Virus record (IMG/VR): IMGVR_UViG_3300045538_000084 | Coordinates: 1 to 33,850 of that record | Length of the DNA: 33,850 nucleotides | DNA from: a virus | Strand: one strand, 5' to 3' | Position numbers and translations under genes: made by a program | In this document: positions 1 to 33,850 of the stretch, piece by piece | Position numbering within the stretch: position 1 is the first letter of the stretch | Layout of the letters: every line of letters starts with the position of its first letter | Notes under the pieces: generated by a model | Seen by the model: only the letters and a program-made list of their open reading frames with translations | What the model was told of the DNA's origin: nothing | Databases searched by the model: none

Positions 1-56
1 GGGTGAATATTGTTCGGGGGTGAACGTCGTTCGGGGGTGAACCTGCTTCGGGGGTT
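1..56. repeat. Iteron-like 17-bp direct repeats inside the initiator gene (candidate origin)
   Basis: On the plus strand the core TTCGGGGG begins at 13, 30 and 47, an exact 17-bp period, and a partial unit (GGGTGAA) lies at 1-7. The two complete units (12-25 and 29-42) are GTTC-GGGGGT-GAAC, so each has inverted 4-bp arms. A period of 17 is not divisible by 3, so successive units are read in different frames and the conservation cannot be due to the protein. Repeats just after the DNA-binding domain of an initiator are the usual form of a lambda-like origin. More units may lie beyond the window edge. Confidence 0.6.
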
Positions 57-295
57 ATGACGTACAAAGTAGCCCGTCCAGTCCTCATCTGTCGGCTCAG
101 ATACCCGTGCTTTTCTAACCAACTGACAGACGATTGAACCGCACGGTCAGACAATGAACACTTGCGTTCAAGCAGGGATATGCTCGGAAAGCATTGGCCT
201 TGGTCGTTTGCGTTATCACACAAGGCTAATAACACTAGCTTTTGTGTCGCAGGAATGTCTGCTTCAAATGCAGAGCACATGAGTTTAATGCTCAT
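1..295 (-). CDS. Phage replication initiator, HTH_36/O-like, 3' end cut by window
   Basis: The minus frame opens at ATG 293-295 and stays open to the window edge (98 codons seen). Residues about 5-80 form a winged helix-turn-helix of the kind found in phage replication initiators and HTH_36 proteins: an opening with DIPATQKLVLLALCDNA, a CFPSISLLERKC segment, a recognition helix with LSDRAVQSSVSWLEKHGYL, then a basic wing. After the domain comes a Pro-rich linker (TPEAGSPPNDVHPRTIF) written by a 17-bp DNA repeat (separate entry). Its start overlaps the end of the HNH gene by 11 nt, so the two are probably co-translated. By analogy with lambda O, the protein may bind the repeats inside its own gene to start replication; that role is inferred. 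It could instead be a transcription factor. Confidence 0.72.
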   Translation of the reverse strand, partial: MSIKLMCSAFEADIPATQKLVLLALCDNANDQGQCFPSISLLERKCSLSDRAVQSSVSWLEKHGYLSRQMRTGRATLYVITPEAGSPPNDVHPRTIFT

Positions 296-806
296 CTTCG
301 TGCTCCAAATAAGTTTTCATTAACCTAATCAAGTCATCAGAAAAATCTTTGTTTTCCAAAAGATGACTCAGTTTTTCAATAAAAAACTCATTCGTATGAA
401 TTTCTAGAACATGAAACAAAACACCCATATTGAACGAAAAGTTATAGGTAAATTTTCTTGGATGTAATGATCCGATATACCTCCTGTTTTCTGAAGCTGC
501 GGCTAACCCAGACATAAATTCTTGAATGTCTGCGCTTACATACGGCAGTAGGTTGTTAATCATTTCTTTTTGTGCATGGATTTCCTCATGGCAGTCACGG
601 CACAAGCAAACAAAGTTGCTTAAGTCGTACTCCCATGGCGCATGATCGCGCTTGTAGTTCTTGTGATGCACGTTCAGCGTAGTTTCTTTATCGCCACAAC
701 GCTCGCAAGCAAAACGCGCCCGCTGCATCGTTTCTAGACGCGCTCGTTGCCATCGTGGGTCACGCAGCATTTCAGAGTAGCTGCCCTCTGCTTTTCGTTT
801 ACGCAA
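285..806 (-). CDS. HNH endonuclease with long C-terminal extension
   Basis: The 173-residue protein has a zinc-dependent HNH nuclease core: C34-x2-C37, the H47-H48 pair (NVHHKNY), C69-x2-C72 and H77 (CRDCHEEIH). The start is TTG at 804-806, preceded by GGGGA five bases upstream; no in-frame ATG with a better ribosome site was found near it. Residues from about 85 onward match nothing I recognise and are much more AT-rich than the nuclease half (for example 16 G/C in 60 bases at 361-420 against 29 in 60 at 601-660), which suggests a composite gene. It lies between thyX and the initiator gene. It may be a homing-type nuclease or a packaging/recombination helper; the sequence does not decide. 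Confidence 0.8.
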   Translation of the reverse strand: MRKRKAEGSYSEMLRDPRWQRARLETMQRARFACERCGDKETTLNVHHKNYKRDHAPWEYDLSNFVCLCRDCHEEIHAQKEMINNLLPYVSADIQEFMSGLAAASENRRYIGSLHPRKFTYNFSFNMGVLFHVLEIHTNEFFIEKLSHLLENKDFSDDLIRLMKTYLEHEDEH

Positions 807-946
807 GACAATCCCCAGTGGTGGACGACCCCAGTGTGAGAATTACCGGGGGCTGCCCACCGTTGCAGTGAACTTACGGCATCTGAGGCCGTCCCCGCTG
901 GAGACTGCTTGCGATGCCCCTTTTGCGCTTCTCACGGCGCAACAAC

Positions 947-975
947 AGTCTACAACACGACACTACATGATTCAA
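947..975 (-). promoter_or_regulatory. Candidate leftward sigma70-type promoter
   Basis: On the minus strand TTGAAT (970-975) and TAGACT (947-952) are separated by exactly 17 bases. Each matches 4 of 6 consensus positions. Its position would give the HNH and initiator genes their own transcript with a leader of about 135 bases. This is a pattern match only. Confidence 0.3.
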
Positions 976-1009
976 CTAGCCTTGTGTATTAGGGTTTACA
1001 CCTATTTGC

Positions 1010-1040
1010 GGGAAAAACGACCCAAAAACGACCTTTTCCC
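1010..1040. repeat. Inverted repeat enclosing an 11-bp tandem repeat after thyX
   Basis: GGGAAAA at 1010-1016 is complementary to TTTTCCC at 1034-1040, and the interior carries AAAAACGACC twice (1013-1022 and 1024-1033). It lies 4 bases past the thyX stop codon. A long loop and the lack of a T-run after the stem make it a poor intrinsic terminator. It could be a processing or protein-binding site. Confidence 0.3.
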
Positions 1041-1044
1041 AGCA

Positions 1045-1674
1045 CTACTTGAAAAAAGCATCCATTGTGATAGGTGCAACCCCTCGTAACACCTGTAACA
1101 CCTGCTCTGCCAGCTCTCGGTGTTCTTTTTGTGTAGTAGGGTCAAGGCGCTGTTTTAGGTAGAAGATCCAACTACGCATGTTGCCGTTCATGTACATCCG
1201 CGATAACGTCAGACCCTCTGGCAACAGTGCCCGAGCCTGCTCTTTTGCGATACCCATATCTAGCGCTTGACGGTATGCGTTTACCGCCGTGCGTTCAACT
1301 CTGTGTTGCAGACTCTCCCACTCCATCCTCAGCTTGTCATCTGTGCATTCCAGGCTGTTTTGTCTGTTCTTTGTATCCTGTAACCTGCACTCTCGGTTGA
1401 CGATAGTCCCGAGCTTGCCAGCGTCTTGATAGCGTTGGCTGAACTCTTGGAAGCTAAACGACCTATGTCTAAGTATCTGCCTACCAATATCTCGCGTTGT
1501 CTCAATCTCGATACATACGTTAGCCATCTCGAAAGGCGATACATGCCCGTGTTCCATGAGATACGCAATCAGCCGAGTATTTTCTGACCGCTGGTTGTCT
1601 GGATTGGACACCCTAGCCATGTACAGAATCTGCTGATCTATGTCCGGCGTGGCCCACTGTAGCTTCACTTGCAA
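1045..1674 (-). CDS. thyX: Flavin-dependent thymidylate synthase ThyX
   Basis: ThyX makes dTMP from dUMP using methylenetetrahydrofolate, with FAD and NADPH as reductants. The family signature RHR-x7-S is present at residues 69-71 and 79 and runs on into QRY. The C-terminal active-site stretch LPEGLTLSRMYMNGNMRSW, followed by F, is also intact. At 209 residues it is near the short end of the family but appears complete. The start is TTG at 1672-1674, six bases after a GGGAG ribosome site that lies within the end of the upstream DUF1364 gene; the two genes overlap by 10 nt. It probably boosts thymidine nucleotide supply for phage DNA synthesis or replaces host ThyA. Confidence 0.95.
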   Translation of the reverse strand: MQVKLQWATPDIDQQILYMARVSNPDNQRSENTRLIAYLMEHGHVSPFEMANVCIEIETTRDIGRQILRHRSFSFQEFSQRYQDAGKLGTIVNRECRLQDTKNRQNSLECTDDKLRMEWESLQHRVERTAVNAYRQALDMGIAKEQARALLPEGLTLSRMYMNGNMRSWIFYLKQRLDPTTQKEHRELAEQVLQVLRGVAPITMDAFFK

Positions 1675-1949
1675 GTCAATCTCCCAGTCTCAAATAACGC
1701 TAAAAGAGTTTTTCTAAAAGCAGCCTCCCACATCTGCTGCCGCTCGTCTGAAGTAAGGTTCTTGCCTTGATCTAGCTCGGCATGGCAACGGATACAGAGA
1801 GCAGCAACAAAGCAATCGTGAGCTTTCTGCCCCATGCCTTTTCCGTATACACCCCAGTTAGCATGTGCCGCCTGAGTCATACCTTCTGCCCCGCAGTGCT
1901 GGCAGGACAAATCACTTACGGCTTTCAACAGCTTTTTCGATCTGTACAT
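1665..1949 (-). CDS. DUF1364 family HNH-like zinc protein
   Basis: This 94-residue protein matches the DUF1364 pattern of phage and prophage proteins: a start in MYRSKKLLKAV, a zinc pair C16-x2-C19, AAH near residue 28, a GKGMGQKAHD segment, and ALCIRCHAELDQGK with C52-x2-C55-H56. The histidine and cysteine layout is that of a minimal HNH fold, so a small nuclease or structure-specific DNA-binding role in recombination is plausible. The family has no settled function that I know of. It is coupled by overlap to thyX downstream (10 nt) and to the zinc-ribbon gene upstream (38 nt). Confidence 0.85.
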   Translation of the reverse strand: MYRSKKLLKAVSDLSCQHCGAEGMTQAAHANWGVYGKGMGQKAHDCFVAALCIRCHAELDQGKNLTSDERQQMWEAAFRKTLLALFETGRLTCK

Positions 1950-2160
1950 TGATGTCGTCCATCAGTTGACGTTTCGCGTTGTTTCCGCGTTTTTCTTCTA
2001 CCTTCTCCAGATAAGCCTGCCGCCATCTGACACTCTTGGTCAGCAGGTATCTAGCCTCGCACGCACGCCTGTACTCTTCAGAATGCAACCACATACCATC
2101 AATCATGCGAGCATTGTCGTGTCGCTTGCCACATGCGTAACAGAGTGATCCGTCGCCCAT
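1912..2160 (-). CDS. Small CxxC zinc-ribbon-like phage protein
   Basis: The 82-residue protein opens with a single zinc knuckle (C7-x2-C10 in SLCYACGKRH), then a WLHSEEYRRACEARYLL helix and a charged C-terminal helix. It resembles small conserved phage proteins now grouped as DUF7696; that assignment is from memory of the pattern. The ribosome site AAGGGTG lies five bases before ATG 2160. The gene overlaps ninB by 58 nt and the DUF1364 gene by 38 nt, an extreme packing that argues for translation of the block as one unit. No function can be assigned. Confidence 0.7.
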   Translation of the reverse strand: MGDGSLCYACGKRHDNARMIDGMWLHSEEYRRACEARYLLTKSVRWRQAYLEKVEEKRGNNAKRQLMDDINVQIEKAVESRK

Positions 2161-2489
2161 GCTGTCACCCTTTCAACGTATTCTGAGAACTGTTCTTTGT
2201 TCAGCCCTGTTGTTGACGGTTCCTGCTCGATCAACTCACCGTTTGGTAGCTCGATCATCCGGCCCGGTAGAAACAGCGTCTTGAAGTAGATGTGCCAGGT
2301 GTCCCGAGAGTGACTCTTGCCACCCGGCATCACCTGCTCGCTGATAGATTGCAACAAGGCCCAGTAGAACGCGTTTTGAGCGTTTGTTCTGTTGGCTGGC
2401 TCTATCCGTACCACCCAGCCTATTTTCGCGGCTCTGAGGGCTTCTAAAGCGGTCTTACGATGGGCTTCTGACTTGAGTTCAAAGATCAC
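2103..2489 (-). CDS. ninB: NinB / lambda Orf-type recombination mediator
   Basis: NinB proteins act as RecFOR-like mediators that help a recombinase or annealing protein onto SSB-coated DNA. The family pattern is clear: an N-terminal region ending in RTNAQNAFYWALL, then SISEQVMPGGKSHSRDTWH, FKTLFLPG, a PNGE turn, ST and the terminal EFSEYVERVTAWA helix. A longer ATG reading from 2513 exists, but the GTG at 2487-2489 has the sequence AAAGGAGG seven bases upstream and forms a GTGA overlap with the upstream nuclease stop, so I chose it (128 residues). It probably works with the ERF/YqaJ pair of the divergent operon. Confidence 0.88.
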   Translation of the reverse strand: MIFELKSEAHRKTALEALRAAKIGWVVRIEPANRTNAQNAFYWALLQSISEQVMPGGKSHSRDTWHIYFKTLFLPGRMIELPNGELIEQEPSTTGLNKEQFSEYVERVTAWATDHSVTHVASDTTMLA

Positions 2490-2797
2490 AGCTCCACCTC
2501 CTTTAACTGCCATCTGTTACCCTCTTTGTACCAACCATGCAAGACAATGCGCCAGCCTGAACGAAGCATCTCAGGGTAGGCTTCTGCCTCCTCGATCTTG
2601 TGCCTGCGAGATGACAGGTTGTCCTTGCTAGTCACCTGCACCGCTACCGTCTCGCCGTTTCCGATTGCCAGCAGGTCGATACATCCGAACAGGTCGTGCT
2701 TTCGCTTAGTGAAAGCGTTGTACGTCTCGACAAGCGCCACTTGATAGCCTCGCTCAACTAGCAGAGCTTTGCTTTTCGGTGTGAGACTGATCGGCAT
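2486..2797 (-). CDS. PD-(D/E)XK-like nuclease or Holliday-resolvase-like protein
   Basis: The 103-residue protein resembles a minimal restriction-endonuclease fold: an N-terminal helix (KSKALLVERG), a strand with E24, then GCIDLLAI containing D41 and VAVQVTSKD with Q54 in the position normally held by the second acidic residue. The spacing between D41 and Q54 fits the PD-(D/E)XK motif, but the E/D and K are replaced by Q and T, so activity is uncertain. GAGG lies seven bases before ATG 2797. It overlaps the Cro-like gene by 44 nt and shares GTGA with ninB. The context (NinB, ThyX, initiator) suits a role in recombination or replication-fork processing. Confidence 0.6.
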   Translation of the reverse strand: MPISLTPKSKALLVERGYQVALVETYNAFTKRKHDLFGCIDLLAIGNGETVAVQVTSKDNLSSRRHKIEEAEAYPEMLRSGWRIVLHGWYKEGNRWQLKEVEL

Positions 2798-2978
2798 AGT
2801 CTGGCCTCAGTTTAGTGAATGGGATGCCTGTTACATCCTCGATCTGCAATGCCCTCTTGAGTGGGATCTGCTTCTTCCACCCGTACATTGCCTGCCGAGA
2901 TACGTTGAGCTTGTCGCACAGTTGTTGAGTGCCGCCCATCATTGCTGCTGCGAGTTTAAGAGCCTGTTCTGGTGTCAT
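2754..2978 (-). CDS. Cro/YdaS-family helix-turn-helix regulator
   Basis: The 74-residue protein has the YdaS/Cro layout: an N-terminal helix with ALKLAAAMMGG, a helix-turn-helix TQQLCDKLNVSRQAMYGWK, then IPLKRALQIEDVTGIPFTKLRPDY, where the closing LRPD is typical of this family. The ATG at 2976-2978 is chosen because AAGGAGG lies five bases upstream; the reading frame extends further to a TTG at 3015-3017 with no convincing ribosome site. It is the first gene of the leftward operon and faces the divergent control region, so it most likely represses one or both early promoters. Confidence 0.85.
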   Translation of the reverse strand: MTPEQALKLAAAMMGGTQQLCDKLNVSRQAMYGWKKQIPLKRALQIEDVTGIPFTKLRPDYADQSHTEKQSSAS

Positions 2979-3128
2979 ATGAACCTCCTTGGTACAGTAT
3001 ACACCTCCTTGACACAACGTCTATAGTTTTGGTCTATAGGTTGTCATTCTGCTATTAAAATATTTTCGTTGCATTACTTTTTGAGAAGCGTAGAGTTGCT
3101 CCTGTAGCACAACTAAACGGAGATAAAC
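2979..3128. promoter_or_regulatory. Divergent early control region with direct-repeat operators
   Basis: This 150-bp region separates the leftward and rightward early operons. GTCTATAG occurs twice, at 3019-3026 and 3032-3039, a 13-bp period. The leftward promoter candidate is ATGACA (minus strand, 3042-3047), 16 bases, TATAGA (3020-3025), so the repeats would cover it. A rightward candidate is TTGGTC (3029-3034), 18 bases, TATTAA (3053-3058). AAGGAGG occurs twice on the minus strand, 23 bases apart; only the copy nearer 2978 has a correctly spaced start codon. The repeats are the natural operator for the adjacent Cro-like protein. Confidence 0.6.
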
Positions 3129-3416
3129 ATGTGGATTGCAGAAGACGTAAGCGAAGAACAGGTGTGCGGCTGGGAGCAGCAAGACCGCGAGCAAGAGCGT
3201 CAGGAGTACGAAGTACGTACCTGGCTGCGGTCAACAGACATCGAAACCATCCACGCAATTTTTGATGTTGTCTGCGGTGGGTCTGATGAGGCAATCAAGC
3301 TGTATGACAAGGCTTTTAAGGCTGTGTTGTCAGGCAAGACTTTTGACCTGCGTGACGAGATCCTGCCGATGCTGCTCGATGAGTACAAATTTTGGAGCGA
3401 GGTAGCCTACAAATGA
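3129..3416 (+). CDS. Acidic early protein of unknown function
   Basis: First gene of the rightward operon, 95 residues, with GGAGA five bases before ATG 3129. The composition is strongly acidic, with a run of Glu/Asp/Gln in the first 30 residues followed by helical segments (ETIHAIFDVVCGG, EAIKLYDKAFKAVL, DEILPMLLDEYKFW). No domain is recognised. The first position after an operator-controlled promoter and the acidic character fit a host-interaction or inhibitor protein, but that is speculation. Its stop overlaps the next start in ATGA. Confidence 0.65.
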   Translation: MWIAEDVSEEQVCGWEQQDREQERQEYEVRTWLRSTDIETIHAIFDVVCGGSDEAIKLYDKAFKAVLSGKTFDLRDEILPMLLDEYKFWSEVAYK

Positions 3417-3532
3417 GCCTGATCCGATACGCAATCTTTGTAGCTCTTGGCGTGATGTTAGGGATAACCCTAGTAGACATGTCGGTGGGTAGCGAGTCAA
3501 CTATAGGTAACTGGATATGGCATCTATTTTGA
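3413..3532 (+). CDS. 39-residue single-span membrane peptide
   Basis: The frame starts at ATG 3413-3415, overlapping the previous stop as ATGA, and ends at TGA 3530-3532. It encodes a short basic start (MSLIRY), a hydrophobic segment of about 16 residues (AIFVALGVMLGITLV) and a polar tail ending in NWIWHLF. The coupling and the clean membrane segment support a real gene despite its size. A short early membrane protein could be involved in superinfection exclusion or takeover; nothing in the sequence identifies which. Confidence 0.55.
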   Translation: MSLIRYAIFVALGVMLGITLVDMSVGSESTIGNWIWHLF

Positions 3533-3780
3533 ACCCGGATTTTGTTTGGATTCCAGCAGCAGCAACAAACGTGATGGAAACATGGAGACGGCATGGCTGG
3601 GTGCCACCCTCCGAACAACAGAGTTATCAACAGAAATGGAAAGGTTTTAAGAATGGACAAGATAGCAGCAGCACTGGTGAAAGCGCAGAAGGCATTCGGC
3701 CCAGCACTCAAGTCGTCAACAAACCCGCACTTTACGTCGCGTTACGCAGACCTGGCGGCTTGTGTCGAGGCTGTGATTGA
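3517..3780 (+). CDS. Small conserved-looking phage protein overlapping the ERF gene
   Basis: The ATG at 3517 opens a frame whose first 45 residues look like a genuine compact protein (MASILNPDFVWIPAAATNV, then WRRHGWVPPSEQ), resembling short phage proteins with an NPxFxWxPAAxTxV start. From about residue 46 onward the frame overlaps the ERF coding sequence for 128 nt and reads as low-complexity sequence (SSSTGESAEG), as expected if only the N-terminal part is under selection and the native stop was lost. The ribosome site is weak (AGGT). I regard the N-terminal part as real and the tail as doubtful. Confidence 0.45.
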   Translation: MASILNPDFVWIPAAATNVMETWRRHGWVPPSEQQSYQQKWKGFKNGQDSSSTGESAEGIRPSTQVVNKPALYVALRRPGGLCRGCD

Positions 3781-4189
3781 TGGACTTAACGCCAACGGTA
3801 TCGCACTAATGCAGCGCACACACGAGTGTGAGACTGGTGTAATCGTTGAGACGATCTTGATACACGAGTCAGGCGAGCAGATCAGCGGAGGCAAGCTGCA
3901 CGTGCCTGCCAGTAAACACGATGCCCAGGGCTACGGATCGGCTCTTACCTATGCAAGACGGTACTCGCTCATGGCAACCACTGGCGTGGCGGCTGAAGAC
4001 GATGACGGTAACGCAGCGTCTAAAAAGCCTCAGATCAGCCTACAGCAGTCTTTAGCAGCAATGGAGGCATCAACCTCTATGGACGCACTGAAAGCCGCTT
4101 ACAAGGCCGCATTTCAGGCCCACGGTGCAAACGAGCAGATCGAAGCCATGAAAGACGCAATGAAAGCCAAACTGATGGAGGTCAAGTAA
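3653..4189 (+). CDS. erf: ERF superfamily single-strand annealing protein
   Basis: ERF proteins anneal complementary single strands during phage recombination and genome circularisation. The 178-residue product shows the whole signature: KAFGPALKSSTNPHFTSRYADL at the N-terminus (read as two neighbouring segments), ETILIHESGEQISGGKLHVP, then DAQGYGSALTYARRYSL and TGVAAEDDDGNA. The acidic end of the core is followed by a helical C-terminal domain that is probably for oligomer or partner contacts. ATG 3653 is chosen over an earlier in-frame ATG at 3593 because AAAGG lies eight bases upstream and family proteins begin near MDKIAAAL. It partners the YqaJ exonuclease 400 bases downstream. TAATG couples it to the next gene. 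Confidence 0.92.
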   Translation: MDKIAAALVKAQKAFGPALKSSTNPHFTSRYADLAACVEAVIDGLNANGIALMQRTHECETGVIVETILIHESGEQISGGKLHVPASKHDAQGYGSALTYARRYSLMATTGVAAEDDDGNAASKKPQISLQQSLAAMEASTSMDALKAAYKAAFQAHGANEQIEAMKDAMKAKLMEVK

Positions 4190-4566
4190 TGTTCACACAC
4201 CCCTGGCCGTTTCGTACAACAGACCCTGAAACCAGTAAGGTGCCTGTCCATGTTGAGCGCCCTAAACAGATTCACCTGATGATTCTGAAAGAGCTGATGG
4301 CAGGCCCGATGAATGCGTATGAAGTATCAGAGAAGCTACCTCACATCCTGTATCAGTCAATCACTCCACGGGCTGCATGGCTGCTGAGACAGAAACTGGT
4401 GGAGATCGATGGGTATCGCAAAGGCTCACACCGAGCACAAAGAGTCTGGAAAATCACACAGAAGGGGATTGATTATGTTCGAGCAGCTGAAGAAAGTAAG
4501 AAGGACAAAGCAGTACGACAGGCCCAACTCAGAGTTGGAGAAAGCAATAGCCGACGTGCGGCGTAA
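4189..4566 (+). CDS. Winged helix-turn-helix DNA-binding protein
   Basis: The start is ATG 4189, overlapping the ERF stop by one base, with GGAGGT six bases upstream. The 125 residues begin with the TTDPETSK motif that is common at the start of phage winged-helix proteins. A domain of about residues 25-98 follows: PKQIHLMILKELMAG, AYEVSEKLPH, SITPRAAWLLRQKLVEI, a basic wing (GYRKGSHRAQRVWKIT) and KGIDYV. The last 25 residues are charged and probably disordered. It lies between the annealing protein and the exonuclease, so it may regulate the operon or help load the recombination proteins. The function is not established. Confidence 0.75.
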   Translation: MFTHPWPFRTTDPETSKVPVHVERPKQIHLMILKELMAGPMNAYEVSEKLPHILYQSITPRAAWLLRQKLVEIDGYRKGSHRAQRVWKITQKGIDYVRAAEESKKDKAVRQAQLRVGESNSRRAA

Positions 4567-4720
4567 CTTCCCCCACCTATTTTGGAAAGAGCATGAACTC
4601 CATAAACGTCGCTTCTACAACCAACCAGCTCATCCAGTCCCCTACGCAGGATACGTCTCAGCGTACAAGCCAATGGTTTCAGGAAAGGCTGGGCCACGTA
4701 ACAGCAAGTCGGGTAAGTGA
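4475..4720 (+). CDS. Possible overlapping small basic protein
   Basis: ATG 4475 follows GAAGGGG by seven bases and opens an 81-codon frame different from both neighbours. It overlaps the winged-helix gene by 92 nt and the exonuclease gene by 128 nt. The centre of the product looks protein-like (ELEKAIADVRRNFPHLFW, then KEHELHKRRFY), more so than the low-complexity tail of the winged-helix protein in the same DNA, while its last 30 residues look like shadow sequence. Either it is a real nested gene or the centre is a chance reading; I cannot settle it from one sequence. Confidence 0.35.
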   Translation: MFEQLKKVRRTKQYDRPNSELEKAIADVRRNFPHLFWKEHELHKRRFYNQPAHPVPYAGYVSAYKPMVSGKAGPRNSKSGK

Positions 4721-5240
4721 TGCGATTGCAGGAAAAGACACAGCCACCAGGCGCAACTATCTAGTTCAACTGGTAGCAGAAAGACTTACCGGAGAAAAGC
4801 AGGAGTCATTCACCAACGCTGCTATGCAATGGGGTACGGAGACTGAACCGCTCGCTCGTGTGGCGTATCAAACAACACATGACTGGGTGGAAGAAGTCGG
4901 GTTTATCAAGCACCCGACAATCGAGTGGTTTGGAGCTTCACCAGACGGGTTTACAGGTGACGGTCTGATTGAGATTAAATGCCCCAATACCACGACTCAC
5001 CTAGACTGGAGGCTTGATGGTGTTGTTCCAAAAAAGCACCAACCGCAGATGCTGGCACAGCTCGCTTGCACAGGACGGAAGTGGGTTGACTTTGTATCGT
5101 TCGACCCACGCCTGCCAGAAAAGCTACAGTTGTTTGTAGTTAGATTTGAACCAGATCAGAAGGAGATATACGCACTCGAAACAAAAATCAAAGCATTCTT
5201 AGTAGACGTACAAACAGCAATCAACAAACTGGAGCAGTGA
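4593..5240 (+). CDS. YqaJ / lambda-exonuclease-type viral recombinase exonuclease
   Basis: This 215-residue protein is a PD-(D/E)XK 5'-3' double-strand exonuclease of the lambda Red alpha/YqaJ family. Motifs in order: WFQERLGHVTASRVSDAIAG near residues 28-47, AMQWGTETEPLARVAY with the conserved glutamates, FGASPDGF containing the catalytic Asp, GLIEIKCPN carrying the E-x-K, and HQPQMLAQLACTGRKWVDF with the QxQ-type helix. GGAAAGA precedes ATG 4593. It resects ends to give 3' single strands for the ERF protein in the same operon. The upstream part overlaps the possible gene at 4475. Confidence 0.92.
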   Translation: MNSINVASTTNQLIQSPTQDTSQRTSQWFQERLGHVTASRVSDAIAGKDTATRRNYLVQLVAERLTGEKQESFTNAAMQWGTETEPLARVAYQTTHDWVEEVGFIKHPTIEWFGASPDGFTGDGLIEIKCPNTTTHLDWRLDGVVPKKHQPQMLAQLACTGRKWVDFVSFDPRLPEKLQLFVVRFEPDQKEIYALETKIKAFLVDVQTAINKLEQ

Positions 5241-5434
5241 TGGTTAAGTATGAACTCTCAGCAGCAATCGGCACGTACCAGAAAGACGGTCAAGAAAAGA
5301 CCCGGTGGGCAAAGATCGGTACGGTAATGGAAACCAAATCAGGCAAGATGGCACTGAAGATCGACACGATCCCGGTTAACTGGGATGGCTGGGCTAGTCT
5401 TATGGAACCGAGGCCAAAAGATGACCCATTCTGA
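5240..5434 (+). CDS. Small conserved phage protein, possible ssDNA-binding accessory
   Basis: The start is ATG 5240-5242, sharing its A with the exonuclease stop (TGATG), with GGAG five bases upstream; a GTG one codon earlier is less likely. The 64 residues contain KTRWAKIGTVMETKSGKMAL and IDTIPVNWDGWASLMEP, a beta-rich pattern found in short phage proteins beside recombination genes. It is compatible with an OB-like strand set, so an accessory single-strand-binding role is possible but unproven. The acidic PKDDPF tail recalls the C-terminal tips of SSBs. Confidence 0.72.
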   Translation: MVKYELSAAIGTYQKDGQEKTRWAKIGTVMETKSGKMALKIDTIPVNWDGWASLMEPRPKDDPF

Positions 5435-5651
5435 TGTAGACCATCCACCCCACTACACTGCTGGCAAGATAGAGTGTATCGAGGCTATAGAGGCTGCTAC
5501 AACAGGCTTAGAAGGTCTAGAAGCAGTCTGTACAGCCAACGTCATAAAGTACGTGTGGCGGTGGAAAAAAAAGAACGGCTTGCAGGATCTCGAAAAGGCT
5601 AAGTGGTACCTTGATCGACTAATCCAAGCGCAAGTTTCTCGCTCTCAATAA
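5421..5651 (+). CDS. DUF3310 (SaV-like) protein
   Basis: Typical DUF3310: DHPPHYTAGKIECIEAIEA, then EAVCTANVIKYVWRWKKKNG and DLEKAKWYLDRLI. The family is widespread in phages and is often annotated as a nucleotide kinase, on weak evidence. ATG 5421 with GAGG seven bases upstream gives 76 residues and fits the family length; an in-frame ATG at 5385 adds only non-conserved residues. It overlaps the preceding gene by 14 nt. Its last 53 bases overlap, tail to tail, the end of the lysin gene on the other strand. Confidence 0.9.
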   Translation: MTHSDVDHPPHYTAGKIECIEAIEAATTGLEGLEAVCTANVIKYVWRWKKKNGLQDLEKAKWYLDRLIQAQVSRSQ

Positions 5652-6147
5652 CACGCCTCTCCCAGCCTCGGCCATACGTCTCCCAGGTTGGGAGAGACTT
5701 CATATAAGCTAAACGACGCGCACACAGGTCTTTTATCAACTTGTCTACAGGTTGAGCCTCTACAGCCTGCAATGTCATGCGACCTATAGCACCATCCGGG
5801 TTGGCCCCGACAGCCTCTTGTAGGAGCTTTGCAGCCCTACCAGGCCCACTGTTAACGCATGTATCAAACACGATGTAGTCAACACCAGCAGGCAGATCGT
5901 CAGCTTTAACAGCGTCCCAGTAGCGTCTCTTGTAGAACCCGTTCACCAGCTCAGGCGTAAGTGCCTTCATCTCATCGTGAGTCACTTGCCTACCGAGATA
6001 ACCCTCCCAGGCTTTCTGTGTGACACCGAGGTTCGTACAGCCCTTGCGACCGTCTGGCAGTTGATTACCAGGGTCACGCTCGTCATCCGTGAAACTGCCC
6101 TCGTGCGCAATCATCTGCTTGAAAGCAAAGTCCCAGTTCTTATTCAT
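5599..6147 (-). CDS. Endolysin, GH108 muramidase with C-terminal peptidoglycan-binding domain
   Basis: A 182-residue lysozyme of the GH108 type. The catalytic Glu is E16 in MIAHEGSFTDDERDPGNQ, and GRKGCTNLGVTQKAW completes the family's N-terminal signature. A PG_binding_3-like second half follows (DYIVFDTCVNSGPGRAAKLL, GANPDGAIGRMTLQAV, LIKDLCARRLAYM). There is no signal peptide, so release depends on the holin upstream, to which it is coupled by ATGA. It cuts the MurNAc-GlcNAc bond in the cell wall at the end of infection. It is the last gene of the late block, and its 3' end overlaps the convergent DUF3310 gene. Confidence 0.93.
   Translation of the reverse strand: MNKNWDFAFKQMIAHEGSFTDDERDPGNQLPDGRKGCTNLGVTQKAWEGYLGRQVTHDEMKALTPELVNGFYKRRYWDAVKADDLPAGVDYIVFDTCVNSGPGRAAKLLQEAVGANPDGAIGRMTLQAVEAQPVDKLIKDLCARRLAYMKSLPTWETYGRGWERRVIESEKLALGLVDQGTT
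5679..5695. terminator. Short hairpin near the convergent junction
   Basis: TCTCCCA and TGGGAGA form a perfect 7-bp stem with a 3-base loop, 28 bases past the DUF3310 stop and inside the lysin gene. There is no T-run on either strand, so it is a doubtful intrinsic terminator, but it is the only compact hairpin I found at the meeting point of the two operons. It may slow or stabilise the end of the rightward early transcript. Confidence 0.25.
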
Positions 6148-6554
6148 TTGGAACCCTTCGCAAAGATTTTCTCAGCAGTACGACCACCAAAGTACGCCAG
6201 CATGATAAGTTGGCCCCACTCGCCCAGCAGCTTGACGTAAGACTCGTTCACGCTCCAACCAAATGCCGAAGCAGAGGCAAACACAAAATATGCCCCCAGA
6301 ATCGCTATAAGCGTCATAGGGCGTATATTTTTAGACAGCCATGAGTCACTACCCATGTCTGCCTTCCAGCGGTCTGTGACGTTTTGCTGCTCTGCCTTAA
6401 ACAGTTCTGTTTCGTTTGCCAGCTTTGCAAGTTCGCCTGACTGCTGTAGCTGCGCAAGCTCTGCTTGAGCCTTAGCTTTGGCTTCAGGGTCAGGAATGAC
6501 TTTATCGAGAACCTTGCCAGCAAACGGCAATAACGCACTAAGCACTGGCAGCAT
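6144..6554 (-). CDS. Holin of the 3TM/GTA-holin type
   Basis: The 136-residue protein resembles Holin_3TMs: a hydrophobic start (LPVLSALLPFAGKVLDKVI), PDPEAKAKAQAELAQLQQSG, a long amphipathic helix ending near SWLSKNIRPMT, then two membrane segments (LIAILGAYFVFASASAFGW and GQLIMLAYFGGRTAEKIF). The DPEAKA helix followed by an RP-containing loop before the membrane segments is the usual family layout. It overlaps the lysin gene in ATGA and the upstream 2-TM gene by 17 nt. It would form the inner-membrane lesion that releases the lysin. Confidence 0.82.
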   Translation of the reverse strand: MLPVLSALLPFAGKVLDKVIPDPEAKAKAQAELAQLQQSGELAKLANETELFKAEQQNVTDRWKADMGSDSWLSKNIRPMTLIAILGAYFVFASASAFGWSVNESYVKLLGEWGQLIMLAYFGGRTAEKIFAKGSK

Positions 6555-6816
6555 CTTTCTTCTCCAGCATGTTGGCTACAGCTTTAGCACCCTGCCTGCC
6601 AGCAATACCGCCGACAGCACCGATAGACAACATCATGACGTCTTTCAGAATCGATAGAAATTTCTCATCGATAGGGCTGATGTTCTCCATATCGTGCTCT
6701 ACAAATAGAACCCCGAGAATGATCGACACGACAGAGACAACCAGAATAAACGTGAGCGATAGAGCAATGATCGCCCACACCCTGACCTCTATCTGTTCTG
6801 CGGTTAAGTCTTTCAT
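6538..6816 (-). CDS. Two-span membrane protein of the lysis cassette
   Basis: Taking ATG 6814-6816 (MKDLTAEQIEVRVW) gives 92 residues; an upstream in-frame start lies inside another small gene. Two membrane segments are visible (IIALSLTFILVVSVVSIILG and VMMLSIGAVGGIAGRQG), separated by an acidic loop, with a short charged tail. The position between a 39-residue membrane peptide and the 3TM holin suggests a second holin or an antiholin. There is no diagnostic motif. Confidence 0.72.
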   Translation of the reverse strand: MKDLTAEQIEVRVWAIIALSLTFILVVSVVSIILGVLFVEHDMENISPIDEKFLSILKDVMMLSIGAVGGIAGRQGAKAVANMLEKKDAASA

Positions 6817-6817
6817 G

Positions 6818-6937
6818 TTATTGCCCCAGGAGATACAGCATCCACACAATGACAGCCATACAGATTGCAAGGATGACTGCTAATGCTCCAGCATCCTGCA
6901 CGCTTTCATCTTCATCATTTTCGGGTTTACTGTCCAT
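6818..6937 (-). CDS. 39-residue single-span membrane protein of the lysis cassette
   Basis: ATG 6935-6937 to TAA 6818-6820. The N-terminus is very acidic (MDSKPENDEDESVQ) and is followed by one long membrane segment (ALAVILAICMAVIVWMLYLL) ending in GQ. GAGG lies nine bases upstream inside the end of the preceding gene, with which it overlaps by 11 nt, and its stop is one base from the next ATG. The coupling on both sides supports expression. The acidic-head, single-span layout is that of a small type-III-like holin or antiholin. Confidence 0.65.
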   Translation of the reverse strand: MDSKPENDEDESVQDAGALAVILAICMAVIVWMLYLLGQ

Positions 6938-7415
6938 TCGGCCATGCCTCAATGATGTAGTTGACCAGATGGTAAAGAATGATGCCGCCAGTACCTATTA
7001 CTGTAGCAATCAATGCACGTTCTCGCTTCTGCTTTTCCAACCTTTCAGCCTCGCGCTTGGCAGCAAGTTCAGCAGCCTTGCGCTTTTGCACGATAGATGT
7101 GTGTTCTGCAATGATCTCGTCCCACACATCACCCTGCCCAGACCACACAAGATACTGTTGTAGCTCTCGCTCCATATCTCGTATCTTGCGAGCAGCAATA
7201 ACAGACTCCATCGCTTCTGACATTGCCGACCGCTGATCTTCTGGCTTTAGCTTGGCACGCTCTTCGTTACTAGCCTTTTGAACGGCATCACGCGCCTCGA
7301 AAAGCTGTAGAAAGTCACCAAGACAGTCTTGAGCCTGTTTGCCGATACTAATGGCTTTTTTGATGCCCTCAACCGCAGCCTCGGCAGTGGCAAGAGCTAC
7401 GGCAACCTCGATCAT
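6927..7415 (-). CDS. Coiled-coil protein with C-terminal membrane anchor, conserved in marine and freshwater podoviruses
   Basis: 162 residues: MIEVAVALATAEAAVEGIKKA at the start, a helix with LQLFEARDAVQKAS, long charged helices to about residue 130 (AAELAAKREAERLEKQKRER), then a membrane segment (ALIATVIGTGGIILYHLVNYI). The pattern of a MIExxxALA start, an AWDE/VWDE-like centre (GDVWDEIIAEH) and a terminal anchor recalls a conserved hypothetical of cyanophage and pelagiphage podoviruses, from memory. Its neighbours are lysis genes, so a spanin-like or virion-envelope role is possible, but it lacks a lipobox. Function unknown. Confidence 0.75.
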   Translation of the reverse strand: MIEVAVALATAEAAVEGIKKAISIGKQAQDCLGDFLQLFEARDAVQKASNEERAKLKPEDQRSAMSEAMESVIAARKIRDMERELQQYLVWSGQGDVWDEIIAEHTSIVQKRKAAELAAKREAERLEKQKRERALIATVIGTGGIILYHLVNYIIEAWPNGQ

Positions 7416-7416
7416 G

Positions 7417-7569
7417 TCAGACCTTCAGAACCAGACCCAGCAACAGCACAATGATAAACCCTGCGCTGCCAATAAGGATTTGCTCTAACCGTTTGAGTCT
7501 TGCGTTGATCCCTTCGTATCGAACAGCGCAGACCTGTTCGTGAGCTGAGAAGCGTGTTTCCAGTTCCAT
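7417..7569 (-). CDS. 50-residue XhlA-like amphipathic/membrane protein
   Basis: ATG 7567-7569 to TGA 7417-7419. An N-terminal amphipathic helix (ELETRFSAHEQVCAVRYEG, then NARLKRLEQ) is followed by a C-terminal membrane segment (ILIGSAGFIIVLLLGLVL) and two residues. This helix-then-anchor layout is that of haemolysin XhlA-type phage proteins, which associate with the membrane in lysis cassettes. It starts three bases after the preceding stop and ends one base before the next ATG. I am confident that it is expressed and less so about the family. Confidence 0.62.
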   Translation of the reverse strand: MELETRFSAHEQVCAVRYEGINARLKRLEQILIGSAGFIIVLLLGLVLKV

Positions 7570-7571
7570 GA

Positions 7572-7898
7572 TTACACCCAGGGCAGAGGTGGTGACACTA
7601 CAACAGGGTTCTTCTGTAGAGCAATCTGCTGTGCTACAGCGGCTTCGGTAGCGTCGCGGTCAACCCCATTAGCCCAGATCCAGTTAAGCATGATTTCTTG
7701 CGTCAAATCTGAATACGGGATGTAGTCATTAGGGTTTGCAGGCGGTAAAGAAACGGTACTGTAGATAGACGTTGAATACGTCTTGTCGCCATCAACCTCT
7801 TGCCCATTGCATCTCCATCCAATCTGCAAAACACACATAGATGGATCGGCAGACGACGGAGTGGTATGACACCATTCAACAACCCAGTCAATAATCAT
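7572..7898 (-). CDS. Conserved phage protein following the tail fibre (DUF7936-like)
   Basis: This 108-residue beta-rich protein has a DWVVEWCHTTPS start, VLQIGWRCNGQE, TYSTSIYSTVSL, then PYSDLTQEIMLNWIWANG and a VSPPLPWV ending. The combination of an xWxVE start, IxWR, a PYxDLTxExxxxWxW helix and a proline-rich PPLPW tail is common in small proteins encoded next to tail fibres of aquatic phages, now called DUF7936 if I recall correctly. It may be a fibre accessory or virion decoration protein. Its ribosome site AAGGAG lies inside the end of the upstream HNH gene. Confidence 0.65.
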   Translation of the reverse strand: MIIDWVVEWCHTTPSSADPSMCVLQIGWRCNGQEVDGDKTYSTSIYSTVSLPPANPNDYIPYSDLTQEIMLNWIWANGVDRDATEAAVAQQIALQKNPVVVSPPLPWV

Positions 7899-7900
7899 TT

Positions 7901-8434
7901 TTAAACTCCTTGTGTTCCGTGGTTAGCAAAGCATCCAAAATACAATCGTCTTGCCTCGTAAGCAACCAAATCTGCTAAATCAATATCATTGTAAAAACCA
8001 AATGATTTTGATTTTTTGCTTATTGTTAACTTAACTTGCCATTTGTTTTTTTGTTTATTCCAGCCTACGTTTTTATAACCAGACTGATTGTGTTTTGGAC
8101 GTTTTGAGTTTCTTAAATTTTCCGTATGTGTTGACGCTCTAAGATTAGAAATATTGTTATTTTGCCTGTTCCCATCAATATGATCAATTATTTGTGGAGT
8201 AATGCCATGAAACATTAAAAACACAAGCCTGTGCTCTTGATAACGAATCTTATTAATTGAAACATTAACATATGGCCCGCTTTTGCTACCTGCTTTTTGA
8301 TTGCTATAACGCTGATTCCAGTTTTGCCACCTACCCTCGGTTTTAAAGTCTGACCTACGCCGTTCTTTCCAATAAAGCCCATCCTCTCTGTACTCAAATA
8401 GCCTAAGCACTTCTTCTTGCGTTGCATTACGCAT
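7901..8434 (-). CDS. Homing-type HNH endonuclease with AP2-like DNA-binding domain
   Basis: 177 residues. The HNH core contains RYQEHRLVFLMFHG and IIDHIDGNRQNNNISNLRA; the AP2-like C-terminal part contains SGYKNVGWNKQKNKW and FGFYNDIDLADLVAYEARR. This is a common freestanding homing endonuclease. It is clearly more AT-rich than its neighbours (19 G/C in 60 bases at 8041-8100) and fits exactly between the tail fibre stop and the next start, with AAAGGAG before its own ATG inside the fibre gene end. It is a recently acquired selfish gene, probably not essential to the phage. Confidence 0.9.
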   Translation of the reverse strand: MRNATQEEVLRLFEYREDGLYWKERRRSDFKTEGRWQNWNQRYSNQKAGSKSGPYVNVSINKIRYQEHRLVFLMFHGITPQIIDHIDGNRQNNNISNLRASTHTENLRNSKRPKHNQSGYKNVGWNKQKNKWQVKLTISKKSKSFGFYNDIDLADLVAYEARRLYFGCFANHGTQGV

Positions 8435-8435
8435 C

Positions 8436-11400
8436 TCAGGCTCCTTTGAGTGCGGCCACTTCGGCCTCTAGGGTTTCAATACGGGCCATTGCTTCTTGCA
8501 GGGCGACAGCGGCTTTCATAAGCAGTACAGAGGTTTTGACTGACTTTACCGTACCACCATCAATCTTATCTTCCGTTTCTTCTACAAGATTGGGAGAAGT
8601 CTGCTCTAACTCTTGGGCCACAACACCAATCAAGTACGGCGCATCGGGATTGGCTGCGACATCCGTTTTCATCCGGTACTTGCGGAACCGGATTGCTTTG
8701 ATGTCATTCCACTGGCTTGAGGCGTCAGTAATGTCTTGCTTCAGTTTCTGATCTGAGATCGTGCCGTATGACCCATTTGCGTTTTGTATGTTGCCGTTAC
8801 CAAAAATTTTGATATTAGCAACTGTATTCGCATCACTGGTTCCGTAAAAATGTAGCCAATCTGTACCGGCTGTTTTCGTCACCAAAGACGAAATTGATTC
8901 GGATGTATAGCTTGCGTTTGTAGCGGATACAACGACTGCTTGCGCGTTGGCAGTTTGCCTTAGCTCGTGATAAGTCCCAGTGCTATTCGCATAAGTTCCC
9001 GCATCACTCGCCTTAAAGTACCCACCGCTGGTGATACGGGCGCGTTCGGTGTCAGAGCCACCGTTAGGGCGTGTGTAAAACGCCAGCACCCCGCCGTAGT
9101 TGCCAGAGGTGGTATTCTCTTTCCCGCCACGAATGGATGCCATGTCGGTGATGCTGCTGCCATCGTAATACCCGGCGTAGACGGTGCCAGAAAGATTGCC
9201 GCTGTTAAAGGCTGACGTTTGAACAAGGGCTTGCGTGTAGCCGTTTGTGCTTGCAAATACTTGTGAACGGTAGCCAAGCGAAGAAGTACCTCCAACCAAC
9301 AAATCCCCACTAGCATCCAGCGTCATCGCCTGTGTGAAACTGATCGCGTTGCCTGCGGTGCCGGAGGCTGCGATGTTAAACTTAAACGAACCACCATCCA
9401 TCCGTAATTGAGTGGCCGCTTTGCTCAAATCATATGTCGGCGTATCGGATGAAGCAGCGTTGTTGGTGTTATACCCAAGGTACGCATAAGCGTTAGAGTT
9501 GGCAACATTGAAGCCAATACGATCATTGCTTGCGTTGTAGCGGGCGCCAATTGCAGGACCACCAGCAAAATTAGTCGCGTAGACATCTAGTTTTGCTGTA
9601 GGAGAAGTCACCCCCAGACCGAGGTTGCCGGAGGAGTCGAGACGCATACGCTCTGATCCGTTTGTGTAAAACGCCATAGGGTTTGCGCCCACTACACCGA
9701 TGTTTCCGGTGGTGGCTCCAGAGTCAATGAAAGTCACTACATTTCCGGTATTTCCGAACTGCGCTGTCACTCCAGCAGAAGTAGCGGTTCCAACACGAAA
9801 ACTTCCATTTACATCTAATTTAACCGCAGGCGCATTAGTACCAATACCAACCCGATCCGTAGACGCATCAGCAAAGATCAGGTTCGCATCTGTATCACCC
9901 TCAACACGGAAGTCAACATCAGCACCGTTCTCGTTGAATACAGCACCACCGTTAGCTACAAATGCCCCGCTGACCGTCGTAGTCGTACCGTTAGCCGAAC
10001 CAATGTTGATCGCTGTCGTACTTGTAGAAACGCCACCAGTACCGAGATTGATGGTCTTAGTTAAACCAGACTCTGTAGCACCCGTACCAAGATTCAACGT
10101 ATGAGTCTTAGTCGACCGGCCGATCGTCTGAGTTCCAGTCTGAGCAGTGCCACCGACCGTAAAGGTTCCGGTTTCCTGGGAACCTTCAATCTCAAAATTA
10201 ATACCATTGTCTGTTATTAGTTTTGCAGTTGCTCCGCTAGGAACAAGTACAGTCTCATCTGCATAATTAAAAATAGACCCGGTGCCATTTGCTTGTAAGA
10301 TAATAGATCCGTTTGTATTTGTTGCCTTTATCATTGCAATAGTAATGCCAGTAGGTTGTCCTAACTCAAGAACACCTCGCTTAATGTTTGCGCTAAACGT
10401 AAATTGCCCTGTTGAATTTGCAATGGTCGCACCTGCTGTGCCATCTCTAGCCTTAATAGCGCCAGTCTCAATGTTTGCAACATCAAGATCACCTGACATT
10501 ACGACTTGACCAGTACCGTTAGGCGCGATTGTGATGTTGCCATTGGTATCTGTAGATGACAGCGTGTTGCCATCCAGACGGAGATTGTCGCTGTTGACCT
10601 GAGTGCCGGTGATTGTCGTGAACGTACCAGCAGCGGCAGACGAGCCACCGATTACAGCTCCGTCAATCGTCCCACCGTTAATATCTGTAGTCGTAAGAAC
10701 AGACGATGCAATCGTCATAACACCAGTGCTGTCAGCGATAGATGCAGCAGCAGTACCATCTTTAGCCTTGATGTTGGTTGTTTCAATGCTCGTAACATCA
10801 ACAGTGCCGGTTACATTAAGACCGCCTGATGCAAAGTTAGCAACCTCAGTACCATTAACTTTCATGATGGTAGAGGTTTTGGCGTCAATCGCCATATTCG
10901 CTGTGTTAGAACCGGCTGTATTGTTCCCGGTAACGATAATGCTTGCAGCGGTTACAAGAGTTGAGTCTGTGAGATTGTGCGACCAGAGTGCGCTACCGAT
11001 AGTCTGAGATGTAAGCGTTGACGTCGTTGTTCTATTAAATACGACTACCCCGCTTGATGATGATCCATTACTGGTTGACTCTAGTGTGATTCCAGGCAAG
11101 CCAGAAGCTGCTGAGACATGAATAGTTCTAGTCGGGTTGAGCGTTCCAACACCAACCAATCCGGCAGCAGTAACGACAAAAGGTGATGTATCAGGATTAG
11201 CAGAATCCTCTACAAGCAGAGCATTGCCAGCACCGATCTGCGTGATCCTGAGAGCATCAGACGCAGAGTCAACAGACATTACAGTTGGTTTAGAAAAAGT
11301 CGCAACACCCGTCGAATCGGCAAGCGCAATAGATGAAGTACCGTCTTTAGCCTTGATATTGGTTACTTCGATATTCGTAAGGTCTACCGTTGTCGCAACA

Positions 11401-11717
11401 ACATTACCAACCCAACCATCTGACGAGAAATAACCAGCGGACGCACCACCTACAGCAACACCCAACTGATTAGCAGCAAAACCATACAGACCAGTATCAA
11501 GATCGCCGTACAGTTGGATACCAGGCGCAGCAGCAGTGCCTTGTGGAATGACATACACATCCATTGCACCGGATTGCCATTCTTTTAGATCACTCATTAA
11601 CTCCCGAATGGCATTGTTGATACCACTAGGCGCACAACCCTCGGCGATATTGATACCGTTGATGTCGGTATTGTTGCCGGGGGTAGTGGAAAACTCACTG
11701 ATTTTGGTCTTTGCCAT
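8436..11717 (-). CDS. Tail fibre/spike with C-terminal S74 auto-chaperone
   Basis: 1093 residues. The N-terminus (SEFSTTPGNNTDINGINI, then EGCAPSGINNAIREL) is a common phage fibre head that attaches to the virion. The middle is Thr/Ser/Gly-rich beta-fibre with repeats (separate entry) and segments such as IDGAVIGGSSAAAGTFTTIT, NGTGQVVMSGDL and several VGIGT/NLGLGVTSPTAKLDV units. The C-terminus from S988 (SDQKLKQDI) to the end is a Peptidase_S74 intramolecular chaperone, which trimerises the fibre and cuts itself off at that Ser. A coiled coil closes the protein (ARIETLEAEVAAL). AAGGA five bases before ATG 11717 lies in the upstream gene's end. It is the receptor-binding protein candidate. 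Confidence 0.92.
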   Translation of the reverse strand: MAKTKISEFSTTPGNNTDINGINIAEGCAPSGINNAIRELMSDLKEWQSGAMDVYVIPQGTAAAPGIQLYGDLDTGLYGFAANQLGVAVGGASAGYFSSDGWVGNVVATTVDLTNIEVTNIKAKDGTSSIALADSTGVATFSKPTVMSVDSASDALRITQIGAGNALLVEDSANPDTSPFVVTAAGLVGVGTLNPTRTIHVSAASGLPGITLESTSNGSSSSGVVVFNRTTTSTLTSQTIGSALWSHNLTDSTLVTAASIIVTGNNTAGSNTANMAIDAKTSTIMKVNGTEVANFASGGLNVTGTVDVTSIETTNIKAKDGTAAASIADSTGVMTIASSVLTTTDINGGTIDGAVIGGSSAAAGTFTTITGTQVNSDNLRLDGNTLSSTDTNGNITIAPNGTGQVVMSGDLDVANIETGAIKARDGTAGATIANSTGQFTFSANIKRGVLELGQPTGITIAMIKATNTNGSIILQANGTGSIFNYADETVLVPSGATAKLITDNGINFEIEGSQETGTFTVGGTAQTGTQTIGRSTKTHTLNLGTGATESGLTKTINLGTGGVSTSTTAINIGSANGTTTTVSGAFVANGGAVFNENGADVDFRVEGDTDANLIFADASTDRVGIGTNAPAVKLDVNGSFRVGTATSAGVTAQFGNTGNVVTFIDSGATTGNIGVVGANPMAFYTNGSERMRLDSSGNLGLGVTSPTAKLDVYATNFAGGPAIGARYNASNDRIGFNVANSNAYAYLGYNTNNAASSDTPTYDLSKAATQLRMDGGSFKFNIAASGTAGNAISFTQAMTLDASGDLLVGGTSSLGYRSQVFASTNGYTQALVQTSAFNSGNLSGTVYAGYYDGSSITDMASIRGGKENTTSGNYGGVLAFYTRPNGGSDTERARITSGGYFKASDAGTYANSTGTYHELRQTANAQAVVVSATNASYTSESISSLVTKTAGTDWLHFYGTSDANTVANIKIFGNGNIQNANGSYGTISDQKLKQDITDASSQWNDIKAIRFRKYRMKTDVAANPDAPYLIGVVAQELEQTSPNLVEETEDKIDGGTVKSVKTSVLLMKAAVALQEAMARIETLEAEVAALKGA
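10410..11375 (-). repeat. Three divergent copies of a fibre module
   Basis: Within the fibre gene the segment TNIKAKDGT-x-ADSTGV occurs near residues 119-138, again near 305-325 (TNIKAKDGT, SIADSTGV) and a third time near 415-435 as GAIKARDGT, TIANSTGQ. At DNA level the shared core reads on the plus strand as CC(G/A)TCTTTAGCCTTGAT-like sequence at about 11341, 10759 and 10441 (the third copy diverged). Each copy follows an (I/V)ETxx strand and precedes a new fibre section, as expected for modules duplicated by recombination. Confidence 0.65.
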
Positions 11718-11719
11718 GA

Positions 11720-13318
11720 TTATTCCTTCATCTGCTCAGCTTGATAGAGCATATTCAACAATGCTTGATAGTTGATGTCAGGCGCGGCTTGTCTTGCGCC
11801 TAAAAGACCCCTGGCAACCTGTCCGGCTCCATACGCAGCCTCACCAACTACACGAGGTGATGACATTGCAGCCCCAGCAGCCGCAGCAGGCATACCGCCT
11901 ACCGAATACAATCCGATCCCACCGAGAGGCGCTGTGGCCCTCTGGATGCCTCTAGGAGCTAATTCACTGAGAGCTTGACCTGCAAGGGCTGGCATCATCT
12001 GTTGCCCACCCTGCTGCTCTAATTGCTGAGCAAGTTGAAGACGCTGGCCGTAGTTCGTCTGAGCATTGTTTCTCATCAAAGATTGCAGCTTACGCATGGC
12101 CGTATCAGCCGAGGCTTTGTTACCAAGCGAAAGCGCACGCTCGATCTCACGAATCTGATCGGTCGCTTCGCTGTAAGCCTGCATCGTTTTAGAGTATGTC
12201 GGGGCTTGTTTGCTAATCTCGTTTTTGATCGAGTTATAAACACCCTTAACAACCATCTCTGCTTGCGTACCAGGCTTGACCGTCTCAAGAACCTGACCGA
12301 CCTTTTGCTTCAAGGCGTCCATGCCTTCTGGCGTATGGAAATCAGTAGGATTCAGGTTTTTCCAATCTTGAATTGCCTGATTAACCTCAGCTAGCTTGCC
12401 AGCGGCTTCTTCGTTCTTTACTTGACCCTTATATGTAACCTTGCTTTCTGCCTGTTGCAGTGCATTATCAATGCCAGTAAAGGTGAGAACGGTCTTATCA
12501 CCTTTGATATTTTGCATGTTGGCGCGATAAACATTGCCGCGATCAACACGCAATTGCTCAAGGTTCTGTTTTGCAGCCTCAAGAACATCTGTCATCGGAG
12601 CTTGACCACGCAGGTTCTCAACAAACTGAGCGCCCCTAGCACCACCCTCACGACCAGCTTGATAAGCCTGACTGATAGCCTCTCGACCCGCCCCGGTAGT
12701 GGCGCCCAGCATGCTAGGAGCAACAGCCCCAGCACCGCGCACAGCAGCCGTCCCAGCGCGTGCAGTAAGCGCGAGAGGGTCTACATAGCTAGCACCAGTA
12801 GAAAGCGCCCCAGAGACCGCTGGAAGCCTTCCTGTGGCCATTGCACCGCCAGTCATAATGCTAGACACATCTGCCATAAATGCAGCAGGATCTGTAGCAA
12901 TCAGTTTCTTGACGGCTTCTGTAGACCCATACCGCTGGCGATACATCTCAGCAACTTGGCTTGCAGCCTGACGAGAAGCAGGGTCTTCGCCTATTGCTTG
13001 AACAAGCCTCTCTGGCAAGATGTTCTGCAAGGTTCCAGCAGCAACGTCTAATACGGCTTTGCCGGTCTGAATCGGGCTGGCAATGGCTGATGCGATATCG
13101 CCAACCATACGACCTACTGAACCAGGAAACGCTGCTATGCCTCGCTCAGCGACTTCTAACGGCCCCATCTCGCCGTAAGAAACCCGGCTTACGTCTCGGA
13201 TCTCTTTTTTGAAGTCTTGGCTAGCACGTTGCAAGACTTGTTCACGGGTGACGTTGTTAGGCACATTTTCGTAAACATGCGTCGAACCGTCGCCAAAGGT
13301 AACAGTAATATCAGCCAT
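11720..13318 (-). CDS. Probable internal virion/ejection protein
   Basis: 532 residues from ATG 13316-13318 (MADITVTFGDGSTHVYENVP); a GTG three codons upstream is the alternative. Alanine/glycine-rich helical regions alternate with charged coils: GIAAFPGSVGRMVGDIAS, LPERLVQAIGEDPASRQAA, a segment of predicted coiled coil around residues 240-400, and a hydrophobic Gly/Ala stretch near the C-terminus (GGIGLYSVGGMPAAAAGAAM). Such long, helix-rich, membrane-capable proteins next to tail genes of podoviruses are usually ejected with the DNA. There is no named domain, so the role rests on position and composition. Confidence 0.65.
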   Translation of the reverse strand: MADITVTFGDGSTHVYENVPNNVTREQVLQRASQDFKKEIRDVSRVSYGEMGPLEVAERGIAAFPGSVGRMVGDIASAIASPIQTGKAVLDVAAGTLQNILPERLVQAIGEDPASRQAASQVAEMYRQRYGSTEAVKKLIATDPAAFMADVSSIMTGGAMATGRLPAVSGALSTGASYVDPLALTARAGTAAVRGAGAVAPSMLGATTGAGREAISQAYQAGREGGARGAQFVENLRGQAPMTDVLEAAKQNLEQLRVDRGNVYRANMQNIKGDKTVLTFTGIDNALQQAESKVTYKGQVKNEEAAGKLAEVNQAIQDWKNLNPTDFHTPEGMDALKQKVGQVLETVKPGTQAEMVVKGVYNSIKNEISKQAPTYSKTMQAYSEATDQIREIERALSLGNKASADTAMRKLQSLMRNNAQTNYGQRLQLAQQLEQQGGQQMMPALAGQALSELAPRGIQRATAPLGGIGLYSVGGMPAAAAGAAMSSPRVVGEAAYGAGQVARGLLGARQAAPDINYQALLNMLYQAEQMKE

Positions 13319-13320
13319 GA

Positions 13321-14655
13321 TTACCACTGACTCCTTCCAGTTCGAGCACGGGTAGATTGAAGTTGTTTTTCAATCTCTTTCGCAATTTCGCCCGTTCCGA
13401 ATAGTCTATCAAGATTAGCCATTGCGTCTAAGTTTGCTTCGTAACTCAAACTCGGGTCTGTTGCAGCACGCAAGTACATCTGCATTTCAGCATTAGAGTT
13501 CATCTGCTGAGCACTCATGCCTGTAGCGTTCTTAATCAGGTTCAACAGAAGAGGTCGAGTTTGTTCAATTGTCTGACGTTGCTGCTCTGTCTTCGTTCCA
13601 ACAGCAGCACCAACCGCACGGCCAGCACCGGAAGCAGAAGCCATAGCCCCTACGTTTTCTGTAGCAGAAGCCTCGGTGCTTACAATCCCACCTTCTTTCA
13701 GCAAGGTGTCATAGTTGCGTTTAAGCTGGCGCAACGTAGTACCGAGTTGGTCTTTTGCATCTTCCCGCTTAGACATTTCTTCTTGACGTTTTTCCTGCAA
13801 AGCTTGTTGTTGTGCGGCAAACTGTTCACGACGCAAATCAACCATTTGCTGAGAAATGTCCTGTTGTGACTTTGCAAGCGTTCCGGTCAGCTCTTGTTGG
13901 CTCTTAGCAAGATCAAGCGACTGCTGCATCTGTTGTTCGCGTAGCTTCATGCTTTCAGCAGACGTAGACGCACGCTGAGCTGACTCACCCAACTGACGAA
14001 TACGCTCATCAACCTTGTCGGGCGGTAGTTGACCAGTCGCATAGCTTTGAGCATATCGCTGGGCAATGGCTCGCAGAGACTGCGGCAGAGTGTTGTCGGC
14101 GGTAAAGATCTCAAACGGGTTGTCTTGCGTCATTCCACCAGGCGTGAGACCGACTTGCCTCATGCCCTGAACGATTTCCGGCACAGCTTTGAGCGCAGCA
14201 AGTGGGTTATCAGACAACGCAGCCAATGCCATCAGTCGCTGAGGATCGAGTTGCAGACCACCAGCGGTAGGCATCTGACCGATCTGAACATTACCGTCGG
14301 ACTCTTCTGCAAACTGTGCAGGCTGACCAGGAGTGCGCTGGATAATCGAACCGGATAGCTGGCGCATCTGTTCCATACGACGCTGCTCAGCAATCTTGCG
14401 AGCCATCTCCATCTCTTGCAAACGCTGGCTATATACGTTCTGATATGCCTGCTGACCAGCAGACAAACCTTGTATCAGCCCCTGTCCCAAACCGGGACGT
14501 ACAGCAGCAGGCCCACCAGCAGCCAACAGACCTAGACCGAGGTTCAGCAGACCTGCCTGCCTAGCCTGACCCTGTAGACGAGCAGCCTCTTCCTCGCCCA
14601 GTAGACCAGTTGCGTAAGAGGGTGCTTGCGGAAACAACAGAGATGCAATATCCAT
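13321..14655 (-). CDS. Probable internal virion protein with long coiled coil
   Basis: 444 residues with GAGGTG four bases before ATG 14655. The N-terminal 70 residues are Gly/Leu-rich and possibly membrane-active (AGLLNLGLGLLAAGGPAAV). A Gln/Glu-rich coiled coil follows at 80-105 and again at about 230-315 (QQMVDLRREQFAAQQQAL). The C-terminal section has NLIKNATGMSAQQMNSNAEM, which resembles a conserved motif of phage DNA-transfer proteins (N-x-T-G-xx-A-Q-N-x-x-E). That resemblance and the neighbours suggest an ejected core protein. It is not specifically assigned. Confidence 0.65.
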   Translation of the reverse strand: MDIASLLFPQAPSYATGLLGEEEAARLQGQARQAGLLNLGLGLLAAGGPAAVRPGLGQGLIQGLSAGQQAYQNVYSQRLQEMEMARKIAEQRRMEQMRQLSGSIIQRTPGQPAQFAEESDGNVQIGQMPTAGGLQLDPQRLMALAALSDNPLAALKAVPEIVQGMRQVGLTPGGMTQDNPFEIFTADNTLPQSLRAIAQRYAQSYATGQLPPDKVDERIRQLGESAQRASTSAESMKLREQQMQQSLDLAKSQQELTGTLAKSQQDISQQMVDLRREQFAAQQQALQEKRQEEMSKREDAKDQLGTTLRQLKRNYDTLLKEGGIVSTEASATENVGAMASASGAGRAVGAAVGTKTEQQRQTIEQTRPLLLNLIKNATGMSAQQMNSNAEMQMYLRAATDPSLSYEANLDAMANLDRLFGTGEIAKEIEKQLQSTRARTGRSQW

Positions 14656-14663
14656 GATTCACC

Positions 14664-16019
14664 TCACAGCAGCGTTACAGGTCGCTGTTGTACTAATTTA
14701 GGAGCGAGCAGAGATTGAATGGGGCTGGTAATGTCGACACCTTTGCCTTGGATGATTCCAGGGGTGGGTGCGCCTTGTTGTTGACGCGATAGCAGACCGC
14801 CGATGATAGGCCCAAGAAAATTAGAACCGCCGCCACCAGTTTGTGTTGTGGTCGATGATGCGCCTGATGGTTTCCAGCCTACGATGTTGTTGACCAAATC
14901 AGGGTCAAGGCCCAACGTAGTGAGAGCCGTAGTCAGATACTGCTGAGACGCACCAGGAAGGCTTGTAACGATATCTTTTGCTACCTGTAGACCGGATACT
15001 TCTTTGCCTGGCCCCATGCTTGTAGGTGTTGACTCGATGATCGGCGCTTCACCCTGAATCAACCCAGGGCCGTATCCAGCATCACCCAACAACGCTGCCT
15101 TCGTTGCGCTTCCAGTGGCATCTACAGCAGGCGTGCCCATTGATGCTTCTATCGCTGCAAGGTCACCAGCAGCAATTGCCCCAGCACTAGGCCCAAGCAT
15201 TGCAGTAGCTTCAGGAGTCAACTGACCAGCAATGTTCTCAACAGCAAGCGGAGGCTGCGCAAGAGTACCTGTAAGCGCAGTGTCACCAGGAACCAACACC
15301 GGCTCACTGATGACAGGAGGTGGAACCATATTTAGAAGACCTTCGCCATACCCGGCATTACTATACAGCGCGGCTCTTGTTGGATCTCCTGCAACAGCGC
15401 CAAATAAATCGCCACCAATAGCACCAAGAGCTTGTCCGCTTACATACGTTAACAACGCAGCATTTGCTGCTTTAGCGAGTTGGTCGACGATCTTGTCAAC
15501 TTTTGCACTACCGAACAATGTGCTTGATTGATATGTAGACGCCTCTGGCGCACCACTCTCACCGTATCGGATTGCGATATTTGTTCTGTCGCCTTGATCT
15601 GTAGCAACAGTACCTGCTAACGGGTAAATCGTAAATCCACCTGGGGTTGGCTGACCAGATAACTGTGATCCGGTAATCCCCATCTCGTTAAAAGCAGCAA
15701 TCGCTTTAGTGCCAGGAAATAAAAGACTAGAGGTTACCGCTCCATGCCCATCAACATACTCTTTGATAGGAATAAGATGTTGTGTTTCATCTGCTGTAAG
15801 CTGTCGACCCAACGCTGGGCTATAGTAACCAGCAAGTGTGGTCTCCTCTTCAAAGCGAGGACGGTATTCCGGCCCACTTTCACCTTGACCGACGATTTCA
15901 TCGCCAGCAAAACGCATACGGCCAGTCGGTACTAACACCGGCTGTACATTCATCTGAGAAGGGTCAGACGGAAATACTGACTTAAAGTATTCGCTTAGTT
16001 GTGACGCTGATACGGCCAT
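14664..16019 (-). CDS. Probable internal virion protein, unassigned
   Basis: 451 residues; AGGTGA precedes ATG 16019. The N-terminal 180 residues look globular (VLVPTGRMRFAGDEIVGQGE, GYYSPALGRQLTADE, FNEMGITGSQLSGQPTPGGF). The rest is Ala/Gly/Pro-rich with two copies of a short unit, TRAALYSNAGYGEGLLN and TKAALLGDAGYGPGLIQ, near residues 215 and 308. A Gly/Ser/Thr-rich linker (STTTQTGGGGSNFLGPIIGG) precedes the end. The repeat and the low-complexity linkers suggest an extended virion protein. I recognise no family. Confidence 0.6.
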   Translation of the reverse strand: MAVSASQLSEYFKSVFPSDPSQMNVQPVLVPTGRMRFAGDEIVGQGESGPEYRPRFEEETTLAGYYSPALGRQLTADETQHLIPIKEYVDGHGAVTSSLLFPGTKAIAAFNEMGITGSQLSGQPTPGGFTIYPLAGTVATDQGDRTNIAIRYGESGAPEASTYQSSTLFGSAKVDKIVDQLAKAANAALLTYVSGQALGAIGGDLFGAVAGDPTRAALYSNAGYGEGLLNMVPPPVISEPVLVPGDTALTGTLAQPPLAVENIAGQLTPEATAMLGPSAGAIAAGDLAAIEASMGTPAVDATGSATKAALLGDAGYGPGLIQGEAPIIESTPTSMGPGKEVSGLQVAKDIVTSLPGASQQYLTTALTTLGLDPDLVNNIVGWKPSGASSTTTQTGGGGSNFLGPIIGGLLSRQQQGAPTPGIIQGKGVDITSPIQSLLAPKLVQQRPVTLL

Positions 16020-16027
16020 GATGTCAC

Positions 16028-16894
16028 CTACTTCTTAATACCGAGATACGTCAAAAGACCAGACGCAACAGCAGCAGGGATGTTCAGACTTCCATCAGAC
16101 CCTAGAACAGCACCACCGGCTAGTGCAGCACCGAGAGACTGCAAGGTTGGATCTGATGTGTATTCTGTCGATACGGTCTGACCTGTTGGGATAGCAGATA
16201 GACCTGAAAGGAAGGTTTGTAGCTGCGTATAAGGAGCTGTTTGTGTCTCCCTGAACAAATCCATCGCTGCTTGGTTTTTAGCTTGCTGATAACCCTCTCT
16301 AATCTGACCAATACGCAGAGCCTTTTCGTAGTCTGCGTAATCAGCTTGAGATAGTGTCGGAGCAAGGCCAGCAGCAGCTTCTTGACGGGCACGTTCAGAC
16401 TCGTAACCCTTAAACGCAAGCGTCCCACCGATATTCGACAGCTCTCGCGCCAATCCAGTAGCGGCACGCTCTTGAAGTTGTTGAGCGGCACCAGACCCGT
16501 ATCGTCCAGCACGAGAAGCCTGAGAGGTGATGTCGGCAATTTGCTGTTGGAAAGCCTCTTCAATCGGTGTTTTAGCAGCAGCAAATGCGCCTTGAAAGAA
16601 CGGGTTCAATCCAAGGTAATCGCCCTTTAATGTTTTTTCTTGTTGAGTCTGCGCTTGCTTCAAAAGCTGACTACCACCGCCACCAAACAAGGCTCGGTTA
16701 TACGCAGCACTCAGCGCCGAAGTCGTCTCCATGCTCGGATCAACGTACCTAGCACCACCATATACAGCAGGCGACCCCTTGTCATATAAATCTTCAAGAC
16801 GCTGCATACCAAGCTGGTACATGTTTTTTGTTTCGCCCGTAGGGGTAAACCCAACAGGCGCGGTCGTAACGGTAGATGAAGATGGGCCACTCAT
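16028..16894 (-). CDS. Podovirus structural protein, probable ejection or tail assembly component
   Basis: 288 residues. The pattern LGLNPFFQGAFAAAKTPIEE, then FQQQIADITSQASRAGRYGSG, is common in a helical family of podovirus virion proteins whose members carry NPxxxxxxxAAxxxxxxxFxxxxxxIxxxFxxAGRxGS. A Gly/Ala-rich, hydrophobic C-terminal stretch (LQSLGAALAGGAVLGSDG) may be membrane-active. GAGGTG lies four bases before ATG 16894 inside the end of the acetyltransferase gene. The family function is not established; an ejectosome role is inferred from context. Confidence 0.7.
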   Translation of the reverse strand: MSGPSSSTVTTAPVGFTPTGETKNMYQLGMQRLEDLYDKGSPAVYGGARYVDPSMETTSALSAAYNRALFGGGGSQLLKQAQTQQEKTLKGDYLGLNPFFQGAFAAAKTPIEEAFQQQIADITSQASRAGRYGSGAAQQLQERAATGLARELSNIGGTLAFKGYESERARQEAAAGLAPTLSQADYADYEKALRIGQIREGYQQAKNQAAMDLFRETQTAPYTQLQTFLSGLSAIPTGQTVSTEYTSDPTLQSLGAALAGGAVLGSDGSLNIPAAVASGLLTYLGIKK

Positions 16895-16895
16895 G

Positions 16896-17291
16896 TCACA
16901 CCTCTGCTGCCCACTTGACGGGCTTGAAACCCTGCTCTGGAGCTACCTGCTCCCAGCCAGGACGTAATGATGAAAAGGTTAGTTTCTTAGCACCAGACTC
17001 TTTTGCAATCTGCTTGGCAAGTTCCATAGCACCATCCAGATTCCACTCTGCCCAGCCAGCCCACAAGTGCATCCCAGTCCGCTCTGGCTGCATGACAGCA
17101 AACGCTACAGGCTTGCCTTCTTCAACAGCTAGCCACAACGCTGCACGGCGCTCTTTGCACTCTGTATAAACATCTTCAGGAAGCCACGGCTCAGGAGATA
17201 CCTGCGCGATCTCCACGAGCTTAGGGCGCACCCACTCCCACACAGAAGCAAGTTGCTCAGGTTGTACGTATGTTTTAGCCAAGGACGACAT
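16896..17291 (-). CDS. GNAT-like acyltransferase fold protein of the virion block
   Basis: 131 residues from ATG 17289-17291 (MSSLAKTYVQPEQL); an in-frame TTG farther upstream adds no conserved sequence. The order of elements is that of a small GNAT: YTECKERRAALWLAVEEGK (strands beta2-3), PVAFAVMQPERTGMHLWAGW (beta4), a helix with AMELAKQIAKESGAKKLTF, then a terminal strand with GFKPVKW. GNAT-like proteins without a known substrate occur at the same place in T7-like podoviruses (gp13 neighbourhood). Whether it still transfers an acetyl group is unknown; the acetyl-CoA loop is not a clear R/Q-x2-G-x-G/A. Confidence 0.68.
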   Translation of the reverse strand: MSSLAKTYVQPEQLASVWEWVRPKLVEIAQVSPEPWLPEDVYTECKERRAALWLAVEEGKPVAFAVMQPERTGMHLWAGWAEWNLDGAMELAKQIAKESGAKKLTFSSLRPGWEQVAPEQGFKPVKWAAEV

Positions 17292-18054
17292 ATTTGTAGG
17301 TCTTATCCGCAGTTGAGTTAGCAAAATGGTTGACAGTGCATTGACCTTGAATCTGGTTCGATGCGTATACGTCAGACGTTGATGACTCGTCTACCTTGTT
17401 AGCAGTGACAATGACACTAGGAGTCGATGGGCGAGTCGGGCTTGTCTGGGTAGGAATCTGTTCAAGAATTACAGCAGTGTTAGTAGTCGACCACATTATT
17501 TCAACGTAGTCACCAGCATTAACTTGGTTGTAAAAGTTCAACGCTGCAATCAAGTGGCCTTTAACAGAACCATGCTTGTTAGGAACCGAGAACTTAGAGT
17601 TAGACCCAGCAATGTCAGTACCGTTCTTACGAAACCACACGTCGACATCTTGAATCTGCGAGTCATCGTTAGCAAACTGAATAGAGAACTGAATGTTATA
17701 GATACCACCCGTTGCAAACGTGATCCGAGAGTTGCTGACAATGCTGACACCGTTACTGTAGTCAGTCGTGTTCAGCGTGATTGCATATGCCGCTGTGGTG
17801 CTTGCAGCAGACTGGTCTGTTGTGTCTTGAAATGCCCCGTAAGGAACGTTATCCGTGTTAGCAGCAGCAGAGGCAGCCACAAACAGAATAATGCTGTCCT
17901 CGCTGATTCTGGGGTCATACAGAGTGGTTGTAGTAGCACCGCCCGTAGCAAGCGTAATAGTGCCTACAGAGTTGATCTTACCGTCAAGAGTCCGATTGAC
18001 GATCTCGGCTATGTCACGAGGCGTACCGCCCTGCTGAGGTAATCTGCGAAACAT
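17275..18054 (-). CDS. Virion protein with C1q/TNF-like jelly-roll domain
   Basis: 259 residues, starting at ATG 18052-18054, which shares a base with the upstream stop; GGGGGT is the ribosome site. The N-terminal arm (PRDIAEIVNRTLDGKINSVG) is a common phage attachment motif. Residues about 80-210 form a beta sandwich of the C1q type: TTAAYAITLNTTDYSNGVSI, ITFATGGIYNIQFSIQFAN, VDVWFRKNGTDIAGSNSKF, then NAGDYVEIMWSTTNTAVILE. Such domains decorate capsids or tails and can bind glycans. It lies between the tail hub and the GNAT-like gene. Confidence 0.75.
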   Translation of the reverse strand: MFRRLPQQGGTPRDIAEIVNRTLDGKINSVGTITLATGGATTTTLYDPRISEDSIILFVAASAAANTDNVPYGAFQDTTDQSAASTTAAYAITLNTTDYSNGVSIVSNSRITFATGGIYNIQFSIQFANDDSQIQDVDVWFRKNGTDIAGSNSKFSVPNKHGSVKGHLIAALNFYNQVNAGDYVEIMWSTTNTAVILEQIPTQTSPTRPSTPSVIVTANKVDESSTSDVYASNQIQGQCTVNHFANSTADKTYKYVVLG

Positions 18055-19472
18055 CACCGACCCCCTGCTGGGACTATCTCAACCTCTACACCAGTTGCGT
18101 TTGTCCAGTTACCTGTCGGCGTCAGCGAAACCCGGTGATACCGACCGATTGACCGTAGCGGGATTCTGTTCTCGCTAGACGCAGCAACAGCGGTCGAATA
18201 GTCCAGATTTCCATCCAGCCTGAACCTGCTTGCAACAGATACCGTTGCAGATCCATTCGCCACAAGTGGCCTAGCAAGTCTTAGCATCGTGTTAACAGGC
18301 TGTTCGATGTCACCTGTTGTGAGTGTTGCAGTCAACGGGTCGCCACTAAAAGTAACAATCTTGCCACCCCTGACACCCCCGAGAACGATCTGCCCACCCG
18401 CCCATAAACGCGAGTCAAGCGACGCAGGCAATGTATCGATTGACGCAGAGTACAGATCCAGCCCTTCCAGCGATACAGGAGGTGTCGCCAATGTAGATAC
18501 GTAATCTGCGGTTGTCTGAGCGTAAGACCACTTATCTGCTGCCCAGTTATAGATAAGCAGATAGGTCTGTGCAAAGGTATTGGTGAACCCCCATATAACA
18601 ACTTTGTTAACAGGATCGATTGCAGCAGAGATGTTCTGAAGAACCGTAGGAGCTACGTTATCAAAGAACCACTTGTCTATACGATCATTCCCAATCGGTT
18701 TGACAGTCTGACCATCGCATACATAGAACCCGTCATCAGACAAAAAGTACGTGAAGCCACCAGACTGCACAATGCTCCCGCGACTCATGCAGCCAAGACT
18801 ACGAGTGATATTGTCAAATTGGAAGTAAAGAGGCGCACCAATGTACGTCATCCGATAAATGCTGCGCTCTAACAAGACAATGCCGAACTCGCCACCTGTA
18901 ATCCCCATGATGTCGCCACCATCGGGAATAAACTGGCTATCAGACTGAGAACCAGTACCAGGCGTCCAGTTAGTCTCGTCATTTACATCTGACCAAAAGA
19001 CTTTATTTGGATCTGCTGTAGTTCCCGCAGCCACAACAAAGTCACGCACAACCGTCACGTATTTAGCAGCAGGCGCAGCAGCGTCTAGGTTGTTGAAAGC
19101 AGCAGACGATCCAAGAGTAAACCCCTGCAAGATGTCCTTGCCATTCGACATTATCAGCACATTGCCGAATAGAGCATGATCCCAGAAGTCTGTTGTTGTA
19201 TACGGGCTGACAATCCTAGACCTGTTATCAAGGTTAATTGTCGTGTCATTAAATAAGTACAGCTTTGTTGAACCAGCAGCAAATAAATACTGCGTGCCAG
19301 CAAACTTTACAGGTATTGATACGTACAGATTTTGATCTGCTGCGTTACTAATATCTTCTGCTTCTTCCAGCGGAATATAACCAACATTTGTTGGAATGAC
19401 GTTCTTAGCCTCAGAAAGATTTGCAGCAATCCCAGGCTTGTCAGGCGTCCACTGATCGAACAGGATCTTCAT
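18054..19472 (-). CDS. P22 gp10-like head-closure/tail-hub protein
   Basis: 472 residues with a beta-propeller-like layout: GTQYLFAAGSTKLYLFND, TTDFWDHALFGNVLIMSNG, VVRDFVVAAGTTADPNKVFW, GGEFGIVLLERSIYRMTYI, GGFTYFLSDDGFYVCDGQ and VNKVVIWGFTN, each a recurring strand pair. This matches packaged-DNA stabilisation proteins of the P22 gp10 type, which seal the portal after packaging and form the tail hub. The stop of the adaptor gene overlaps its ATG (19469-19472). The protein length is that expected for the family. Confidence 0.85.
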   Translation of the reverse strand: MKILFDQWTPDKPGIAANLSEAKNVIPTNVGYIPLEEAEDISNAADQNLYVSIPVKFAGTQYLFAAGSTKLYLFNDTTINLDNRSRIVSPYTTTDFWDHALFGNVLIMSNGKDILQGFTLGSSAAFNNLDAAAPAAKYVTVVRDFVVAAGTTADPNKVFWSDVNDETNWTPGTGSQSDSQFIPDGGDIMGITGGEFGIVLLERSIYRMTYIGAPLYFQFDNITRSLGCMSRGSIVQSGGFTYFLSDDGFYVCDGQTVKPIGNDRIDKWFFDNVAPTVLQNISAAIDPVNKVVIWGFTNTFAQTYLLIYNWAADKWSYAQTTADYVSTLATPPVSLEGLDLYSASIDTLPASLDSRLWAGGQIVLGGVRGGKIVTFSGDPLTATLTTGDIEQPVNTMLRLARPLVANGSATVSVASRFRLDGNLDYSTAVAASSENRIPLRSIGRYHRVSLTPTGNWTNATGVEVEIVPAGGR

Positions 19473-20089
19473 CGCGCAGTCACCGACATCGTTAGCGGAG
19501 AAGCACTGAACTCACCCCGATCATCCGACTCACGCAGACCCAACAGACCACGGTCATACATGGCTTGCCAAGTAGCAAGCCGAGCATCGTTCATCAGATA
19601 CGGCTCGGCCTCTGCAAGACTTCCATACAACAGAAGGTCAGGGCAGTTAGCAAGAAAGACGTTAGACGTATTGGCGTCGCTCAGAAACGCAGGCGCAGCG
19701 TAATACAGAAGAGGCACAGAGTAGGTCGTGTCAGGCGTGGCGCCAAACTTAATCGTACTCGACAGAATCGTGTAGTACGAAGGTTTGTTCTGTTCGTATG
19801 TACGACCGTTGCGCTCAAGAGTAGATGGTGTGAGATAGGTCAGCGTCCACGTAGGATCGCCATCAATATAGATGTTCTTGAGTTCAAGAAAGTCGCTCGG
19901 CAGATTGACCGTTGATGTGCCGCCAGTCGTGGTTAGCGTGGTCGACGAGAGCATCTGCCGGATACGTAGCTCACGGCGCAGTCGAATCTCAGCAAACTGG
20001 ATAAAGTCAGGAATCTGACTTGTGAGGTCACTTCTTGCGAGATAGTTTGCGACGCTGGTCTTTAGGTCGCTGTACGTTGTGATTGCCAT
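19469..20089 (-). CDS. Head-tail adaptor (SU10-type)
   Basis: 206 residues. The family pattern is visible at the start (TYSDLKTSVANYLARSDLTS, then IPDFIQFAEIRLRRELRIRQM), followed by VNLPSDFLELKNIYIDG, YYTILSSTIKF, the strand pair around YSVPLLYYAAPAFLSD and the final helices (LLLYGSLAEAEPYLMND, WQAMYDRGLLGL). This is the phage adaptor that sits below the portal and connects it to the tail hub encoded just downstream. It overlaps the upstream glycosyltransferase gene by 62 nt. Confidence 0.88.
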   Translation of the reverse strand: MAITTYSDLKTSVANYLARSDLTSQIPDFIQFAEIRLRRELRIRQMLSSTTLTTTGGTSTVNLPSDFLELKNIYIDGDPTWTLTYLTPSTLERNGRTYEQNKPSYYTILSSTIKFGATPDTTYSVPLLYYAAPAFLSDANTSNVFLANCPDLLLYGSLAEAEPYLMNDARLATWQAMYDRGLLGLRESDDRGEFSASPLTMSVTAR

Positions 20090-20717
20090 GTTTTACGTCA
20101 TCCCATCCAAACGTCCTGGCCCCGGTATGCCCTATGTGCATAGACAAATCGTGGTCAACGTGAACGGGAATGTCGCTTTCTAAGCACTTCACACAGAAAG
20201 TAACGTCTTCCCCGATAACCCCACCATGATCCGTCCAGATAACGTCATGCCAAGGTTGCGGAACTTTCTCAAAGACTTCTCGCCTGATTAGTGTAACACC
20301 GAACCCTACCGCTGTCACCTGTTCTATGCCCGTTTTACCCCTAGATTCAACCTTGTGCCAAACCTGAGAAACCTCTGCGCCCTTCTTGATTTCTAGGTTT
20401 AAAGCAGTCGGCAATACAGGCTCTCTACGGGTAGTTGCGTTAACTCCAAGAACCGGGACGTTTCTAGCAATCAGCACCTCTAGCGTGTTACTCGGAAACC
20501 GCATGTCGCTGTCAATCCACAGCACAGCATCGGCACCCATCTCTAACGCTTCGTGAGCTAGCTTCTCTCGCTGTGTAAATATCAGCGTACCAGGCATCTG
20601 TAACAGTTCAATCTCGACTTTGCCACGTTTGGCTTCGTATTGAACTAATTTGGCAAGGTCAAAACAGAACCCGGCCATAACCTCATCACGACATGGTACG
20701 CAGATAGCTACTTTCAA
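20028..20717 (-). CDS. GT-A type glycosyltransferase-like protein
   Basis: 229 residues. It starts at TTG 20715-20717 (TTGA overlap with the upstream stop, GGGGAAA ribosome site). A nucleotide-sugar fold is indicated by MKVAICVPCRDEVMAGF, a helix, LIFTQREKLAHEAL, and ADAVLWIDSDMRFPSN with the D-x-D that binds metal and the sugar nucleotide. VTAVGFGVTLIRREVF and GEDVTFCVKC supply the acceptor-side acidic residues. It may glycosylate virion or host surface components. The gene lies between the capsid and adaptor genes, where glycosyltransferase-like genes also occur in other aquatic phages. Confidence 0.8.
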   Translation of the reverse strand: MKVAICVPCRDEVMAGFCFDLAKLVQYEAKRGKVEIELLQMPGTLIFTQREKLAHEALEMGADAVLWIDSDMRFPSNTLEVLIARNVPVLGVNATTRREPVLPTALNLEIKKGAEVSQVWHKVESRGKTGIEQVTAVGFGVTLIRREVFEKVPQPWHDVIWTDHGGVIGEDVTFCVKCLESDIPVHVDHDLSMHIGHTGARTFGWDDVKHGNHNVQRPKDQRRKLSRKK

Positions 20718-21019
20718 ATTTTCCCCGGATGCGTTCTAAAGAAACGGTTATCAGGATGGTTCAAAAAGGCTTTGAATCGTGTCTGATCGATAACAGTAAA
20801 GCCCTGCATGATCTTGTCACGGTTTAACTGATCGACAACAGTGAGAGGCAGGCGAGCAACGTGGGTAATGACATCATCGAACTTACCGTCTGAGTCATTG
20901 TATTGCCGCTTGTTAGCATCGATGATTTTAGAAACATCCTGCCTTGTTTCTAGAATCACCCCGTCATCAGTCTCGTGTGCGACTGTATAACGGCCATCTT
21001 CAACTGAGAATAGTTTCAT
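20714..21019 (-). CDS. Conserved phage protein of unknown function downstream of capsid
   Basis: 101 residues with ATGA overlap to the HNH gene upstream. The sequence has an N-terminal beta part (MKLFSVEDGRYTVAHETDD), a helix with SKIIDANKRQYNDS, HVARLPLTVVDQLNRDKIMQ and a signature ending FLNHPDNRFFRTHPGKI. The closing FLNxPDNRxFRTxPGxx motif recurs in small proteins of many phages with T7-like or SU10-like heads. No activity is known to me; a head-assembly role is guessed from place. Confidence 0.7.
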   Translation of the reverse strand: MKLFSVEDGRYTVAHETDDGVILETRQDVSKIIDANKRQYNDSDGKFDDVITHVARLPLTVVDQLNRDKIMQGFTVIDQTRFKAFLNHPDNRFFRTHPGKI

Positions 21020-21606
21020 TGATCTACTCTAACATGCGACCAGGTTCTTCCAACCCTGACGCCTCGGATGCAATTTGGAGACACGCCAAACCGTCTAGCT
21101 AGGCTTGCATGGCTGTCTGAGCTTTGACGGATTTGCTTCACGATTTCTTCGTTTATCAGCGCCTTGCCGTTTCCAGTTCCTACAGGAGCAACTACTCGCT
21201 TCCTGCCTTTGCTAATCATGTCTTGAGAATTTTCTTTTGGAGTTCCGATTGATAGATGTTTAGGGTTCACACAACTCGGGTTATCACAACTATGCATTAC
21301 AAACATACCGGCAGGAATTTCTGCCTTATTTGCCAATCGCCAGCTCACTCTATGAGCGCCATCAGACCCTAGTGCTTTAACGCCTAAACTTATTCTTCCG
21401 TATCCATTTGCAAGTTTCTGACCTTGCCATTCCCAACATTCGTTTTCGCCAACCTTTTTGACTTTAAGCCAGAACCTAACCTCTAACGGGGCTTGCGACC
21501 ACTTCCTATCTTCTGTGGTTCCGTATTTTTTCAATCTAACGTAATGCTTATAACAGTAACCAAATGCTTTTAATTTTCCACCACAACCATCTACTTTGCA
21601 CTGCAT
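21016..21606 (-). CDS. Homing-type HNH endonuclease following the capsid gene
   Basis: 196 residues from ATG 21604-21606. N-terminal zinc motif C3/C8/C18/H21, then ECWEWQGQKLANGYGRISLG, HRVSWRLAN and the HNH core HSCDNPSCVNPKHLSIGTP, with a C-terminal helix-turn-helix (LARRFGVSPNCIRGVRVGRTW) for target recognition. The stem of a hairpin covers its ribosome site (21608-21635, separate entry). An upstream in-frame ATG at 21642 exists and would translate through the hairpin. The gene is less GC-rich than the capsid gene. Insertion beside a highly conserved gene is typical of homing endonucleases. Confidence 0.88.
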   Translation of the reverse strand: MQCKVDGCGGKLKAFGYCYKHYVRLKKYGTTEDRKWSQAPLEVRFWLKVKKVGENECWEWQGQKLANGYGRISLGVKALGSDGAHRVSWRLANKAEIPAGMFVMHSCDNPSCVNPKHLSIGTPKENSQDMISKGRKRVVAPVGTGNGKALINEEIVKQIRQSSDSHASLARRFGVSPNCIRGVRVGRTWSHVRVDQ

Positions 21607-21607
21607 G

Positions 21608-21635
21608 GCTACCCCCATCGTTAGACAGGGGTAGC
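21608..21635 (-). promoter_or_regulatory. Hairpin after the capsid gene covering the HNH ribosome site
   Basis: GCTACCCC at 21608-21615 pairs with GGGGTAGC at 21628-21635, a perfect 8-bp stem with a 12-base loop. On the minus strand the second arm (GGGGTAGC) ends two bases before ATG 21606, so folding would hide the Shine-Dalgarno sequence of the HNH gene. It also lies 26 bases past the capsid stop, where many phages have a terminator, but no T-run follows. Either sequestering or a decayed terminator is possible. Confidence 0.55.
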
Positions 21636-21661
21636 TTATCATGCAATCAGCACACGGTCAA

Positions 21662-22606
21662 TTACAGAGCTGCATTAAGATCGGCCACCAGACCATGAGC
21701 TGCCTCATTGCGCATTTCGAGCGTGAACTCAGCAAGAAGCTGGGTCTTCTCGCTGTCGCCCGTCTTAGCCAGATCGTTAGTCTGGAACGGACGCAGATAC
21801 GCAACAGCCGCATACTCAGGATCGATCAAGAAGGCATCGCGGGTACGGATGAAGCGGTCAGGCGTTACCGACAGAGTACCAAAGTCCGACATATAAACGT
21901 CGGCAGCACCGATAATCGTCGTCGGCTGATCGCCAGGTGCCATATAACGCTGGGCAGCAATACCGGCGAAACTTGACACTTTCTGCTTCAGACCGCTGTT
22001 AACAACCAGCATCGTTGGGTTGCCACCGCTGTCAAACACCTCAGCAACGACGGTCTTCAGCAGCGTCTCGGTAAATGTGCGGGTAGCACCATCCGAGCGG
22101 GTCGATACACCAATCGTCGTGGGATCGGTGCCAGACGTACCGGCGTCAGTGTTGGTCTTGATCCAAGACAGCAGAGCACCCAGCTTACGAGCGGTCGACG
22201 AAGAACCAGCACTACGGCCCTGATTGGCACCGAGAATGGTTTCCATGTCACGCTTAAGCTCGCTGGCAGCTTTAGAAAGCTGATAAGCCTTCTCCGACTT
22301 ACGACCGGCCTTGTTCACCGCTTCCAGGGTGCCGGAGACTTGAATCGTCTTCTGCACGATCTGGCAGTAGTTGCCTAGACGGGTCGTCGGGCTGATGGTC
22401 GCAGAAACAGCGTCATCACCTTCAACAGCAGCGTTCGCACTGGTAGCAGCAGCAAGGCTATCACTCTGCCACTCGTGGAACACGGCGGTTGCTTTGGTGC
22501 GAGCAAGGGTTGAGAGAATGGGAGTTTCGGTGGGGCTGATGTCATAAATGACGTCGATCAGATCCTCACGCTGGCCAATGGCCGTATGGGCGGTAAAGGT
22601 GGGCAT
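21662..22606 (-). CDS. Major capsid protein, SU10/DUF5309 type
   Basis: 314 residues, HK97-like fold of the DUF5309 family: MPTFTAHTAIGQREDLIDVI, ISPTETPILSTLARTKAT, VFHEWQSDSLAAA, NYCQIVQKTIQVSGTLEAV, ELKRDMETILGANQ, then GNPTMLVVNSGLKQKVSSF and DVYMSDFGTLSVTPDRFI. The IxDVIYxISPTETPxLS start is characteristic. It is encoded right after the scaffold and with unusually GC-rich, regular codon use, as expected for the most abundant virion protein. Confidence 0.93.
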   Translation of the reverse strand: MPTFTAHTAIGQREDLIDVIYDISPTETPILSTLARTKATAVFHEWQSDSLAAATSANAAVEGDDAVSATISPTTRLGNYCQIVQKTIQVSGTLEAVNKAGRKSEKAYQLSKAASELKRDMETILGANQGRSAGSSSTARKLGALLSWIKTNTDAGTSGTDPTTIGVSTRSDGATRTFTETLLKTVVAEVFDSGGNPTMLVVNSGLKQKVSSFAGIAAQRYMAPGDQPTTIIGAADVYMSDFGTLSVTPDRFIRTRDAFLIDPEYAAVAYLRPFQTNDLAKTGDSEKTQLLAEFTLEMRNEAAHGLVADLNAAL

Positions 22607-22614
22607 GATTTATC

Positions 22615-23508
22615 TCACAAGAATTTTTCAAAAAGGCTTGCGGCATCTCTGGCTTTGCCAGACTTCCGCAGTCGGTTGCGTTCAGCCTTATACGATTCGG
22701 TTTCTGGTTGGGCAGTTTTTGCAGCGCCGGACTTGAGAACTGGAGGTGCCTGAGTTACTTTCTTAGGCCCTTGGCTTACAAGTTTGTCGTACTGCGCTGC
22801 CTTCCATAACGCCAAAACCGCACGGCTGTCATATACGTTTGCAAGCTCCTGATCGGTAAAACCTATCTGCTTGGCATAGTTGCGAATGTCTGCCCTGACT
22901 TGATCGGCCTTTTCAGGTTGCGAAAACTCAGGGATAAACTGACTTAGCTTCTGCGCTTCTTGAGCTAGATGAGCTTGCAGTGCTTGCTGCTGCTCGGCTT
23001 GTCGCATATGTGCGAGGCGTTGCTGTTCAGCCTGTACTGCCGCCAATTGCTCTTTCCGCTGCATCTGCTCGGCCATCTTTACTGCATAGCCAATCGGATC
23101 GGTTTCTTTCAGAGCTTCAATGTTTTCCGGTTTGTTCTGCTCAGCTAGAACTTTTTGAATAAGTTCCAGGCGTTGAGCATACTGATCGCGGAGTTGTTTA
23201 GCCTGCTCGACAGCGGCTTTTTCAGCCTCAACAGCCTTACGCTGTTCTGCGAGCGCCTGGGTCTTTTGAGTGTAGTCAGTGCCTAATTGATACGACTTAA
23301 TGAGTTCATCGATGGTAACTTCGCGTTCCTCACCTGCGGCTTTCACCCGGTAGCGCGGTGTTTCCTCGACTTGCTCTTGTTGCACCTCTTGCGTTTCTTC
23401 CTGCGGCTCTTGAGTCGGTTCTTCACCTTCATCGGCCATCATTCCGAGAATCGCATTGGCTGCACTGTTTACATCAAGTGGGCCACTTCCATTTGGATTG
23501 GTGTCCAT
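22615..23508 (-). CDS. Head scaffolding protein
   Basis: 297 residues, acidic and Gln/Glu-rich. An N-terminal disordered stretch (EPTQEPQEETQEVQQEQVEE) is followed by YRVKAAGEEREVTIDELIKS and LGTDYTQKTQALAEQRKAV, a short domain typical of phage scaffolds, then a long coiled coil and a basic C-terminus (SYKAERNRLRKSGKARDAAS) suited to contact capsid subunits. AGGGG precedes ATG 23508. It lies between portal and capsid and probably directs procapsid assembly before being removed. Confidence 0.88.
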   Translation of the reverse strand: MDTNPNGSGPLDVNSAANAILGMMADEGEEPTQEPQEETQEVQQEQVEETPRYRVKAAGEEREVTIDELIKSYQLGTDYTQKTQALAEQRKAVEAEKAAVEQAKQLRDQYAQRLELIQKVLAEQNKPENIEALKETDPIGYAVKMAEQMQRKEQLAAVQAEQQRLAHMRQAEQQQALQAHLAQEAQKLSQFIPEFSQPEKADQVRADIRNYAKQIGFTDQELANVYDSRAVLALWKAAQYDKLVSQGPKKVTQAPPVLKSGAAKTAQPETESYKAERNRLRKSGKARDAASLFEKFL

Positions 23509-23515
23509 ATTACCC

Positions 23516-23743
23516 CTAAAGTATTTTCCAACGCTTTGATTTCATCTCAGTCGTGGCTGCAATAGCCTCAAAATGACTGACGATGGCATCAATTGCACGA
23601 ATCATTCTATAAAAACTTTCTCTTTTGTCAATATCTGACTCATAAGTATTTAGTAAAGCCTCAGTATATATAGACTTTAACTTGTTCAGTTCACCGCGAA
23701 ACTCATCGTCTCGCATTAAGTTAGCAGCGCGTTCTGGCGTCAT
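23516..23743 (-). CDS. Small helical phage protein between portal and scaffold
   Basis: 75 residues, beginning MTPERAANLMRDDEFRGELN. It has two helices; the second contains ESFYRMIRAIDAIVSHFEAI. Short MTPERAxxLxxD proteins are common at this location in podovirus head blocks. It is coupled to the portal stop by ATGA. A capsid-assembly helper is plausible; nothing shows it directly. Confidence 0.7.
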   Translation of the reverse strand: MTPERAANLMRDDEFRGELNKLKSIYTEALLNTYESDIDKRESFYRMIRAIDAIVSHFEAIAATTEMKSKRWKIL

Positions 23744-25803
23744 CCGGGTATCTCAACATTTGCAGAAATACCTGCTCCAATCTTGGCAGCTTTCAACTGA
23801 GCCTCAACCTGAAACTCCTGCTGTTTCAATTGGAGTTCAGCCGCGGCCTTTTCTCGCGCCAGTTGAATATCAGCCTGAGCCTTGAGTCTTTGAGTCTCAA
23901 TTGCTGCCATTGCTTTCTGCTGCTCGATCTGAATCTGAGCCTGGGCTTGCGCCATCATCGCATCCAACGCAGGATTGCCCTGTTGCTGTTGCGGCTGTGC
24001 AAGCTGCTGATCGACTTCAGGCGTGATCTCTTTGAAGAACTCGGTCGAGTCTTTGAACCCTGCCGCCTCGATAAACCTACCCAGCGTCGCACGATACTGA
24101 CCGACAGACACCAGCGGATTGGCAGGGCCATAACCCTGAAGAATCTGCTCCTGTTTAGCCAGCACCATCTGAAGCATGGCCATTTGCTCTTGCTTTGTAC
24201 CCGTCCCAAGACCGACAGAAATGGTTACATCATATTGGTTCGACCACTCTCGCGGATCCATCGGCACAAACTTGCCGCGCATCCTGATAAGTCTGGGTTG
24301 GTCTTGATACTTGCAGAGTAAATGAAGAATGCCCTTAAACAGGCTTTTTACACCCGTCTCAGCAAACAATCGAGCAATCAGCTCTAGCTTGCCCTGTGCA
24401 GCGCCCATAGTAGCCGCTACAGCCGCAGCAGTGACGTTCTGTAGGACGTTAGGGTCTAACCCCTGCTGAGCGTCTGAAACGCCTGTACGCTTCTGCTGGA
24501 CGTTATCAAAGTACCCCAGCATTGGGAATGCACTGTCAGCAATGTTCGGCACAACCATCGGCGTTATCGCACCGGGTGACTTCATCCTGACAACGCCACC
24601 AGGCGTGACGTTCAGAAGGTCATCCAGATTAACCTGACCCTCAATCGCACCCACCCGAGCATTGTTCGACAGATACAGGTTATCAAGAGCCTGCCTGACA
24701 AGAGTGGACTTAATCAGTTGCAAATCCATCGTCCGATCAGCCATAGACTGACCAAAGAATTTATGCGGAATCGGGAACGGGCAGATTACATGGAAAGGCA
24801 CATAATCAACCGGAATGTTGGCTTTTGTACCATCAGCCCGAGTGAGAATCTGCTGATTGCTGTAGTAAATCTGACGAAGTTCAGCAAGGCCGTCATCGTC
24901 TGAGTCTACGTAGATATAGCACTCGTATACCTCGACTTCCTGCATGGACTCGTCAAGACTCTCCTGCTCGAACGGTTCTTCACCCGGCGAGTACCGAGCG
25001 ATACGCTCTTCTGTAAAGTCCAGAGAATTGAACTGAGGCAGGCTATAAACCTCATCCTTGTCGAAACCCATCTGGACGAGTTCGGTTCTCGGCACGAGAC
25101 TACGATGAGCACAGAAAGGCATCTTCTCCTGACCGAATACAGCTTTCTTGCTAACAATAAACTCTTCTGGCGGTACGCACTCAATTGCAACACGACCAGA
25201 CTTGTCTTTCTTTCTGACGGTAACGGTTGACGTTGTTGACATCATCGGCTGACCGTCAAGACCCATCATGACGTTGCCATCAGGCCCGAGCATTTCTTCC
25301 TGCTCGATACTCTGCCCGACAATCTCTCGCGTGCCGTCTGACAGCAACAGAGCTAGTTCAGCATCGGTAAGGTTCCGATACTCTTCTTCAGTAACGTCGA
25401 TACGCTCGTCCCAGTAGGCTTTAACCGTACCTGTTTTAGCCGTGAGCGCGTCCCAGAACCATTGATGCAGAATCGCAAAGCCTGGGTTGTCTTTGTAAAA
25501 CACCCAGTTACAGTAGTCGGTTGCTTGTTTAGCGGTTTCTTCATCACCAGGCCCGACAGGTTCAAACCGAACGATATCGTCGCTTGCAGTAAAAACCCGG
25601 ATAAGCTGCGGCAAAGCACCATCTACGGCTTCTGCAACCTCACCCGTTACGATCTGGCTGCGCCCCTCTACTTCGTTGCCATACGGGTTGCGCAGGTAGT
25701 AATTCAGGGCTTCAGCACGCTGGGCGGTTGTTTCGCTGTCCAGCATGCCAATGGCGTCATCAATCTCTGCACTTAGGATTGATGCAAGGCGTCCTTCATC
25801 CAT
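23740..25803 (-). CDS. Portal protein
   Basis: 687 residues, in the size range of P22-type portals. Features: EALNYYLRNPYGNEVEGRSQ near residue 30, IVTGEVAEAVDGALPQLIRV, then GTVKAYWDERIDVTEEEY, VECVPPEEF-like sequence (IECVPPEEFIVSKKAV) and a clip region with VDYVPFHVICPFPIPHKFFG, MDLQLIKSTLVRQALDN, followed by the helical barrel (VTAAAVAATMGAAQGKLEL). The C-terminal 90 residues are Gln-rich coiled coil, as in portals with a long barrel. It forms the 12-subunit packaging pore. Confidence 0.93.
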   Translation of the reverse strand: MDEGRLASILSAEIDDAIGMLDSETTAQRAEALNYYLRNPYGNEVEGRSQIVTGEVAEAVDGALPQLIRVFTASDDIVRFEPVGPGDEETAKQATDYCNWVFYKDNPGFAILHQWFWDALTAKTGTVKAYWDERIDVTEEEYRNLTDAELALLLSDGTREIVGQSIEQEEMLGPDGNVMMGLDGQPMMSTTSTVTVRKKDKSGRVAIECVPPEEFIVSKKAVFGQEKMPFCAHRSLVPRTELVQMGFDKDEVYSLPQFNSLDFTEERIARYSPGEEPFEQESLDESMQEVEVYECYIYVDSDDDGLAELRQIYYSNQQILTRADGTKANIPVDYVPFHVICPFPIPHKFFGQSMADRTMDLQLIKSTLVRQALDNLYLSNNARVGAIEGQVNLDDLLNVTPGGVVRMKSPGAITPMVVPNIADSAFPMLGYFDNVQQKRTGVSDAQQGLDPNVLQNVTAAAVAATMGAAQGKLELIARLFAETGVKSLFKGILHLLCKYQDQPRLIRMRGKFVPMDPREWSNQYDVTISVGLGTGTKQEQMAMLQMVLAKQEQILQGYGPANPLVSVGQYRATLGRFIEAAGFKDSTEFFKEITPEVDQQLAQPQQQQGNPALDAMMAQAQAQIQIEQQKAMAAIETQRLKAQADIQLAREKAAAELQLKQQEFQVEAQLKAAKIGAGISANVEIPG

Positions 25804-25943
25804 TTTTCTGCTCGCTTGGTGTAGGGGCGCTTCTCTTCCTTTTCGGTGAGTAGCTGCCGGAGTTCGTTGATTTGCTGGCGCAGTTCTGCAATATCACGAT
25901 CATAATCACGCCGCAAAACGATATTGCCCTGTGGGACTAGCAT
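25773..25943 (-). CDS. Short coiled-coil protein between terminase and portal
   Basis: 56 residues starting at ATG 25941-25943, which shares its A with the terminase stop (TAATG). It is mostly one heptad-repeat helix (DIAELRQQINELRQLLTEKE) followed by a basic region (KRPYTKRAEKWMKDAL). It overlaps the portal start by 31 nt. The leucine-zipper-like helix suggests dimerisation with a portal or terminase partner. I do not recognise a named family. Confidence 0.6.
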   Translation of the reverse strand: MLVPQGNIVLRRDYDRDIAELRQQINELRQLLTEKEEKRPYTKRAEKWMKDALHQS

Positions 25944-27205
25944 TAGACCACCCAACGTGTGTTAACAGGCAAGGGTTTGCCCCAGTTGTCATTATTCATC
26001 ATCTCTAACGATTGAGCAAGGTATCGGAAAGCATCAGCCGCATGAGAGTGCTCATCGTGCAAAGGCGCACCAGCTTCCTGCGTAACCTGATTTATCTGCC
26101 GCCTGTAGCGTTTTAGGTGATTAACAAGCTCTGTACACCTGTCAGCATCAAAATAAGTGCGGGGAAATATCATCCTGGCGAGCCTTATCCCCTCTTCTGG
26201 GTTGCCTCTGGCTAATACTTGGACGTTTCTGCCGAGCGTCTGTAGCAGTTCCTGAGTAGATTTCCCAGACTTAAAGTCTCTGTGAGCACCGTCGTGAGGT
26301 ATGTAATCGGTTCCCCAGTTCCACTTTCTTTCTTGTAACTGCATTACGTAGCTGTCAATCGTTCTGTGAGAGTCTTCTATGTAATCGATCACCCGGACTT
26401 CTGACGCAACCCTCTGCACGCAGATAATCGACATAGAGTCGTTCCAGCCCAAGTCCCAGACCGTATGAACTTTAAGCTGCGGGTCGTATGGCACAGCACG
26501 AATCCGGCCCTCTCTCTGGGTGGCTTCGATCTCATTGGCGTAAATAGCGCCCTCGACAGCAGGTCGGCACTTGCCCTCCCATGTCGTGAGATAGCCAACA
26601 GGGTCACGGTCTAACCACTGTCTGCGCTCTTTATCAAGTTCAGGCGGGAACCACGGGTTATCCTGCCAGTTCATCTCGATAATGACAGATTCTTCTGGCG
26701 GTCTAACAACAAACCGGCTGAAAGTCTCGTCTGTATCAAGTTCAGGGTTAAACGTCACCCATATCTCTGAACCTGGCTTTCTGATCGTTGGTATCAGTAC
26801 ATCCCAACTCTTTTTTGTAACGACCTGAGCCTCTTCCACCCAGCAGATGTCAGTGCCCTCGTAGCTTTTGAGGTTGAAGACACCCTGCTGACGTATGCCT
26901 GCAAAGGTGAACTCTGTGCCGTTTGTGCCGAGAATCTTGTTCTCTTGGATGGTATAGAACTGATCTAAGCCTAGAGACTCGATCTGGTCTTTTAAAAGAC
27001 GATGAACAGACTCTTGAATAGACTTCTGCGTTTCTCTTGCACAAAGAACCCGGATAGGCTTTGTCGCACCAATAGAAACCAGCGCCCGAGCTACCGACCA
27101 ACTCTTAGCACTACCTCGACCACCGTGGATGACTTTGTACCGCTTCGGCTGGAAGAGAGGCAGCAGCTTCTGCGGTATCTCAATTCTCGTTTTGGATACC
27201 GACAA
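25943..27205 (-). CDS. terL: Terminase large subunit (PBSX/Terminase_3 type)
   Basis: 420 residues. Walker A GGRGSAKS at 28-35, adenine-motif region RVLCARETQKSIQESVH, Walker B ICWVEEAQ, then the coupling motif IWVTFNPELDTDETFSRF. The nuclease domain has WDLGWNDSMSI with its catalytic Asp, YIPHDGAHRDFKSG and DEHSHAADAFRY with the last acidic residues. The start is TTG 27203-27205; a stop codon two codons upstream rules out an earlier start. It is the packaging motor and headful or end-cutting nuclease. Confidence 0.95.
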   Translation of the reverse strand: MSVSKTRIEIPQKLLPLFQPKRYKVIHGGRGSAKSWSVARALVSIGATKPIRVLCARETQKSIQESVHRLLKDQIESLGLDQFYTIQENKILGTNGTEFTFAGIRQQGVFNLKSYEGTDICWVEEAQVVTKKSWDVLIPTIRKPGSEIWVTFNPELDTDETFSRFVVRPPEESVIIEMNWQDNPWFPPELDKERRQWLDRDPVGYLTTWEGKCRPAVEGAIYANEIEATQREGRIRAVPYDPQLKVHTVWDLGWNDSMSIICVQRVASEVRVIDYIEDSHRTIDSYVMQLQERKWNWGTDYIPHDGAHRDFKSGKSTQELLQTLGRNVQVLARGNPEEGIRLARMIFPRTYFDADRCTELVNHLKRYRRQINQVTQEAGAPLHDEHSHAADAFRYLAQSLEMMNNDNWGKPLPVNTRWVV

Positions 27206-27479
27206 TCTCTAGCACCGTTTGAATAGGGCCACCGTTCGACCCTGTTACCTGTGTCTCGACAGGAATCAGCCTCGCAGCCAGCTTATAAAACTCGGTAAGG
27301 TGCTTTGGGTCTTCTTGCGCCCACTGCACCATGCGTTGAGTCCCGCCTAGTTGCTCAAACGCTTCAGCAATAGCTATTTTCATGCTGTGGTGTACTTTAT
27401 TCGGCACACCCTTTGGTCGGCCAGCGCCTGCTCTTGGGCCACCTCTTTTCCTGATTTTTTCTTGTATGTTTTCTGACAT
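27180..27479 (-). CDS. terS: Putative terminase small subunit
   Basis: 99 residues; AGGAG is seven bases before ATG 27479. The start KRGGPRAGAGRPKGVPNKVH is an AT-hook-like basic arm common in small terminase subunits of this type, followed by a helical domain (SMKIAIAEAFEQLGGTQRM, HLTEFYKLAARLIPVE) and a linker ending in TGSNGGPIQTVLEI. The stop overlaps the large subunit start by 26 nt. The role is well supported by position and by the arm, but the family has few characterised members. Confidence 0.8.
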   Translation of the reverse strand: MSENIQEKIRKRGGPRAGAGRPKGVPNKVHHSMKIAIAEAFEQLGGTQRMVQWAQEDPKHLTEFYKLAARLIPVETQVTGSNGGPIQTVLEIVGIQNEN

Positions 27480-27507
27480 TTCCTGACTCCTGTCGGTTGG
27501 TCAGTAA

Positions 27508-28185
27508 TTACTTACATCGGTTTTGTATCAATCTTGCAACGTATGCATCTTTCTTCTGCTCTTTTGTTGGAGCGAAAAGCGCCCTACTCCTGTTATCAGT
27601 GTTTTCAGGCTCACACAGATAATACATTGCTAGACTGTTTCTTGTGACGTTATCAGGACAATCTATCGGCTCCGGTAGTCCATGCCATGACCCGCGAGTA
27701 TCAAAAATGACCGCTCGGTTAAATACTGGAGCAATCTCTTTTATCAGCCGTTTCTTTCCGTCGTACAGTCCTAGATGACCACCCCATTCCTCATCCCAGT
27801 CTGGCGTCAGGTAAACGATGACATTTAGCCTGCGCTGAAGGTTGAGTTTAGGATGGATGTTGTAATCCAAATGTACGTTGAGCTTGCCACCCCTGCCATG
27901 CTGATGGAGTCCACCACCGTGTAACCCGTAGTCAGCAATAATATGCTCGCCAATCAACGCTCCAAACTGGTCTGCAAGCCCCGCTAAGGTTGTTAGCGCT
28001 CTGTAAGTCGCTTGCCCGAACCTTTGCCAGTTGTTGCAGGTTTGCTTGATCTCTAACGGGTTATCGTATCGGAACCAGCACGGGTCGTCTTGATGCGGGA
28101 ACTCTGCGGCTATTTCTTCCGCCTCTTGCAGGCAGTCATCAGCTATTGCATGCCAGAATGGCTTGTGAAATATCGTTAGGTTCAC
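27508..28185 (-). CDS. 2-oxoglutarate/Fe(II)-dependent oxygenase (prolyl-hydroxylase type)
   Basis: 225 residues, starting at GTG 28183-28185, coupled to the upstream gene by GTGA. The iron site H105-x-D107 lies in KLNVHLDYNIHP, the distal His is H168 in SWHGLPEP and the 2-oxoglutarate-binding Arg is R182 in TRNSLAMYY. LQRRLNVIVYLTPDWDEEWG and GHLGLYD complete the fold. Phage-encoded members of this group may hydroxylate proteins or modified bases. It is placed between an ADP-ribosyltransferase-like gene and the terminase genes. Confidence 0.88.
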   Translation of the reverse strand: MNLTIFHKPFWHAIADDCLQEAEEIAAEFPHQDDPCWFRYDNPLEIKQTCNNWQRFGQATYRALTTLAGLADQFGALIGEHIIADYGLHGGGLHQHGRGGKLNVHLDYNIHPKLNLQRRLNVIVYLTPDWDEEWGGHLGLYDGKKRLIKEIAPVFNRAVIFDTRGSWHGLPEPIDCPDNVTRNSLAMYYLCEPENTDNRSRALFAPTKEQKKDAYVARLIQNRCK

Positions 28186-29270
28186 TCTACGCTCATCATC
28201 TTGACTGCTTCTTCTTCACCTGGGAATACTACAAAGTTGCGAGTTCCTGTACCAGCACCGCGAGAACCTTGGTCTAAGTACCGAATACCAGGGATTCCAG
28301 CAGCCCTAAGCATCTGAGCAGTTTCAGGGCTGTTACCAAACGTCTGAAGAATTGTTTTTCCAGGCATATCCATAATGCCTTTGTAGAAGCCTTTTGTTGT
28401 TGGGTTTTTGTTCAAATTCTGAAACACCTCTAACAAAGGCCTACCTTGATTCATAACGAAATCTTTAACTTCTTTAGGCTGATCTTTAAGCGGCTTGTCG
28501 TAATCCAGCATCTTGCCAATCATCTCGTCTGGGATGTCTACGGTGTAAAAGTTGCCTGGATTCATATTGATCCCAGAAAACTTATTTAAGTCCAAATTTT
28601 TAACAAACTTTGCTTGGGCATCCCATCCGTAATCTGGAGACAGAATTTCTTCCATCAGTAGCTTTGGGTGTCTTCTTGTCATCATTGATTCCCAAAACCC
28701 AACCTCTGCATTCGCTTCATCAATGGCTTTTTGATTTCTAGCCCTATGAGCCAGTTCTTGTTTTCTTAGCGATTGATTGTACAAATACTCAAGCGATTTT
28801 CCGCCGTAACCAGCTTTTTCCGGATCAATCGAGGCATCAATAAATTGATAACTTTTCGCAACGCCAGGAGCCTCGGCAAAGTACAACCCGTGCCCATACG
28901 CCTGCGCTCCCTCGCCCGTGCCAATCTTAGAAGCGTCAAACTTACTAAACCTGTGCGGACTGCCATGATACGCAGTAAGCGCCAATAGCCCCGCAAGCTC
29001 ATCTGACCCTTTAGCAGCCTGCACAACATCGGCCAGCAATCCAGGCACCTGAGCGGCGGCTTTCATAGCCCCAGCAGGGATTCCAGCAGCAGGCATATTA
29101 CTAACCGCCTGCCCCGTCCTATACGCTTCCTCTGATCCGTATTCCGGCCTTTGCAGGCCCAGGAATCCACGGCCGAACGGGCCAGCAACATTAGCGAACG
29201 GCTGCCCAATATACCGCTGGTAAGTATTGGCAGGGTTTATTGCCTGTAACAGTTCTTCCAGCGTAGCCAT
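28182..29270 (-). CDS. ADP-ribosyltransferase-like protein (ART-PolyVal type), probably virion-borne
   Basis: 362 residues from ATG 29268-29270; an in-frame start further upstream lies within the preceding gene. The first 95 residues are Gly/Ala-rich and resemble virion proteins (GPFGRGFLGLQRPEYG, GIPAGAMKAAAQVPGLLADV). At 100 starts AYHGSPHRFSKFDASKIGTG, then EGAQAYGHGLYFAE (Y130), matching the H-Y part of the ART-PolyVal signature, and the C-terminal AAGIPGIRYLDQGSRG with TGTRNFVVFP. The segment between these motifs is AT-rich (18 G/C in 60 at 28561-28620 against 37 in 60 at 29101-29160) and may be an insertion. Related domains ride in phage heads and modify host proteins; that activity is inferred. 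Confidence 0.78.
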   Translation of the reverse strand: MATLEELLQAINPANTYQRYIGQPFANVAGPFGRGFLGLQRPEYGSEEAYRTGQAVSNMPAAGIPAGAMKAAAQVPGLLADVVQAAKGSDELAGLLALTAYHGSPHRFSKFDASKIGTGEGAQAYGHGLYFAEAPGVAKSYQFIDASIDPEKAGYGGKSLEYLYNQSLRKQELAHRARNQKAIDEANAEVGFWESMMTRRHPKLLMEEILSPDYGWDAQAKFVKNLDLNKFSGINMNPGNFYTVDIPDEMIGKMLDYDKPLKDQPKEVKDFVMNQGRPLLEVFQNLNKNPTTKGFYKGIMDMPGKTILQTFGNSPETAQMLRAAGIPGIRYLDQGSRGAGTGTRNFVVFPGEEEAVKMMSVE

Positions 29271-29271
29271 G

Positions 29272-29568
29272 TCATTTCGCCTTATTCCTTGCGCTGATAG
29301 CCTTTGCCTTAGCCTTGGCGTCCGCTTTGGATGACGCACCCCACGCTCTCAGCGACAGCAGCAACCGCGTAGGCTCACCGTTCTTGTACTCCGGCCCTGG
29401 CATGTTGCCCATCCTCGCCAAAAACGATGCTCGCCTCGGATTGTCACCAGACTTGACAGGAGCCTTTAGATTGCTCCCAGGGTTCTCTCGCTCATAAGAC
29501 TTGCGCCCAGCCTCATTCAACCCACCTTTGGGGTTCTTGCCAGCCTTTCGAGTCCACGCCGCACTCAT
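29272..29568 (-). CDS. DUF6321 family protein
   Basis: 98 residues from ATG 29566-29568 (MSAAWTRKAGKNPKGGLNE). The conserved string SYERENPGSNLKAPVKSGDN, then PRRASFLARMGNMPGPE and RLLLSLRAWGASSKADAKA match DUF6321 proteins found in aquatic phages near the packaging genes. It is very basic with a Lys/Ala tail (DAKAKAKAISARNKAK), so DNA or RNA contact is plausible. The start is coupled to the upstream gene by ATGA. Function unknown. Confidence 0.82.
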   Translation of the reverse strand: MSAAWTRKAGKNPKGGLNEAGRKSYERENPGSNLKAPVKSGDNPRRASFLARMGNMPGPEYKNGEPTRLLLSLRAWGASSKADAKAKAKAISARNKAK

Positions 29569-29879
29569 TCTTCTTCCAGCAGCTTGGCGATCTTTAGCAG
29601 AATCTTCTGCTTGGGGTTCATCCCCTTGACAGGGCCACCAGACAACCAACGGTCACAGGTCATATCCTCGCTACACACAAAGTCATTCTGCGTGCAATAC
29701 CCATAGTCATCGTCATCCGTGCCCATGCACTCCATCATCTCCGGCGTCTGGATATATGCTCCGCACTTACCACAGGAGTATTCCTCCTCGTCGGCTTCCC
29801 GGTAGTTAGCAGCAGATACCGCCTTTTCGCGGTTTTTATCGTTTGCCTTCTGATCCTGCGTGACGATTGGGCAGTTCAT
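29565..29879 (-). CDS. Cysteine-rich small protein of the phage head block
   Basis: 104 residues. Five cysteines in spaced pairs suggest metal binding: EYSCGKCGAYIQTPEMMECM, DDYGYCTQNDFVCSEDMTCD, followed by RWLSGGPV and a C-terminal Lys-rich helix (KILLKIAKLLEEE). The layout is similar to small HiPIP-like or zinc proteins in other aquatic phages, from memory. ATGA overlaps on both sides (29876-29879 and 29565-29568). The exact metal and role are not shown. Confidence 0.72.
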   Translation of the reverse strand: MNCPIVTQDQKANDKNREKAVSAANYREADEEEYSCGKCGAYIQTPEMMECMGTDDDDYGYCTQNDFVCSEDMTCDRWLSGGPVKGMNPKQKILLKIAKLLEEE

Positions 29880-29962
29880 TTCTTTTTACTCGGGTAGGCT
29901 GGAGCGTTATTCTTGGCAGGCTTAGGTTTCTTTTTGTAATTCGGCTGGTTGGTCGTACCCAT
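29876..29962 (-). CDS. 28-residue basic peptide
   Basis: ATG 29960-29962 to TGA 29876-29878. The product is MGTTNQPNYKKKPKPAKNN followed by APAYPSKKK: a Lys/Pro/Asn-rich, disordered peptide. Its start shares one base with the preceding stop (TGATG) and its stop overlaps the next start in ATGA, so it sits in an unbroken chain of coupled genes. The coupling argues for translation, while the size and simple composition make any function guesswork. Confidence 0.5.
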   Translation of the reverse strand: MGTTNQPNYKKKPKPAKNNAPAYPSKKK

Positions 29963-30117
29963 CACTTTTTCCTTGCTGCACGAAGGTTATCAACGAGGTT
30001 CGGGTAAGGTCTACCCGCAGCCTTAGCCATCGCCTTTGCCGACCGTTTTTCTTTAGCCGACAACGGGTCAGGTTTGCCCAGCTTTTTAGGACGGGGCTTG
30101 TCCCAGATTGCTTTCAT
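29962..30117 (-). CDS. 51-residue basic phage protein
   Basis: ATG 30115-30117 to TGA 29962-29964. The sequence is MKAIWDKPRPKKLGKPDPL, then AKEKRSAKAMAKAAGRPYPN, LVDNLRAARKK. The closing AGRPYPNLVDNxRAAxxK motif is one I associate with small conserved phage proteins next to DUF6321 genes. It overlaps the upstream gene stop in ATGA. Probably a nucleic-acid-binding or virion accessory protein. Confidence 0.65.
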   Translation of the reverse strand: MKAIWDKPRPKKLGKPDPLSAKEKRSAKAMAKAAGRPYPNLVDNLRAARKK

Positions 30118-30272
30118 TTCTTGCGAACAGGCATCTTGGCGTATGCCTTCTTGGGAGTTTTCTCAATCATCTCTTTTGCAACAGACATCGGCACCCCGGT
30201 CTTTTTAGCCATCTTCTTGCTGCCAGCGGCTGCGTACATCAGCCGTTGCTGCGCTTTTGACGTGATAGGCAT
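30114..30272 (-). CDS. Small basic phage protein (SKAQQRLMYAAA type)
   Basis: 52 residues from ATG 30270-30272 with GAGG six bases upstream. MPITSKAQQRLMYAAAGSKK, then MSVAKEMIEKTPKKAYAKMP follows the pattern of a widespread small phage protein with a MPxxSKAQQRxMYAAA start. Two in-frame upstream ATGs would overlap the previous gene and have no ribosome site. Function unknown; it is usually encoded near the head or packaging genes. Confidence 0.72.
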   Translation of the reverse strand: MPITSKAQQRLMYAAAGSKKMAKKTGVPMSVAKEMIEKTPKKAYAKMPVRKK

Positions 30273-30273
30273 G

Positions 30274-30927
30274 TCAATCCTCGACATAATGAGATAAGTG
30301 GCCGATTCTGCCCCGTACACCTATCATATCAACTTCGTGCAAATGTTGTCTAGGCAGAAACTTGTAAAAGCCATGCTCAAGGTCAAACACCCCGCCAGAC
30401 TCCCACTTGTGCCAGTGATACTCCTGGATTTCAGACAACGTGTCTCTGACAATCGGAATCAACTCACGCGAAAACGAGTAGAGCCTAGTCATCAACATAC
30501 CAGTCGTGCCGCACTGCTCTGTACTAAACCCGGTAGGTAACGCTCGCTTGAATGTAGCCAGCTTGTGATTGTCAGGTCGGAAGTTATCTGTAAGTTCATA
30601 CCTTCCAGAAAGTTTGAAGATCCGGTCGTGATTAATCGGCTGGCGTAATAACTCACGCGTCGTATAAACCTCGATAGCAGACTTAACAAACCCTAATTCT
30701 TGACGTGCGCTATACACTCGCTTGACATACGGGTCATCCCAGAAAGTAAACAGTTTGGCTCTAACCGGGATATGCCCCACAAACTCGCTAGAAAGACCGT
30801 TACGCGACGATTCTGCGATCCAGATATCAGCTAATGGGTAGCGCCTCCAAATCGATTCTAGGCCGTTTAAAGTCTCCGCAAGCCTCATCGGGTCGTTGTT
30901 GATAGCAGAGTTAATGAGAAAGATCAC
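30274..30927 (-). CDS. Glycosyltransferase-like (WavE-like) protein
   Basis: 217 residues, starting at GTG 30925-30927 with AAGGAGG four bases upstream and GTGA overlap to the preceding gene. IFLINSAINNDPMRLAETLN, YPLADIWIAESSRNGL, ELGFVKSAIEVYTTREL, then RIFKLSGRYELTDNF form a pattern seen in WavE-type sugar transferases and their phage relatives, where KxSGRYxL marks the donor site. No clear D-x-D is seen. With the next gene it makes a pair of sugar-modifying functions at the head of the late block. Confidence 0.65.
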   Translation of the reverse strand: MIFLINSAINNDPMRLAETLNGLESIWRRYPLADIWIAESSRNGLSSEFVGHIPVRAKLFTFWDDPYVKRVYSARQELGFVKSAIEVYTTRELLRQPINHDRIFKLSGRYELTDNFRPDNHKLATFKRALPTGFSTEQCGTTGMLMTRLYSFSRELIPIVRDTLSEIQEYHWHKWESGGVFDLEHGFYKFLPRQHLHEVDMIGVRGRIGHLSHYVED

Positions 30928-31526
30928 CAGACCCTCCTTGTGCTGTTCCAGGCTTGAGTGGCGAATACGTGACCTTTGCCTGAGTACGGCAGGCCAGCAA
31001 AGTGGTTCGGCAAGAAATAGTGACTCGGGTAGATCGTGATATCTCGGTACTGGTGTTCATGTACCGCTCTTGTGATTCTGCCTGGCCCTGACCACTGCCA
31101 CGGTGGAGCATCAGGCGTCTCTGATTTCATGTCGGCAATGATCTGACCGATAAGAGGATGTTCTGGCACAGCCCCGACGATACCGTTTGCAATCAACCCA
31201 GGTCGTAAAAGTTCTGACTCCCAACAAGCGAATATGTCAGGTTCCAGCAGCCAGTCTTCTAGGCTTCTAAGACACTCGCTGTCAGCGTCCAGTGCGATAC
31301 CACCGTACTTGTACAAGATTTCCCAGCGCATGCAGTCTGCTACTCCACACAGTTCTTTGGAGTAGTAACGCATAGCGTTAGCAAGGTGCCACGAGTTTTT
31401 GAGAGATTCGTTGCCCCAGACTGTTACTTGATAGTCCGGGTTGAGAAGCCTCCAGGTGTTGATCTCTTTGTCTGGGCGCTTAGATTCATCGCCAACCCAA
31501 ACGAAATGTAGATGTTTGGGGATCAT
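30924..31526 (-). CDS. Glycosyltransferase with DXD (Gly_transf_sug/Och1-like)
   Basis: 200 residues from ATG 31524-31526. MIPKHLHFVWVGDESKRP, NTWRLLNPDYQVTVWGNES, then CGVADCMRWEILYKYGGIAL and DADSECLRSLEDWL form the complete signature of the glycosyltransferase family with a sugar-binding D-x-D (ALDADSE). It is the first gene past the terminator at 31527-31551, whose hairpin supplies its ribosome site (GGGGTG). The target is unknown; phage enzymes of this type may alter host surface glycans or virion proteins. Confidence 0.85.
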   Translation of the reverse strand: MIPKHLHFVWVGDESKRPDKEINTWRLLNPDYQVTVWGNESLKNSWHLANAMRYYSKELCGVADCMRWEILYKYGGIALDADSECLRSLEDWLLEPDIFACWESELLRPGLIANGIVGAVPEHPLIGQIIADMKSETPDAPPWQWSGPGRITRAVHEHQYRDITIYPSHYFLPNHFAGLPYSGKGHVFATQAWNSTRRVW

Positions 31527-31551
31527 AAAAAAACACCCCTGAAGAGGGGTG
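31527..31551 (-). terminator. Factor-independent terminator directly before the first late gene
   Basis: On the minus strand CACCCCT pairs with AGGGGTG (7 bp, loop CTTC) and is followed by seven T residues, then the ATG of the glycosyltransferase gene. The 3' arm doubles as that gene's Shine-Dalgarno sequence. It ends the small-gene operon at 31573-33850, or acts as an attenuator for late expression. There is no T-run on the plus strand. Confidence 0.85.
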
Positions 31552-31572
31552 AAAACCACAAGGAGACGGGAA

Positions 31573-31812
31573 TCATTGTAGCGACATCCAGTAGATCTGT
31601 CTACCCTTTTTAATCGGGGCGACCTTGCCTTCTGACTGAAGTTTTTTTAGCGTGTTTCTGATGTGATCTTGTGTGACCATGTATCGGTCTGCAAAGTCTT
31701 TGGTGGTCATCCGTGTCTTTCTGTTTTGCAGCCACCATGTCAGCTTTTCTTCAACGACCATTGTTCGTTTTGCCTCCGGTGAGTTTGTTCGAGTTCTGTA
31801 TTGGTTTTGCAT
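31573..31812 (-). CDS. Winged-helix DNA-binding regulator
   Basis: 79 residues from ATG 31810-31812 (MQNQYRTRTNSPEAKRTM); an in-frame GTG at 31881 would extend it by 23 residues. The domain runs EEKLTWWLQNRKTRMTTKDF, ADRYMVTQDHIRNTLKKLQ, then a basic wing (SEGKVAPIKKGRQIYW). It overlaps the zinc-finger gene upstream by 73 nt. It is the last gene before the terminator, which fits a regulator of the late switch, but the target is unknown. Confidence 0.72.
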   Translation of the reverse strand: MQNQYRTRTNSPEAKRTMVVEEKLTWWLQNRKTRMTTKDFADRYMVTQDHIRNTLKKLQSEGKVAPIKKGRQIYWMSLQ

Positions 31813-31895
31813 CGTCGCATGCTTGCTGGCCCTGAGAAGTGTTTCTCGAATGCTTTTTGATTGGCAAAAAGTCTCAAACACTTAGGGCATTCCAT
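31740..31895 (-). CDS. C2H2-like zinc-finger protein
   Basis: 51 residues from ATG 31893-31895 with GGTGGTGA three bases upstream. A zinc finger is clear: MECPKCLRLFANQKAFEKHF with C3-x2-C6, H19, then ASMRRCKTNTELEQ with a last Cys. Short C2HC-type proteins of this design occur in many phages, usually followed by a KTPEEL-like helix as here. It overlaps the winged-helix gene by 73 nt and in the other frame. Confidence 0.68.
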   Translation of the reverse strand: MECPKCLRLFANQKAFEKHFSGPASMRRCKTNTELEQTHRRQNEQWSLKKS

Positions 31896-31897
31896 AG

Positions 31898-31960
31898 TCA
31901 CCACCAGAATCGACAGATTAGGTACGCCAGCACACAACAGACTATCTCAAGCTCTGTCAT
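31898..31960 (-). CDS. Possible 20-residue hydrophobic micropeptide
   Basis: ATG 31958-31960 to TGA 31898-31900. After MTELE comes a short, strongly hydrophobic segment (IVCCVLAYLICRFWW). The start overlaps the end of the preceding gene and the stop is two bases from the next ATG. The ribosome site is poor (AAGAAA), so it may be only a linking reading frame. It is listed because of its fit in the gene chain. Confidence 0.25.
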   Translation of the reverse strand: MTELEIVCCVLAYLICRFWW

Positions 31961-32120
31961 TTTCTTGCTGGATCTGTATCTGATGATACAAAGAACGCGA
32001 GTCTGCAATCAACTCAATACAGACCTCTCTGGCTTCATCGTACTTGTGGTGAATCAACAAGTCGTAAACCTGACTGGTTTTCTTCTTGATGGCTAGACAG
32101 CCTTCTGCGTAATCGAGCAT
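31947..32120 (-). CDS. Small helical protein of unknown function
   Basis: 57 residues from ATG 32118-32120; GGGAGG lies four bases upstream, which favours it over the in-frame GTG at 32132. The sequence is two helices, MLDYAEGCLAIKKKTSQVYD and EAREVCIELIADSRSLYHQI. I do not recognise a family. It overlaps the next gene by 28 nt. The tightly packed position suggests an early accessory role. Confidence 0.55.
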   Translation of the reverse strand: MLDYAEGCLAIKKKTSQVYDLLIHHKYDEAREVCIELIADSRSLYHQIQIQQENDRA

Positions 32121-32458
32121 GAATCCTCCCACAAAAGTTTGTTGATACGAAAAGACCTTCTTTGGCTGGATGAGAAACCAGCTACAGCATTCTCGGTTCT
32201 ATCGTCCATCAGCTTGATGAGTTTAGCCCTGAAAAACTTAGCATCAACATCAAGCCAGTGTAAATAGCTTTCGACAGCATCAGTCCACAAAAATCTGTGT
32301 GCTGTACGTGCTTCATCTGTCAGTTTGGTTTCTCTACCCACTTTGATCGGTGTGTGGCAAGCGTCATACACAGCGATACGGATGACAGCACCGAGAAGTT
32401 GCTGTTCGGGAATGAAGTGATCTGATGTTTCAGTCTGAAAAAAGTGGTTCGGCGTCAT
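32093..32458 (-). CDS. Conserved-looking phage protein of unknown function
   Basis: 121 residues from ATG 32456-32458 (MTPNHFFQTETSDHFIPEQQ). The centre, QLLGAVIRIAVYDACHTPIK, then AHRFLWTDAVESYLHWLDVD and FFRAKLIKLMDDRTEN, resembles small phage proteins with an AVIxxAxxDA helix followed by an AxxWLxSD/FxxxL region that are widespread in Proteobacteria phages and have no known activity. The basic C-terminus (SSQRRSFRINKLLWE) could contact nucleic acid. It overlaps its neighbours by 28 and 29 nt. Confidence 0.6.
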   Translation of the reverse strand: MTPNHFFQTETSDHFIPEQQLLGAVIRIAVYDACHTPIKVGRETKLTDEARTAHRFLWTDAVESYLHWLDVDAKFFRAKLIKLMDDRTENAVAGFSSSQRRSFRINKLLWEDSCSITQKAV

Positions 32459-33140
32459 TCGGGATCGTCTTCCATCGTTCGTCAAAATACGTATACCCAG
32501 AGTTCTCGTAATGCTTACGCCAGGCTACAGGCTTGCGATTTAACGGTTCGGTGTAGTTCGGCTGCCCACCAGAGTACGTCTTTACCCAGGGTTTTTCTGC
32601 TTGCTCTATTGCAGCGCGGAGAGCGACCACTGCTTCTGCACGTTTGTTCAATGCGTGGCCCAACGCCGGACTCCATAATTCCAAAGCCTCCAGCGCCAAC
32701 TTCATTGCGTCAATGCTCATCGCTTCCCCCAATGCTTGCTTGGTGTACCAATCACGCAAAGCCATCGCATCGGCCAGTGCGTTGTGGGGATTGCTGGAAA
32801 CCGTATCGACGCGCAACACCTCCATTGTCAAAGGTGGCGTGTTTATCCGCGTCCCCGGCCCAGTTATTAACACCATGCAAAACCACATCACATCTTCCGG
32901 CCAATCAGCAACGACGTGAACTTCGTCAAACTGACTTAGGAATAGCTCCAGTTGGTCTTGAAGTGATTGATAAACAATCCACGGTTTTTCCAACTTCGGC
33001 ATTACGTTTTGAGCAACCCACGGATCTGGGTTGTCGCATCCAAGCACCTCATAAAAAGTGCGACCATCCTCGGCAACCAGCGCCAGCGAAATCAACTCAC
33101 CGCCGTAACCGTTCCATTCACCATCAATAAAAAGGTTCAT
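32430..33140 (-). CDS. DEDDh 3'-5' exonuclease fused to a C-terminal accessory module
   Basis: 236 residues. The N-terminal 135 residues are an RNase T/DnaQ-like nuclease of the Rv2179c/DUF5051 type: LFIDGEWNGYGGELISLALV with D6 and E8, VVADWPEDVMWF with D79, and SNPHNALADAMALRDWY with H119 and D124. From about residue 140 there is a second module (AMKLALEALELWSPALGHAL, AEAVVALRAAIEQAEKPW) common at the end of short phage proteins. It probably degrades RNA or single-strand DNA. The start is coupled by ATGA to a 17-residue reading frame. Confidence 0.82.
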   Translation of the reverse strand: MNLFIDGEWNGYGGELISLALVAEDGRTFYEVLGCDNPDPWVAQNVMPKLEKPWIVYQSLQDQLELFLSQFDEVHVVADWPEDVMWFCMVLITGPGTRINTPPLTMEVLRVDTVSSNPHNALADAMALRDWYTKQALGEAMSIDAMKLALEALELWSPALGHALNKRAEAVVALRAAIEQAEKPWVKTYSGGQPNYTEPLNRKPVAWRKHYENSGYTYFDERWKTIPNDAEPLFSD

Positions 33141-33190
33141 CTCTGCTCCCCCAATGCTTGCTTAGCGGTGGTTATCGCTGCGTCAAACAT
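33137..33190 (-). CDS. 17-residue leader or remnant reading frame
   Basis: ATG 33188-33190 to TGA 33137-33139 encodes MFDAAITTAKQALGEQR. A GGGG ribosome-like site lies upstream and the stop overlaps the exonuclease start in ATGA, so it could couple translation. Part of it (the KQALGE codons) repeats within the exonuclease gene at about 32725-32745, which suggests a remnant of a duplicated module. Confidence 0.3.
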   Translation of the reverse strand: MFDAAITTAKQALGEQR

Positions 33191-33414
33191 TTCTTTCCCC
33201 TCGCCCTAATTGCTTCAGCGCACTCAACCGCTACACCCAGGACAACATTTGAGGGCTTGTTAGCGATCTCATCGCACACCTGAGCACACGCCTCACGCTC
33301 GGCAGCGGCGACAAAATTGGCAAACCTTTCTAGTCCAACGTCGTTCATCTCGACAGTTTGCCCAGACCAGTTGCCGCATTCTTTCGCCAACTTGATGATG
33401 TCTTCTCGTGTCAT
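33172..33414 (-). CDS. Short conserved early phage protein
   Basis: 80 residues, starting MTREDIIKLAKECGNW. The block LERFANFVAAAEREACAQVC, then DEIANKPSNVVLGVAVECAE and AIRARGKK is the familiar end segment of many small early phage proteins in Proteobacteria phages. The family has no known activity. It is coupled to the upstream gene by ATGA (33411-33414). Confidence 0.7.
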   Translation of the reverse strand: MTREDIIKLAKECGNWSGQTVEMNDVGLERFANFVAAAEREACAQVCDEIANKPSNVVLGVAVECAEAIRARGKKCLTQR

Positions 33415-33584
33415 TTCGCCCTCTGTATGTCGTAATAGCTTTTTGCTTGCAGGATCTTTGAGTAGTCGATGCCGTTCTTTTTCAGCTCCTTTTCTATGTC
33501 TGAACTGAGTTCTGTTTGCAGATATCGATGCAATACATCGAAAGTGTGATACGCAAGAATGATGTGCTCTTTATGCCAGTCCAT
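33411..33584 (-). CDS. Small helical phage protein
   Basis: 57 residues from ATG 33582-33584 (MDWHKEHIILAYHTFDVLHR) with GGAG six bases upstream; two earlier in-frame starts lack a ribosome site. The rest is helical and charged (YLQTELSSDIEKELKKNG, YSKILQAKSYYDIQRAK). No family is recognised. It overlaps the next gene by 14 nt and the following one in ATGA. Confidence 0.55.
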   Translation of the reverse strand: MDWHKEHIILAYHTFDVLHRYLQTELSSDIEKELKKNGIDYSKILQAKSYYDIQRAK

Positions 33585-33768
33585 TGTCATCTCCTGTGTT
33601 ATTCCATCTTGCTCTATCTCGATCTGCTTGTGTACTAGGGAAAACCCGCATCTTTTCTGATCCGCATTCAAGACACACCCAAACTTCTATCGCTGTATCT
33701 GGGTATTGATCGATGACAGCAGGGGTGACAGGCCACTGGTGAGCGTTATCCATACATCGGCAGGTCAT
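33571..33768 (-). CDS. Small cysteine-containing phage protein
   Basis: 65 residues; AAGGA lies seven bases before ATG 33768, which overlaps the preceding stop in ATGA. MTCRCMDNAHQWPVTPAVID has C3 and C5, and VWVCLECGSEKMRVF supplies C32-x2-C35, so one zinc site is likely. It ends in a polar tail (ARWNNTGDDNG). A zinc-ribbon early protein of unknown role. Confidence 0.6.
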   Translation of the reverse strand: MTCRCMDNAHQWPVTPAVIDQYPDTAIEVWVCLECGSEKMRVFPSTQADRDRARWNNTGDDNGLA

Positions 33769-33850
33769 AGCTTTTTCCTTTCTAGCATCGCTTTTAGATT
33801 GGCAAGAGCTATCTTGCCTTTGTCTGTTGGCTCGTGTTTCTGGCGAAGCG
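33765..33850 (-). CDS. 3' end of an unidentified gene, cut by window
   Basis: The minus frame enters at the window edge and stops at TGA 33765-33767. The visible residues (LRQKHEPTDKGKIALANLKA, MLERKKL) form a charged helix. The stop overlaps the next ATG (ATGA), so the gene belongs to the same operon. The rest lies outside. Confidence 0.5.
   Translation of the reverse strand, partial: LRQKHEPTDKGKIALANLKAMLERKKL

Follow-up and report, generated by a model that had tools for sequence, protein, structure and literature searches.

That replication origins can lie inside phage initiator genes is an old idea, reportedly reviewed by Weigel and Seitz in 2006, and the principle is already known from phage lambda. 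Iteron plasmids use Rep_3-type initiators, whose iterons are usually not part of the rep coding sequence. The origins of plasmids RK2, F and P1 combine direct repeats bound by the initiator with an adjoining melting element that itself contains 13-mer-like repeats (PMC5043065). In lambda, the inverted-repeat iterons bound by the O protein and an AT-rich tract lie in the middle of gene O, and Stx phages carry two extra iterons, which add 13 amino acids (PMC7466680).

The locus described here is at the left end of a 33,850-nt stretch of viral DNA (the window), which is the whole of an IMG/VR virus record. Its repeats very probably form the left-hand portion of a replication origin of the lambda type, located inside its own initiator gene, a reading to which we give a probability of about 0.88 and in which initiator binding and origin firing would proceed as in lambda. 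The lambda-like layout that the sequence-only reading had proposed is borne out, with iterons in an O-like gene and, in relatives, an easily melted tract beside them. As in lambda, where the iteron centres are 20-24 bp apart, several inverted repeats occur in the middle of the initiator gene and are followed by the easily melted tract, a gene with a weak P-like match lies downstream and a cro-like gene upstream, and the two-iteron step of 39 bp that separates lambda from Stx phages is also seen between array variants. However, the lambda iteron (TCCCTC...GAGGGA) differs from the GAA-N5-TTC dyad with C-rich flanks found here, the spacing is 17-17-22-22, and the initiator is an HTH_36 protein instead of a Pfam Phage_rep_O protein. 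The purine-strand AT tract of lambda is also replaced by AACCRTCA boxes, which lack the purine/pyrimidine strand asymmetry of such a tract. The locus shares directly repeated sites beside a melting element with iteron plasmid origins but differs from these in its intragenic sites and its HTH_36-type initiator.

In the window, TTCGGGGG occurs at positions 13, 30 and 47 and at no other site, against about 0.5 expected by a first-order model for the two strands together, and the longer GTTCGGGGGTGAAC occurs at 12-25 and 29-42. The self-match of positions 1-56 at lag 17 (32 of 39) is the highest of all 56-nt stretches of the window at lags 5 to 29, and Tandem Repeats Finder reports positions 1-55 with a period of 17, 3.2 copies and a score of 68. 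The 17-bp repeat noticed earlier is therefore real. Its unit had been taken as a pair of GTTC/GAAC arms, which is the wrong phase. In full-length close relatives, five units are present (CCCCGAA at gene positions 243, 260, 277, 299 and 321), spaced by 17, 17, 22 and 22 bp, and GTTC-N6-GAAC becomes GTTC-N11-GAAC at the 22-bp spacings. Because GAA-N5-TTC is unchanged while the GTTC/GAAC gap widens, the arms delimit a variable gap between units and the unit is CCCC-GAA-N5-TTC-ACCC, whose invariant dyad, GAA-N5-TTC, is an inverted repeat present in every unit of the window's clade. Hence the 17-bp period stands within the window but not as the only spacing. On the strand shown, GGGTGAA-N5-TTCGGGG begins at positions 1, 18 and 35, and the three iterons, to which no strand is assigned, were delimited from the repeat analysis and the relatives at 35-53 (iteron 1, core at 39-49), 18-36 (iteron 2, core at 22-32) and 1-19 (iteron 3, core at 5-15, the record ending within its flank). 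The suggestion that the units extend beyond position 1 is confirmed by the relatives, with five in all, and related phages retain the array at the same gene position instead of carrying unrelated sequence there. Two relatives (L009 and L010) have only three units and are 39 bp (13 codons) shorter, in frame.

The left end of the record cuts the minus-strand initiator gene (2-295), and an array at the very end of a contig could be a collapsed or spurious terminal repeat produced by assembly. This explanation, which we consider to have next to no chance of being correct, is refuted by two independent contigs, L002 and L003, whose sequence agrees with the record across the array and then leads into its opposite end, bridging positions 1 and 33,850 over about 646-648 nt. 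L002 is 99.5% and L003 95% identical to the first 1.1 kb of the record. It is more likely that the assembly broke at the repeat than that the repeat is an artefact. Since the two contigs join both of its ends, the record resembles a circular map that is almost closed and was broken in the iteron array. It is best interpreted, from these overlaps, as a circularly permuted genome, some 34.5 kb long in full, from which a piece of about 646 nt with the rest of the initiator is missing. In L002 and L003, this piece holds iterons 4 and 5 and the AACCRTCA boxes.

The sequence-only reading had also claimed that the DNA, and not the protein, is conserved in the array. Successive units are indeed read in all three frames (TPERGSP, PPNDVHP and PRTIFTP). 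Among six members of the clade, conserved residues were encoded by different codons in 49% of comparisons in the HTH domain, 43% in the C-terminus and 17% in the boxes, but in 0 of 404 in the array. Use of the three frames and the absence of silent changes, against about 45% elsewhere in the gene, demonstrate that the conservation is at the DNA level. In addition, synonymous recoding of 52 initiator genes predicted 63 units and 19 boxes, compared with the 283 units and 150 boxes present. The linker encoded by the array is proline-rich and predicted to be disordered in the AlphaFold model of L003, and a repeat selected as protein would fit these properties. However, units that are mutually out of frame and specify three different peptides, together with the frozen silent sites, refute this explanation, which is left with a negligible probability.

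The repeats were also correctly placed within a replication initiator gene. The 5′ part of this gene (2-295, minus strand, 98 amino acids, running off the left end) matches HTH_36 (E 1.7e-14) and PHROG 391, replication initiation O-like (E 1e-19), which lambda O also matches along with PHROGs 678 and 345; the full-length protein has 234 amino acids in L002 and L003. A winged-helix DNA-binding domain (residues 13-66; 98-259, minus strand) is supported by the Pfam match and by the AlphaFold model of L003, in which pLDDT is about 90 over residues 10-70. On these profile matches, the initiator would work like lambda O and belong to the broader O-like PHROG set, outside Pfam Phage_rep_O (PF04492). 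Lambda O matches PF04492, whereas the window protein and its relatives match HTH_36 only. Queries with the initiator and with lambda O found no relative in a PDB sequence search, a profile comparison of the winged helix with lambda O gave no usable alignment, and a fold search with the model returned generic winged helices, none with an E-value below 0.001.

The early operon, in order, encodes a Cro/YdaS-like protein, a small ORF, NinB, two small ORFs (one HNH), a ThyX-type thymidylate synthase (1045-1674, minus strand, two genes before the initiator), an HNH endonuclease and the initiator. The two HNH genes are at 285-806 and 1665-1949 (minus strand), and one of them overlaps the start of the initiator gene. 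Directly downstream of the initiator lies a gene with a weak PHROG match to a P-like loader (E 1e-4 and 4e-4) and no Pfam match. Erf and a YqaJ exonuclease are divergent from the operon. In its predicted gene content, this region resembles a lambdoid early region.

The layout of iterons and boxes recurs widely, though not universally, among the 85 distinct relatives surveyed, and about 50 divergent initiator genes share a common geometry. In the 52 genes with at least three units and at least two boxes, from which the geometry was counted, the spacing found most often is 17-17-22-23-22 (in 14 genes), and the start of the last unit is 20 nt from the first box in 37. The half-sites vary, with GAA in the window's clade and others, GCA as the commonest, GCC and GAC, while the C-rich flanks are constant. 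The cultured Pseudomonas phages phi2, MD8 and LESphi3 similarly combine an HTH_36-like O gene with AACC boxes, in the order O-P or O-hypothetical-NinG, but they contain seven GCA-N5-TGC iterons spaced by 17, 17, 17, 21, 23 and 22 bp and their initiators are less than 60% identical. The E. coli phage mEp460 and the Vibrio phage D328 also have an HTH_36-like initiator, dyad repeats and a box array, with GAACCAGTCA as the box and iterons of another sequence.

The variation of the half-sites was compared with 82 protein positions in 65 sequences sharing less than 85% identity in the HTH domain. Residues 50 and 55 have the highest mutual information with base 2 and base 3, respectively. Both belong to the predicted recognition helix (residues 50-62; 110-148, minus strand), which in the window protein includes D50, R51 and S55 and was delimited from the model and from this association. 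D50 occurs only with A at base 2 (9 of 9, and 0 of 46 sequences with C; Fisher p 3e-7), and R55 in all six sequences with C at base 3 compared with 1 of 59 others (p 8e-8). Because the sequences are related and tree support is low, this is an association and not proof of contact, and an independent-pairs test on the tree, with too few supported branches, did not reach significance. The correspondence nevertheless offers a testable specificity code.

Past the last iteron, GAACCRTCA boxes follow one another, mostly 11 or 12 bp apart and across frames (ITIK, EPSI and NRQK). In 51 relatives, nearest-neighbour energies place the least stable 40-bp segment at the first box, a stretch that is absent from the 33,850-nt window itself. 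Viral contigs were scanned for GAACCRTCA-N2,3-GAACCRTCA, blind to the iterons, with the permuted motif GCAACRTCA as a control. The raw number of box pairs is no evidence, since the control likewise gave at least 120 matches; the evidence lies in their location in initiator genes. Among the matches listed, 89 of 115 box stretches fall in ORFs with a winged-helix domain, compared with 1 of 120 for the control, and the boxes are in the sense orientation in all 89 of these initiator ORFs. Among the other 26 matches listed are simple repeats and ORFs cut off by the end of a contig. In 300 genomes of the order of Herbaspirillum, the 12-bp-spaced form had two matches and a reversed control none; one is a Herbaspirillum initiator (the genome of L093) and the other (L440) falls in an initiator-like ORF whose own repeats, which include CGAC and GTCGG, are unrelated. 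The boxes recur where the iterons are unrelated. They or near variants are also present in the cultured phages phi2, MD8, LESphi3, mEp460 and Arthrobacter PhluffyCoco (GAACCGTCC), but lambda O contains no AACCRTCA box.

We tentatively propose, as an idea that may well be wrong, that phage origins with HTH_36-type initiators have the AACCRTCA array in common as a sequence-specific melting and loading element, over a range that takes in Pseudomonas and E. coli phages and one Arthrobacter phage. The array would stay fixed while iterons and C-terminal domain are exchanged and would be recognised in single-stranded form by a shared factor, as a phage counterpart of the oriC 13-mers. A somewhat unlikely alternative is that the origin reading is right and the array is simply an easily melted tract whose sequence is irrelevant, as the coincidence of the boxes with the least stable duplex, in the position of lambda's AT-rich tract, would allow. 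Against a tract of this kind, the boxes have a specific sequence, point the same way with respect to the gene and keep an 11-12 bp spacing across frames. The two views are compatible, since the oriC 13-mers are melted as well as bound (PMC5043065). A further question posed by the box array is which factor recognises the strand once it is opened.

Alongside the computed features (i.e., position, continuation, DNA-level constraint, fixed geometry, helix/half-site association and low-stability box region), a mechanism for the lambda-type origin can be proposed in which binding, opening and helicase loading are modelled on lambda (PMC7466680, PMC5043065). Winged-helix dimers of the initiator would bind the five GAA-N5-TTC iterons encoded in the disordered linker of the same protein. 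The spacing is 22-23 bp, about two helical turns, among the three iterons closest to the boxes, which would put these roughly on one face of the DNA, and 17 bp among the distal ones. The complex would open the adjacent least stable stretch carrying AACCRTCA boxes every 11-12 bp, and the C-terminal domain, with the downstream P-like protein, may then load the host helicase. Alternatively, the initiator could bind inside its own gene as a repressor of its own or the downstream operon's transcription, the origin being elsewhere. Such an operator would suit a winged-helix protein whose dyad sites lie close to the beginning of a downstream operon, and iteron-binding initiators often autorepress, as established for plasmid Rep proteins. 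However, this improbable explanation does not account for the two-turn spacing, the easily melted boxes, the O-like family or the P-like neighbour, and an operator role could coexist with an origin.

The lambda-type origin is supported by the continuation of the array, the O-like family, the freeze of silent sites, the shared spacing, the helix/half-site association and the position of the boxes at the least stable duplex. Counting against it are the missing Pfam Phage_rep_O match, the failure of the winged-helix profile to align with lambda O, a box with no counterpart in lambda O and the lack of a turn in cumulative GC skew at the array, for which a check had been suggested. The skew is negative almost throughout and follows the coding strand, which makes it uninformative.

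Most phage origins are unmapped, and the constant geometry, with iterons at 17, 22 or 23 bp followed by boxes at 11 or 12 bp, allows the origin of many phages to be located from their sequence. No description of this geometry, of the AACCRTCA array or of the helix/half-site correspondence was found in the open-access papers covered by the search, although a subscription paper may have them. Searching the literature with the box sequence yielded no paper on phage origins among the 20 of 506 matches listed.

The initiators around L003, L015, L033 and L042 differ in the PHROGs matched by their C-terminal domains (3992/1408, 678/6451, 11896 and 270/9327). The occurrence of these domains behind the same winged helix and arrays suggests that the loader-contact domain is exchanged at the array. 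In L014:6001, L032:6001 and L133:193, the winged-helix frame stops just past the array, without a C-terminal domain (122, 96 and 123 amino acids), and these short frames may reflect a frameshift, an error in sequencing, or a gene that has been split or has decayed. In L027:2055-3119, an in-frame insert of about 85 amino acids interrupts the initiator linker at the iteron region and includes a stretch, HYTYCIE...FYIGVRT, that resembles a GIY-YIG nuclease motif. Elsewhere in the window, more HNH-like ORFs were seen by eye at 7901-8434 and 21016-21642, and the N-terminal half of a minus-strand gene at 32430-33140 matches a phage RNase H PHROG (E 1e-30), while the rest looks like a different domain of low similarity.

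What the first reader, a model, noticed from the sequence alone, without database searches (positions are those of the whole stretch)
28182..29270. ADP-ribosyltransferase-like protein encoded beside the terminase
The H-Y signature of ART-PolyVal (YHGSPH, GHGLYFAE) follows an N-terminal Gly/Ala-rich virion-like region. The segment between conserved motifs is clearly AT-rich, suggesting an inserted or swapped specificity region. If packaged and injected, this would be a host-takeover effector comparable in principle with T4 Alt but of a different family.
Basis: partly seen in the sequence, partly recalled or inferred. Interest (0 to 1): 0.62.

Follow-up and report, generated by a model that had tools for sequence, protein, structure and literature searches.

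The report
Phage ADP-ribosyltransferase with two swappable cassettes
Beside its DNA-packaging genes this bacterial virus carries a probable ADP-ribosyltransferase, an enzyme that tags other molecules, in which two internal blocks are exchanged between related viruses independently of each other while the catalytic frame stays put, as expected if the virus keeps re-aiming one weapon at changing bacterial targets.

Summary
Window 28182-29270 (-) encodes a 362-aa protein with YH102GSP and GHGLY130FAE. Its ART (ADP-ribosyltransferase) domain is most like ART-PolyVal: Pfam 1.4e-5, below the curated cut-off; the model shows the six ART core strands; BFVD fold matches reach 2.5e-18. Between the core strands lie two variable cassettes, V1 (aa 142-239) and V2 (aa 266-320), separated by a conserved 26-aa island. 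In phages about 90% identical in flanking DNA, nucleotide similarity disappears at the cassette edges. Among 46 relatives there are 26 V1 and 24 V2 types, which reassort: V1 similarity is unrelated to leader or V2 similarity (Mantel r -0.06 and 0.01). Cassettes have moved recently between unrelated backbones, carry their own AT-rich composition (V1 below leader GC in 38/38 combinations), and within a type are under purifying selection. Sometimes the whole ART domain is replaced behind the same leader. The likeliest reading is a virion-delivered host-modifying ART with two exchangeable target-recognition modules. NAD+ chemistry, packaging and target are untested. The usual third catalytic position is Asn in all 37 aligned members.

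The parts
28182..29270 (-). Complete gene, 362 aa: leader plus ART-type domain with two variable cassettes
28974..29270 (-). Leader, aa 1-99: Ala/Gly-rich, predicted helical at low confidence; nearly identical among near relatives whatever cassettes follow
28848..28973 (-). ART core part 1, aa 100-141: strand 1 with H102, strand 2 with Y130, following helix
28554..28847 (-). Variable cassette V1, aa 142-239 (40% GC); type a7, seen only in this phage in the collections searched
28476..28553 (-). Conserved island, aa 240-265 (NFYTVDIPDEMIGKMLDYDKPLKDQP), core strand 3; fourfold-site identity 0.75 against 0.44-0.57 in the other conserved segments
28311..28475 (-). Variable cassette V2, aa 266-320 (38% GC); type b8, shared with L001/L002 (97% DNA)
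28182..28310 (-). ART core part 2, aa 321-362: strands 4-6, GIPGIRYLDQGSR and N345FVVFP; plus stop codon
27508..28185 (-). 2OG-Fe(II) oxygenase, next gene downstream, overlapping the ART stop codon; conserved beside the ART whichever cassettes it carries
29272..29649 (-). DUF6321 protein directly upstream; not co-exchanged with the cassettes
25943..27205 (-). Terminase large subunit; probable small subunit at 27180-27479; SU10-like portal at 23740-25803
3593..5240 (+). Erf-like single-strand annealing protein (3593-4189) and RecE-like exonuclease (4593-5240): a possible short-homology recombination system

Best explanation
The gene encodes a phage effector of the ART superfamily (H-Y group, closest to ART-PolyVal): a leader carries it in the head/packaging programme, and the catalytic frame (strands 1-6, H102, Y130) binds NAD+ and transfers ADP-ribose to a host molecule early in infection. 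Two helical appendages inserted between core strands, V1 (between strands 2 and 3) and V2 (between strands 3 and 4), serve as exchangeable target-recognition modules. Related phages trade them one at a time by recombination in the conserved stretches on either side, probably through phage annealing-type recombination, so that one enzyme chassis can follow changing host targets. SHOWN: ART-type sequence and fold elements, two cassettes, independent reassortment, recent transfer, purifying selection within types, no co-exchanged neighbour. INFERRED: catalysis, packaging and injection, cassette role in targeting, recombination agent.
For: ART identity: Pfam 1.4e-5; family profile against the PDB gives 25 of 26 hits to tankyrase catalytic domains with HG and GxYFAE aligned, though weakly (best E 0.35); model with high confidence in most core strands; BFVD matches to 2.5e-18, several named ART-PolyVal. 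Exchange: DNA similarity drops out at V1 and V2 between phages about 90% identical around them; V1 is the only unaligned stretch in the 7.9-kb block 21662-29569 against G002. Reassortment: 37 combinations of 26 V1 and 24 V2 types; 7 V1 types seen with more than one V2, 11 V2 types with more than one V1; Mantel N-V1 r -0.06, V1-V2 r 0.01, against N-C r 0.62. Recent movement: L026/L028 V1 38% while all else is 96-100%; L036/L054 V1 96% (dS 0.05) on unrelated leaders; window/L001 V2 dS 0.08 against leader dS 0.49; dN well below dS within types. Own composition of cassettes. Delivery context: terminase, portal, scaffold or MCP nearby in many loci; in Sulfitobacter phage phiGT1 the homologue lies between portal and scaffold. 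Phage Rad52-like recombinases, the group that includes Erf, recombine short, diverged DNA (PMC3945230).
Against: No NAD+ binding, activity, packaging or target was tested. The position of the usual catalytic Glu (strand 5) is Asn345 in this protein and in all 37 aligned members, so activity might be altered or absent. Foldseek against the PDB gave nothing significant; diphtheria-toxin-like proteins and exotoxin A appear only at E above 1. The leader has no recognised packaging signal and is poorly modelled. Erf was not found in the partial records of relatives. The V2-leader correlation (r 0.40) shows that V2 is exchanged less freely than V1.
Confidence: 0.5

Rival explanations
1. The cassettes vary to escape recognition by host or prophage defences (an antitoxin-like inhibitor or a sensor that binds the ART surface), while the target stays the same. 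V1 and V2 would be antigenic faces, not aiming parts.
For: Discrete, highly divergent, AT-rich, recently moving types also fit diversification under recognition pressure; leader and catalytic frame are conserved.
Against: Cassettes are long (V1 58-117 aa), helical, and under purifying selection within types, more than simple escape needs. One V1 type (a3) recurs in a Pseudomonas plasmid polyvalent protein.
Confidence: 0.2
2. A phage-borne polymorphic toxin of the MuF kind: the exchangeable part is the toxin and a neighbouring small gene gives immunity.
For: Leader plus exchangeable C-terminal domain: L016 and L071 keep the leader but carry another ART-like domain. MuF toxins also sit in the packaging module (PMC5576092).
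Against: No MuF domain was detected. The neighbours (DUF6321 protein, 2OG oxygenase) stay 90-98% identical in L003 while both cassettes change, so no immunity gene moves with them. The downstream gene is a 225-aa oxygenase, not a small ORF.
Confidence: 0.12
3. V1 and V2 are unconstrained loops of a virion protein, possibly inactive as an enzyme, that diverged by drift and ordinary phage mosaicism.
For: Loops between core strands are common places for inserts; the third catalytic position is Asn; phage genomes are mosaic elsewhere too.
Against: Drift does not give the same cassette at 96% DNA identity on unrelated backbones (L036/L054), nor dN well below dS within types. V1 is the only sub-genic replacement in the 7.9-kb head/packaging block. 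H102 and Y130 are invariant in 37 members.
Confidence: 0.1
4. The mosaics are chimeric metagenome assemblies.
For: Most sequences are short metagenomic contigs joined across short conserved stretches.
Against: The same combinations were assembled in different data sets: L003/L004, L001/L002, L007/L008, L026/L027, L031/L032/L033, L043/L044. The a3 cassette type occurs in a Pseudomonas aeruginosa plasmid. Island DNA differs between partners, which is unfavourable for assembler chimeras.
Confidence: 0.03

Closest known systems
ART-PolyVal (PF18760) / ARTs of polyvalent proteins, Tox-ART-HYD2 clade (PMC5512222)
   Same: HG motif in strand 1, GxYF in strand 2, phage provenance, head/packaging or polyvalent context; a Pseudomonas plasmid multi-ART protein shares V1 type a3.
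   Different: Below the Pfam cut-off; no Asp in modelled strand 5 (RNFVV, then F349 and P350 where some relatives have Asp). The published description does not report two reassorting cassettes in the passages read.
T4 Alt
   Same: ART superfamily; proposed early host-modifying role by delivery with the DNA.
   Different: Alt belongs to the R-S-E group; packaging and target are known for Alt and not for this protein.
MuF toxins of temperate phages (PMC5576092)
   Same: Encoded in the packaging module; constant N-terminal part with an exchangeable C-terminal effector.
   Different: No MuF domain detected; exchange is mostly inside one catalytic domain; no small immunity ORF follows.
Type I restriction HsdS subunits (from general knowledge)
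   Same: Works like it in layout: two variable recognition segments between conserved stretches that reassort independently.
   Different: Unrelated protein and chemistry; an analogy only.

Membership tests
ADP-ribosyltransferase superfamily, H-Y group | His in strand 1 (HG) and Tyr in strand 2 (GxYF) | tested here: met
   H102 and Y130 invariant in 37 members; strands 98-104 and 129-132 in the model; aligned with tankyrase
ADP-ribosyltransferase superfamily, H-Y group | ART fold | tested here: inconclusive
   Six strands in ART order; BFVD ART-PolyVal matches significant; PDB matches not significant
ADP-ribosyltransferase superfamily, H-Y group | NAD+ binding and ADP-ribosyl transfer | not testable with these tools
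   Needs an enzyme assay; N345 at the usual Glu position leaves it open
ART-PolyVal (PF18760) | Score above the curated cut-off (31.2 bits) | tested here: not met
   26.3 bits over aa 98-143; relative L047 reaches 32.3
Tox-ART-HYD2 / polyvalent ARTs | Asp in strand 5 (PMC5512222) | tested here: not met
   Modelled strand 5 is RNFVV, followed by F349 and P350; the published alignment itself was not inspected
Polyvalent proteins | Several effector domains in one polypeptide | tested here: not met
   One recognised domain in 362 aa; relatives L051, L053 and L075 are large multidomain proteins
T4 Alt family | R-S-E active site | tested here: not met
   The protein has the H-Y signature
MuF toxins | MuF domain | tested here: not met
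   No MuF hit in Pfam or PHROGs
Virion-packaged effectors | Presence in virions | not testable with these tools
   Only gene context is available

The most novel reading that the evidence does not exclude
A combinatorial effector: phages of several lineages share a pool of exchangeable recognition cassettes for two fixed slots in one ADP-ribosyltransferase chassis, so that new target specificities arise by independent reassortment, as with HsdS recognition domains but in a delivered host-takeover enzyme.
Probability: 0.4. Interest if true: 0.82.

Novelty: new variant of a known kind. Interest (0 to 1): 0.62.

Why it matters
Phage ARTs are common, yet the targets of most are unknown. A family in which nature has exchanged two blocks one at a time on an otherwise near-identical protein offers ready-made comparisons: alleles such as those of L026 and L028 differ almost only in V1, so their natural targets can be compared directly. 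If the cassettes set the target, this would be a general way for phages to retool an effector, and the cassette pool would be a record of the host molecules under attack.

Tried and rejected
Silent cassette copies or an invertible switch in the same phage: no second copy in the record and no inverted repeats at the gene. Immunity gene moving with the cassettes: neighbours stay constant. Origin of the window's own V1: no relative in IMG/VR or INPHARED. Leader in isolated phages: no match. Genome collection: four distant relatives only. PDB fold search: not significant. Fold of the domain family that replaces the ART in L016 (modelled on L074): pLDDT 46, not used; profile comparison links it to the ART motif region (probability 91, E 1.3e-6). 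PADLOC and NCBIfam: nothing for the protein. Protein at the same place in a related spring phage (L065): looks like another ART type by eye, no family hit. Erf in relatives: not found in partial records.

Full report
WHAT IS THERE. The ORF at 28182-29270 (-) is 362 aa. It lies directly downstream of a DUF6321 protein and directly upstream of a 2OG-Fe(II) oxygenase, a probable small terminase subunit, the large terminase subunit and an SU10-like portal, in a virus record of 33,850 bases with scaffold, major head protein, virion proteins, a DNA-ejection-like protein and tail fibre. The closest head protein in the phage collection is 74% identical, in an uncultured spring phage; the host is unknown.

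ART IDENTITY. Pfam gives ART-PolyVal at 1.4e-5, below its cut-off, over aa 98-143. A 37-member alignment keeps H102, G103, Y130, Y242, D245, P247, D248, S336, R337 and N345 invariant. The AlphaFold2 model (mean pLDDT 68) places strands at 98-104, 129-132, 240-246, 328-332, 344-348 and 357-361, mostly at high confidence, with the leader poorly modelled. BFVD matches reach 2.5e-18 and include ART-PolyVal entries. PDB fold matches are not significant, although diphtheria-toxin-like proteins and exotoxin A are among the first ranks. The family profile picks tankyrase catalytic domains in 25 of 26 weak PDB sequence hits. The PARP catalytic Glu position corresponds to N345 by my reading of the alignment; the prototype ART of Roseovarius podovirus has Glu there by eye. 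Whether the family is catalytically normal is open.

TWO CASSETTES. Window DNA compared with relatives: L003 (93% identical before the variable part and 88% after it) aligns up to gene base 416, again at 712-794, and again from 961. The unaligned parts match V1 (424-717) and V2 (796-960) as delimited from protein. L001/L002 share V2 but not V1. Against G002 the only unaligned stretch between 21662 and 29569 is 28557-28857, which is V1. In L016 bases 203-1033 are replaced by another domain with a YHGT...F motif, distantly related by profile; L071 has the same domain on a variant of the leader.

REASSORTMENT. 46 members were cut into leader, motif, V1, island, V2 and C-terminal part. At 45% identity there are 26 V1 and 24 V2 types. 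For pairs with leaders at least 90% identical, median identity is 25% in V1 and 27% in V2, near the level of unrelated pairs (21% and 19%). With L017 added there are 37 combinations; V1 types a1, a2, a3, a4, a5, a6 and a9 each occur with two to four V2 types, and eleven V2 types occur with two to four V1 types. Among 14 non-redundant members of the window's leader family, leader and C-terminal part correlate (Mantel r 0.62), leader and V2 less (0.40), leader and V1 not (-0.06), V1 and V2 not (0.01). The 14 members are related, so the p-values are approximate, and cluster numbers depend on the threshold.

RECENT MOVEMENT AND SELECTION. L026/L028: V1 38% identical in DNA, all other segments 96-100%. 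L036/L054: V1 96% (dS 0.05), leader 42%, V2 43%, C 40%. Window/L001: V2 dS 0.08 and island dS 0.07 against leader dS 0.49. L009/L010: V2 dS 0 against leader dS 0.61. Within a type dN is well below dS (L007/L028 V1 0.14 against 1.08). V1 has lower GC than the leader in 38 of 38 distinct combinations (means 44% and 59%; third positions 36% and 60%). The island has higher fourfold-site identity (0.75) than leader, motif or C-terminal part (0.57, 0.48, 0.44), consistent with its serving as a homology anchor; pairs are not independent, so this is suggestive only.

HOW CASSETTES MOVE. No inverted repeats and no silent copies were found, so a built-in switch is unlikely. The window encodes an Erf-like annealing protein and a RecE-like exonuclease. 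Phage Rad52-like recombinases, Erf among them, recombine short and diverged sequences (PMC3945230). That these proteins make the exchanges is inference.

DELIVERY. In many loci terminase, portal, scaffold or head genes lie beside the ART; in phiGT1 the homologue lies between portal and scaffold. PMC9503650 argues from such contexts that phage ARTs are packaged. This is context, not proof.

MEMBERSHIP. I file the protein as an H-Y group ART-superfamily protein closest to ART-PolyVal, not as a proven member of ART-PolyVal or Tox-ART-HYD2, because the cut-off and the strand-5 Asp were tested and not met. It may work like a virion-delivered effector whether or not it is a member.

LIMITS. Most relatives are short metagenomic contigs; the repeated recovery of the same combinations in separate data sets speaks against assembly chimeras. 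The literature search covered open PMC papers only and found no report of the cassette system.

Noticed in passing
window 25943-27479 and L003, L004, L005, L016, L017, L026, L029, L030, L035: The terminase genes are exchanged as a block between otherwise close phages: TerL is 97-100% identical in L001, L002, L027 and L028 but only 34-38% in L003, L005, L016, L026 and others.
   Followed up: no
window 14664-16019: A 451-aa protein without family match has two unaligned internal stretches (14831-15207, 15393-16010) against G002 within otherwise similar DNA: another candidate for internal segment exchange.
   Followed up: no
L065:7331-8245: The related spring phage MW202462 has upstream of its terminase a 304-aa protein with a different leader and, by eye, another ART-like pattern; no Pfam or informative NCBIfam family.
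   Followed up: partly
window 21016-21642: HNH endonuclease directly downstream of the major head gene, with no counterpart in G002; looks like a mobile insertion.
   Followed up: no
window 30924-31559: Glycosyltransferase with the DXD sugar-binding signature (Pfam Gly_transf_sug 1.1e-10) next to the effector block, conserved in relatives.
   Followed up: no
L053 and L054, C-terminal part of the ART: A third insertion lies between the conserved SRG and GTRNF motifs.
   Followed up: no
L075: One 1144-aa protein carries both this ART type and the second ART-like domain that replaces it in L016.
   Followed up: no
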